Assembly (NCBI RefSeq): GCF_020382885.2
Contig: NC_058508.1
Span: forward strand, 7,680,055-7,744,054
DNA from: Scatophagus argus
Lineage: Eukaryota > Chordata > Actinopteri > Scatophagidae
DNA: 64,000 bases
Reading direction: 5' to 3'
Part shown: piece after piece, positions 1 through 64,000 of the stretch
Layout of the letters: every line of letters begins with the position of its first letter
Position numbering within the stretch: the stretch's first letter is position 1
Notes under the pieces: generated by a model
Told to the model about the DNA's origin: nothing
Databases searched by the model: none
What the model saw: only the letters and a program-made list of their open reading frames with translations
Translations under genes and position numbers: made by a program

Positions 1-1
1 G

Positions 2-3000
2 GACCCTTTCGGATGTCCATCTGTGTACCTAACAGGCACGGATCTGATGGAGGGTGTGGAGTGTGGAGTTGGAAATGTTTATGCCCAAGATCAGCTTGCT
101 GTAACCTATCTTGGGAAGAGAGACAAGGTTCGCATTGTGCTAAATGGGAAAGGGAGCTTTGCTCTGGCACTGGAGAAACTTCAAGACAGCCTGAAGAAAA
201 ACCTGAAGTTAGTTATGCTTCTAGCTGTACGATATGCGATTGCACACCAAATGGGAGCTCTGGAGAGTCTACTGAAACAGGGTCAAACTGACAAAACAAA
301 TGTAGAGACATATCACTGTTCAGAGAGCCAAGACAATGGCAAAAATGCTGCTGACTCCACCTCTGGCATGAGTCCAGACTACACTCTTGTCATCCATGGT
401 GGCGCAGGAGAGGACATGATGCTGAACACTGACGTGATTGGTGTCATTGAGTTTGCTCTACAGACGGCCTTAACCCTTGGATCCCAAGAGCTTCAACAAG
501 GTGGCAGGAGTCTGGACTCAGTTCAGAGGTCAGTGGAAGCTTTGGAGGACTGTTTCCTGTTCAATGCAGGTAAAGGCTCGGTATTTAACAAAGATGGCAA
601 AAATGAAATGGAAGCAACCATTGTAGATGGCAGTGCATCAAGATCAGGGTCTGTTGCTTGTGTGCAAAGTGTGAAGAATCCAATTAAAGCAGCCAGATGT
701 GTCATGGAGAAAAGCTCACATTCACTCATTGTGGGAGATGGAGCTGAGGAGTTTTTGCATGGGTTGGAGGAGAAAGAGAAGCCTGTTGGACCTGAGTATT
801 TCTACACTGATATACGTTACAGAGAGTTAACTGCAAAACTTAGTGGTAGAAATACCTCAAAAAACAATCACCCTCAAACAGTTGGAGCTGTGGCCCTGGA
901 TCGCTGGAATAGATTGGCTGCTGCAACCTCCACAGGAGGGTTAGTTGGAAAGCTGAAAGGGCGAGTTGGAGATACAGCAGTAGTAGGAGCAGGAATATAT
1001 GCTGATGACAAGGTAGCTATTACATGCTCTGGAGATGGAGATGTATTTCTGAGGCACACAGTTGCACAGAAAATAGCCAGTCTGTACCATTACAAAGGCT
1101 ATAGCCTTAGGCAGGCATGTAGAGAAGTGATGGCTGAAAATCTGAATGGGATCTGTGCAGGAATCATTGCTGTGGACATTAAAGGTGATGCCATCATTGA
1201 AACAAATTCTGGTGTGATCTTTGTTGCCTCAATGATAAATGGCATTCCACGGGCAGAAGTCCTGAGGCCCGTGAAGAGTTTCTCTAATGTAATCTGGGAA
1301 ACGGATGAGCTGGTTGCTTACCTTAATCCCAAGCCCTGGATCCCTGGGTCAGCCATTCTGACCAGAAAAGCTCTCAATGGGGCAAGCAGCATCTTCCAGT
1401 TGGCTACACCTGATTTTGTGGCAATGCTACAAGGAGCAAGGGCTGTGTCAAGCTTGCTATGTGAGCGATTGGGGGTGCAGCGCTGTGCTTTGGTTTTCAA
1501 TCCGACATCTGGACAGGCAGCACAAATCAGGCTTCTCCCACTTCATGGCCTAGAGCCAAAATGGCAGCCCCATCTTGCCCATGAAGAAGAATTCCACACT
1601 CATGATCCAGGCTATTGCACCTCAAAAAGTGGCCCTTGCTGGGATGATGAAGCACTGGCCCAGGTTCAAGCCAGGATTAGAAGTGAACTGCCAACACCAA
1701 ACGCACCCTCTTGTTTTGACTTTTTTGGAGATGCTTCCAATGATGACCTGTTCAGTCGCATTGTGCGTGGACAGCAACAACAGTGGAGAGTGTGGGAAGA
1801 CAGTGAGCATGTGGCCTTCCTCACACCATATCCAAACTCTCCTGGACTAACTGTTGTGGTGCCACGCAAGCCACTTTCCAGTGATATCTTCAAACTTGAA
1901 GAAGCTGATTACAAAGCTCTGATCATAGCCACTTATAAAGTTGCCCAACTACTTAAAGAGGGAATGAGAGCTCGAGGTATTGCACTGATCTTTGAGGGCT
2001 TTGAGATTGACTATGCCCATGCCAAGCTGATCCCTCTGTTACCTTCACCTGATGGCACTAACCTTGCTCAGATGCAGCCAGAATGCTGCCAAAGCTACCC
2101 TGGGTATGTGTCATCGTTGGATGGCCCAGCTGCTGATCCTGAGGCCCTCAAAACGATCCACTCAAAAATTACCCAGTGCAGGCCTCCTCATTCATGGGAA
2201 GAACCTCTGTCTCACCCCACTCTTGCCATCAAGAGCCAGTGGTATCGCAACCTGTTCCAGATTCAAAACACTCTTTTCCACAGCACAGTGGAATATTTCC
2301 ACAATTCCTGCCACTATTCCTATGCTCTAACCCCTCTAACCACTGACACCATCTCCTCACCTATGGGTCTGGGATCAGACTCAGAGCCAGTTTCTGTTAA
2401 TCTGCTGGGCCAGGATGTCTACCTGGCTGACTCAATGCAATTTGTACTTGAATACTTCCTTCGTTTCCAGGAGAACCTGCCAGGGACATATTACATATCT
2501 CCAAGCTTTAGAGGGGAAGATCCTGATGCCACACACTTGAATCAGTTCTACCACGTGGAGTGTGAATTGCTGGGTGACATGGACAATGCCATATCCATTG
2601 CGGAGGGATATGTGGCTCATCTCACCAAGTCTATGTTGAAGAATCACTCTGATAAGATCCTCGACACTGCTGGGACACTTAAACATGTCACAGCCATGCT
2701 GAGTAAGCTGGATGGAAAGACCCCACTACCAAGAGTTCCTCTAGACCAGGCCATTCCCATGATGCCCTCTGCTGACTGCGTTGAGTGGGTCCAAGATGGC
2801 CAGCCCCAGTTTGGCAGAAAACTAACACGCAAAGGAGAACGGGTCTTGATAGAGAAATATGGTGGTGCTGTCTGGCTGACTGAGATGGACCATCTAGGAG
2901 TCCCCTTCTACCAAGCATATGTGGAAAGTACTGGGCGGAGCAAAGCCAAAGCTGCTGACCTTCTCTTCGGGCTGGGTGAGACTGTGGGTCTTGGTGAACG

Positions 3001-3217
3001 TCATTCCACCCCTGTAATGGTACAGGAGGCCCTCAGGCACCATGCAGTGCCAGAGCAGTCCTACAAATGGTACATAAACATGCGGCAAATGAAACCACTC
3101 CTCACCAGTGGATGGGGCATGGGGACAGAGCGCTACTTGTGTTGGCTACTTCAGCATGATGACATCAGAGATATGCATATCATTCCTAGGATGAAAGGAA
3201 TAAAGTACATGCCCTGA
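2..3217 (+). CDS. Asparaginase-like / tandem HIT / AsnRS-like fusion protein (5' partial)
   Basis: The frame is open from the window edge, so the true start may lie upstream; the first in-frame ATG is at 47. Residues are counted from base 23. Residues 1-115 are not recognised. Residues 116-415 look like the isoaspartyl peptidase/L-asparaginase (Ntn hydrolase) family: VIHGGAGE, then HPQTVGAVALD with the presumed nucleophile Thr286, and GRVGDTAVVGAG. Residues 422-512 look like a HIT fold without its histidines (GQAAQIRLLPLHG). Residues 591-680 are a second HIT domain with YAHAKLIP, keeping the central His666. Residues 737-1064 are a class II synthetase core like AsnRS or archaeal asparagine synthetase, with motif 2 (SFRGED, Arg830) and motif 3 (GMGTER, Arg1037) but no anticodon-binding OB domain visible. 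There are no introns in 3.2 kb. An asparagine-related role is inferred, not shown. Confidence 0.82.
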   Translation, partial: DPFGCPSVYLTGTDLMEGVECGVGNVYAQDQLAVTYLGKRDKVRIVLNGKGSFALALEKLQDSLKKNLKLVMLLAVRYAIAHQMGALESLLKQGQTDKTNVETYHCSESQDNGKNAADSTSGMSPDYTLVIHGGAGEDMMLNTDVIGVIEFALQTALTLGSQELQQGGRSLDSVQRSVEALEDCFLFNAGKGSVFNKDGKNEMEATIVDGSASRSGSVACVQSVKNPIKAARCVMEKSSHSLIVGDGAEEFLHGLEEKEKPVGPEYFYTDIRYRELTAKLSGRNTSKNNHPQTVGAVALDRWNRLAAATSTGGLVGKLKGRVGDTAVVGAGIYADDKVAITCSGDGDVFLRHTVAQKIASLYHYKGYSLRQACREVMAENLNGICAGIIAVDIKGDAIIETNSGVIFVASMINGIPRAEVLRPVKSFSNVIWETDELVAYLNPKPWIPGSAILTRKALNGASSIFQLATPDFVAMLQGARAVSSLLCERLGVQRCALVFNPTSGQAAQIRLLPLHGLEPKWQPHLAHEEEFHTHDPGYCTSKSGPCWDDEALAQVQARIRSELPTPNAPSCFDFFGDASNDDLFSRIVRGQQQQWRVWEDSEHVAFLTPYPNSPGLTVVVPRKPLSSDIFKLEEADYKALIIATYKVAQLLKEGMRARGIALIFEGFEIDYAHAKLIPLLPSPDGTNLAQMQPECCQSYPGYVSSLDGPAADPEALKTIHSKITQCRPPHSWEEPLSHPTLAIKSQWYRNLFQIQNTLFHSTVEYFHNSCHYSYALTPLTTDTISSPMGLGSDSEPVSVNLLGQDVYLADSMQFVLEYFLRFQENLPGTYYISPSFRGEDPDATHLNQFYHVECELLGDMDNAISIAEGYVAHLTKSMLKNHSDKILDTAGTLKHVTAMLSKLDGKTPLPRVPLDQAIPMMPSADCVEWVQDGQPQFGRKLTRKGERVLIEKYGGAVWLTEMDHLGVPFYQAYVESTGRSKAKAADLLFGLGETVGLGERHSTPVMVQEALRHHAVPEQSYKWYINMRQMKPLLTSGWGMGTERYLCWLLQHDDIRDMHIIPRMKGIKYMP

Positions 3218-3774
3218 TTATAACTCTTCCATAGATATTTAGGCCACTAGAAGTAAAATAATAATTGGGCCAAGGTAAAATATTCAGAAATGTTGTGTTT
3301 TGGCTCTGAAACATACTGTAAATGCATCATTGTAAAAAGAGAAAAAGAAATAAATGTAGGTAAAAATTAGATTACCGGAAGTAAACCATTCATCGTTAAA
3401 CTGTGAACAGTAAGATTTGGTTTCTCTTCTTAGTGGTACAGCTACATTTTCAATATGCTGCCAAGTAAGAATGCACTACTACTGTAAGCATGACATGGAT
3501 TGTTTCAATGTCCTCATTTCTTTAGGACTTATTAATAGCATTGGCAAAATAATTAGCTGAGCAGTATAGATTGTATGAAGTTGTTCAGACTTTGCAACGA
3601 CCACATAAAGGAACAGATTTGTTAAACTTCTTGGACATATTGTATTATTTTATGTAAGAAAATTCTCTACATTGTTCTTCTGTATGTTTTGTTTAACTTC
3701 TGTCACATCTTTGTTTGTAAAGGATTTTTGTGAAAGTTATGTGGATCATGCATCATTGTTCTTTTTAATGAAAT

Positions 3775-3780
3775 AATAAA
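3775..3780 (+). terminator. Polyadenylation signal of the fusion gene
   Basis: A canonical AATAAA lies 558 bp after the stop codon, in AT-rich sequence typical of a 3' UTR. No other coding signal lies between it and the stop codon. Confidence 0.6.
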
Positions 3781-4729
3781 GACTTTTTAAACGGATGCTA
3801 CAGACAGGCACTGTCTGGATGGATTTTGTTTGTCTCAGGCCAGAGGGAAGCTTAAATGTGTGTTTAAATGTAGGATTTTAATTTCAGATGATGGATTATA
3901 GCACAGTGTGAGACTGGTAAAGAAATTTATCGCAGTTTACAGTGTATATTAAAGATTTACTGTGCTGTGCAGAATTTGTCAGCTGCTGTTTGTAAAGAAT
4001 CAGAATCAGAATACTCTCGCTCTCACTCACATTACAAGGTTTCAGTTGGTGTCATGTTCAGATCATATGGCAGGCAAATATAATGTTCCGGGCCAAATTC
4101 TTTTAGTGGTTAAGAATTCCACAGACAGATTTTCCACACACATGCATTAAAAAGAGAGCATCTCACAAAAGAGTTTCTGGACAAAACTGACCCAATATGT
4201 TAATAAATACAATGTATCAACGACAAGTTAGAAATACTATTAATAATACATGTTTAACATGAAATTCAGTTTGTAAAGTTGTTTCTAAATATAATACAAC
4301 ATTGCCAGTCCAACAATACGTGCACTACAGATTTGAACCTCTCTGACCTGTGAATTGAATGTGGCCACTTAATATCAAATTAATACCATTACGCCAGCAC
4401 TGAAAATAGCTTGATTTTTAAGTTGAAACATTATTTTTGATAAACAGCATAACGACTACAGCAGCTCAAGTCCTATCGCCATAAAAGTTAATCATAAAGG
4501 TATAAACATAATTAATATTATTTCTTAATCTGTTGAATATAATCAATCAGATCTGGAATATAGGTAATTATTATAAAAAAAATAGTGCAACATCTTGCTG
4601 TAAAAGGGACTATTTACAAACATATCGCAACCGCTTCATATACAGTCAATGATAATGACAACATGATAATAACCCGGATGTAGTATGTGAGATCTTTTAG
4701 TTTCCGGTTTGCACTGTCGTGTCTGACCC
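3781..4729. other. Intergenic, AT-rich
   Basis: About 950 bp of AT-rich spacer between the fusion gene and the mief1 promoter. I see no coding exon, RNA gene or recognisable repeat. Confidence 0.5.
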
Positions 4730-4894
4730 CCGGCTTGAGCAGAGCCCTACCTCTGCTTGAAGAAAAAAATCTTTGCTCTAATTTCTGAAACGTAGGTTGG
4801 CTCGTGTTTCTTTTCTGTGTGGACTTGTGTCTTTGCTTCATTTCTGTATTCCGCACATTTTTACGAAGTGTCTTGTCAATAAGGCTGGCTAAAG
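4730..4894 (+). other. mief1: Probable non-coding first exon and promoter of mief1
   Basis: A less AT-rich stretch ends in a good splice donor (CTAAAG then GTAAGG at 4895). An ETS-like TTCCGG lies near 4702. It fits a 5' UTR exon spliced to the acceptor at 5772. The transcription start is not visible, so the left edge is a guess. Confidence 0.4.
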
Positions 4895-5452
4895 GTAAGG
4901 TCAGCGCTTTCCTAGCCTAACAGCTAGTTAGCATGTCTAGCTAACAAGCTAGTCAAGAGATGTATGACTTTCCGTTGAGCCAGCCATTTTCTAGAGACAG
5001 CTGAACCTCGTTAGGTTCTGCTTCCAGTATTTTACATTTCCAGAGGCAATAGTTACATAGAAGTCGTTGAAAGTCATGAAGTTAATGGGCCACGGTGTTT
5101 AGCTGGCGTTAGTTGTCACAGTTGTCACATTTGCATGGTTGCTAACAGCTAACGCTACAGTGCCTACCAGCTGACACCGTGTCGGAAATGCTTTTGAGAG
5201 CGAGCCATTTGTTCAGTGCGACAAAATATAGACTGGCTAAAGGAGCAGGTTTCTGCGCTAAAGATGAGGTGCTTGTAAATGTAACGTTAATCTATCGTCC
5301 AGTCTCTTCAAGACAGAGATCTGATAAACAAAATAACTGAACCATTGGTCATGGATGGACAGTGGCACAACGTTACTTTCCTGCACCATGGAATACTAAG
5401 CTACTGTTTAACTTTCTCATTTAAAGCAGAGTGATCACTAGCCAAGAGTGAC

Positions 5453-5477
5453 AGGCAGGTAGTAACGCTACCTGCCT
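5453..5477. repeat. Perfect short inverted repeat in mief1 intron 1
   Basis: AGGCAGGTAG (5453-5462) and its exact complement CTACCTGCCT (5468-5477) flank the 5-nt loop TAACG. The RNA would form a 10-bp hairpin. No function is known to me. Confidence 0.7.
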
Positions 5478-5808
5478 TTCACTACCTGTTCACTCCCTGT
5501 ACAAGCAGCAAACTGTTGTTCTCTCTTCCCACCCATACTCTCCGCCTTTGCCTCCTCACATTCTTCCACCTCATACTGCTAACATCTATCCACAGATCTG
5601 CCATGATGATCAGATTAATCTTAATCTCCCCTATGACTTTTCTAATAATTTAGATGTGGTTGTCATGTCACCCACCCATTTTTTTTCACCCACTCATTTC
5701 ATTAAGAACTGATGCAACTTTGCAGTCTACTAATGCTAGTCCTAAAATAATTCTTGCTTTTCTTTTCCCAAGGACCAGGGTGCCCCCCCTCTCTATGTGT
5801 GGTCCCTA

Positions 5809-6021
5809 ATGGGCGGCTGGTCTCGCAGTGCTGTGCTGGAGCTGTACCGGGCGCTGCTCCGTGCAGGGCGTCACCTTCAGTACACTGACCGTAATTACTA
5901 TCGTCGTGCCGTGGCTCGCGAGTTTCGCCGTTGCCAAGCCCTGACAATACAGGAAGATAAGGAGGAAGCACTGAAGAGGGGCCAGTTCTTCCTCAGTAGC
6001 CGATTGGGTGGTCTTATGTAG
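5809..6021 (+). CDS. mief1: MIEF1 microprotein (MIEF1-MP / altMiD51), upstream ORF
   Basis: This 70-residue ORF in the mief1 leader has the same length as the human MIEF1 microprotein and the same layout. It starts MGGWSRSAVLELYRALLRAG, with the LYR tripeptide at residues 12-14, then YTDRNYY, an arginine-rich helix with Phe39, and ends SSRLGGLM. LYR-family proteins act in the mitochondrial matrix with acyl carrier protein; the human microprotein is reported to bind mitoribosome assembly factors. The start is the ATG at 5809; no in-frame ATG precedes it in the exon, which begins after the acceptor at 5772. A five-codon ORF (5795-5809) ends on its start as TAATG. The exon's donor is unclear: GT sites follow 6042, 6063 and 6076. 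Confidence 0.9.
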   Translation: MGGWSRSAVLELYRALLRAGRHLQYTDRNYYRRAVAREFRRCQALTIQEDKEEALKRGQFFLSSRLGGLM

Positions 6022-6346
6022 GGGGAAGGGTTCATCTGGAGGTGGGTTAAAGGTCATCTGGAGGTGTACCTCCCAGGTGGGTTTACAAACTGAGACATGC
6101 TGGACAGTTTAGTTTTGTAACATAGAGTAAATATCACAGGTCATGAGTAAGACGATGCTAAGTGTTGCTACTAATTGATTTCCTTCTGTGCTACAATTCT
6201 TGAAATAGTAGTAAACTGTGAGCTTCTAAACTGTGTGTGTTATACCTGAGAAGTTGATTACACAACATGTTGTAGCGTTGGACCAAAGAAAATCCTTTTT
6301 TTTTTTTTTGTCCCTGTCCTCTTTATGCCAGTGTCCCCGCAGCAGG

Positions 6347-8757
<2,411 letters not shown>

Positions 8758-9343
8758 CAACCTCTTCATATCACTACGCAGCAAGGTGGCACCTGTCCAC
8801 CACTGTTTGGTTGGCGACAGTGACCTCAAACCAAAATGAGGTCGCGGGGGAAGAAAAACAAATGCATGGAATCATCCTCTCTCCCGAATAACATGTTCTT
8901 TTCTTAATCACCTCTTCCCAAACATCAGTGGGAGTATGTGATGAACACAGTAGCATTTTCCTAGTGTTCGGTTCAGTGTGAGTCTTGACATGAAAGCTCT
9001 ATGTGTGATCATACAAGTACTCTATCTTTGGTGAAAGTGAAGGCTCATTGGATGTTGTGGCTCTCGCTAAAGCCATTGTATTAATGAAGTTAAGAGTAGA
9101 CATGCTGTTACTGCCCTATACAGTGGAATGGGGTAATAGACTGATTGGTCCATTCCTTGTCAAAATACAAGTGGAACACATGAATCTAACTTCTGAAATC
9201 TGAGGAAATTTTCATTCTGTGGACAGTTTTATGAGGATAAACATGTTCAGTGCATTGAAATGTTCTCTGCTCTGTGTTGAGATGGGGCCGCACTGCTGTG
9301 TCGGGGTAGAATGTAATGTTGTGTATATGCCAAACCAAATGTT

Positions 9344-9349
9344 AATAAA
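9344..9349 (+). terminator. mief1: Polyadenylation signal of mief1
   Basis: AATAAA lies 587 bp after the mief1 stop codon, near the end of a non-coding 3' UTR (8758 to about 9370). Confidence 0.6.
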
Positions 9350-9370
9350 TCGTTGATCAGCCTGAAAAAC

Positions 9371-11489
9371 ATGTTCTTGAGTTAGAGACAAGTTAATTGT
9401 CTTTTCATTCTCATTTTGTGGCCACATGAAATACTGCTAGAAATCAAGATTTTATAAGAAAACTTCATTAATACAGTGGCAATGTGTAAGCTTTACATGT
9501 TTCCATGGATCTGTGAAAACAAACGTCATTCTGTTACTGGAATGTCTGCAGCTTGCATGTGTTGTCTACCTGGTCTATAAATCAAACAGTTCAATATAAA
9601 CTTGAGTAATACATTGATGTCTATTTCTAAGATTTCTAATTTACATTGTTCAACTCTGGATCTGACATAAAGCAGAATATCCATCTACAAATGGAATATA
9701 CTAACATTTCTGAAAATATGAACAAACAATACAGCACAACCATTTTTATCATGCACTTATTTTGGCATGGCTGGAAAATGTTTCCATGTGACTGTCTGTC
9801 TAACACAGAGCTGCTCATTGTTTGTTATGAAAAGGAGCTTTCTTCTCCAGTTCCACGTTTGTTGCTTTGGAGCACAGGTCAGATATGCTTTATGAACTCA
9901 TTTTTAACTTTTAAGACCGCCATTACGGGTTACTTTGCACTTTCAAAATGTTGTGTTTTGATGTGGATCTGCAACATGGAAAGAGTTTCATTGGGACATT
10001 CTGAAAGTGCTTTTGTTTTTTGCTTTAATTTAAACACAAGATCCTTGTTCATCTTGATTATTATCTTCAATTCAGAATGCGTTTTTATCATGGGAGAACA
10101 TTTGATTGGACACTTTAGGTTTCCAGTCTGTCTGTGGCTGGAGGCATTCATGACTGACAACATGTTGCTGTGATCATGGTACTAACCTGTAGGAGAAGGG
10201 TTTTGTGTGTTCATCATGTGATCATTTAACCTCAGTATTAACTGCAGTTCCTGGCCTGATTACAGTTAGAGCATTGAGCCTCTTACCTCTGTAGGTCTGT
10301 ATTATTGTGTGTGTGTGTGTGCACTTTAAGTCCACATTTAACCTTGATAACTTATCTGGTCTGTCTGTCTAGAGTATATAGCCAGACATGGATTAGTGTA
10401 GTGTACTAGGCCATGCTATAGGTCAGTTCTGGCCCTGTTCATGAAGTTTGGGGCACCAACACATGACCCGTAGACATGATTGCTATTAGCAAGCTGCTGT
10501 TTGCCTGTCATGTCTACATGTGTATTAATAGATTACAGGTGCTAATCTCCTTTAGATCAAGATCTGATTGAGAGGGACCAACTCACAGATCCTGTTATAT
10601 AAAAGCAGCTTTGATAGCCAAGGTCTCTGATGCTAGCTGAGCCTGCTGCTCAGTGGAGCTCGTCAGTTCATCACTGCGTTGCAGGTGGCGGTGAGTGGAG
10701 TCACTGTAACAATAGCCAAACTGTCAAGTGGAGTTTTGTGTCTCTGTCTAAATGACAAGCCCCAAACATACTGTCCAAACAGATAAACACATGGTTGGTT
10801 TTTGTTCTCACTTTAGCCTTAGAATAATAATAATAATAAAAAAAATGATTATGGAGCAAGTGTCCCCTTACCCCCAGCACGCTGTTTGTATAGTGTACAA
10901 TATGTTTATAATTGCATTGTGCATTCAGTTAATAATCAAGATAATAATGGAGGAACAGGTGAATATTTTTATATTTATTGTACATTTGTAACCAAAAAGA
11001 GATTAATATTTATCTGCATTGATTCAGTTCAGCATGTAAAGTCCCACTCATTGTGCTTCATTAAGTGCTTTGTTCTGGATGTACTCAAAATGAATCCACA
11101 CTAGATCTTGTTTGTGTGCATATGAAGTGTCTTCCTAGTTTACGCTACAGATTACTACTGTGCTGAAGGGAGAGGAATCACTGTGCCACATTTGTATTAT
11201 TACATTTGTTATTGTAAACGAAACAAAGTAGATCTCTACCTCTACCTTGTGGAGAGCATACTGGCCATATGCTGTGTTGCATGCTGTGTATTCTTCCCCA
11301 GCTTTTTTCATTCTTTTTTTTTTTTAGTTCATCTCTGGAGTTGCAATGCAGCACTTTGTATACTTGATTAAATGTTACAAATGACATCCTGTAAGTTCAT
11401 CTTTGTGTTTTTTTTTTACCCCCCCCCCCCCCACACACACACACACAGAGGCAGGTAAAAATTCAAAGCCCATCCATCCAAAAATTGAC
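9371..11489. other. Intergenic between mief1 and the aspartic protease gene
   Basis: AT-rich spacer between two converging genes. It holds a (GT)n tract near 10304-10322, an inverted repeat at 10470-10517, a TATA-like stretch near 10596, and a C run followed by (CA)n at 11420-11448. The open frames here have no recognisable protein character. Confidence 0.5.
10470..10517. repeat. Inverted repeat with 10-bp perfect arms
   Basis: GTAGACATGA (10470-10479) pairs exactly with TCATGTCTAC (10508-10517) across a 28-nt spacer. The spacer holds a second small hairpin (GCAAGC with GTTTGC). The size is near that of a small pre-miRNA stem, but I recognise no known miRNA. Confidence 0.6.
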
Positions 11490-11495
11490 AAGATA

Positions 11496-11513
11496 TTTAT
11501 TTGAAGTTTTATT
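11496..11513 (-). terminator. napsa: Polyadenylation signals of the aspartic protease gene
   Basis: Two AATAAA hexamers on the minus strand (complement of TTTATT at 11496-11501 and 11508-11513) lie about 530 bp beyond the stop codon. The span 11514-12036 is then the 3' UTR. Confidence 0.6.
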
Positions 11514-12036
11514 CAGTGCAACATTTGGTAAAAAACAAAACATCCTGATTAAAAAGAAACATCCCGAGATACCTTCAGCATTCAAAAGCAGCATTGGTTA
11601 TTAGACATTGGAAACTAGAAGTGGTTCAGTTGCTTGGAAGGTGACAAAGTTCACATCCAAAAATTTGAGGTTGTTCCCTCAAAGCAACTGAAGTACAGAA
11701 AAAAAAAAAAAAAAGCCTGAATAAATGCCTGAAAATGCATAGCTCTGATAGATGCCTGCTGTACCAAAGATGAAGCTTAAACTCAAAAGCATCTTCACAG
11801 GTTCAATAAACACAGTGAAGCTGTCCCTTTGTCCAGTGGCAGAGTATCCACATTCCTAGTTAATTATATGGATATGGCTATTAATGTAGCATCATACTCA
11901 TTGGAAACCAACTTATGTAAATTTCAAATGCAAATCAAACACTGGCCATGAAATGTAGCTTTGCTTGGTGTTACCTTTAAAGTCAAATTACAACAAATGA
12001 GTAGTGAGACATTTCATACAAACAGTGCTCCGGAGG

Positions 12037-16280
<4,244 letters not shown>

Positions 16281-16689
16281 GTCGGTCCTCGCGGAAACAA
16301 CACACACTTTACTTTTGTTTCCGCCACTAACAAGCGAACTAACACACACGCCACTACGCCACTATTTCAACTGACGCAGAAAGCGAAATGCGCTTCGGCA
16401 ACGTCCGCGCTTACTCGGGTTTTCTCCGTTATGTGGCTCAGTGATTGGACGGGAATCAATCATAATGTTGTTCCGATTGGTGGAAGAGGGTGACCATCAC
16501 ACTTCTTTATAACCTGCGCACTAGGTGTGTTCATGGTCACGAGTTATACTGAAACTGTGAATTTATGATAGGGCACATGCCTGCACACTGTGCAAATCAT
16601 TTAAATAGCACCTGGCCAAACGTCTGATATCATGGAGCACATTCTTATCACAGTTTATTGAATACTTTCCCCAAATAGTCTATGTAATG

Positions 16690-16848
16690 TTCATCCTTAT
16701 TCTATTTTATTTTTATTTTATTCTTCAATTATATGTTACTTGTTACGTTCTATGTATGCACCAATCACCAAGACAAATTCCTAGTAGTGTGAAACCTCTT
16801 CACTTACATGGCAATAAAGTTTTTTCTGATTCTGATTCTGATGCTATG
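16690..16848 (+). repeat. 3' end of a LINE (L2-like) with (TGATTC)n tail
   Basis: The piece CACCAAGACAAATTCCTAG, then TTACATGGCAATAAAG, then repeats of TGATTC, matches the 3' tail seen on many fish L2-type retrotransposons. Only the tail is visible, as a 5'-truncated copy. The left edge is approximate. Confidence 0.55.
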
Positions 16849-17649
16849 ATATAGCTTTTTCATAGGGGGGCGCTCCTGAGTTGTTATGGTTTTGTTAAGC
16901 CTGCGGAGGAAGAAAAAGAGTTCAGAGTGAAAAACAGAGAGCAAGTGGAAAAAATAATGTGGGTTTGGAGAAGCTAATTAAAAGCATCTAAATGTCACAA
17001 ATTGTGTCGGAGTCTTATTCCAAAACTTTACAGTCTATATACCTGACCCTACAGAATAAGGCTTGCACATATCGGTGACCATATAAAAGCTGCCTCGCAC
17101 TGGCTTGTCTAATAAAAACTTGCATTTCTGTAAGAATTTCTTTGCCTAGTTTGTAGTCTTAGAGATCAAATTCTAAAGGTGTGTTCGGTGGATTAGGATT
17201 GCTATTCCATTAGATTTGGTCCTTGGGATACATAATTTAGTATTTTATATATATCAAGCTGTGAAACAACAAATCCTACCCATAATTAAACCTTATAACA
17301 TCTTTCGTTATACTGTCCCTATCTGGTACACACCCATGTTTGGTTTGTAACACATGCTGTCTGTGCATGGGGGTCACTCTTCCAATTTTACACGTGAATT
17401 TCCTTTTACTCATCATGAAGAGTACTACTCACGCTGAGAAATGAGCTATATTCTGTCTTCTGCAGCTGTGGAGACAGTTTTAAAATGGATGAGAAAATGA
17501 GTCGGCTTGGGTTTGGAGTCTACAGATTTATAGTAACAAACTTGCATTACAGATAGGACTTCAGACTTTGAGGATATGAAAAAGAAGAAGATTCAGCTTT
17601 TATTGGCAGTATATATATTTTTACATTTTTTCCTCATTAATCACTCCGC
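16849..17649. other. Intergenic, nothing recognised
   Basis: Spacer upstream of the protease promoter. I see no exon, RNA gene or repeat that I can name. Confidence 0.4.
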
Positions 17650-17750
17650 CACACAGAGGAGGTATCCTGCCTGTCCGTTGGGGGAATTGAGCCGGCGACC
17701 CTCCAAACACAAGCTGCTTCTCCACACTCTAGGCCATGGCAGCCCCCATG
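17650..17750 (-). repeat. tRNA-derived SINE head fragment
   Basis: Read on the minus strand, GGCTGCCATGGCCTAGAGTG is A-box-like, followed 30 nt later by B-box-like GGTCGCCGGCTCAATTCCC. This is the head of a common fish SINE. The body and tail are not clear. Confidence 0.5.
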
Positions 17751-20242
17751 GACAGATAGACATTAAGCAGTCAGATAAAGTCCAATGCAAAATTATTTCA
17801 AGTCCAGTACATACCATGGGAATAAAAGTCAGGACATGTCGGCCTGCTGCTTAAATTTTGACCATTCTTTAATAACTATGAACATATGTCATTATATCAG
17901 AGCTGACACAAAAAAAGCTCCTCCAGAGGATGTCCTGGCTGCCTTTGGCTTTCAGACAAAGATCAGCAATTTGTAATTTCAATACTCTTGTTTCAAATCT
18001 GGCAGGGGAAATTTGCCGAACGTCATACCTCCAAACAGGTTTTTTTTTTTTTTCCCCAAAACATCAGGTTGTTCTTTCAAGATCAAATATGTGAGTGGTT
18101 AGAATTATTTATCAAGCACTCGTAATTAAAATGCACCTATGAATGATAAAAGAAAAATGAATCTATGAATCCAAACAGTAAATAAGAAGTTCAAAGTAAG
18201 TCATCCAACAAGCTGCTCTTTTCGACAAAGAGCCTTGACAAAGCATGAAACGTGTTGACAGAACAAACTCACTTGGCCTGTTGAGCGAGTTTTAGATAAC
18301 ATCCCTGACACAGAAAACACAAACACTGACAGAAAGACTGACGTGCCCACAAAAAAGTCATGGACATACACACACCCTGAATCATTAATCAAACTTCAGC
18401 CTACAGACAATAAGAGAAGGAGGTCCTAACGAGGCAAACGATGAAACTTAAGGGTTAGCGTTAGAGTGTTGTTTGGAGTACAGGTTTGTGTTTGGCGGTT
18501 ATAGTTAAGGTTAGGATAACTCCTCAGCCAGTGAATGTAAGTCAATGCATTGTCTTTCTAACTGATGAGAATCTGTGCATATGTGTGTGTGTAGGTGTTT
18601 GATTGACAGTGCTGCCATATTTCAGTGTTTTTTCTTTGTTGCCTTCTTAAATTTTTTTTTTTGGGTTTTTTTCCTGAAAGAGGATCCACCCTTACATTTT
18701 TGTTTTTTTGTCTTGTGTGACGCACCAGGGAAATTACCCCTTTAGGACTATTTAGACTGGATGACAGAGAAAGAGGAGGTTTCTATGACTTCTGGGATCT
18801 GAAAAATATTTCAGCCGATTCTTTTACTGGATCCATAGTTACAGGATCAAACAGAGTCACGATAACAGCAGCTTCTAAATTGGACTATGACGGTAAGAAT
18901 CAGCTCTTTCTTTTGCTCATGAATATCAGATATATGTTTAATACAGTTTGGAAAGGAGTTGGGCTTAAACGATACAATTCAGAGAAAAATTACAAGGGCA
19001 TATCTAGTTTGTCTGTTAGCACTGTGTCAGTTTCACTGTGCTTATCCCTTGTTCCAAACATGTCAGTGTGGTGCCTCAGTTGTGATGTGCATATACCACC
19101 AATTCACAGAATAGATGGCTGTAACAAACATTATATCTGAAGCTCTGTACATTTTACATTTGTATTATTAAGGTGATCAGTTAGCCAGAAGGTGTTGTAT
19201 CTGTGAGTTTCTTGCAAACCATCATGTCAGCACAGTCGTGCTTGTAAACAGTGCTGATCCCTTAGCTGTTATCTCACTCATTCTCTCAGTGTATTGCAAT
19301 CATGTTTCTTTCTTTGATTAAGAAATGATGCTCTTAAAGCTGATCACATAATTTACCCTTAGACGGGTTGAACTTGCTAGTAAGAAGAGCACACGTGTTA
19401 CGACTAACAGCTGGCATGCACAATACCAGGAGTCTAAAACTCTTCAGCCAGTAATGGAGGATGTTGCTCGTCATACCTTCATTTAAGTACTAATACCTGA
19501 CTATAAAAAATACTCAGTTGCAAGCACTGAAAATGGTAAAAATTAGTAAAAATTAGTAAAAATTACAACCAGACAAATGTACTTTAATTTAAAGTAAAAG
19601 TGATTTTACATTACATTACAAATAGCTGCCAAATAATTTTCTATCTCACGACTGTAATCGCCTTATCATTTCATCTGAACTTGCAAATACCGTTTGGGTA
19701 GTTTTCTTTTTAATGAAAATCAAAAGATTACAAATATATAATAATCAATAAAAGATCAAAACACATTTTAAGAGCTCTTCATATGTTTTAAAGTAGGAAC
19801 TAAAGTTGCCAAATAAATGTAGTGTAAAGTAAAAGTACTGTGGGTGCATGCAGTGTGGGTGAATCTGTCCGTGATATTTGCAACTGCTGATTTTAGCGCA
19901 ATCAGAGCAAAATCCACAAAATGAATTTGGGATATGTGTTGTAACCAAACGTGTTGATGGGGTTGAGTTGCAGGAAAGCAGACATACAGCTGATTTGTAA
20001 ATAATAAAAGTGTAACAGGAACTGAACTGTCAATTTAACAAGAAACCTAAAACTTCCCTGGTAGATAACAGATGACGAGAAACATTTCTGGAAGTATGTC
20101 CGTAGCCGTAACCAGATACAAAGACAAAGACAGCGGCGTAATATGACGTACTTGATTGTTTGGCTGCCTTTACTGTTATCTTAACAGTTTTTGTCTCTGT
20201 CAAACACTATATCTGCTCGTACTCCCCAGGATAAGATAAACG
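17751..20242. other. Intergenic and probable 5' UTR of the apol-like gene
   Basis: Mostly AT-rich spacer. A possible non-coding exon ends near 18893 (GGACTATGACG then GTAAGA). The acceptor just before the apol-like start (ACTCCCCAG, ending 20230) means at least one upstream non-coding exon should exist. Confidence 0.35.
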
Positions 20243-23200
20243 ATGAAGTCCGCTATCACCAGCTCCCATGATGACCCACAGCCTATTTACGAAGACCTGG
20301 ATGCATCGATGGTAAGGATGAATTCCTCTGTACAGTTAACACTGAAATGCATGAATTCTTTCTGGTATTTCTGTATTATTATCATTAGTCTCCATCTTTA
20401 CAGGAATACATTCAGAAACATGTAATAAATCCCAGGACATGCACTTAAATCAACCTGGGGTTTTTTGTCTTTTTATATTGCATCACTTATGTGTTTTTGC
20501 CAGCTTGCCGTCACAGATGGAGGCCAGTCAGAGGTTAAAGTTAAGCCTGTGCCTCGTCCCAGGTCTAAATTGCCACCAAAGACCAAGTGTAACACCACTG
20601 ACAACAACACTGTTGAAACCGTAGACAAAACCAGCGATACAACTGATGCAGTGGTGAGTTGAGCGATTTTGGCACTTGTTGATACTGTTGCTAAAATCAA
20701 TACATAATAGCACATATAAATTATGATGTATACATTCTGTGTCTCTGTTGACAGGATTCCCACATTTATGAATGCATTGAAGATTATAAGAGGCTCCAAC
20801 CTGTTGATCCTCCGCCAAGACCACCAGGGTGCAGATATGTGACCTCTTTTAAACCCACAGCAGGAGTCAATGGAGGCAATCACTATGTAAATCCAATTAC
20901 TGAGACAACTGTTAATGCATACATCATTTTAAACAAAATAATTGACTTCATATTACTCTGTTAAATGATTACTGGAGACTGGGTTTTCAGACTTTATGTT
21001 AAGCTAAGCTAACTGCCAGTTGGCTCCAGCTGCATATTTCCCAGCTAACTCTTGGTAAAATAGTAAATAAGTGAATTTGTTGAAATATTTTGCTCATAAA
21101 TGTCTTTTTTTAAAATAATAATAATAATGATAATAATAATAATAATAATAATGAACCCTGTTTATACTGTTTGTTTTGGGATATGACTGTTGTGGCAGCT
21201 AGAGAGGCTTACTTTCTCCTTCTTAATTTCTCCCTTAGTCTCCAGCTGTCAGTACTGAGAGCAAACAGTCTCCTCAGAAACCCAGACGGCCCCCTCTTCC
21301 CGCCATCTACTGTGACACACCACCATCTACAATGAGGCCAACATCTGAGGTACCTTTTCACCTCATCCCTACATTTCTGCAACACTTGAACTGACTTCTT
21401 TGAGACACAACTGAAAGGGACTGAAAGTGAATGATTTCTGAGTTGTCCTTAAGACTTTAAATCTAAACATATATTGCTGGGCATCAACAGATTAAAGTTC
21501 ACCTTTGACTCACCTTTTCCTGATTTAAAAATTAAATCTGAACTGTTTTCCACCATATCTGGTTGATATATCCTTGGATAGATTATTATTATACATTATC
21601 ACCAATGACAGTCATCAATCCAGATGTTCATCTATCAGCTAAATTGCAACCTAAAACTCACACATTATGGATACAGTGTTTTTTATGAGTTTCCACAAGC
21701 TATTATGTAAGTAGAGTTTAGGTCAGAACACAGGTTGCTATTATCAATAGTCAACCATCAACAGCATGAAAGCTCAGCAATCTTGTCCCAGAAAAGGAAA
21801 TACTGGAACACATGCAATGCATTGTGAAACTACAACGTGATCATCTGTGATATTCAGCACACAGACCGTACGGACAGACCTGCAGTTCCGCCTCGACTCC
21901 TCCACTCTACCTCACAGTGTGAAAGCTCGCCTCCACAGGTATGACAACCGCAGGCGATGAACGATATGATCAGTTGGGACAAAACATCAACAAAAGGTGT
22001 AGGAATACATGTTTGTCAAGCTGTTGTGGGAACTCAGATACATAAGATTCTTTTCTGCTGCATTTTCTGTCTGCATGAATTGCAGATTTTTTTCATAGTT
22101 ATGAATCATGGATTTTTTTTTGAAAAGGTGGTAACATTTATTCATTAAATAGTCATGCTAGAATGCTCACGGTGACAGTGATAAGATGTTTAGTAGATTT
22201 AATTTTCAATATGTTCACCTATAAACACAATGCACAGCTGAGGCTGATGTCATTAGTTTTGCAGGAATTTACCATCAAGTTATTTGATAGAAGAATAAGA
22301 AGATAGAACAACATCACATTTCATGGGAAACCCATTCAATGGTTGTTGAAATTGATCGCTCAAAAGGGTTGGGGCTGATACAGACCAGCAGTGTCTGGAG
22401 GTGTGAAGAAGACATGAAAACCGTGTATGAAACCCTGGGGCAACACACTATTGCCGTGAAGTTAATGTTGCATACAATACAAATAATCAGCTAAATTAAG
22501 TATCTCATCTTCATATTTCATAATTTTACTGCATATTTGACACAAAACCGTTCATTCTATTAATAATATTCTCAGTGCTGTATCTTCTTTTTTGATGTGA
22601 TGCAGGCCCAACCCCCACTACCTCCATGCAGACCTCCACCCTCGTCTTCAGTAGGCCCATCAGAGTCAGTCTACAATGAGACAGAGTATCGTCCCTATCT
22701 GGTCATTCTGCCAGAAAACAATGAAGATATTGTGGTGAGGGCTTCTGTGTTTGTCTACACTGTAAAACATAGTAGATAATATTTCTTTTAGACAGAGATA
22801 TGAAATTTATTTCTGATCAGTTAATCTGCTTCCATTAAACACTGCCAGACAAAAGCCAGGTCGACACTTCGTTCTGGACAACATGAGCAGAGTGGCTGCT
22901 GCCCTTCTCACCCACAGACCACGCCGGACACAGAGGTGAGGCTTAGTTCACTTCCTTCCCTCGTTCAGGTTCAAATAAACTGTGATTCATCACAATTTAA
23001 TGTTGTGTTAAGTTTGAAGAGGTTTCATGAATAAAATCCATTGTCTGTTGACATGGTTTCTGACAAGAAAATAACCTGTTTTTCTCAGGACATCTATGGG
23101 ATGTTGAGATGGTTGAAAAGAGTGTCAAGTAAGTACTCTGTTTTCTATTTTGACACTGTGTCATTTTCCTTAAGACAAAGGACACATCAAAATATGGAGT

Positions 23201-24349
23201 GTGTATTTTCAAAAGAATTCTTATTTTATTGAATAATAATGTATATTAATTCAATTTAAAAGAAAAGCGCAAGAGAGAAATCATTATCCATGCAAAGAGG
23301 GACCAAAATGCCAGTGTCTTCAGTAACAAAGAGCATAATCAAGGTGCAAAGTATTTAATCTATCCCTGTGCTGTAACTCCAACAGAATCTGATTTCATGG
23401 CTCCGTCACTGTATGGCCTCACTATAGAGGAAGAAATCAGGTAACCACACAGAAACTATATGTGAATTACAACATTATTATCAAAAGAAATGTGACAAAG
23501 GAAGTTAATGGGCTAAACTATTTCAGAATTAATATCAAATTTAACTAAATGGACTGATTTTTTTTTTTTTAAAAGTCTTTTCTGTTATCGTCCCTGTGCA
23601 GTTTGTTTAATCAGAGAGCCATGAATGTGAGAAAGGCACTGCGTCTCTTCAACCTTCTCATGATGAAACGCAATGAAAGCCTGCGGGATCTCATCACACA
23701 GTTCAGATCCATCTCCAGCAGCCTGGACAAGATGCAGAAGAAGAACAAAACCATGGGCATTGCTGGAGGCACAACAGGTGCTGTGGGAGGGGTGACTGCT
23801 GTGTTGGGTATCGCCTTGGCTCCTGTCACCATGGGTGCCTCGTTGATTGCTACAGCTGTTGGTGCTGGTATGGTGGCTTCTGCTGGCGGTATGGGTGCCC
23901 ATGCTGCCAAAAAGGCAGACCAGAAGACTGTGACAAGAATGAAAGTTGAGAAACTAGTGAACGACTATAAGGCAGGTGTTGCTGACCTGGAACATTGCCT
24001 GGATTTTATCCTCTGTGGGATGAATGAGCTGCAGAGACATGACATCGCCAGGTTACAGAGGGCAGGAGTCCAGGCTGATGCGCTGAAGATGGCGCAGCTG
24101 TCACAGTCTGTGATCGGGAATTACATAAAACATGACAGGAAGACTCCTGTTGCACACACAAGTGGGATGTCATCTGAGAGACTACTTCAGGGTTTTGCCA
24201 AGGAAATTGATCAGTATTTCTCAGAAAAGAATGATCAGAAGCTGAAGAAGTCAAGTAAGAGTAGGTTTTCTGGTAGGGTCCACCTGCTGGCTGAAGATCT
24301 GCAAAACGAGCTAGATCACCTTAATAAGCTGTGGGAAAAGTTTAGTTGA
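20243..24349 (+). CDS. Apolipoprotein L-like protein with proline/tyrosine-rich N-terminus
   Basis: The exons are 20243-20311, 20504-20653, 20755-20886, 21239-21349, 21858-21938, 22606-22734, 22849-22935, 23089-23128, 23386-23440 and 23602-24349, giving 533 residues. The last exon holds the APOL-type region. An amphipathic helix (ALRLFNLLMMKRNESLRDLI) precedes a glycine-rich hydrophobic hairpin (GIAGGTTGAVGGVTAVLGIA and on to MVASAGGMGAHAAKK), with a helical C-terminus ending LNKLWEKFS. The first seven exons all begin and end in phase 0 and encode polyproline runs (PVDPPPRPPG, AQPPLPPCRPPP) plus tyrosine motifs IYEDL, IYECI, VYNETEY and IYGML. APOL proteins are membrane- or lipid-associated; human APOL1 forms ion channels. 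A small exon between 23128 and 23386 could have been missed. Confidence 0.85.
20975..21112 (+). repeat. Teleost interspersed repeat fragment (AGCTAAGCTAAC family)
   Basis: Contains TTAAGCTAAGCTAACTG, TTGGCTCCAGCTGCATATTT and CTAACTCTTGGTAAAATAG, which match a short interspersed repeat common in percomorph fish. A second copy in the same orientation lies near 55855-55980. Confidence 0.5.
21113..21153. repeat. (AAT)n microsatellite
   Basis: About 40 bp of AAT/ATA trinucleotide repeats directly after the interspersed repeat fragment, within an apol-like intron. Confidence 0.85.
22225..22350 (+). repeat. Teleost interspersed repeat fragment (ATCCATCCA/GTTGTTGA family)
   Basis: TGATGTCATTAGTTTTGCAG, then ATTCAATGGTTGTTGAAAT, match parts of a widespread fish repeat. 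A clearer copy lies at 59955-60160. The copy is diverged and internally shortened. Confidence 0.4.
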
Positions 24350-24456
24350 AACAAATAACTTTTAGTTAGTTTGTGTGTATGTGAAAGAGGTATGTTTTAA
24401 AATGTTATAAACGATGCAACTGGTCATTTAATACCTCATGTACCACATATATTTTA

Positions 24457-24462
24457 ATAAAC
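24457..24462 (+). terminator. Polyadenylation signal of the apol-like gene
   Basis: AATAAA (TTTTAATAAACATTTT) lies about 110 bp after the stop codon, close to the next gene's promoter. Confidence 0.6.
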
Positions 24463-24823
24463 ATTTTATATTTATAAAACCTAAGGTGTGTTTTACTAAA
24501 TCCAGTACTAAAAACTGGATCAAAATTGTAGGTCTACTACCAGCAATAAGAAATAAAACGGCAGAATTAATGGAAATAACTCTCATGAGTAAAATCTTGT
24601 ATTGAATTCAAGAGCAGTGACTACTTTTTAAGCTGGATGACAGACTATGTATTGAATGTGGAAAACAAAAACAGGCGGAGTGATAATACAGGCACGGCGG
24701 AAGGATACCGGCAGTACTCGCTGAAGCTGTATATTAGCACCACACCACAACTTACGCCATTTTCCTGTCCAAGGATCAACAAACCAAGTGACAGCTTAGT
24801 TGAACATCGCTCCGTTGGCCGAA

Positions 24824-24835
24824 ATGGCAGTGTAA
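24824..24835 (+). CDS. atf4: atf4 uORF1 (three codons)
   Basis: ATG GCA GTG TAA encodes M-A-V. Mammalian Atf4 uORF1 also encodes three residues. It is the permissive uORF after which ribosomes resume scanning and, under eIF2 phosphorylation, bypass uORF2. The ATG is preceded by GAA, giving a purine at -3. Confidence 0.75.
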   Translation: MAV

Positions 24836-24910
24836 AAGTGCGCCGCGACTCAGCCGCCAACAAAACAGTGCATCCCGCCAGTGCACTGAGTCACTTCTAA
24901 TTCAGCAAAA

Positions 24911-25874
24911 ATGTCGTAAGTATTGTTATTTTTTTGGTAATATTTAGTCGATGACAGCTGTCCGGCCTACAGAGGCCTCGAGCCTTGGCAACCTGAGGTT
25001 ATCACGAGCACGAAATTAGACCTTATTAAAACAAGTTCAAAATAAGTCAGAGTACGACAGTTAATTTGACATGATAATATCCTGTATCCAAAGGTTACAG
25101 TGAGTTGGGGAAATATTAAAAATACGGAATTAACAACTGAGGTGAAGTCACATGTGACAGTAATGTTTAATGTTACATTTTCCATTTTACTTGAATAATC
25201 TCTGAATATTTAATCAGTGTAAGTTTATGGTCAAGGATGTTTCATTTGTATAAACCTTCGATGCTGTCAGGACTGTGTACGTGGCAGTTAGAAAATGGTT
25301 CATTTCCTCGTCGTGCCAAAATGGCGGCTTCTTGTAACCTGACAGAACAATAAGTGTGGCCGTCTACACTGGCGTTGGAGGGCGGCGGTGTCTGTAAGAG
25401 AGCCTGTTAGGAGACAGACTGACGTCACAGTCATAAGACTGGTAGCTGAGTGAAAACACGTGATGTGCAGCAGCCGTATTGCACTGATGGGGGCAGTGTT
25501 GACCTAATTGTACCTTTTTGAGATGGTATTCATTATTTTCATACCAGTGTAACATTAATTTTACTTTAAATTAGTTTCTGGATACAGCAGTTTAGTCAAA
25601 ATAATCTTTAAAAGGGGTTTATTAAAGTACATTTCTACAATTCTCATGATCAAATTGTCACCATGAATGTCTTATTTTATTTCTCAGGTCCTTCGTGGAA
25701 ACCCTCACCACTGCTGCATTCGACAGCATAAAAGAGTTCGAAACTTTCCTGGCATCATTACACGCTCCATTTGTGACCAACAACAACCACTATGACCATG
25801 ATGATGACAAACTCACAGTTTGGCCTGGAAGACATGGAGGGCCTTCTCTGGGCACCTTCCTCTCCCATGGCTGA
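24911..25874 (+). CDS. atf4: atf4 uORF2 (inhibitory, overlaps the main start)
   Basis: Exon 24911-24915 (ATGTC) is spliced to 25688-25874, giving 63 codons plus a stop: MSSFVETLTTAAFDSIKEFE, ending LGTFLSHG. It runs 83 nt past the main ATG at 25792, out of frame with it. The overlap length is the one described for mouse Atf4 uORF2. Translation of uORF2 in unstressed cells prevents ATF4 synthesis. The intron interrupts it after only five coding bases. Confidence 0.85.
25318..25462. promoter_or_regulatory. atf4: Candidate regulatory cluster in atf4 intron 1
   Basis: Three exact consensus sites lie within 145 bp: YY1-type AAAATGGCGGC (25318-25328), a full palindromic CRE TGACGTCA (25420-25427) and a canonical E-box CACGTG (25457-25462). 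Binding by YY1, CREB/ATF or MYC/USF-family factors is inferred from motif match only. Confidence 0.5.
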
Positions 25875-27319
25875 CGCCATGGACTTCCTATCTGTTCACC
25901 CTGACCAAGAAGAATTACAGGAAGGAGGCGGAACCTCACTGGTGGGAGACACTTCACCCGTGTCACCCCTCACCTCCTCATCATTGTCTTCTTCCTCCTC
26001 TCCTCCTCCCTTCTATTCTCCTCCTCCCTCGCCGGCGACTGCCCTCCTCCAGGGGGACAAAGTCGGAACGGAGTCTGACCTGCTCTCCCTCCCCTGGCTG
26101 GGCCACCCTGGTCAGCTGAGACAAACGGTCTCAGATGACAGCAAAGGTAATAACTATAAAAGGTCCTAAAAATAATTTTAAAATCTTTTAAGCTTGCATT
26201 AAAATGTGAAATATTTTTGGAGCACCTTCTCTTAATACACCAGTGTGACAGATGAAAAGCTGACTGCTAATGTATGATGCCTCATTTGCCTCCACAGAGG
26301 ATATGTTTGGTGACCTGGACTGGATGGCTGAGAGGGTGGACCTGAGTGAGTTTGACCTGGACTCTCTGATTGGCTCCTGTAGTCCTACTGAAGAGTCCCC
26401 CAGATCTCCAGAAGACTTCCTAGCCTCCCTGGATTCCCCCATGGAGCTGGACTCCCTCCCAATGTCCACTGTCTCAGCTCCTGTGTTCTCAAGTCTTCCC
26501 ACTGCTTCTCTTTCGAGTATACCTCCACCTACCTCTGCCCCTCCTCCCGCCCCTCCTCCCACCCCTCCTCCCACTGTTTGTTCAGATCCTTCTATCATTA
26601 CACTGGATGAGCCTGAATGCTACATTGATGAACAGGATGTTCCCTGCTCTCCTCCATGGGTCCCAGAGCCACAAGAAGAGCTGGAAATCAAATCTGAGCC
26701 TGCTTCTCCAGACCCATCTTCCCCCTTGGTTGATACTTCTACCTCCCCTGCCTACACCTTGGACCTGGGCAGTGAAGTGGATGTCTCGGAGAGTGAGGTG
26801 AAGCCAGTGTTGGCCTCTGTCGTTCCTCAGGTCCAGAGGGTCGTCCTCTCCCTTTCGCCAACGCGCGTTGTCCTTGTGCTGGCTCCAAAAGAGGAAGTTG
26901 CCATCACCACTGTAACAGCCACTTCAGAGATTGTTCATTCCTCCGCTCCCCCAAGATCCTCCAGAAGTCGACCATACCCTGATCCCACATGTAAAGCTAG
27001 TCCACCGTCTCCCAGTGCCACCAGTCTGAAAGTCCGGTCCCTCCGGGGTGCAGGTGGGGAAGAGCGGGCAACTTTGAAGACCTCAAAGTCCAAGAAAATA
27101 AAGAAGATGGAGCAGAATAAGACAGCTGCCACACGTTACAGGCAGAAGAAGAAATCTGAGAAGGAGGCACTTCTTGAAGAGCATACATGGCTGGAGAAGA
27201 AGAATGTGGAGCTGACTGAGAAGGCTGAATCCATGGCCAGGGAGATAGAGTACCTGAAAGAGCTGATGGAGGAGGTTCGGATGGCCAGGACCAAAAGAGG
27301 TCTTAGTGCTGACCCCTAG
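25792..27319 (+). CDS. atf4: Activating transcription factor 4 (bZIP)
   Basis: The coding exons are 25792-26146 and 26298-27319, giving 458 residues (human 351). The C-terminus is a bZIP. Its basic region is KKMEQNKTAATRYRQKKKSE, as in human ATF4, and the leucine zipper follows through EYLKELMEEVRMART. The acidic segment EDMFGDLDWMAERVDLSEFD matches human EDAFSGTDWMLEKMDLKEFD. A proline-rich stretch (SAPPPAPPPTPPPT) accounts for part of the extra length. The factor binds C/EBP-ATF elements and drives amino-acid synthesis and stress genes. The phosphodegron DSGxxS that recruits beta-TrCP in human ATF4 is not found, although the preceding LDLGSEVDVSESEVKP is. Two upstream ORFs regulate translation. 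Which teleost paralogue (a or b) this is cannot be settled here. Confidence 0.96.
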
Positions 27320-27656
27320 TGGTTGGACCTAACAAGAATTATTTTTTTCATGCGAACAATTATCAGTAAAGTATGTGTTCTGTTCACACAGCATGTCTTG
27401 GGTGCACAATACAATAAAACTGATTAAAGCATCTTTTTGAATATATATATAACTAGTATTAATTATGAAATATTTCTGTCACAATTAGAGTAGTTCAATG
27501 GAAACAAGTATTTTCCATTCAGTATGTACACTTTTATGCTATTTCTTGTCATGTTTATACATATTCCTATGTGGATGTCAGTAACTTTGCCAATAGGATG
27601 GCATTTTATCATTTGTGTATTGTAGTATAATCAGACCATGTGTATTACAAATCTCT

Positions 27657-27662
27657 AAATAA
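27657..27662 (+). terminator. atf4: Polyadenylation signal of atf4
   Basis: AATAAA (CTAAATAAAGAG) lies about 340 bp after the stop. An earlier AATAAA near 27412-27417 may serve a shorter transcript. Confidence 0.5.
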
Positions 27663-27689
27663 AGAGTCTTAAAACCTAATTGCAGTCAC

Positions 27690-30600
27690 TTTGTGTCATT
27701 TTCTCTGGGTAACCGTAATCTGTATTGGTACGAAAGAATAGATATGTAAATGTATGTAGCATTTAAAATGTAAAAATGTGTGTATTTACCATAATATCAT
27801 TGTTAAAGCGTTGGGGGTTCAGTTTGAGAAGAGGTATGTAAGATCAAAAATACCTGTTGTACCATACTGAACAGAGAGTTACACTATAGATGATTTGACT
27901 GTCACATGTAGGACAGTAAGATAAAGTGAACATTGGTCTAAGCACATTCCTGACTTGTTTTGAAACTGTTTCAATCTGTCCAGAATGTAACCTTGTCCTG
28001 AGTACAAAGTCTTTGTCCCTGATCTGTTAATACAGTACAATGAGCTTGTGGGGGCCTGTCTGTGTGGAGCCTCTTTCAAACAAACAAACTGTGAAGAAGA
28101 TAATGGAGCCCGCCCGACCAGCAGTGTGCTGCATGAGAGTCCATCAGACAGTCGTGAACTTCAAATGCCATTTCTGAGTATGAGGAGAGCCAGATTCAGA
28201 TAAAACCAACATGTTTTTCTAGTGTCTTTTGTCCATCTGCCATTCATTTAATGAAGGCACTTGCTGAAGGGTCTGCTGTTGGTGCTGTGTATTTGCCATA
28301 CTCTGAGGGAGAATGAAAGAGCCTGCGAGAGGGGAGGGAAAAAGAGAGTGCTGACTGCTGGTGCTGACCTAGGCAAAGCTTGAATAATATTACTAACAAA
28401 ATGCCTACAGCTGGCCCAAGGTCCTCACACTGTAATTGGTCCAGGCTCCTGTCCAGAGAGCTTAGGAACAATCTATATCTGGACACACGCCAAAGCCAAG
28501 GTGGTGCAGAGCCACTTAACAATAGGAAAAACATTTTACTCCAGAAAAAAATTCACTGTGCAGCCTGCCTAGGAGAGGATGAGGATGGAGGAACACTGTG
28601 GAGCCTGCCTATGCCAAAGCCCTCATTTCCAAGGGTTTTTTTCAATTTTTCTGAACAATATATATTCATGACAGGCCACATTTGTTGGTCACTTAGACTG
28701 AGTTTAGACATAGTGACAGACAGTATAACTGGTTACCTAACCAGATAAAGCAGTCAAGACCCATAAATCACTAACAAGTATGCCTTCTGTATTTTCCAAA
28801 CTAATTTACTGTCCATGAGATCCTTCATACTGGCTGAGCCCTAATAAAATATATGCTGTGTCTGCATTCGTATGAAAGTATTACTTTATGAAACCCTTTC
28901 CACAATACAGCAGATAATGCTCCTTTTTTCATATTCTCTGTGTCACTATCCTCATATGCAGTTAGTATGCTGTGGAAAGGATGGCAAATCCGCTTCCTAC
29001 AGTGCCACCTAGTGACCTTGAGTGATATCACACAATTGCTACTCCATCACAGGGTCATCGGTTCCCAATCTCATTAAATAATAAGATTAAAGCCAAGAAT
29101 ACACAACAATATATCCATATATTTTATTGTTTTCTGAGGATGAGCAAAGTACTCATGATGCAATCACCATTTAGGATGGACCACACAAGAAGTAAAGTCA
29201 CTTTGGCTACAGTAAAGTGGTAGGACTTACACAGTGCAAAATGCTTCGCTAATTGCGTACAATGTAACATATTTTATACTAGAAATATACACAGCTTATA
29301 CAACATATTCACAGGTGAAGTGGGACTCTAAGACTCCAGAGGAATGTCTGAAACATCCTCATATCAAATTGTAAAGTCATGCTCGTCACACAAAGTGCTG
29401 CGGTAGCCTACATCACTACATGAAGCACAGAGTCAGTAAAGCAGAGAGGAAGCAGGGTCTGGGTTTCTTTTGTAGGCTACGTCATGTGTATAAAAGAAAA
29501 TTTTACAGCATGGCAGTGGTATCGGTCTCATGTTGTATATGCTTTTACTTGTAAATTTCAGAGCAGGATTTCTCTTTTTTCTCTTATTTTTTGCAGTTGT
29601 AAAGGTAGACAGATGTGATGCTTGACCATAAATTCCCACACACTTACTCGCTCGAGCAAGAGTCAGAGGAATAAGAAGTGAGGTTGCTGTCAACTCCATA
29701 GGCACTCATTTATCTGCATGCGGTGTCTTAACATGCCTCTGAGAGCTGAATATATATTTATTTCATATTTTCAAAACATCACTATGGATGTCAGGAACAG
29801 ATGTCTGAATGTAGAAAAAGGTAGTAAAAACCCTATGCGAGCTTGTATGGTTCATGAGGTTGTGTGGTTTCTGAAGCATGCAAAAGCTTGATGTAGCTGA
29901 TGTAGTAGGTTACTGCCTGCTGCAGGGCTGTACTCCAACTCTCACGCTTTGATGCTGAGGCACATAGCTGAATCTACCTTGTCGATAAATGCACTGGATG
30001 CATGAATGCAAACAGCGAAGCAGAGCCGGCCCAAGTAGCTCTGCAGGGATCTGAGACTGCACATAGTTTCAACACAGCCTCTCCTTAATGCTTTTTAGAG
30101 CTGCTTGTGTGCATGAATGCTACAACAGAGGCAGGCTAGGTATGACTGTGTTGACTGCTTTAGATGCACTCAATTTACTTTTTTCAATTCCAACCAATGG
30201 GCAAACATGGACTCTCTACCACTTTCAACAAAGTGAAGCAAATACTTGCAGAAAAACTCCAGTTTGAATTCATAAGTGACTTAAGTCTGCGCTTTAGCAA
30301 TCAGCGTTAAGCAGCATTCCTGTAAACGTACCAGATTTTGTCCTGGAGGAAGCTTTTCAACCCTGACTCCCTGAGCGGAAACAAACAAAATATTAATGAA
30401 GGGAATTTTAACATCACTCGTAAAATGTCCGAAAGTTGGCAGATGCTTCATGTCATTTGCTTTTATGATACCAGACTGTACAGACAACTCAAGGCTGACT
30501 TTTAAACTGGTGTGCACACACTCCATATTGATATTCAATTAGTGGATTTCACTCAGACCATTTAATTTGAACCACCAATGTGAACTGAATGACAGAAATG

Positions 30601-31173
30601 GTATTACTGAAGAGAGGGGATGACTATATTGTAAAGTCAAGGCAAGGTTTCACACATAGAGACATTTCCTTTTCGTCTTCCAATAACCAAGAGTGACACT
30701 ATTACTGCAGACCAACTATCAAATCTGACCTGTCCTGATTATATCATCGGTATAAGCATTTGGTTTTGATTTTAAGCTTTCAACTTGTATTAGCGAGGTC
30801 TGAACATAGTTACAATGATGAGTAATTCTTTACTCTGCAGTGTTGAACAGGGTCTCTTTAGCAGCAGTTATCTGTATACATGCTCACAAAGAGGGATTGA
30901 GTTCTTGTCCCTTGAGGCAGAAGCAGAATATTTCTCCTCTTGGGTTTGGGGAGAGTGTTTTGAACTCAGGCGTGCATTGCACTTTCGGTCCACGTTGAGC
31001 TTTGCTCAGTGATGAAAGAGTTCTGTCGTTTTTAACAAAGAGCTTGTTTTCCCTAAAACTCTTCAGAGTCAGGGCGGGATATCTAGATCAGGTTTGAGTT
31101 GCACAAGCTGATGTTTGGGCCTATTGAGGACTCTGAAGGAGGATAAAAAGCCTTTCCTTTCAGTGTTATCATG
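27690..31173. other. Intergenic and probable 3' UTR of the GIMAP-like gene
   Basis: About 3.5 kb between atf4 and the stop codon of the minus-strand GTPase gene. No coding exon was recognised. A minus-strand AATAAA (complement at 29123-29128) could end a long GIMAP 3' UTR. A short local duplication (AGCCTGCCTA near 28562 and 28602) was the only repeat noted. Confidence 0.4.
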
Positions 31174-34100
31174 TCACTGTAGCTGGCATCCTCGACAGTC
31201 ATCCTCAGGCTCGGTGTTGTCAGAGGAGTAGGAGCTCTCCTCGCTCACTGTCAAACGCAACACAGTTATGTTAGACAGATGTATAGCATGAAACATTAAT
31301 GATTCATGCACACAAACCTCAAACTCAGACATTCAGGTAGCATATCAAGAAAAAAGCTTATATGAAAATGACTTACACCACTCGGTCTGTATAGGGAGGA
31401 AGGCCTTGTCTCCGTTCTCTCTGATCATCTCCTCTATCTTATCCAGTAGAACTGACACACTCCTGTCCTTGCCAGGGGTCTTACTGTCCAGGACGTGGTA
31501 ATAGTTCCCACAGTATTCCAGTAGTCTTTGCAGCTCCCGCCCACCTCGAAGAATGTGCTCCTCGATGGGCGTGCGGCCCAGCCAATCACCACAGCTGAAC
31601 AACACCATGGTGTGGAGGCACGCACTGTCCCCAAACAGAGTCTCTATGTGAGCCAGGAGCGTTCGCCTCTTCCTGGCGGTGAGCGATGACACCACGGGGA
31701 GGACCAGCAGGAGGGTGTGGGGTCCGGGTCGCAGGAGGGCAGCTCCACGCTGGGACTCCTGGCGGATGCGCTTTGGGGTTCGCCTGACCGAGAACCAATC
31801 CCAGCCCGGGGTGTCAACGATGGTGACCCGACGACCAGATACGAGCGCCTGCCTCCTAAGGCACAGCTCTGTCTCCTGGCCCGACTCAAAGTATCGACGG
31901 CCCAGAATGGAGTTCCCCACCGAGCTCTTCCCGACACCCTTCCAGCCCAACAACAGCAGTCTCAACTCTGTAAAGACAGAGAGAGAAAGAGAGACAAAGA
32001 CAGAATGAGATAGGGAGAGAGACTGTGGGAGAATGGCTAACCATTAGGCAGTAAAGCAATATTGACTGACTACCACTGAGTAAGCTATTTCCTAGAACAC
32101 CAGTTCTGTAGCTTTGTTTTTCCAGGAACAGCATCACACCATGTATGCAATCATTTCTCTCCTTAAGTGCAGGACTCACTCACTTGCACACACAACACAG
32201 ATGGACAGATGAACACACAGACACACACACACACACACAGAGCTCTCTTACCTCTGGGAGGTCCTCCGATCATCTGCTCCCTCTGTCTAGCGTGTTCCTC
32301 CATCCTCATCCTCTCCTCTTCCAGAGCTCTCCTGGCTTGCTCTTCCTCTAGTAAAATCAACTCGTTCACCTCAAAGTACCAGCCTGCACGGCAGCGACAA
32401 TATATTATTCATTGTTTTCAATCAGTTCTCCAACACAAAGAAATGGTGCCTGGTATACAGAGTTATTTGTGTGTATCACAGCACAGAAAGTGCAACAAAG
32501 TTACTTCATTTGAAAAACCAACCTTGGTTGTCAGTGATCATTTCCTCCACCTTTTCCATCAGCTCTGGTACCTGTGAGTTGTCTTCTGTGTCTTTTCGAG
32601 TGTTATCAAATGCGTGGTACCTAAAAGTGGAAAAACAGCAACAGTTTTTAAAGGGGCACTTCAGCAGTTTTACACATAAAGTTAACTTTGTGTCATCACG
32701 AGGAGATCTACTCAGCCTGTAAAAAGCCAAATTTAAAATATTTTCTGTGGCCCTAAAGGGATCTCCCCAAATTTAGGGTTTGGGGTTATCTCTTTGGGAC
32801 TGAACATTTTTGGAGCTTGAACCATCATAACGTCTAAAGATTAGGACACCTCAACCTCTGACTCTTCAACTCTCACCGTTCCTTTTAAGATCTGTCCACA
32901 AACTTTACAAAAAAGGCAACACCACATCACCTGAATCAAGTGATGTCGTTTGAGGCAGTTCATTTATTTCAACACTTCGTATGACTTTTGCACTCAGGCA
33001 TTAGTACTCCCCAAGACCTGTACTGTAAAACGTGGATGTGTAAAATTCATTTTAAAATATGTATTGAAGTATTGCAGTACTGTTGCTCCAACCACAAAAT
33101 TCAGTAATTATTTGTGACAAAGACTTGACACTTCATTCAGAGCTATTTTTCATCAAATCAAAGTGAAAGGTGAAAGAGAAAATGTAAAGAGCGAGTTTGT
33201 ACCTGCTGCCACATCTCTCCACCAGCCACTGTAGGGCCTCTCCAGTGTTCGCTATGTGCTCCTCAATGAACACACCTTTAGGCAGCTTGTCCAATCCAGT
33301 AAAGACCACCATGGAGTACCTCCATGTCCCTCCACCCAGCGCACCGAGCTGCTCCTCTGCAGCCCTCCTGTGGATGTCAGTGAAGGGCTGGGTGACCGAC
33401 AAGACCAGCAGGATGGCGTGGGGTCCAGGGGGGCAGAGTATGGCTCCCATGCATGGCCCCTCACTGTCCAGGCTTGGCGGGGGCTGCGGTGGGCTGTCTG
33501 ACTCGGCACCAGCGTTGTCGTTGCTGTCAGCTTCCTCGTTGTCCTCTGGGTCACTGGGAATGGCCCACGGTGGAGTGTCGACCACAGTGACCCGTCGGCC
33601 ATAGATCTCCGTCTGGCCCACGTTGCTGTGGGTAGTCTCCGTCCCAGAGTCGAAGATCTCATCTCCCAGGATGGTGTTGGCGGTGGAGGTCTTGCCAGAC
33701 TGTGGCCCCCCCAGGATCAGCAGTCTACGCTCAGGGGGATGTCGGCCCCTGGGGTCCCCTGTTGAAGCACAGGAAGATTAGACTGGAGGTTCCCCACAAA
33801 GACGGGTTTGTTAGTTTGGTTTTCTGACTGCTAACTCAGAGGAAATGATTTTTATTCTTTACTCTCCTGTCTGGTCTTGAAAGTACTGCCAAAAAAAGTG
33901 CTTTGTGGAGATGAGGGCACTTGTTTCCAATGCAACATATTACCTGATGCATCTCCTTCTCATACACTTTCCCTCTCTCATTTCTGTTCTCACTTCTCAG
34001 AGTTCCCCTTCTTATCTGATCACCTTGCTGCCTTATACCTGTTCTCCTGAACTGTCTCCTCTTTCATTCTTATGCTTTTCTTGTCCCCCTTCTCTCTCCC

Positions 34101-34591
34101 TAACCGCCCCCCCCCAGCATGCCTCCTCTTTGTTTTCCTCTGTCCTTAGCCTTTGGAAAAAATGGGTCAGAGGGGAGGAACCTTACAGTCATTCCAGTCA
34201 GAATGGCATATATACTGACTAAAAGGATACATGTTTTAATAAACAGCATCACAGAAAAATAAGAATATTTACAGGCTGGCAAGAGGAACAACATCTGCTC
34301 TGTATAGCTGACAAGAGGGGAGAACACGGAGGGAGGGGAAGGAAGATTTACCTCTCTTACTCACTGATGCTGACACTTTCCATGTGAGCTGCTAAACACA
34401 TGAAGTTGACTCAAGCAACAGTTTCTAAGTATTGAGGATCTCTGGGTCCAAACATGAAATGGCTGTGAGGGTTTACCCCGGATGGTGTCACTGAATGAAT
34501 GGTGGTGATGAAGGTGGAACCTGCGGTGAGGTGTGCAGCAAAGGATGAAAACCCACTTACCAGTGTCAGAGGCAGAGGACACAGCAGCCAT
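31174..34591 (-). CDS. GIMAP/AIG1-type GTPase with two G domains
   Basis: Six minus-strand exons: 34591-34561, 33758-33203, 32620-32523, 32383-32252, 31967-31377 and 31247-31174. They join in frame to 493 residues. The start MAAVSSASDTG has a strong context (AAGATGG). Domain 1 has the P-loop GGPQSGKTS (residues 27-35) and DTPPW in place of the usual DTPGW. An acidic, proline-rich insert of about 35 residues follows (PEDNEEADSNDNAGAESDSP). A charged helix (LILLEEEQARRALEEERM) links to domain 2, which has the P-loop GWKGVGKSS and intact DTPGW. The tail is acidic and ends CRGCQLQ. GIMAPs are immune-associated GTPases of lymphocytes; fish have many, some with tandem domains. The exact orthologue is unknown. 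Confidence 0.88.
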
Positions 34592-34660
34592 CTTGTGTGT
34601 AGAACCTCTGGCTTCCTCCTCCTCCTCAGCCCCCCTCCTCCTTCTCCTTCTCGCCTCCAC

Positions 34661-35212
34661 GGTGGATTCCTGCTCTTGTCTCTTCAGAAAGCGACGGATC
34701 CTGAGTGGCGTGGGAAAGGCTGGCAGCTCAAATGCTTTTTGGCTTTCTGTTTGACTCTAACCCTCATTCTACTGCAGTGTAACTCACTCTACCTTCTGCT
34801 CCTCGTGTCTGCCCCTGCCTCCCTTTCTCTTCTCATACCTCCTCCTCTGCCATTCAACTTCTCCCCCTCTTTCTTTTAACCAGTTATGTTCCACACCCCC
34901 TCACTCCACTGTGGCTCTTTTCTGTCCTTTCCTCCGTAAAGTCTTTCCCCTTCTCCTCGTCTCCCAGCGCTCTTTCTTTTGTCTTATTTATCTGCCTGAG
35001 CAGAGGGGAAAGATTGTGCAATGCAGGAGCCCGAAAGCCAAATCCACCCCTGCTGCAGCAGCTCCAGGAAGATGTCTCGTCATTTCTTTTTAGAAACAGA
35101 GGAAGCTGTTACTCCCACCTCCTCGTATCACACAGCAGCAGCAGTGTGGCACTGTATGCAGACTGCAGTCAGAGGACAGATAGAAAGATGGATAGACACA
35201 CACACACGGGGA

Positions 35213-35271
<59 letters not shown>

Positions 35272-36069
35272 AGAAAGCAAGCACTCGGTTCTGTTTACAG
35301 CTGGATGTATTCCCCAGCTGCTGCATCATGCACAAACGCTACTATTTATATGATGCCTGCAGACAGAAATATTGGGCAGAGGCAGGGAGGGGATGCATAC
35401 TGCATGAATAAATTTAAATATTGATATAAGACATGCAGCCTCATCTTACATAATACATCAAAGCTCCTATAAATAGCAGATGAGCATTAAGACGTTATCT
35501 TATTGCATTCAATTCAAAGCACTGTCACCTTAGTATGAATCATTTCTTAAGGATGCATCACAAGAATGTGATGTTGGGCACAATAAAATGACATAAACCA
35601 TCTTGAAGGTCTGAGCTCTGACTTGGCTCCTTATCGGGCTAATTATGCACGTTGTATGGCGCGATACATTCACGGACTCAAGGGAAATCACGAAGACACG
35701 GGGGTTAAAAACACTAGCTGTGTGTACTTTACATAAAAGTGTAGGCATTATTATATTTGTTCGACGTTTGTTGACCTACTATGATGTATTGGAGCTTGCG
35801 ACGCAGCTGTTTTCGACAAAAAAATTAAGAGCAATTTAAGTGATGACACAGTAGCGCCACTCTGCCGTACACCGTTATAAGTGTCATATCCAGGCGTCAA
35901 GCCGTACGCCGACCGGTAGTGTCGTAAAACAGCGCTGCCTTACCCATGTGATGTTACAAGCTGAAGTTGGCGGTGCTGCTGGGGAAGCTAGTGTCCGTTG
36001 GTGAGAGCAGGTGAAGGAGCAGCCTGGACCTTTTGTGTTTTTAGCGGACACCACCTTGTCTCGGCAAAC
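34661..36069. other. Region between divergent GIMAP-like and adsl genes
   Basis: Pyrimidine-rich sequence (34600-35000), a (CA)n(GA)n tract, then a more GC-rich stretch from about 35860 that should be the adsl promoter and 5' UTR. No coding exon was recognised. Confidence 0.45.
35196..35276. repeat. (CA)n(GA)n microsatellite
   Basis: A short (CA)n tract runs into about 60 bp of almost pure GA dinucleotides between two divergent genes. Such purine tracts can adopt triplex DNA, but no function is shown. Confidence 0.9.
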
Positions 36070-39000
36070 ATGGAGGGAGCTGACGAGTTCATGAAATACC
36101 GCTCACCGCTGGTGTCGAGGTATGCCAGCAAGGAAATGGCCTACAACTTCAGTGACAGGAAGAAATTCACAACCTGGAGGAAGCTGTGGATCTACCTGGC
36201 TAAGGCTGAGAAGGTTTGACACATCGTAGCTTCATAGTATCAACACCACAACTCATGTCCTTGCTGCTGTTGTCTTTGTAGACACACAGAATCTTTTTTG
36301 TGCTTTTTAAGTGTATAGTGTGCGACCTTCAAAGATCCCTATCAAGTTCCCTGCTCTAAATATAGTTTTAAGTAGGACCCCATGTAAGAGCTCTGTACAT
36401 AGTTGTCAGGTCCTGGAGCTAAGCAAAGGCTTCTCTACTCCTTGTACCATAAATTACAAGAAAAAAACACATTTAAAGCATAACAGTAAACCGTTTTAAG
36501 CCGGGAGGAGAACAACAATATTCTAACGTAATTCAGTTAAAAAAAACTTTGGTTATGTGCAGCTTATGGGCTGCTGCTGCAGAATAATCTGTTTATATTG
36601 TAGGATATCAACTAGCACTTGTTTCCTCTGACTATTCATAACAGTGGATGCTGATAAAAGCACAAATATAATATTTTAAATACTTAAGATACATGTTCTA
36701 TTTTCGCTGTCAGTCCATGACACCAAACCCTGTGTTTGTGTTCTGTACTGTGAGATAGAAGGCGTTTCCCCATGTGTTGCTTCAACAACCCTTAGTCTCA
36801 ACCCTCACTGTCTGGCAGTATCACACAAATATTCTCTATTAGTTTCTATAAATATATAGCCTGTGTTTAAGATCCTGGTCAAAGTGAAAGTGCTTATGAT
36901 TTCAGAATATCTGTGAACATTTCTCAGTGGCTAAACTTTAAAACTCATCCTCTAACTCTCGTGATTCCTTTGAGTGATTGCTGCGTTTGTCATATTAAAG
37001 AGCGCAGAGGGAGGTGAACTGTTGACATACCCTCTCACATGTATCCTCTCACATGACCTCTTTCGCACACACTAATCAGAAATGATCACAGGGTCCATCT
37101 TTTTTTCATCAGGGGTTTGGCTTTACTACAGTTTGCCTGTGTGGAGTTAGAGAGGCCTGTGGCTGTCTTCTCTGTGTGGTTTGCATGTGAAAATAGCATA
37201 CAGAAAATGTCACAGTAACAGGAGAACCCCCACCGCCCCCACCCCCAGCGAGGCTGCATTTTACTAGCCTAAACCTAATGCAGTCCAACCTAACTTCTGT
37301 ACCTTTAAATCGAATTGGCGTGCACACAGCCTGACCTTTGACACGGCAGGGCTTGATGCTGTTGGGTTCTGCACTGTGTGATAACATGGAGGGACAAAGG
37401 TACTCTCAGGGGTCGGGCTCAATTTCTCAATTAACCCATTTTGTGGTCCCATCTCATGACTCCTCTGTCCCAGTGGGGAAAAGAAAATAATCCAACCTAA
37501 TCAGGATATTAAGCTCCTTCTCACGAGGAGAGCACATGCCTGTCAAGACGAGAAAAGATCACTAACATCATTATCAGACTGTCTGTCTCCTGTCCAGACA
37601 TCTTAAAGTGACATGTGATTTTAAGCACACATTTCAAGCAGCAAACACTTGTGTAACTTTTGACCAGATTACAGACCTTCTCAGTGTGGCTACAGCTACT
37701 GATGTTTTGTTGTTTTTTTTTTTGCTCTAGTTTGCTATAGTTTCCCTGCGCCCAAGCTGGTGTTTTCAAATAACTTTTGTTCTACATTAATATTCAGTTC
37801 AGTTTGGTATGTGACAAAGAAAAGCAGCAATTCCTCCCATTTCAGAAGCTTAAACTTATAAACCATTTTCCCATATCATTACTTGAAAAATGACTGCATT
37901 GATTAAGTAATTAGCATGATCTTTCTGTCAATCAACTGATCAGTTAATGGACTAATCATTTAAGCTGTATTTGCTTTTGAAATGCCTTCATTGCCATAAA
38001 CGCAGTTAGTGATAGCTGAGCAGCAAAAGAACAAAATCACTGTAAACACCAGTGAAATGTGATGATCTAATAGATAAATGCAAATAATCTCTTTTTTTTC
38101 ATAGACATGCATCATAATGTAAAACGTTTCCAGTGTTTTAACCTTTACATCACGAATTAAAAATATAATAATAATGTTAAGATTTCATAAAGTTATAGAG
38201 AACACAAAATGAACATACAGAACACAATGTGGGGCCGAGCTAATTGGAATTCTTCATTGTCATCCTCCTCAGGCTTTGGGTCTGCCCATCACAGACGCCC
38301 AGATTCAAGAGATGGAGAGCCACGAAAAGGACATTGACTTTGCCATGGCTGCTGAGGAGGAGCGCAAGCTCAGGCACGATGTCATGGCACACGTCCACAC
38401 CTTCGCACACTGCTGCCCCACTGCTGCACCCATCATCCACCTCGGCGCCACCTCCTGCTACGTGGGAGACAATACTGTAAATATGACTGGATTATGCGTA
38501 TAGTTTAACAAGTACAAAGTGCTTTTCGTTTTCTTTTCATGCTAAGTTGTCTTGTTCTTGTTCCTCAGGATCTGATTATGCTGCGTGATGGATTTGATAT
38601 TCTCTTGCCCAAGGTGAGGCTCAGCTGCCAGAAAACATGCACACTCATCTACTTGTACATCTATGAAATTGGTGGAAATAAGGGCGTTTTTCTTTTTTTT
38701 TTCTTTGCACGCCTCAGCTGTTCAGTAACAAGTCCACAATGTAGAAATATTTTTTTGCAGTGTTTTGTAACACAAAACTGAATACAAACCAGAAATGAGA
38801 AGCACATTATGCAATAATTCAGTGCTGAAAACTCTTTGTTCTTTTTTCCACAGCTGGCCAGAGTCATTGACAGACTGGCAAACTTTGCAGAGAACTACGC
38901 TGACCTCCCCACGCTTGGCTTCACACACTACCAGTGAGTCTGAGAACAGCTGTGCAGTTCTCTTGTCAGATGTGCGCTATTTGCAACGTCTTCACCTGCC

Positions 39001-41160
39001 TGGTGGCTCCACCTTTTTCTCACTTTTCTGAAGTACAACATCGCTGTCTTCCATCTTTCACTGTGGCTGCTATGCCTATAGGCCTGCCCAGTTGACGACG
39101 GTGGGAAAGCGAGCATGTCTGTGGCTGCAGGACTTGACCATGGACATGCGCAACCTGCAACGAGCGCGCGATGACCTGCGTTTCCGGGGGGTTAAGGGCA
39201 CCACTGGCACCCAGGCCAGCTTCCTACAGCTCTTTCAGGGGGACCACGACAAGGTGTAAATCGGTGATAAAGTAGCATGTAGACAGTGATGGAGATAACG
39301 ATTTTAATCTCAAAAATAGTTGTAATGATGGGTTTAAACGAAACAGTTTTCACGCTTAACCCCTTTATTTCACCAGGTGGAAGAGCTTGACAGAATGGTG
39401 ACGGAGATGGCTTTGTTCAAGAAGTGAGTTCTGTATTAAAGTAGAAGTGATTTTCAGCAGAATTTGTATTCATATCTGTTGTCTACGTTTAAGGAAAGAA
39501 AGCTGATTAGAACATGAAGCAAGCAGAAATGCAGATGAAACTCTACAGTGAAGTTACTGTGTAAACTGTTAAACTCCCCAGCCAAAATAAGGGTGGTGTC
39601 ACTGAACAGGTTACAGCGACCGGCTTTGTTATTACAGCTGATGATGTTGTCCCCTGCTCCACAGAGCCTACCTGGTGACAGGACAGACATACAGTCGTAA
39701 GGTGGACATCGACTGTCTGTCCAGCCTGGCCAGTTTGGGAGCTACTGTTCACAAGGTAAGCTGCACAAACTGGAGATGTGTAGAGAACTGTTGCCATCTA
39801 GTGGTGTGTAATGGAAATCTCCTGGCACTGTGACAAATCTGCACTTTATCTGACTTTTTAATGAGCAGTTAGATCTTTGCATTGCTGAAGCTCCTGTTTG
39901 ATCGGTCTGCCCTTTAGATCTGCACAGACATCCGCCTGCTTGCCAACCAGAAGGAGATCGAGGAGCCTTTCGAGAAGGAGCAGATTGGTATTCACTCGCC
40001 TCATACAGTTGGATCTCATTCAGAAACGCAAAGACACTGTCCTGTAGCACAGGTGACAGCACAAATCACATGTCTCGCTCCTCCAGGTTCCAGTGCCATG
40101 CCCTACAAGAGGAACCCCATGCGTGCCGAGCGTTGCTGTAGCCTGGCCCGACATCTGGTGGCGCTGATGGCCGACCCGCTGCAGACGGCCTCGGTCCAGT
40201 GGCTGGAGAGGACGCTGGATGACAGTGCCAACAGGTCACAAACACACACTGTCCTCAGATATTTTTTTCCATATATAATATGTTCTGATATGCTTGAGTG
40301 GGCTTGCAATGTTACTCAGTTATTCAGTAAGAAGTTGTTGCTTGTAATTAAATTTGTTAAAGGTATCTGGGCTCTGATCTTGTACAGGATCATGCAAAGG
40401 TTTCTTTCTGTGCAGGAGGATCTCCCTGCCCGAGTCCTTCCTGACAGCTGACATCATCCTCAGCACCCTGCAGAACATCACAGAGGGACTTGTAGTCTAC
40501 CCCAAAGTCATTGAGAGACACATCCGCCATGAGCTGCCCTTCATGGCCACAGAGAACATCATTATGGCCATGGTGAAGGCTGGAGGGAACAGACAGGTAT
40601 TGTTCTTGCTTAAATGTTTGCAACATAAAACATATGACCTTGTGTAATCAGCTTTTGTGATTAATAAATGGCATTGCTCTCTCTTCAGGACTGCCACGAG
40701 AAGATTCGTGTACTCTCCCAGGAGGCAGCAGCTGTTGTCAAACAGGAGGGTGGTGACAACGACCTGCTGGCCAGAGTCCAGAAAGACCCCTACTTTGCCC
40801 CCATTCTGGGGCAACTGGACACCATACTGGACCCCAAGACCTTTATTGGTCGCGCTCCCCAGCAGGTGCGACATGAACAGCCTTGCATCTTTATTGTAGC
40901 TGCCATCTTGACTGCTCCTCTCCTTGTAGCCCTTTTTATTTTTGGTTATCTGTGTACATGCGAGCATCCTACCTCAACTTTGTTCTCATGGATGTTAAAA
41001 CTGTTTCCAGAAGCACAACTAGAACGTTAAAATAATGGTAAAATATTCTGTTCTTTCCTTCTGCCGGGTCCAGGTGGCCAGGTTCCTCTCTGAAGAAGTA
41101 CGCCCCCTGCTGGAGCCATACAAGGCTAAGATGGATGTCAAGATTGAGCTCGAGCTTTGA
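36070..41160 (+). CDS. adsl: Adenylosuccinate lyase
   Basis: Twelve exons: 36070-36213, 38273-38476, 38569-38613, 38854-38933, 39082-39253, 39377-39423, 39665-39755, 39918-39987, 40087-40234, 40416-40596, 40689-40865 and 41074-41160. They give 481 residues (human 484). The protein follows human ADSL throughout: [60 protein letters not shown] and [15 protein letters not shown]. The fumarate-lyase signature is [12 protein letters not shown], whose flexible loop carries the catalytic serine. The enzyme is a cytosolic homotetramer that cleaves SAICAR and adenylosuccinate, giving fumarate, in purine synthesis and the purine nucleotide cycle. The exon 1 donor is weak (AAG|GTTTGA). Nothing suggests loss of function. 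Confidence 0.97.
37905..37975 (+). repeat. Short teleost interspersed repeat fragment
   Basis: TTTCTGTCAATCAACTGATC, then a TTAATGG/ACTAATCATTTAAGCTG-type run, matches a repeat rich in TTAATCGACTAA that is common in fish introns. The copy is diverged and short. Confidence 0.4.
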
Positions 41161-41204
41161 CACACACAGGGATACGACTTACACTCAGACCTAAAAAATA
41201 GTTA

Positions 41205-41210
41205 AATAAA
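41205..41210 (+). terminator. adsl: Polyadenylation signal of adsl
   Basis: AATAAA lies 44 bp after the adsl stop codon, implying a very short 3' UTR. No other strong hexamer is nearby. Confidence 0.65.
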
Positions 41211-41230
41211 CAGATGAAGAACAATCTTTG

Positions 41231-42167
41231 AATGAGTTGTGTCATAGTGTTTTTATTTCTGTGATGTGTGCATCATTTATATTTTTTGATGAAACACAAC
41301 TGAACAAACAGTGATTAATAACAGTGGTAATGTTCCTGTTATCTTCATTGAGAGGAACCAAAGGTCATATGTGCCTCAAGGGCTTTTTACAACCTGCTTC
41401 ATCAATATAAACATGTACATTTTTCATCCACCCATTTATTATGGGTGATTAATCATGAAATCTTCTGTAGATACCAATTCCTGAATTTAAATAATTTCCA
41501 GGAAATTCAGGATTCTGTTAAGAGCTTTAAAACTTGGGGGGTTTGTTTCAGTGAATGGAAGGGAAAAGGTAAACTGTAGAGGAGAGGAAATGCGCTGCTA
41601 GAATTGGAAAAGGGTTTGTAAATGTAAAGAAAAAACCAAACAAACTCCAGCTCAAAGTCCAGCCCAGCCCTGTAATAGAAACAGTCATGTTACCGTATTT
41701 TATGGTGTGGCGCTCATTTTGTTTTACGTGTTGTTGAGAATCTCAGCTTCTTTAAATACTGTGTTCCTATTTTGTTATCCCGTGCTCTCCTCTCACTGAA
41801 TCTACACACACACACAATATATTGGTTTTATATTTCTGGTGTTCTGCTGACACTAAGCTGACTTACCACTGCATGTGTGAAAATTGGGGACAAAATGCAG
41901 TAGCTCACATCACCTGTTTGTGTCATTATGGTAAAGGTGAAAATGGAATGAGGCACTCTGAATGAACTTTTAATAGTGAGTTGCATTTTAACCCGCAACC
42001 AGCTCAGAGTGAGTACAAACGTCTTCTCTCTCACGCACTGTTAATGTTAAGATATTTTACTGTACTTTTACATTGCTACTTTCACTTTGGGGTCTCTTCT
42101 CTTTGTGTTTTTACTGTACTTCTGACCACTTGGCTTTGTGAAGAAGAGCTGTCAGCTGTACTGCAAC
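41231..42167. other. Intergenic; promoter and 5' UTR of the tmem150b-like gene
   Basis: About 940 bp of AT-rich sequence. No exon was recognised. The part next to 42168 must hold the 5' UTR of the next gene. Confidence 0.4.
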
Positions 42168-44943
42168 ATGTGGCTGTGGGCATTGCTCCCCATCTGCTTG
42201 GCTGTCTTTGGCACTGTGGGCATTTGGACTGTGTGAGTGTTTTCCCTCCTCCTTGACTGCTGTTCTTTTCTTACCTCATCTTCTTATGTCATTACAAAAA
42301 AATGAAAAAAAACATTAAGCTGTTCATTTATTTATATGGAAATGTTTTAGACTACTGTCCTCGTATTAGACTGTAAATATTTTGTACATAGAGTTTATCA
42401 GTGAAGTACTTTACTGCCTTTAGTAGAAGTACAGTACAACTTTGATGTAAAATATATATACCGATTTATTTTAAAACTTTGTTTAGTACCTATGTAATTT
42501 AAACTTTAAAATTTTTTTTAATTTTTATTTTATTGTGGCACATTGTTTTCCCATTTTATTCCTGTCTTATATTACTAGTATTACTGTACTTCAATGTAGG
42601 TACTCAATGATTAAAAATAAAATTGCAGTCTAATTTGTTGCTTGTAAGTTCATAGTATTTTACTGTTATGTAAATGTTATGTACATTTATTCTGCAGTTT
42701 GGGGGCTGTAATCTAAATCTTACCATGTATATTTATTCAAATTCACAGTGAGCAGCATGAACATGATACAGTTCACAATGAAGTTAGATTCATAGACCTA
42801 TCTAAAACTAACTAACAAATCTAACTAACAAAAAAGTAGATGATTCCATTTACTTTATATTACACAAAAATGTTTTTTTTTTTTTTTTTTAAAGAAGAGC
42901 CAACAGATGTCTTTTCAGAAGACTGCTCTGATAATTGATCATACAGTCAAATGTTTCCATACAAATGTAAGAAACAGGTATAAATAAGATGAAGCTTTGT
43001 TTATTCTGCTGTATTCAGGGTACCCCTGGTATGAGATTCACTAGCAGCTTTCTTGCCATTAGGTTTGCTGTAGCAGTAACGAATGGATCAGTCAACCTCA
43101 CAGAAGGAGTCCCTTACATCAGGTTGGTATTGTACGACCCCTGTCTGTCCAGAGAGATGGTGGAAGAATAAATACAGTATTTAAAGTGAACTTAACACGT
43201 CAATTCATTATGCTGTACGACAAGTAATCCATTTTCTCCTTCTCCCATTTAAGTCTGTGTGGCACTTACAACCCTCAGAGCTGTCTCTTCTCCCAGATCT
43301 GCAACATCTGTTCTGTTTTAGGTAATAATACATATATTTAGGCATTTTCAATAGTAGCAGTACTTGATCACTTACCTTTGTGAACCTGCTTCATCATTAA
43401 TTTGTAGCTTCTATTGCTCAGGAGTGTAATCCCCTTGAAGTCTTTGACATGTATTTTCTGTTTTTGTTAGTGCTTTTGCTTGTGTGCTTTAGTGTGTGTC
43501 CGTGTGTGTATCCGTCCACAGCTAACCTTGCATGTCAATATTTTTATACACGTTTATGACAGTATGCTCAAGGGGCTCTAGTTTGATCAGTTTACAGTCT
43601 GCTGGCAGATTCTTATGGTTGGCATTTTTCAGTTTCAAATTCATATTTCGCATTGCTGGTGTTTTGGAACCTGAATATTATGTTGGACATATGCTGCCTG
43701 CCCTGTGTTTGCTGCCCCCCAGACACACCTGCACTCTGCTGACTGACAGAGTCAGTTTATTTTTTTATTTTATGCTTTTTCTCTCATGATATATACAGAG
43801 TGAGGAACTGCTTTTACAGAAAATTGTGTTGCTGCAGTAAACTGGATGCTAGTGCTTTCAGACTGAATTGATTTCTTATTTTTCCAACAAATTAGAAAAG
43901 TTAGGGTTAGCACAGTTTGATAGTGACACGGCTTTTCTTTCTAATTTTCCTTTAATCTCCTCCTCTGTCTGTGTCCTCTGTGGCCCTCAGCCCTATGGAC
44001 TGTTGTGATCCGTTTCCAGCAGGTTAGGGATTTTGGTAACCATGGAAAGGCCAACATCGCCAGCATCGTTTTGGGATTCATCTCCTCTATAGGAATCTCT
44101 CTTGTTGGCAACTTCCAGGTACAATTTAAAAGAATAAGTAATTAATAACAAAATAATAATTAACCTTTCTTGTTATTTTTCTAATCATTAATAGTAGTGT
44201 GTTCATTGAAATCTCTTCTCCCTCTGCTTATGCCACTTAGCAGTCAGTCGTGAAGAGTATTCACCTTTTGGGAGCGTTCCTGGCTTTTTTCCTTGGCCTG
44301 GCGTACTTCTGGGTGCAGCTGTTTCTAACTTACCGAGCTCAGCCGTCTCAGGATCGATGTTACGTTGGGCCTGCCAGGGCGATCTGCTGCGTCCTCTGTA
44401 CAATCCTGGTCATCCTTAGTATCCTTCTTTTCTGTGTGATGGAAAGAAAAAAAGTCAAGCTAAGTCAATCCTTGTGTCAGTATTAGAGTGACGAGAATTT
44501 TTTTTATGATTTAAAAAGGAGTGTGTGCTTATTGCTGGAACCACAACTATAGGCTAATATCCAGCGAGTCATTCTCTAGACTAGTAACTCTCAACCTTGT
44601 TCAATGTACCCCTATATCCTCACCACTACACTGACAGACCCCAAATATGTTTATTTTAACTGATAAACTGGATGTTATATAATACCGTCAACCATTGTAT
44701 TAAGCTCCTTGACTGCTCTCCCCTCCTTCAGTGGTCGTTCTCCTCAACACAGGCTATCCATCTTGGGCTGCTGTGTGTGAATGGGCCTCGGTTATGACGT
44801 TCTTTTGCCTGTTTGGCCTATTTGCTGCTGAGTTCAGACACATCGACTGTCATCTCCTCACTGTACAGAAACAAGCCCTTAACAATAACCACAGCCCTGG
44901 CTCAGTAGAAGTGAATGTTTCTGTTGCAAATGCACTTAACTAA
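42168..44943 (+). CDS. tmem150b: TMEM150B-like membrane protein (DRAM/TMEM150 family)
   Basis: Six exons: 42168-42232, 43063-43122, 43254-43321, 43991-44118, 44241-44418 and 44732-44943. They give 236 residues. It begins MWLWALLPICLAVFGTVGIW, the first membrane segment. Next come FAVAVTNGSVNLTEGVPYIS and CGTYNPQSCLFSQ, an extracellular loop with two N-glycosylation sequons. Later membrane helices include IVLGFISSIGISLVGNFQ, LLGAFLAFFLGLAYFWVQLF and MTFFCLFGLFAAEF. The pattern and spacing follow human TMEM150B (DRAM3), a six-span protein of plasma membrane and endolysosomes linked to autophagy. The C-terminus is short and variable. TMEM150A or C is less likely because the first helix and the CGxxxPQSC loop fit B better. 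Confidence 0.88.
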
Positions 44944-45428
44944 ACATGAACACAATTACATAGAAGTGCATGCGGTTCAAGGACAACAGCCTTCCAACTG
45001 CCATAGTCTCTCCGATGTAGGCACAATGTCTGTGCACTATATTGACATTGCACTCATACAGTATTCCTGCTTTATTGTTATCAGTTATTCAGTGAAGAGT
45101 TCCTGCCTGATCACTTATTGTTATGTATTTATGAGTATCTAACTGTATTTTAACCTCGTTGAACATTTTCATCTCATACATTGCCACCAATGTTTATAAG
45201 ATTTACTGCCTTTATGTTTTTCTTTTTTGTTCCCCCAGTCCACGTTCAACACAATGACCCCAAAGTTTAGTTTAGTCACATAACACAAAAACACAACTGA
45301 GAAGTTTGGGAATGAAATATTTCTTTTGTCGACTTTAGATTTTGAATGATGAACTATTTGAAATAGCTATTTGTTTCTGTTCTACAAAAATAGACTGAAT
45401 TTATAAAGTTTGCCTTGCTTCATACTGT

Positions 45429-45434
45429 AATAAA
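45429..45434 (+). terminator. tmem150b: Polyadenylation signal of the tmem150b-like gene
   Basis: AATAAA lies about 490 bp after the stop codon in AT-rich 3' UTR-like sequence. Confidence 0.5.
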
Positions 45435-45439
45435 CATAT

Positions 45440-48400
45440 GCTAACAGATGGTGGCACCATTCATCTACTATTTGCTCTGCACAGTTCTGACTTATATTCA
45501 ATAATCCTGCTTTAAATAGAACTATAAATGAACAATTTATTCACACATAAAAATCATTTAAGCATATGGTGCTATACCTTATGATCATTTTTCACTGGTA
45601 AACCCCAATAAACCCTTTTCATCCCCCTCTCAGTATGGTATTTTTACTCTATAACATAGTCTTTACAGTGTGTCATGATTAGTGCTAGAGAGTGAATACC
45701 AGGAAAAGTCTGGTCTTTTTCTGCCCCACTCTCCACCTGTCAGCTGGGTAATACAATGGAGGAAGGAGAACAGAAAAGGAGGATGGAAGTATGCAGGAAA
45801 GGTTTTGTTTGCAGAAGAGTTATGTCATTTATGACATAACTCTCTTGAACTGAGAATGAGAGCTGGGTACCTTTAAGGTGCTTTATTTTGAAGCAAAAGT
45901 TACTAATCAGAGCTATGGAATACTGATCCAAATACATGTTAGTTGACTTCTGTTGAGGCTGAGTCTCCTGATCATCTTTCTGCAAAACTACAGATTCTCC
46001 CTTTAATATAAAATCTAATCTTGACATGCGCAGAAACAGCACTGTCCAGCAGGGGCACTGTGGAGCGATGCTAGCCGATCATCATCTCACTGATGGGAAA
46101 ATGCAGCTCTGGTGCTGTGCCAGCATGTTTTTGGAAGATGCCTCTAGTTTAAACAGAGGTTCTGCATTCAGCGCAATTTGTCAGGGCTATTTGAGATGTG
46201 CAAAACAATGGAGCTCTCATAGCTGTGCCGATAGTGGGAGAGGTCCTACTCTTGGCTCCAACACTCAAACTGTTTCTCTCATCCAAGTTCTTTGTTCATT
46301 TAAACATTTTGTCTAGGGGTCTGACTGTGATCAAATTTTCACTTTTGTTTATGCATTTTATTCATGTCATTAAAAAAATCACTGGGGGCATGCAAGGAAG
46401 CTTGAGATGGGAATACTGAGCCCCCAGTGTCATTCTATGTCCCAGCAGCATTCTTTCACATACTCCACGCCGTGTGATCACCAGAAGGGGGCTTTGACAT
46501 GCGGGCACAGGGATCAGACGGAAAGCTCCAAATTCTATGGGAATTTCTCGAGTGCTGCTAGTTACCAGTGTTTCTGTTGCAGACATTAGGCAGATTTTGC
46601 ACTTGTGGCTAAACAATGCCGTCTCAGGTTCCTGATAAATTTGTTTATTGCGGCTGATTGGCAACATGAACTTCATGCTGCTCTTGTGATGCCTGTATTA
46701 GCTCTAGAATGTAGACATGCACTGGGGGAAAAACTTTGAATACTTCAACAACTGGAGAGCTTGGTTTGTTCAACCTTGCATGCAAACTTTTGAGCCAGTT
46801 GAAGGATCTGACACATGAGTTCACCTCAGATGCTGTAAATATTCTTTTAAAGCAATCTACCTTGACTAGGTCTCTTGAAATGTTCTTGAATTACACAGAG
46901 GTTCATAGCGAGGAATTCAGAGGGTAATCATTGGTGCCAAAATACCCTTAACCCTGCTGTTTTCATTAGTGAATATAAAAGGCTTCTGATAGAGTAATAA
47001 AACTCATAAAATCACCTGTAGCGACGTGCAAAGACTGAGAGGCCCTTGATGTAAATGTCAGCAAAAGGTCTGGATCCTTTATTGTAGAGCAGGAGGACAT
47101 GGTTTATGTGACGCCTGCCTTGTTGCTTTTGAGTTTGATTCAAGAAGGAGGTAATAGCAGACATGCTTTCTATGCCTATACTGTAATCTCTCCTAACACC
47201 TGCTCGCGCTCTAGTCTCTCTTATCCCCTCAACAGCTCTCAACCAGAAACAATAGCAATGCTTTCCTATCATGGAGTGGAGCAGTCGCCTCCAAGTCCAC
47301 TATCAGACATCGGAGCTGTGGCCCTCAGCTGCTCGGTAACAGTGCAGCCTGTCAGCTCTTATCAAAGGAGAACCAAATCCTGTGCATTCCATCTCCAAAA
47401 AGGCCACTTTATCTGCAAGACAGCTGAATCTGCCAAACTTGAATGTTTAGAGAGGACGGGGACTTAAGTGTTGGGGAGAACAGCCAGTGAGAGGGAGATG
47501 AAAAGGCGGATGGGTAGCAAACAGAGTGAGAGTGACAGGCACAGAAGAGAGATGGGATTGTCCAGCAGTGAGAGATCCGGAGAGATATAGAGACCAAGAG
47601 TCTTAGAAAGATGAACAGAATGATAGAGAGAGAAGAGTGGGCACCAGCAGCCATGATCTCACCCTCCTCTCCTCTCCTTTGGCAGTAGCTTCCAGAAAGC
47701 TGCCCTTTCGCTGAAAAATGCCAAGCGCACCACATTCCACAGTCCACACAAAGGCCCTCCCTCGTCTCAGCTGCACAGGCACAATCAGACAAGGGATAAT
47801 TATATAATTAGGCTGGCTGGTGCAGACAGGGACCCACAGATGGTGTGTTGGTGTGTCATATTTATGTTACCAGACAATGAAGAGAGACTGGCCTTATCAG
47901 AAAAGACAGCAGTGTGTGTGGGGGGGGCTCCAGCTGTGGCACTTAGGAACAGATCTTCATGATAGAGAAGAGCGGGTCGATAGAATGACCTTCAGCAAGT
48001 GGCCCTTATTGTGGCCGAGCTTCGGCGTGTGTATGTGCCTCTGTGTGTGTTAGTATGCTGTGATATATGAAGAGGCGAGGGCTTTTCGGGGGCTCAGATG
48101 ACATAAGAGATTGTGAATTGACATGGGTGAGAGAAATGACTCATTTACATTTGTCCAGATACAAGGAAACATGCACCTGTTTTGTCGGATGGTTCACCCA
48201 TGGCCTTGTCTGGACTCAAGCACACCTTTGTTCCAAGTGTGTTCTTTTGAATTGAGTTTAAACTGCCAATTTAGATCAGTTTCAGATTTAACAGTCATTT
48301 GAACTATTTCAACCATTTTACTCCATTTCGAATTTTTCACCTTTAATTTGCTACTTTTAGCTAGCTACTTCATTTCTTTGCCAGTTTCTTTAAGCTAATA

Positions 48401-48562
48401 AGTTGAACCATCATTTGTTACTTTTAGCATTGGCAATTTTAGACTCTTTTGGGGGGGGGATCAAACAAACCTAAATTTAGTGTCAGCTCCCCTATTTTTT
48501 CCCCTCCCACTGATCAAAACAAGATGGTTTATTTATGCGTTTACCTAATTTATTTGCACTTG
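45440..48562. other. Intergenic, no gene recognised
   Basis: About 3.1 kb of spacer with a perfect 13-bp inverted repeat at 45816-45843 and several short (GT)n runs near 48010-48060. The open frames lack domain character and splice context. Confidence 0.45.
45816..45843. repeat. Perfect 13-bp palindromic inverted repeat
   Basis: AGAGTTATGTCAT (45816-45828) and ATGACATAACTCT (45831-45843) are exact complements separated by two bases (TT). It could form a cruciform or a tight RNA hairpin. Confidence 0.85.
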
Positions 48563-48573
48563 TTTTATTTCAG
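48563..48573 (+). repeat. Left target-site duplication of the SINE
   Basis: TTTTATTTCAG, repeated exactly at 48931-48941. The match extends to TG upstream, where it blends with the repeat tail. Confidence 0.8.
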
Positions 48574-48930
48574 GGCGACACGGTGGTGCAGTGGTTAGCA
48601 CTGTGGCCTCATAGCGAGACATAGACATTCGAACCCCCGTCTGAACCCTTCTATGTGGAGTTTGCATGTTCTCCCTGTGCCTGCGTGGGTTTTCTCCGGG
48701 TTCTCCGACTTCCTCCCGCAATCCCAAAGACATGCACATTAGGTTAACTGGCTACTCTACATTGCCCCTAGGTGTGAGTATGTGGTTGTCTGTCTTTGTG
48801 TGTTGGCCCTGCAATTGACTGGCGACCAGTCCAGGATGTACCCCACTTCTTGCCTGTATTCAGCTGGGATAGGCTCCAGCCCCCCTGTGACCCTGATGGA
48901 TAAGCTGTATAGAAAATGGATGGATGGATG
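48574..48930 (+). mobile_element. Full-length tRNA-derived SINE with (TGGA)n tail
   Basis: The head GGCGACACGGTGGTGCAGTG, with TGGTTAGCAC, is A-box-like, and CATTCGAACCC is B-box-like, as in RNA polymerase III promoters derived from tRNA. The body has the GGAGTTTGCATGTTCTCCC and GGGATAGGCTCCAGCCCC blocks common to many fish genomes. The tail is AAAATGGATGGATGGATG. Exact 11-bp direct repeats on both sides show insertion by target-primed reverse transcription. The element has no coding capacity and would have depended on a LINE. Confidence 0.85.
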
Positions 48931-48941
48931 TTTTATTTCAG
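48931..48941 (+). repeat. Right target-site duplication of the SINE
   Basis: TTTTATTTCAG directly follows the (TGGA)n tail and is identical to 48563-48573. Confidence 0.8.
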
Positions 48942-51900
48942 CTTGGTGTGAGAAGGTACTGCATTGGCACACACACACACACAGAGGGGAGCAGAGGGCA
49001 GGCAGGGGAAGGTGATGTTACTTAAGTTGCTTATTCTGCAATGCAGCATGGATCTGGAGGTAGTGAAGATGTTGGGCTATAATAAAGCCCTTTTTCCTTT
49101 TATTTCTCAGACAGGTTAATGTGAGAGCAAGGTTTTGATGTTACCTGACTGCACTGCCCACAGAAACCCAATATTCATTTAGAATAATGTCATACATTGA
49201 TAAGGATTCTTGCTATATCAAAATATATACACTTTAGCCTTTTCCAGAATGTTTAAATAACTATTTAAACAGGGGTTAAAGCTGACTCAATGCATGAATA
49301 TGTGAAAAAAGTTGTTTTTGTTTTTATTTTTCAAATTAGTTGAACTACCCCTGGAATCTTTCCATGTACCCCTGGAAACTGCAGGAGTATCCCTGGTTGG
49401 TGAGTCACTGCACTAAATGACAACTGGAATTTACAGACAAACAGATGAAACCACCTCTTCTCTCTTGTTGAGGCAGGATCCACGCTCCCAGACGAGAATC
49501 GAGCCAGTGTCCTGAGCAGCTGGCCACCATCCAACAATCTCCCCTCGCACCGTGGCCTTGGCTTTGGGTGTGTCTCCACTCGCACGGGACAGCACAGAAT
49601 AGACTATTGTTGATCACACAAGAGAGAGCCAAGGGAAGAAGGAGGGGTGGTAGTGGGGGGCGGGAGATGGTGGGGGGGAGAAATTAGCTTTTAACGATCG
49701 AGCGAAAAGCACATGGACAATAAAGCATGCCTCCCTTCATACATGTGCACTGATGCAGGGCCACTGGACATTTATTCACACCCCAGCCCACTCACATCTT
49801 CCTTCAGCTTTTCCAGATACATGCCACACCACACGCTCGTGGCAAACACCAGGCGTTTGATATATCATAAAAAGTATTGCATCCAGAAGCTAATAAGGCC
49901 ATGGCACTGTTTGTGTAAAGTTGAACAGTCCAAGAGTCACCCAACAAAACATTAAAAATAAAGCAGCTTTAAAATGATAATAAAAAAAGGTTTTGGGAAA
50001 TAAACTTGCACAGAGGTTCAACCGTTGCTTTAATGGACAACAATAGAAATACATCCATAAAGGTTCAGTACAGTTAAGGGATGGCGAATGCTTTCTTGAA
50101 TTAGTTTAGCAGTGGTTAGAGAAAAATTAGGATTTAGGATGGGAACAATATGAAGAGCCTTCAGGTGTTCCACAAATGGCATTGTGTTCCTTATAACTTA
50201 CATAACTGTACAAAGCACAAAATGTTATTATACTAAATGACTCAGTTGGATGGTAGACCGTACCATTAGTGATGTAATTATATGTAATTAAAATAAACTG
50301 GAAATTTTTAAAACTGCCATTTTTCTTCCACTTTACTTGCACAAAAGCTTGTTAAGGCCCTTCAATAAATATGCAGGGTTTTTTTCCTTTTTATTGGCAA
50401 AATAATTATTCAGAAACAGAACTTGGGCCACAGTTTAGGAGAAATTTCTCCATAAAACCAAGCAACAAAAAAGAGATCCAGAGATCAGCTGAAGGCTTTC
50501 CCTTAACAAGTGTTGCCTCATGAAGCTGCAGCCACTGATTGACCCAGCTGGTGCCGACTATGAAAGTGTCAAGTGGCTGAGGAAAAAAGGGAAGAAAACC
50601 ACCTGGCAAATCCTCCGCCTCTGTGTGCAGAGCATACTGTAGCTTTTTGTTTTTATTTTTAGCTTCTTTTGACAACATTCCAGTTTCTGCACAGCAGAAA
50701 ATCAACCTGCATTAGAAAGGTGTGCATTAGAAAGGTTAGGTTTGTTGCATTTACAGCAAAAAATGTTGACATATGAGAAATTAGATGAGAAAGAATTTCT
50801 TTGTCTCACGTAACCACAGGTGACTGTTTCCCTTAAACATCAGCAAACAGTCATTAGCACTTTGAGGCTCCAGTTGTCTGTCTCTTCAGTGAGATTACTG
50901 CTTTTGAAAAACAGAACTTCATATGGTACAAAGTATCACTCTCATGGCAACAGAAACAGCCCTCTTCAATTACAGATTCTCATCCAGAATCCATCAGGAG
51001 ATATTCACATGTAGGCTAACCCTGTGTTGCAGAACTATATATGGACTTTATAAATTTTTGAGATGGTGAGAAACTACTATGTAAGTAGAAATGGCTGCCA
51101 TCACTAAGGTTTTCTGTTTCTGTTTTTAGTGATGCTCTTTTTAGATATTGGCAACAATTTGACAAGCTTTTTTTGTCCCCAGAGGTTTGCATTGCTTTGG
51201 AGCTCTGGTAAACATTTTCCAGAGGAAAAACAGTGATTGAACAGAGGTCAGGCTTATTGGCATGAAACATAAATTAAAAATAAAATAAAACAAAAGATGA
51301 CTCATGTCATTAAAAAGATAGTTATATAATCCATGATCTGTGTTCAGTCCTACCATTAATGACCACTAAATTTACAAATTGGTCACTTTATATGACAGTG
51401 ATCTGAGTCACGGTCTGAGGTCAAGCTGACCACTCACTATGCCAGTTTAACAAAGCCAGACTCAGACTTGAATACATATCTTCATTTGTCTCTTGCAGGG
51501 AAAGTGTGACCAGCATCCAGGTCAGAGCGTGGGGTCAAGAAAGCTCATTCTTTAATTGTCCAAGTTCCCTCTCTCAATGCTAGCCTGTTGCATGATGCTG
51601 GGCGAGCTTGCCAGAACCATTCTCCCCTCTCTAATGTCTTGACCTTTTTGTCTTGTTGCAGGACTCGAGAGTGGGTAGAGGGGTATAGATGGTGTGCCAC
51701 GCTGGAAAATACATGCAGAGATTATGTAAGGGCCATGACATTTTGGAGTGGGCAGTGACCTGCTATACTCCTTTACAGCTTTGAGGATCAGTCAGACGTT
51801 CGCTCAGACCGACCCTCGAGGTCGGCGCCACTTGTGGGCTGAATTGGTGTCTTGATGCAGCATCAGTGAGTTACAGTGGAAAGGCTCATATTGGGGTCAT

Positions 51901-53457
51901 TCTGTGTGATACAAGGCAACAAAGACATCATTATCAGTACCACACAGCATCGTTACTCATCCCTGATGAAGGTTAAAGTCCTCCTCCAGTAAAAATGTGC
52001 TTTGCTTATTGTTATTCTGCTTGATTGTTTGTTCTTGGCTGTGCAGAATAGTATGTGCAGAGTTTGACACAAAGAAGGAAGCTTCTCTGTGCTCACCTTA
52101 AATCAGAGTTTAAGATTTCTTTTGTTGGAACTTTTTTGTTGAAAGGACAACATCTGACACAATTATTATTAATTAAAAAAGGAGCAGCAATGCATAAACA
52201 TGTACGTACTGTTGCACTGTTGTCATTATTAACTGTGGTGATGCTCTGCATACAAAGATGTTTTTAGCCCGTCTCTCTAACTTTCTCATGTCAGTAAAAC
52301 TTTCTTGTTACCGTCTTGGTTTATAACGTTTTCACTACAGACCAACAACAACAGGTTAAAAGAGCTTCACAATGTGGCATTAGATCCTGTATAATTAATA
52401 AATGTATAATTATAAATAAAAGGAGAATTAGTTGCTTTGAATGAGCACAAGCTCTCTCAAAATAGCATGTTAACCATCGTGATAGGAATTATTTTGTCTA
52501 TTGTGCAGATACAAGTATATGTCCATTACATTGGCAGCTGACCAGGGATCTCTGATGAACCTGAAGTCCGATCCAAGGCTGGGCCAGGCCATGGGAAACT
52601 TGACGTCAAAGAAGTTCACCTTCCAAAATAAGTAACCTTTTTTCTCCTCTTCTCTCTGGTCTGGCCTGCATTTTCATATTTCAGTGGTATTTCCGGATGG
52701 CTCCCACATTTGCAAAATAAAGGCCATCAGAGTAATCATTATAATGTTGAACAATAATAACTGGGGGAACTGAATGAAAGCTTGGAGAGGCTTGTTGACC
52801 TTTCAGAGCTAAACTGGTCCTGGCTTCTGTCTGTGCACTGCTGAGCCCATTGTGTTCACAGACCTTATCATTGTGTTGCAGTTTCCTCTCCCTGCTGTGT
52901 GTGCACACATGTGCATGTGTGAGAGTGAGCGAATGAGCTGATGCGTGTGCGTGGGATCTTGTCCTATGTGTGTGTGTGTGTTTGTGTTGTAGAGAATTGG
53001 GCCAGCATACAACAAAGGTACAGAGGCTTGAAGAGTCATACATGCTGTTTCACACTTTATTGGATCCTTCTCACACACACACGGGATTGCCGGTTTCACA
53101 AAATTGGATGAAAAGTTTATGTTCAAAGATATATCAGGAGAAATGTAGCAGTATGGCATTTGCCATTTTAAATGTATTTTTTAGATTGTCTACACATTAC
53201 AGTATGTTTTGCATTCCACCATGTTATTACTTTTCATCAGATTATCAAAACAAAAGGGGGACCTTGAAATATAAAACAAAAGAACAAAACCGTAATCGAT
53301 AAAACCCATTTAAGCAATGATTTTATTAATGCATAAGACTTTCATTAGTGGGTGATCCAACCACATTACCTAAGTGAACAGATGGTTGGCAAGACATTAC
53401 TTCATTCCAGATTGAATATGATCTCACTGATATGTCAACACATGAGTGTACAGAAAG
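48942..53457. other. Intergenic, no gene recognised
   Basis: About 4.5 kb of AT-rich spacer. It contains a full palindromic CRE (TGACGTCA) at 52601-52608 and short (GT)n runs near 52905-52990. No exon with plausible homology was seen. Confidence 0.4.
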
Positions 53458-53484
53458 CCCCCCCCCCCCCCCCCCCCCCCCCCC
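53458..53484. repeat. 27-base cytosine run
   Basis: An uninterrupted run of 27 C, followed by GACACACACGC. The minus strand is a G27 run able to form quadruplex structures. The exact length may be unreliable because of sequencing. Confidence 0.9.
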
Positions 53485-54264
53485 GACACACACGCACACA
53501 CAAATGCAGACATAGCTCGTAGATCTCATAGAAAGAACCAGTAAGAGTTTTCTTCCCTTGGCATTACATTGCTGTCAATGCTCTCACTAAATCCTACAGA
53601 AACAAAGAGCCTTTAACAGTGAAGCTCATTCAGAAAAGTTAATGGCTAATGATAGCTGCAGTTATCAGAGTATTGCTTCAAATGCAAGAAAGAAAGAAAG
53701 AAAAGTTGCCCAAACGATAGATCCATTGACTCCACCTGTTGTCCCCTGCCCCTCCACCTCCCCTGGCTGCTGTAGGAGAGACATCCTGAGGAGATACATG
53801 ATGTCACGGTCAGCTCTGTTCTCTTCCAGACAATACACCCACATCTCTGGGGTTTTCCCTGCCCTGGCAACAGGGGGAGCTGTTGTGTCCCAGTGGTATG
53901 TGTGCTATGACTCATCGCCTTCTTTCTCCCACGCAGGACACATACGCAGTAGTTAACACACACACACACACATTTAAACAGCTGTCCACAGCTGCTGTCA
54001 GCCAGAGCTCCATAGTGATACAGAGACACACACATACACAAACATACGGTGCTCAGTGGGTATACAGTGCAGTGGATGGACAAAAGGGACAGGGGCTGTA
54101 TGTAGGATGTAGGGGCGGACTGATGGAGATGTTGCCAGGGGCAACTGACATCCCAACACAGCTCTGACCCCAGTAACGCCTTTGGCTTATTGAATCAATG
54201 GTAGTATTGATACACATGGAGAGAGTGAGACAACAGAGAAGAGAAATGGGAGGACAGAGAAGGA

Positions 54265-54266
<2 letters not shown>

Positions 54267-54303
<37 letters not shown>

Positions 54304-54328
54304 ATAGAGAGAGAGAGAGAGAGAGAGT
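54267..54328. repeat. (GT)n(GA)n compound microsatellite
   Basis: About 34 bp of GT repeats followed by about 20 bp of GA repeats. Confidence 0.9.
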
Positions 54329-56657
54329 TGCTGAGTTTTACATCTTTCTGTTTTGTGTCCTTTGGTGGTGTATTGTTTATCAGAGCTTTTTGCCGAAATG
54401 TACTAAGAAGTTAGCAGTTAGTTTGTCACTACACTCAAATTCTGTCACATTACACATTTTACTCAAAGTCATTGGTTTTCAGGAATATAAATATAAATGA
54501 GTGAATCTTAAATTATATTATTATTTTTTTTAAAAAAATACATTATTAAACATCTTTGATGATATGAATACATAGCCTGATTGTTACCTGCAATCATCAT
54601 TGAGGTCGAGGTCAGGATTTGCAAAAGAAGTGCAAGAACCTCAAATAATAAACCTAATGCCGTGTGAAATCAGGGATGTAGCAGCAAAACGATCTGCAAA
54701 TTGATGCAGAAGTGAACTTAAACTAAACAGTAACAATTGCAGAGTGAGTGTAAAAAGGGCTGTTAATTTATTGCAGAATCACTACACATATAACTAGCTA
54801 CACACGGATATTCATTTCGATACACATACACAAGAGAAGCTTTGTAACAACAAGTCATGTCTGTTAATGCAGTTGCATGTCGCCCATACATCCTGACATC
54901 CTGACACTGAACAAAGATTAAGCTGTTCCATACAGTGGGATGCTGCCAGGATCTATAGCTGATCTGCTGATGTTCAGGCCGATAAGGGAGTATCTACAAC
55001 AAACTACCTCTGGCCATCAAAGCTATCCTACTATTGTTCCCCCACGCAGAGGAAGCAAGGTTTGTTGTGTTATTGTTGGATGAGGGAGATAGAGTGAGGG
55101 AGCTGGAATAAAGCAGTGTGTGTGTGTGTGTGCGCGTGTGTGTGCGCGCGCGTGTAGCACTACAGTATCTAATTGTTGCATGTGTATGTGAGGTTCTGTC
55201 CGAGTTTCAGTACGTGAACACCGTGTCAGATGTGTGTAGATTGATGAGCGTGTTGTGTATGGCAGAGAGGGGAAGCCATCGGGATACTGTACCTGAGTCA
55301 GAGCGGAAGAGGAGCTTTAACGGTCCTCTGCTCAGCTGAACACGGAACGGTGCAGGAAAACACCTGGGAGCCGAGGGAGAACAAACAAACCCGGACGAGG
55401 GAAGAGGAAGAAGAGGGAGAGGAGAGGCAGGATGAGGAGGGGAATTAAACAGAGTGTGAGAGTGAGAGCAGCTTCTGTCGAAGCCATGTGGAGTCCAGGA
55501 AGAGAAAGAGGAACAAGAGGGTGAAGAGAGAGTTCCGGTTTGCACGCCAGTGCAAATAGCACTCGCAAATAGCATCATTGCTGAACACAAAATAAGTTGG
55601 TTTGAGTGTTAAACTGTCCCTCAGAGTGACAATTGTCAATAAATTTAAAGGAATAAGTTTATATTTTTACAACAGGTTTGCTTGTGTAAGCACACGGGGA
55701 ATCACTACTCATTCATGTTTGTACAATAAAAATAGCTACCACCAGCAGTCAGTTAGCTTATCTCATGTTATCTTGTGTAGGTATGTTATTTAGATATAAG
55801 TTATCCATTTGTGCTCTTTGGAGGTGCTGTTTGGTGATTGTGTTGCCTGACAGAGCTAGGCTAGCTGTTTCCTGTCTCCGGTCTTTCTGCTAAGCTAAGC
55901 TAACTGTAGCCTCTGGACGTCTCATCTAACTCTCAACATGAAGGCAAATAAGCTTATTCCTCAAGATGTCAAACCATTGCTTTCATTCCTTACATACACC
56001 AATGTATGTGTGTATGGAGATTAAATTTGGTTAGAATTGCTACACATTTTCATCTACTGTTCCTCTTTTCTCTCAGTTTGAAATTGCTTATGGTTGAAAA
56101 TAACTCCATCGTCAGGCCTGACAGAGGCAGGCAGTCCTGTGTTTCCACACTCCACTTTTAGCTTTATTACTTGTTTCTCATGTTTTTCTGCATTACAAGC
56201 TCTGCTACTGCTGACGTCGTCATCGGTCAGCGTACAACAAAAGGGAGAAGGCTAATTAGGTAGGATCATCTGAACGGAAGATGGATATCATACCACAAGC
56301 TGGAGGACCTCAGCTGTGTGAGTGTCTTAAAGGTGGGGGGACATGTCGAGTCAGGTGAACACACACACACACAAAATAAAAAAAGGAAAGAAAAATTCAG
56401 ACCACACCGACACAGACTGGCCCAAACAAGGCAGACAGAAGGCCTGCTCTGTTGTGCCTGTCCAGACATCACATCCTTGACACAGTTGTCTGGCTGACAT
56501 GCAGCTGAACTGGGCCACTCCAGAGTTTCTTCCCACTCTGTCTCTGCAGATGGCATTGTTTCCAGACACAATTTTCATTGTATCTGGAGTAGGAGGGGAT
56601 GGAAATCACTGCTACAGCAGACGCCGAGGGGTTTTGTACTCAGCGACCCTCGTCGTC
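54329..56657. other. Intergenic or 5' UTR region of a downstream gene
   Basis: Contains a (GT)n(GC)n tract at 55116-55155 and a purine-rich, less AT-rich segment (55260-55560) that resembles 5' UTR. An interspersed repeat fragment lies near 55855-55980. No coding exon was identified before the candidate at 56658. Confidence 0.35.
55845..55985 (+). repeat. Teleost interspersed repeat fragment (AGCTAAGCTAAC family)
   Basis: GCTAGGCTAGCTGTTTCCTG, CTAAGCTAAGCTAACTGTAG, CATCTAACTCTCAACATGAA and AATAAGCTTATTCC match, in order, a short repeat widespread in percomorph genomes. It has the same orientation as the copy at 20975. Confidence 0.6.
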
Positions 56658-56745
56658 ATGAAGAGTTGCAGGTCTTCTCGCCTGTTGCCCTCCCTCCTCC
56701 TTTGGGGCCCTCCTCTTCCACCCCTCCTACTCCATCTTCTGGGAG
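56658..56745 (+). CDS. Candidate signal-peptide first exon of an unidentified gene
   Basis: The ATG at 56658 opens MKSCRSSRLLPSLLLWGPPL, then PPLLLHLLG, which is a good signal peptide with a basic start and long leucine core. The frame then meets a strong donor (GGGAG|GTAAAG at 56746) in phase 1, the usual phase for signal-peptide exons of Ig-type and other secreted modular proteins. A first exon with a very long intron would explain the empty 7 kb that follows. No partner exon was found in the window, so identity is unknown; an Ig-superfamily cell-surface protein is only a guess. Confidence 0.35.
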
Positions 56746-57057
56746 GTAAAGCCTGGATTTCCCCGTTTCCACTCTCCCTTGCTCTTTAACAGCTAACGCC
56801 TCGCTCTCACCCTTTCATTTAGTACCACTCCTCTCATTTCCTCTCCTCCCCTGTTAAACCATTATGTCCTTTTATTCAAAAAGCTTCCTCCTCCCCTTTT
56901 CCTCTGTGCCTACCTGCTCTGATCACCAAACTTGTCCTCACAGCGTTATATATTGGATAATTACAACAGCAGGCTTTTCCGTTGTTTTTCACTGTGCCAG
57001 TTTTTAGTCTGACCAAAAATCATCAAAATCAGTTTTAAGTTCTATCAGTCACATTTT

Positions 57058-57096
<39 letters not shown>

Positions 57097-58261
57097 GCTT
57101 GTGAGACAGTGTGTCTTCTGTGCTCTTTGTCTCTTCATTTACCTACTGTATGTGTTTTTCTACCTACAATCACCTAGATAGAAACAATGTTTGCTCTTTT
57201 CCTTCTCTCCCCTAACCACCCCCAAATCCGTCGGGTAAGTAATTACGTCTATAATGTAATTATCAGATACGGCAGAGATATTTAAAGCATTTTCGGATGC
57301 AGTTTGGTATTTGCTGAGTGCTCCCTCTGCACCACCTCTGTGCTGTCTGGACCTGTCTGATTGTTCGCTTTGATTACAGGGTCCGCGGCTCAATCAAAGT
57401 ATTAGAACTTCCTACCAAGTGTGTGTGAGATACTGTACGGAGGCAGAGTGTGCAGAGACTGTGTGTGTTTGTTGCAGCTGTGTTAGGCATTAACAGTTGA
57501 ATGTGTGCAGCCATGTGTGTGTGTGTGTGTGTACAGTACATGGGTGTGTACATGTTTGTGCAGTTCATTATACATGTGGCTGTGAATACAGGTGTGCATG
57601 CTCTCTCTGTATGAAAGCCTTCCAAAAATCTGTGTGGAGGACCCGACCTCTGTGTAATTTATGGCACTCTAAGGATTTTCAACTTTGGGTGAGCAGCTGC
57701 ATGGCAAAGCAACAAAGAGAAGCTCTACCAAATTACAAAGATGTCAAGCCTTGGTGTCTTCACATTAATTACTCACCGCCTCCTGACCTTGGATTTTATG
57801 CCTTTTTGGTCTTTAAAGTCTTATTTTCCACTTAATAAACCTAACACAGATTGGTATGGCACACTGAGCTGATTGCAGGTGATAGTTATTAATGAGTAGG
57901 CCTTTGAGTGGACTTTTAAAGCAGAAGCTTCAGTGTTGATGGAGCTTTACCCCGACCTTCCTGCATTATTACTTCTAGTTTTTAAGTTTTGTTTAAAAGT
58001 GGGTATGAGTGTTAGTATGAAGAGTAAAGTTAATAAATTACTATGTACCAGTGAATTTCCTGTGTTATCATATTACAGAAAACATTTCAGAAAGATGTGA
58101 TAATTAAAGATGAATGCAATGGCAGCACAACGGATCAGATGTGGAAAAATGTTATCACTTAAGGCACCTTAAAGAACTCTACAACCTCCACAGTTCCAAC
58201 AGCTAGCTCAGCAGTGATAACGACATTTGTATAGCGATTTTATCTGAAAGGCTTGACAATT

Positions 58262-58412
58262 TGACTCTTATTTATCCATTCACACACACATTCTCACTGG
58301 GCGGCGAGCTGCCATACCAAAGAACACGTTGACATTTTGACTGGAGGAGCTGGGGATCAAAATGCCAACCCTGTGATTAGTGGACAAGCTACCTCCTGAG
58401 CCACAAACAACA
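58262..58412 (+). repeat. Fish SINE-like repeat fragment
   Basis: ATCCATTCACACACACATTC, GGCGGCGAGCTGCCATACCA, GGAGGAGCTGGGGATCAAAA and GATTAGTGGACAAGCTACCT, ending CTGAGCCACA, match in order a common fish repeat. The final block reads as a reversed tRNA-like head. It is diverged and truncated. Confidence 0.55.
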
Positions 58413-59028
58413 ACAGACTTACAGTTGTTACATAGGCTGATAATAGTTGTGGTGTTAGGATGAAATATGTTGGAGATTCAGTGTGACTGTAGTGAATAAA
58501 AACCTCAAACTGACCAATTTTCTAAACCAGCAAGTGTCATTTACTTGCTCAGATGTAAATGTAATTTTCCTTTCCTCCCCCTGCTTGTCCAGATTGATAT
58601 TTTTCAGAACTTATTGGAACCTGCTTTTGTGGATAACAACCTTTTGGGTTTTTTGGCTTCTTAGTTTTATTTTGGTGATATATTTATGCTTGCTATTTCC
58701 TTTGTGAAATCAATTTTCAAATTTGCTGGTATGTGTGTGTCAGTTTCCAGTTTTTCTTATCTGACCCACGTGCCAGTTTATGACAGAGAGAGTAACAATT
58801 TCAATTTTGTCAGTTCATAAATCAGAGAACAATGTCATGTCCTCTGTTCCAGGATGTGAACATGACAAGACGACTGAGGGCCAGAAGCTTAGAAAAGTGA
58901 ACTCATCTCCAGAGGACTGGTGATAGGAATCCTCAATCAGAGACAGCACATGATATAAAGAGTGTGTCTGAAATCGATGTAAAAAGGCTGTGTGGCACAG
59001 TTAATGAAGTCAGGATCAATCAATAAAG

Positions 59029-59029
<1 letters not shown>

Positions 59030-59079
<50 letters not shown>
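59030..59079. repeat. (CA)n microsatellite
   Basis: About 50 bp of uninterrupted CA dinucleotides. Confidence 0.95.
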
Positions 59080-59083
<4 letters not shown>

Positions 59084-59954
59084 TACATGGTTCCTGACTT
59101 CTGAGAGGAATACCAGATGACAGACTATGACACACACAGTACGGCGTCATCAGGAAGCAGCCTTGTAAACAGGAATGACTGGGAGGAGGCTCGGCCACTT
59201 TGCAGAAAATGTTCGTGGAGGCATTTTTAGATTGACCGTTACAAATACACCTGTAATCCTGCTGCCCCCCCACCAATTCTACTTCCCTTTCTATTTTTGC
59301 TATGCGATGAATCTCAGCCGCCTTCTTGTCTGTCTAACACGCTGTCCTCATTTACTCCCTCAGGATCTGATCTTCTCCTTTTCACTCCCTTTGCTCTGCA
59401 GGCAGTCAACATGCTGAAAAGTAAATGAGACAAGTGTGTTAAGACAGCTGGGTAATACAGAACACACCATATTTCTTTTTTCTTTCTGTCCAAACTACAA
59501 ATTGAGTATTCAGTACCTTGCAGGATTTTCTGATGGTCCTGCAGTTGACTTGCTTCTTATGAGGTGGAAATCAATCATTAAATAATTAAGAAAGCATATA
59601 GTCTATAGTTTGCTGTACTGAGCCTTCAGCATGCTACTATACTAAAATGAGCTAATTAGCAGTAAACGCTATGATGCCACATTCACTTCATATTGTTCAG
59701 AGTGAGAAGAAAATCATTATGAGAAGTAAAAAAAAACAAACAAACTTAAAAACCTTCTTGTCAGCCTATTTATTACATTTTCAAGTCAGAAATATGGGAA
59801 ACCATTCTCTCAAACTCGTGGCAACAACAATCACAGACTGTTGGATAAAATCCAATATTAACACTAAAATAATCTATACAATTAGAAACAGTTAGAAACA
59901 GTTTGCTTGTATCTGACTTTGCTTAAAATGGAAGATTCTCCTGATTCTTCCCAT

Positions 59955-60160
59955 TCTGAGGATGTTTGAAGAAGCTGAGGCTGATGGGAAATTTGACCCA
60001 GAGCTATTTTAAAGGTTGTCAGATTGCCAGTGTTATTACAATATCCTGAAGGGAAACGTGAATGTCAGTGGCAGATGTAAAGGCTATCCATCCAGTGGCT
60101 GTTGAGACATTTCACTCTGTGGACTGTTTAACTGACGGACACTGTTGAGAGGCTGTAAAA
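59955..60160 (+). repeat. Teleost interspersed repeat fragment (ATCCATCCA/GTTGAGACATTTCA family)
   Basis: GTTATTACAATATCCTGAAG, GGGAAACGTGAATGTC and CTATCCATCCAGTGGCTGTT, with GAGACATTTCACTCT, appear in the order of a repeat found in thousands of copies in fish genomes. A weaker copy lies at 22225-22350. Confidence 0.55.
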
Positions 60161-63100
60161 ATGGCTATGAACAAAGATGATGCGTATATAATTAACTCTG
60201 ACAATGTTTATGTGTGCCATTTATCCTCCAATGTTTGCGCTGATTCTTGCATTTGTAATTTGACCTTTGAAATTGACTGACCGGTAAGCAAGTGTGCTCA
60301 GTGCTGATAAATCTAGATTATGATGGTCAAGTTGGCACATGTTTGTTTGAGGACCAGACTCGTGCACACTTGAATGGCAGCGTTTCACTAATATAATACT
60401 GGAGTATTTGTTTAAAGATAAGAACAAAGGCTAATGGAGGAAGATTAAATTAAAGGGTGAGTCCATATAAATTAAACAGCTGTTGGCAGTGCAGTGGGCC
60501 CGTGTGGTATTCATTAGAGAAGTCTCTGTACAGTAGAGAGCAGAGACGTCCCTGTGAGCCCGGACAGGGAGGGGAGGCCGGCAGAGGAATGCTGCTGTAT
60601 ACAGTCTGTTGGAGTAGAACAAAACCAGGCATTCCTCATGGAGGTGTTTATACTCTGCAGTGTGGTGTGGTCCATCCTCATTGGATCTGTCAGTGTCACC
60701 GTCAGTGGCATGCTCATCCAACAGAAGTAAAACCCGTGTGGAAAAGAAATGTTGCCAATTTGTGAACAGTTTGCTTTGGTCCTTCACTGGAAAAAGAAAA
60801 TGCATCGTGTTTTTTGACAAAGATTGAAGAAAGAATAAAAAATTAGTTTTTTTTTACACTGACTATGTTAGAATCTAAGCCTTTGAATCTGCCTTCAAAG
60901 AAAGAAATAAGAGATATTAAAAATCTTTTTTATTTTTTAAATTCCCCAAACATCTTTTTAATGTCATGTTTTGTGCACATGCCAACAACAACAACAACAT
61001 CAACAGATTTTTTATTAAATGTAGCATTCAGGTTCTTTCCCCACGATAAACCAGATTACATTTTTTTCCCCTTAGACTTTGTTCTAATATCACATTGCAT
61101 GACAAGCGTCGGCTGTTGTCTTTGATCAATGCAGCCAGAAAACATGCCTCAACCACCACTAATGGTCTTGATTCAGTTTTGATAAAAGTCAAAGCTGTTT
61201 GTAACAGACTACAAGTTCATACAGTATGAGTAGGGTTATTGCACACGCTTAATGGTCTAATGTATGATTTCTCTGCATGTCCATATGTTTGTATATGGAA
61301 TACTAAGCTACTGTTGTTTATGTAACTCCTCGCACTTGATTGAGTTATGTTGGACAAAGCACAACCTGAAGTGCAACGAGAGTTCAGGCTGGTATTGACG
61401 TACAGGATGCAGCCTTAAAGAATTCAAATCAGCTGTGAGAGTTATATGGCTGTAAATTATCCTCTTTTGCAACCTCAGGACTACAGTCATCAGAGGGGCT
61501 GCTGCTGGCTCGGGTCCAGAGGCGCTCTGAGAGACACTGACTCTGTGCGTTCTGCTTAGTAGACATGTAGACATGTACCTCAACATATTTCTACCTACAT
61601 TTTCTGTGGATTTTAATCAGACATTTTATGAATCGAAATTATTTGGAGCAAAAATAAAATTTGTTCGGAACCTGAAGAGTTAGTTCCCAGCTGGCACCTA
61701 AAAATAGTAAGTTTTCCTTGACCTGAAGTTCAAACTCAGGTGGGCATGTCATATCCTACAGGTTGCTGTGCACTGTGCAATGCTCTCTGTTGATGAAACA
61801 TCTTTGATGACGATGGTTCCCCTCCAACCTGGTGGAAATGCAGCTGTTTTGCCAGTCAGCACAACGGTTTCCAAGAATCTGGAACAACGTCGGTTTAAGA
61901 ACATGAGCAGGTTTGGTGGTAAAGGGGCTTCACAGGCTCCCTCTCTCTGTCCGTCTGTGTCTCATTTTCTATACCTTCCTCTCTCTGGCCTTGCTTCACT
62001 AGAGTGCATTCCAATAATTCTTCACTGTCAGGCTCTTGCTCTCTCTCATTCAGACCTATTCGTTAGCTGCTGTTGACAGATCCTTGCTTGAAGACTTTGA
62101 GCTGCTTCGACTCTGTCAAACTGGTCACAGTCATGCTCACCTCATTCCTGCCATGTACCAGGCCTCAGAGCATATTATTGTATAATGAGAACCTTAGACA
62201 CCATTATAAATGTCCCACCTCTGAGTCGTGTTATTACCATTTTAGCACTTGTTGTAACTGTACTAAGAGAGCATTTAGAGTAGTTTATTGCTGAGTAAGT
62301 GTTGTTTTTGCACTTGAGCCTATACCCATGTTTCATCTTTTGATCTGATTCAGCCACATTCCTCCTCGTGGGATTTGGAAACCTGAGAGCCAAGGTGAGT
62401 GGTCACCATCGAGGCTCGAGGGGCCGCGTAATGACTTCCCATTAGTCCATTTGGTCTACATGATCCTCTATTATCTCCAAGACACGCGCTGGAGAGAGTC
62501 TATCCCCATGACTAATTGAGGGTCAATTGTCTCCCCTCTTAACTCTGATGCATGTGACAGCAGAGGAACATGCACCTCTGCACACACACACGTGCACACA
62601 CACACACACACACACACAGACTCATGGTCCCTTTGTACAACACAAATACAGCAGATGCATGTTTTTCATCTAGAAAAGCTGACTCTGTGTGCGTGTGTGT
62701 GTGTGTGTGTGTGGTGGGGTCAAACTATGCGATTACTGCGTCAAATTAACCGCTGAAGCTTTTCAGCCAACTACGGAAGAACGCATGAAATCAAATGCCA
62801 TCATTGTTCAGTGGGAGATTAGTTCAGGGTGCTCTGACCTTCTCCGGATCCTCTGAAAAGCTCTTAAATATTTGAGCGAGTGCTGTCATTTCTCACTCAG
62901 TTGTTTAGCATAGAGGGCCCTCTGTCCTCCGTTCATGGTGAAACTGGTTGTCAGTTTGGGACAGTGTGTGTGTCTGAGCCAATATTTGAGGGGCTGTGAT
63001 ATGTTCCATACAACAGTAGTGTGTGTGTGAATGCTCTTCATGTTCAACTTCTTTGAGCCTGTGAGTTTCTTGTGTGTGCTTTTTGTGTGTTTGTATGCAT

Positions 63101-64000
63101 GCAGATACACTCTTTCATGAGCACACACACACACACACACTAGTGAGGTTTAGGTGCACGTGCATGTGCAGCATTTTTATGGATGTCTCTTATTAAGTTG
63201 TCGCTTCTGCAGAAAATGATGGATGGCCTTCTCTCAATAGGATTGCGGTGAGATGTTAGAGGTGCAGGTGTGTGTGTGTGTTTGTGTGGATATGTGTATG
63301 TGTGTGAGAGAGAGAGAGAAAGTCTGTTACAAAGTGCGACATGACTGCAGGTCTGGGTGGGAAAATCCCTACCTCTAGTCAAGAACCTGCTCCCCCCTTC
63401 TCCTCCTCCGCCTTTTCCCTTTTTACTTAGAAACCAAACACACCACACGCTCATATTTTGGGAGCCACAACATGAGCATAAAATAAAATAAAATGAAATA
63501 TGTTTTGACATGCACAAGATCATAAAATTGGCAACACTGATAGAATAGGTAGAAATGTAGTCAAAAGGCCTTTAAAACCTTTAACTTGATCCCTGTCATC
63601 TTCCCTACCCTACCTGCCAGTATAAAAAAGTAAATATTTGCAATTTATTTACAAGTAAGACTGTCTGTGGAGCTTTAGATTGAAAACCAACAGCAACACG
63701 TTAATGTTTACAAAAAGAGATGACATGCAGTTTCATCATTTCACTTTACATCACCAGTCTTTCCTTGGTGTTGCATTGCTCTGGTATCCCAAGTCACAAC
63801 GTGTGCTACGAGTGGCCTTGTCCAAACGTGCGAATATGAAACGGAGTGTAAATATAGCTCCATAGCTCATGCTGTTTCCTCCATTGACTCTTGTTAGAAA
63901 AACAATGGCATCCTATTATTCTCCGGGCCATGATTGAACTGGAAGAAAAGACTAACTCTGGGGACATTGTTCACTGCGACAGTACACTAGTGTTTCAGAA

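What the first reader, a model, noticed from the sequence alone, without database searches (positions are those of the whole stretch)
2..3217. Four-domain fusion linking asparagine breakdown, HIT hydrolase and asparagine activation
One frame joins an Ntn asparaginase/isoaspartyl peptidase, two HIT-like modules and an AsnRS/AS-AR-like class II core without an anticodon-binding domain. HIT proteins hydrolyse AMP linked to other groups, and class II synthetases make aminoacyl-AMP. A single protein could therefore make, remove or proof-read aspartyl- or asparaginyl-adenylate while also cleaving asparagine. I know no described vertebrate pathway for this. The domain calls are seen in the sequence; the role is inference.
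Basis: partly seen in the sequence, partly recalled or inferred. Interest (0 to 1): 0.75.

Follow-up and report, generated by a model that had tools for sequence, protein, structure and literature searches.

The report
Vertebrate acyl-asparagine-nucleotide fusion enzyme
A fish-like animal carries one large enzyme that joins an acyl-transfer domain, an asparagine-splitting domain, an antibiotic-inactivating type of hydrolase and an antibiotic-making type of asparagine activator, also found in one giant sulfur bacterium, which makes it a candidate maker or breaker of the odd nucleotide lipids known from fish eggs.

Summary
The open frame (window 2-3217) is the last exon of a modelled 1583-aa, three-coding-exon gene; its front, just outside the window, is a choline/carnitine-acyltransferase-like domain. 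Order: acyltransferase, Ntn asparaginase/isoaspartyl peptidase, degenerate HIT, HIT, AsnRS-type core without anticodon domain. The same order occurs in a 'Ca. Parabeggiatoa' MAG contig (L013: 39.7% over 1566 columns, core 61%). The core groups with a bacterial family that includes AgnA of the agrocin-84 operon; 69 of 89 loci have an MccF/S66-like peptidase nearby, as expected for phosphoramidate aminoacyl-nucleotide antibiotics. HIT2 groups with the Salmonella-type HIT and has the MccH phosphoramidase signature ExxxxxHxHxKxx except first His to Tyr. So the chemistry is probably P-N bonded asparagine-AMP compounds rather than adenylate proofreading. Fish contain such molecules: dinogunellins, fatty-acyl adenosine phospholipids with a P-N bond; no paper listing I saw showed a gene for them. 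Best reading: synthesis and turnover of an acylated Asn-derived AMP phosphoramidate. Architecture is shown; chemistry is inferred from families; the dinogunellin link is a hypothesis.

The parts
2..286 (+). C-terminal end of a choline/carnitine-acyltransferase-like domain (rest of the domain lies upstream of the window: G000:C16:7678192-7678635, 7678745-7679146 and 7679366 onward)
   Evidence: 34% identity to the end of the L013 domain, E 4.7e-7; Pfam Carn_acyltransf E 1.1e-54 on the spliced upstream part; gene model
377..1237 (+). Ntn-hydrolase asparaginase / isoaspartyl peptidase domain; presumed nucleophile Thr293 (QTVGAVA, window 875-895), ATSTGG 923-940, GRVGD 959 on, TGxGE-type motif present as CSGDGD 1025 on
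   Evidence: Pfam Asparaginase_2 E 2.5e-78; PDB 2zak E 8.7e-57, solved beta-subunit chains start at query residue 293; coordinates
1280..1711 (+). first HIT-like module, catalytic His lost (QAAQIRLLPL at 1514-1543)
   Evidence: alignments; groups in the MccH-like clade with L013 HIT1 but on long branches whose place is unsure; matching secondary structure in a poor model
1721..2167 (+). second HIT domain, MccH-like
   Evidence: Pfam HIT E 1e-5; 35.8% to Salmonella HIT, 45% to L013; tree 97/94 support
1994..2038 (+). EGFEIDYAHAKLIPL: MccH signature E-x5-H-x-H-x-K with first His replaced by Tyr
   Evidence: motif definition PMC7157772
2171..3214 (+). AsnRS-type class II core of the AgnA-like family, no anticodon-binding domain; motif 2 FRGED 2507-2521, motif 3 GMGTERYLCW inside 3104-3151
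   Evidence: NCBIfam PRK06462-type E 1.2e-57; 61% to L013, 41.5-48.0% to the nearest plasmid genes and 37.8% to AgnA; model pLDDT 92.7 with AsnRS as best Foldseek hit
3215..3217 (+). stop codon
3775..3780 (+). AATAAA, likely polyadenylation signal of this gene (others after the stop at 3349 and 4202)
   Evidence: sequence; use not tested, choice is mine

Best explanation
A multifunctional enzyme for an acylated, asparagine-derived AMP phosphoramidate (a P-N bonded nucleotide lipid). Proposed steps, all inferred: (1) the AgnA-like AsnRS core activates Asn with ATP as Asn-AMP; by analogy with microcin C synthesis (recalled), the side-chain amide closes to an aminosuccinimide and its nitrogen is joined to AMP through a P-N bond; (2) the acyltransferase-like domain adds a fatty acyl group from acyl-CoA to the amine or a ribose hydroxyl; (3) HIT2, resembling MccH phosphoramidases, cleaves the P-N bond back to AMP and the amide, and the asparaginase/isoaspartyl-peptidase domain hydrolyses the released Asn/isoAsn, so synthesis and disposal sit on one chain. 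Degenerate HIT1 would be the non-catalytic half of a HIT pseudo-dimer. In fish the natural candidate product is the dinogunellin class (fatty-acyl adenosine phospholipids with a P-N bond in mature roe). Shown: domains, order, gene model, family grouping by sequence and tree, conserved motif residues. Inferred: substrates, reaction order, product.
For: Five-domain gene, intact, canonical splice sites. Same order in bacterium L013 with conserved motifs; that contig carries a repeat found 19 times in its MAG against 0 for the pattern read backwards. Core: 41.5-48.0% identity to plasmid genes of Exiguobacterium, Xenorhabdus, Pantoea, Peribacillus and Streptomyces and 37.8% to AgnA of the agrocin-84 operon; several lie with a second AlaRS or LeuRS or aaRS-like genes, SAM-methyltransferase and MccF/S66, one with ProRS-like genes (by eye); S66 in 69 of 89 loci, methyltransferase in 44 of 89; in the 65 loci of at least 20 kb S66 was found in 50, in 28 of these within 2.5 kb. 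Agrocin 84, microcin C and phosmidosine all have P-N bonds (PMC6429109 section 7). HIT2: Glu, central His and Lys kept; the signature with His or Tyr at the first place is in 8 of 10 clade rows and 0 of 9 others; MccH cleaves the P-N bond of aspartamide-adenylate and most of six tested homologs, S. enterica's among them, gave resistance to the undecorated antibiotic (PMC7157772). Separate bacterial genes pair the same parts in a few loci: AgnA-like with an MccH-motif HIT (L017), with an asparaginase 12 bp downstream (L083), directly behind a tandem HIT (L051). AsnRS-type, not AspRS-type, residue in 57 of 58. Dinogunellins are fish adenosine phospholipids with a P-N bond.
Against: No activity, expression or metabolite data. 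The first His of the HIT triad is Tyr in fish, in its paralog L098 and in L013, so phosphoramidase activity is not assured. The HITs beside AgnA-like genes in L051 and L074 are of the HxHxQ kind, not MccH-like. I saw no experiment on AgnA's own reaction. Most AgnA-like loci have S66, not HIT (HIT 3 of 89, asparaginase 3 of 89, acyltransferase 1 of 89), so the fish set is unusual for the family. Two of the six MccH homologs tested in the paper were inactive. The acyl acceptor is unknown. That dinogunellin contains 2-aminosuccinimide is recalled, not read here. Only one vertebrate genome could be searched; whether it belongs to a dinogunellin-bearing fish is unknown. Ordinary Hint proteins also cleave P-N bonds of other AMP amides.
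Confidence: 0.5

Rival explanations
1. Detoxification or defence: the protein disarms microbial peptide-nucleotide (microcin C-like) antibiotics. HIT2 cleaves P-N, asparaginase removes the amide, acyltransferase caps the amine as MccE-type acetyltransferases do (recalled), and the AgnA-like core is a binding decoy or works in reverse.
For: MccH homologs from standalone genes, e.g. S. enterica's, protect cells (PMC7157772); the same genome has a stand-alone tandem-HIT paralog (L098); a GNAT-AgnA-like fusion exists in Pantoea (L003).
Against: The core keeps motif 2 Arg/Glu and motif 3 Arg in 58 of 58 rows, i.e. looks like an active synthetase; a synthetase is not needed for disposal.
Confidence: 0.15
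2. One reading: one enzyme makes, removes or proof-reads aspartyl/asparaginyl-adenylate while cleaving asparagine (aaRS quality control or Asn/ATP sensing).
For: AsnRS fold and residues; HIT family cleaves AMP-X bonds; asparaginase present.
Against: Near relatives of core and HIT2 are genes of antibiotic-like clusters and P-N enzymes; does not explain the acyltransferase domain.
Confidence: 0.12
3. Archaeal-type asparagine synthetase (Asp + NH3 + ATP to Asn) coupled with asparaginase as a regulated aspartate/asparagine switch; HIT and acyltransferase domains are accessory.
For: NCBIfam labels the best-matching models for the core 'asparagine synthetase A'; some bacterial relatives carry that name.
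Against: AspRS side-chain Lys position is Leu in 57 of 58, Lys in 0 of 58; scores lie far below the equivalog cut-offs (195.6 against 322 bits); genes so labelled sit in aaRS-inhibitor-like clusters, so the label is probably wrong for this clade.
Confidence: 0.08
4. The HIT pair is a transferase (GalT/APA-like) that moves AMP from Asn-AMP onto an acylated acceptor instead of a hydrolase, so all five domains are biosynthetic.
For: Tandem HIT with one degenerate half resembles GalT-type pseudo-dimers (recalled); GalT appears at ranks 22, 26 and 43 of the Foldseek list over 283-309 columns, TM only 0.27 (low-confidence model); Tyr replaces the first His in all three fusion/paralog sequences.
Against: Sequence groups with MccH-like hydrolases and keeps the MccH-specific Lys.
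Confidence: 0.15

Closest known systems
L013, 1499-aa frame on contig QNER01000461.1 of a 'Candidatus Parabeggiatoa' MAG
   Same: Same five-part order, 39.7% over 1566 columns, core 61%, both with E-x5-Y-x-H-x-K
   Different: Bacterial, no introns, 5' end cut by the contig; uncharacterised
AgnA, agrocin 84 operon of Agrobacterium K84 (pAgK84)
   Same: AsnRS-like core without anticodon-binding domain, 37.8% identity (PMC4392301 passages)
   Different: Stand-alone; neighbours are a methyltransferase, LeuRS AgnB2 and an MccF-like protein; no HIT, asparaginase or acyltransferase found there by my probes
MccH phosphoramidase (Hyalangium minutum) and S. enterica homolog
   Same: HIT with Glu and Lys signature and central His (PMC7157772)
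   Different: Single HIT, first His kept; fish HIT2 has Tyr there and is half of a tandem inside a fusion
Isoaspartyl peptidase/L-asparaginase (E. coli-type, PDB 2zak; 4o0c series)
   Same: Ntn family match, Thr nucleophile and TSTGG, GRVGD motifs
   Different: Free-standing; here fused; TGxGE-type motif is SGDGD
Choline/carnitine O-acyltransferases (PF00755)
   Same: Domain E 1.1e-54, EHSAVDG with the likely catalytic His300 of the spliced protein (role of the motif recalled)
   Different: Carnitine-binding motif (recalled as GRTETIRSCT type) reads GRCDPTYSL; acceptor perhaps not carnitine
Dinogunellins (fish roe toxins)
   Same: Fatty-acyl adenosine phospholipids with a P-N bond, the product type predicted here (PMC6429109 section 7)
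   Different: A metabolite; link to this gene is a hypothesis

Membership tests
MccH-type HIT phosphoramidase | ExxxxxHxHxKxx motif | tested here: not met
   Glu, central His and Lys present; first His is Tyr. So HIT2 is called MccH-like, not filed as an MccH
MccH-type HIT phosphoramidase | Same clade as known members, apart from other HITs | tested here: met
   10-row clade 97/94 among 19 rows; plasmid rows are 10 of 71 records matched; MccH of H. minutum itself not in the tree; that the L008 Salmonella protein is the tested one is likely, not checked
MccH-type HIT phosphoramidase | Cleaves P-N bond of aspartamide-adenylate | not testable with these tools
   needs enzyme assay
AgnA-like synthetase family | Class II AsnRS-type core, no anticodon-binding domain, catalytic motifs kept | tested here: met
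AgnA-like synthetase family | Grouped among bacterial AgnA-like genes | tested here: met
   fish + L013 pair SH-aLRT 100 within a 58-row quick tree (49 of 80 genome loci, 8 of 9 plasmid loci); no AsnRS or AS-AR outgroup, root drawn at midpoint
AgnA-like synthetase family | Located with MccF/S66, aaRS, methyltransferase genes | tested here: not met
   neighbouring exons tested by Pfam are MID51-like, aspartyl protease, ApoL, bZIP, AIG1, ADSL_C, rhodanese (10 pieces given, 8 with hits); expected for a vertebrate
Asparaginyl-tRNA synthetase | N-terminal OB-fold anticodon-binding domain | tested here: not met
   core is preceded by HIT2; no such Pfam hit
Archaeal/bacterial asparagine synthetase A (AS-AR) | Aspartate-specific pocket (AspRS-type Lys) | tested here: not met
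   Leu93 of the core instead of Lys; 0 of 58 have Lys; role of the Lys is recalled, no AS-AR sequence was aligned
Ntn asparaginase/isoaspartyl peptidase | Autocleavage Thr and conserved substrate motifs | tested here: met
   T293, TSTGG, GRVGD; third Thr is Ser (motif roles recalled); activity not testable
Carnitine acyltransferase family | PF00755 domain with catalytic His | tested here: met
   EHSAVDG
Carnitine acyltransferase family | Carnitine-binding residues | tested here: inconclusive
   motif looks altered by eye against a recalled consensus only
Dinogunellin biosynthesis | Makes acylated AMP phosphoramidate | not testable with these tools
   needs knock-out plus metabolomics

The most novel reading that the evidence does not exclude
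This is a first candidate gene for dinogunellin-type nucleotide lipids: a vertebrate five-domain enzyme, shared by horizontal transfer with a giant sulfur bacterium, that makes an acylated asparagine-AMP phosphoramidate and carries its own off-switch (an MccH-like hydrolase plus asparaginase) on the same chain; a vertebrate thus uses antibiotic-type P-N nucleotide chemistry.
Probability: 0.33. Interest if true: 0.95.

Novelty: new variant of a known kind. Interest (0 to 1): 0.85.

Why it matters
P-N bonded nucleotides are rare natural products; in animals the dinogunellins of fish roe are an old toxicology puzzle, and the review read here says their biological role is unknown. A vertebrate gene that unites an antibiotic-type synthetase core, an MccH-like HIT and an acyltransferase gives that puzzle a direct genetic test. 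It also suggests gene sharing between a vertebrate and bacteria at the level of a whole five-domain enzyme, and that many bacterial 'asparagine synthetase A' annotations are really parts of aaRS-inhibitor clusters.

Tried and rejected
Rejected: assembly or frame artefact (a bacterial contig has the same fusion); bacterial contamination of the vertebrate genome (three coding exons with GT-AG introns, vertebrate-type Pfam neighbours); contamination of the MAG by a eukaryote (MAG-wide repeat beside the frame; a chimeric contig is not excluded); AS-AR activity.

Led nowhere: viral-contig scans with the whole protein (no pattern match) and with A4 (39 pattern matches, none a relative); PHROGs (two families of unknown function); Rfam and tRNA scans (nothing); tblastn of the L013 front, residues 1-500, against plasmids (no match at E 1e-3); phages (10 unannotated records at 27.1% identity or less); order of the L013 genome (5 of 42 genomes match somewhere, the fusion only in L013's own genome). 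Of the 187 relatives in the genome-contig scan only the best 80 were returned, so the neighbour survey covers those 80 plus 9 plasmid loci; no random-gene control was run for the S66 association, only the distance profile. The HIT tandem model is poor (pLDDT 55.6, pTM 0.40) and its fold search is only supportive. Their listings showed neither this fusion nor a dinogunellin gene; but only part was listed in two of them (20 of 2,479, 15 of 167), subscription journals are mostly missing from that library, and no vertebrate sequence database was available.
Full report
What is there. The frame at window 2-3217 (1071 aa) is open at the left edge. Pfam finds Asparaginase_2 (E 2.5e-78), HIT (4.6e-6) and tRNA-synt_2 (7.6e-28) in that order. 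The window is G000:C16:7680055-7744054 of a 570.7-Mb assembly in 48 contigs. Of ten neighbouring pieces given to Pfam, eight had hits: bZIP, aspartyl protease, AIG1 (two), ADSL_C, MID51-like, ApoL and, upstream of the window, rhodanese. I take this as a vertebrate; that it is a fish is my inference from gene order and genome size.

The missing front. Fetching 9 kb upstream (L095) gives two more coding exons and the start of the third: L095 7138-7581, 7691-8092 and 8312 to window 3217, all introns GT-AG, phase 0. The spliced protein has 1583 aa. Its front is Carn_acyltransf (E 1.1e-54; the three exon pieces alone give 1.2e-11, 2.5e-12, 2e-17) with an EHS-type putative catalytic His. So the protein is acyltransferase - asparaginase - HIT1 - HIT2 - AsnRS-type core. 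No transcript data were available.

A bacterial twin. A scan of one genome per bacterial/archaeal species (187 relatives, best 80 kept) returned L013, a 6460-base contig of a 'Ca. Parabeggiatoa' MAG, at 61% identity in the core; the next best in that list is 48%. L013 encodes the same order in one 1499-aa frame (Pfam: Carn_acyltransf 9.4e-55, Asparaginase_2 7.6e-76, HIT 1e-6, tRNA-synt_2 5.5e-25), aligning to fish residues 102-1583 at 39.7%. A 21-base repeat downstream of the frame occurs 19 times in that MAG, against 0 for the pattern read backwards, two copies on this contig, so the contig looks native; the frame's G+C (0.48-0.57 in 500-base steps) is higher than its flank (0.39-0.43), so it may be foreign there too. 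In the order of that genome, 1 of 42 genomes has the fusion. In a 58-row quick tree (fish, 49 of the 80 genome loci, 8 of 9 plasmid loci; SH-aLRT only, no outgroup) fish and L013 are sisters with support 100 among the bacterial genes; the direction of transfer cannot be told.

The core. Best NCBIfam models are 'asparagine synthetase A' of the PRK06462 type, far below their cut-offs (195.6 against 322 bits for the best). tblastn on plasmids (64 records matched) gives 41.5-48.0% identity to genes of Exiguobacterium, Xenorhabdus, Pantoea, Peribacillus and Streptomyces, and 37.8% to AgnA. Surroundings differ: L001, L002, L004, L005 and L007 hold methyltransferases, extra or partial aaRS genes and, except L001, S66/LD-carboxypeptidase/MccF-like genes; L012 has S66 and methyltransferase; L011 sits with NRPS-type genes; L003 and L006 show neither S66 nor aaRS genes. 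With my own reference proteins (tblastn E<1e-5), of 89 loci with an AgnA-like gene S66 was found in 69, methyltransferase in 44, ATP-grasp in 21, aaRS-related in 10, AlaRS in 8, LeuRS in 8, MFS in 7, HIT in 3, asparaginase in 3 and acyltransferase in 1. Of 65 loci of at least 20 kb, 50 have S66, with gaps to the core of 0-2.5 kb in 28, 2.5-5 kb in 11, 5-7.5 kb in 7 and 7.5-10 kb in 4; 41 of 50 on the same strand. There was no random-gene control. MccF-type peptidases and extra aaRS copies are known self-immunity devices against non-hydrolysable aminoacyl-nucleotides (AgnB2: PMC4392301, passages seen; MccF recalled). Motif residues R114, E116 and R321 are invariant in 58 of 58; the position aligned to the AspRS Lys is Leu in 57 of 58 and Lys in none. 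The AlphaFold model (pLDDT 92.7, pTM 0.92) matches AsnRS with asparaginyl-adenylate best (1x54, E 3.6e-26, TMq 0.83); of the 50 rows listed 34 are AsnRS, including the first 9, and 16 are AspRS; no asparagine synthetase is among them.

The HITs. PMC7157772 (outline, passages and part 2 of 3 of Results read) defines an MccH clade with motif ExxxxxHxHxKxx; MccH cleaves the P-N bond of aspartamide-adenylate, its Lys and central His are essential, and of six homologs tested most gave resistance while two were inactive. Fish HIT2 reads EGFEIDYAHAK: Glu, central His and Lys kept, first His replaced by Tyr. L013 and a second gene of the same genome, a stand-alone tandem HIT on contig C2 (L098, 60% over 223 aa), have Tyr at the same place. 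In a 19-row tree the MccH-like clade (10 rows) has 97/94 support; 8 of its 10 rows carry the motif with His or Tyr at the first place (the two HIT1 modules do not) and 0 of the 9 other rows do. The plasmid rows of that tree are 10 of the 71 records matched; HIT1 rows are long branches and their place is unsure. HIT1 lost its catalytic residues.

Parts as separate genes. L017 (Herpetosiphonaceae): AgnA-like, methyltransferase, LuxE-like, two ProRS-like genes and an MccH-motif HIT (names by eye except HIT and AgnA-like). L083: AgnA-like followed 12 bp later by an asparaginase. L051: a 310-aa tandem HIT directly in front of an AgnA-like gene, but of the HMHFQ kind. L074: HIT-like frames on both sides, again not MccH-like (the second found only at E 1.8e-4). 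L047: asparaginase 3.5 kb away. So the fusion joins functions that bacteria sometimes keep side by side, though rarely in this sample.

Reading. Agrocin 84, microcin C, phosmidosine and the dinogunellins share P-N bonded nucleotides (PMC6429109 section 7 read in full). Dinogunellins are fish adenosine phospholipids with fatty acids and a P-N bond, present in mature eggs, absent from immature ones, role unknown; I recall, but did not read here, that they contain 2-aminosuccinimide, i.e. cyclised asparagine. An acyltransferase, an Asn-activating AgnA-like core and an MccH-like HIT are what one would want to make and clear such a molecule. I put 0.5 on acylated Asn-AMP phosphoramidate metabolism and 0.33 on dinogunellins themselves. 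Against: Tyr for His in HIT2, no activity or expression data, one vertebrate genome, unknown acyl acceptor, an unexplained asparaginase, and AgnA chemistry for which I saw no experiment.

Literature. The listings showed no description of this fusion and no dinogunellin gene (searches listed only 20 of 2,479 and 15 of 167 papers). Besides the papers named above, PMC7463754, PMC5059758 and PMC9437257 were seen as passages only. The library lacks most subscription journals.

Noticed in passing
L098 (G000:C2:24661609-24662241, minus strand): Stand-alone tandem-HIT gene in the same vertebrate genome, 60% identical to HIT1-HIT2 of the fusion over 223 aa, with the same EGFEIDYAHAKL motif; a possible separate hydrolase for the same substrate.
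   Followed up: partly
L001-L007, L011, L012, L014-L092: Bacterial AgnA-like genes, several of them labelled 'asparagine synthetase A' or 'amino acid--tRNA ligase-related', often sit near MccF/S66-like peptidases (69 of 89 loci) and are probably aaRS-inhibitor biosynthesis genes.
   Followed up: partly
L017:189-8254: Cluster with AgnA-like, methyltransferase, LuxE-like, two ProRS-like frames and an MccH-motif HIT; could make a prolyl phosphoramidate like phosmidosine (names mostly by eye).
   Followed up: no
L003:9434-11029: Pantoea plasmid gene fusing a GNAT acetyltransferase to an AgnA-like core, another fusion of a modifying or immunity-type domain to this synthetase.
   Followed up: no
L051:7621-9556: Tandem-HIT frame (HMHFQ triad) ending one base before an AgnA-like gene in Pseudoalteromonas ostreae.
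   Followed up: no
window 31348-33777 and 23573-24346: AIG1/GIMAP-type GTPase exons on the minus strand and an ApoL-type exon on the plus strand; ordinary vertebrate genes.
   Followed up: no
L095:17-667 and 1726-2993: Two rhodanese-type (TST/MPST-like) genes in tandem on the minus strand upstream of the fusion gene (the second by eye).
   Followed up: no
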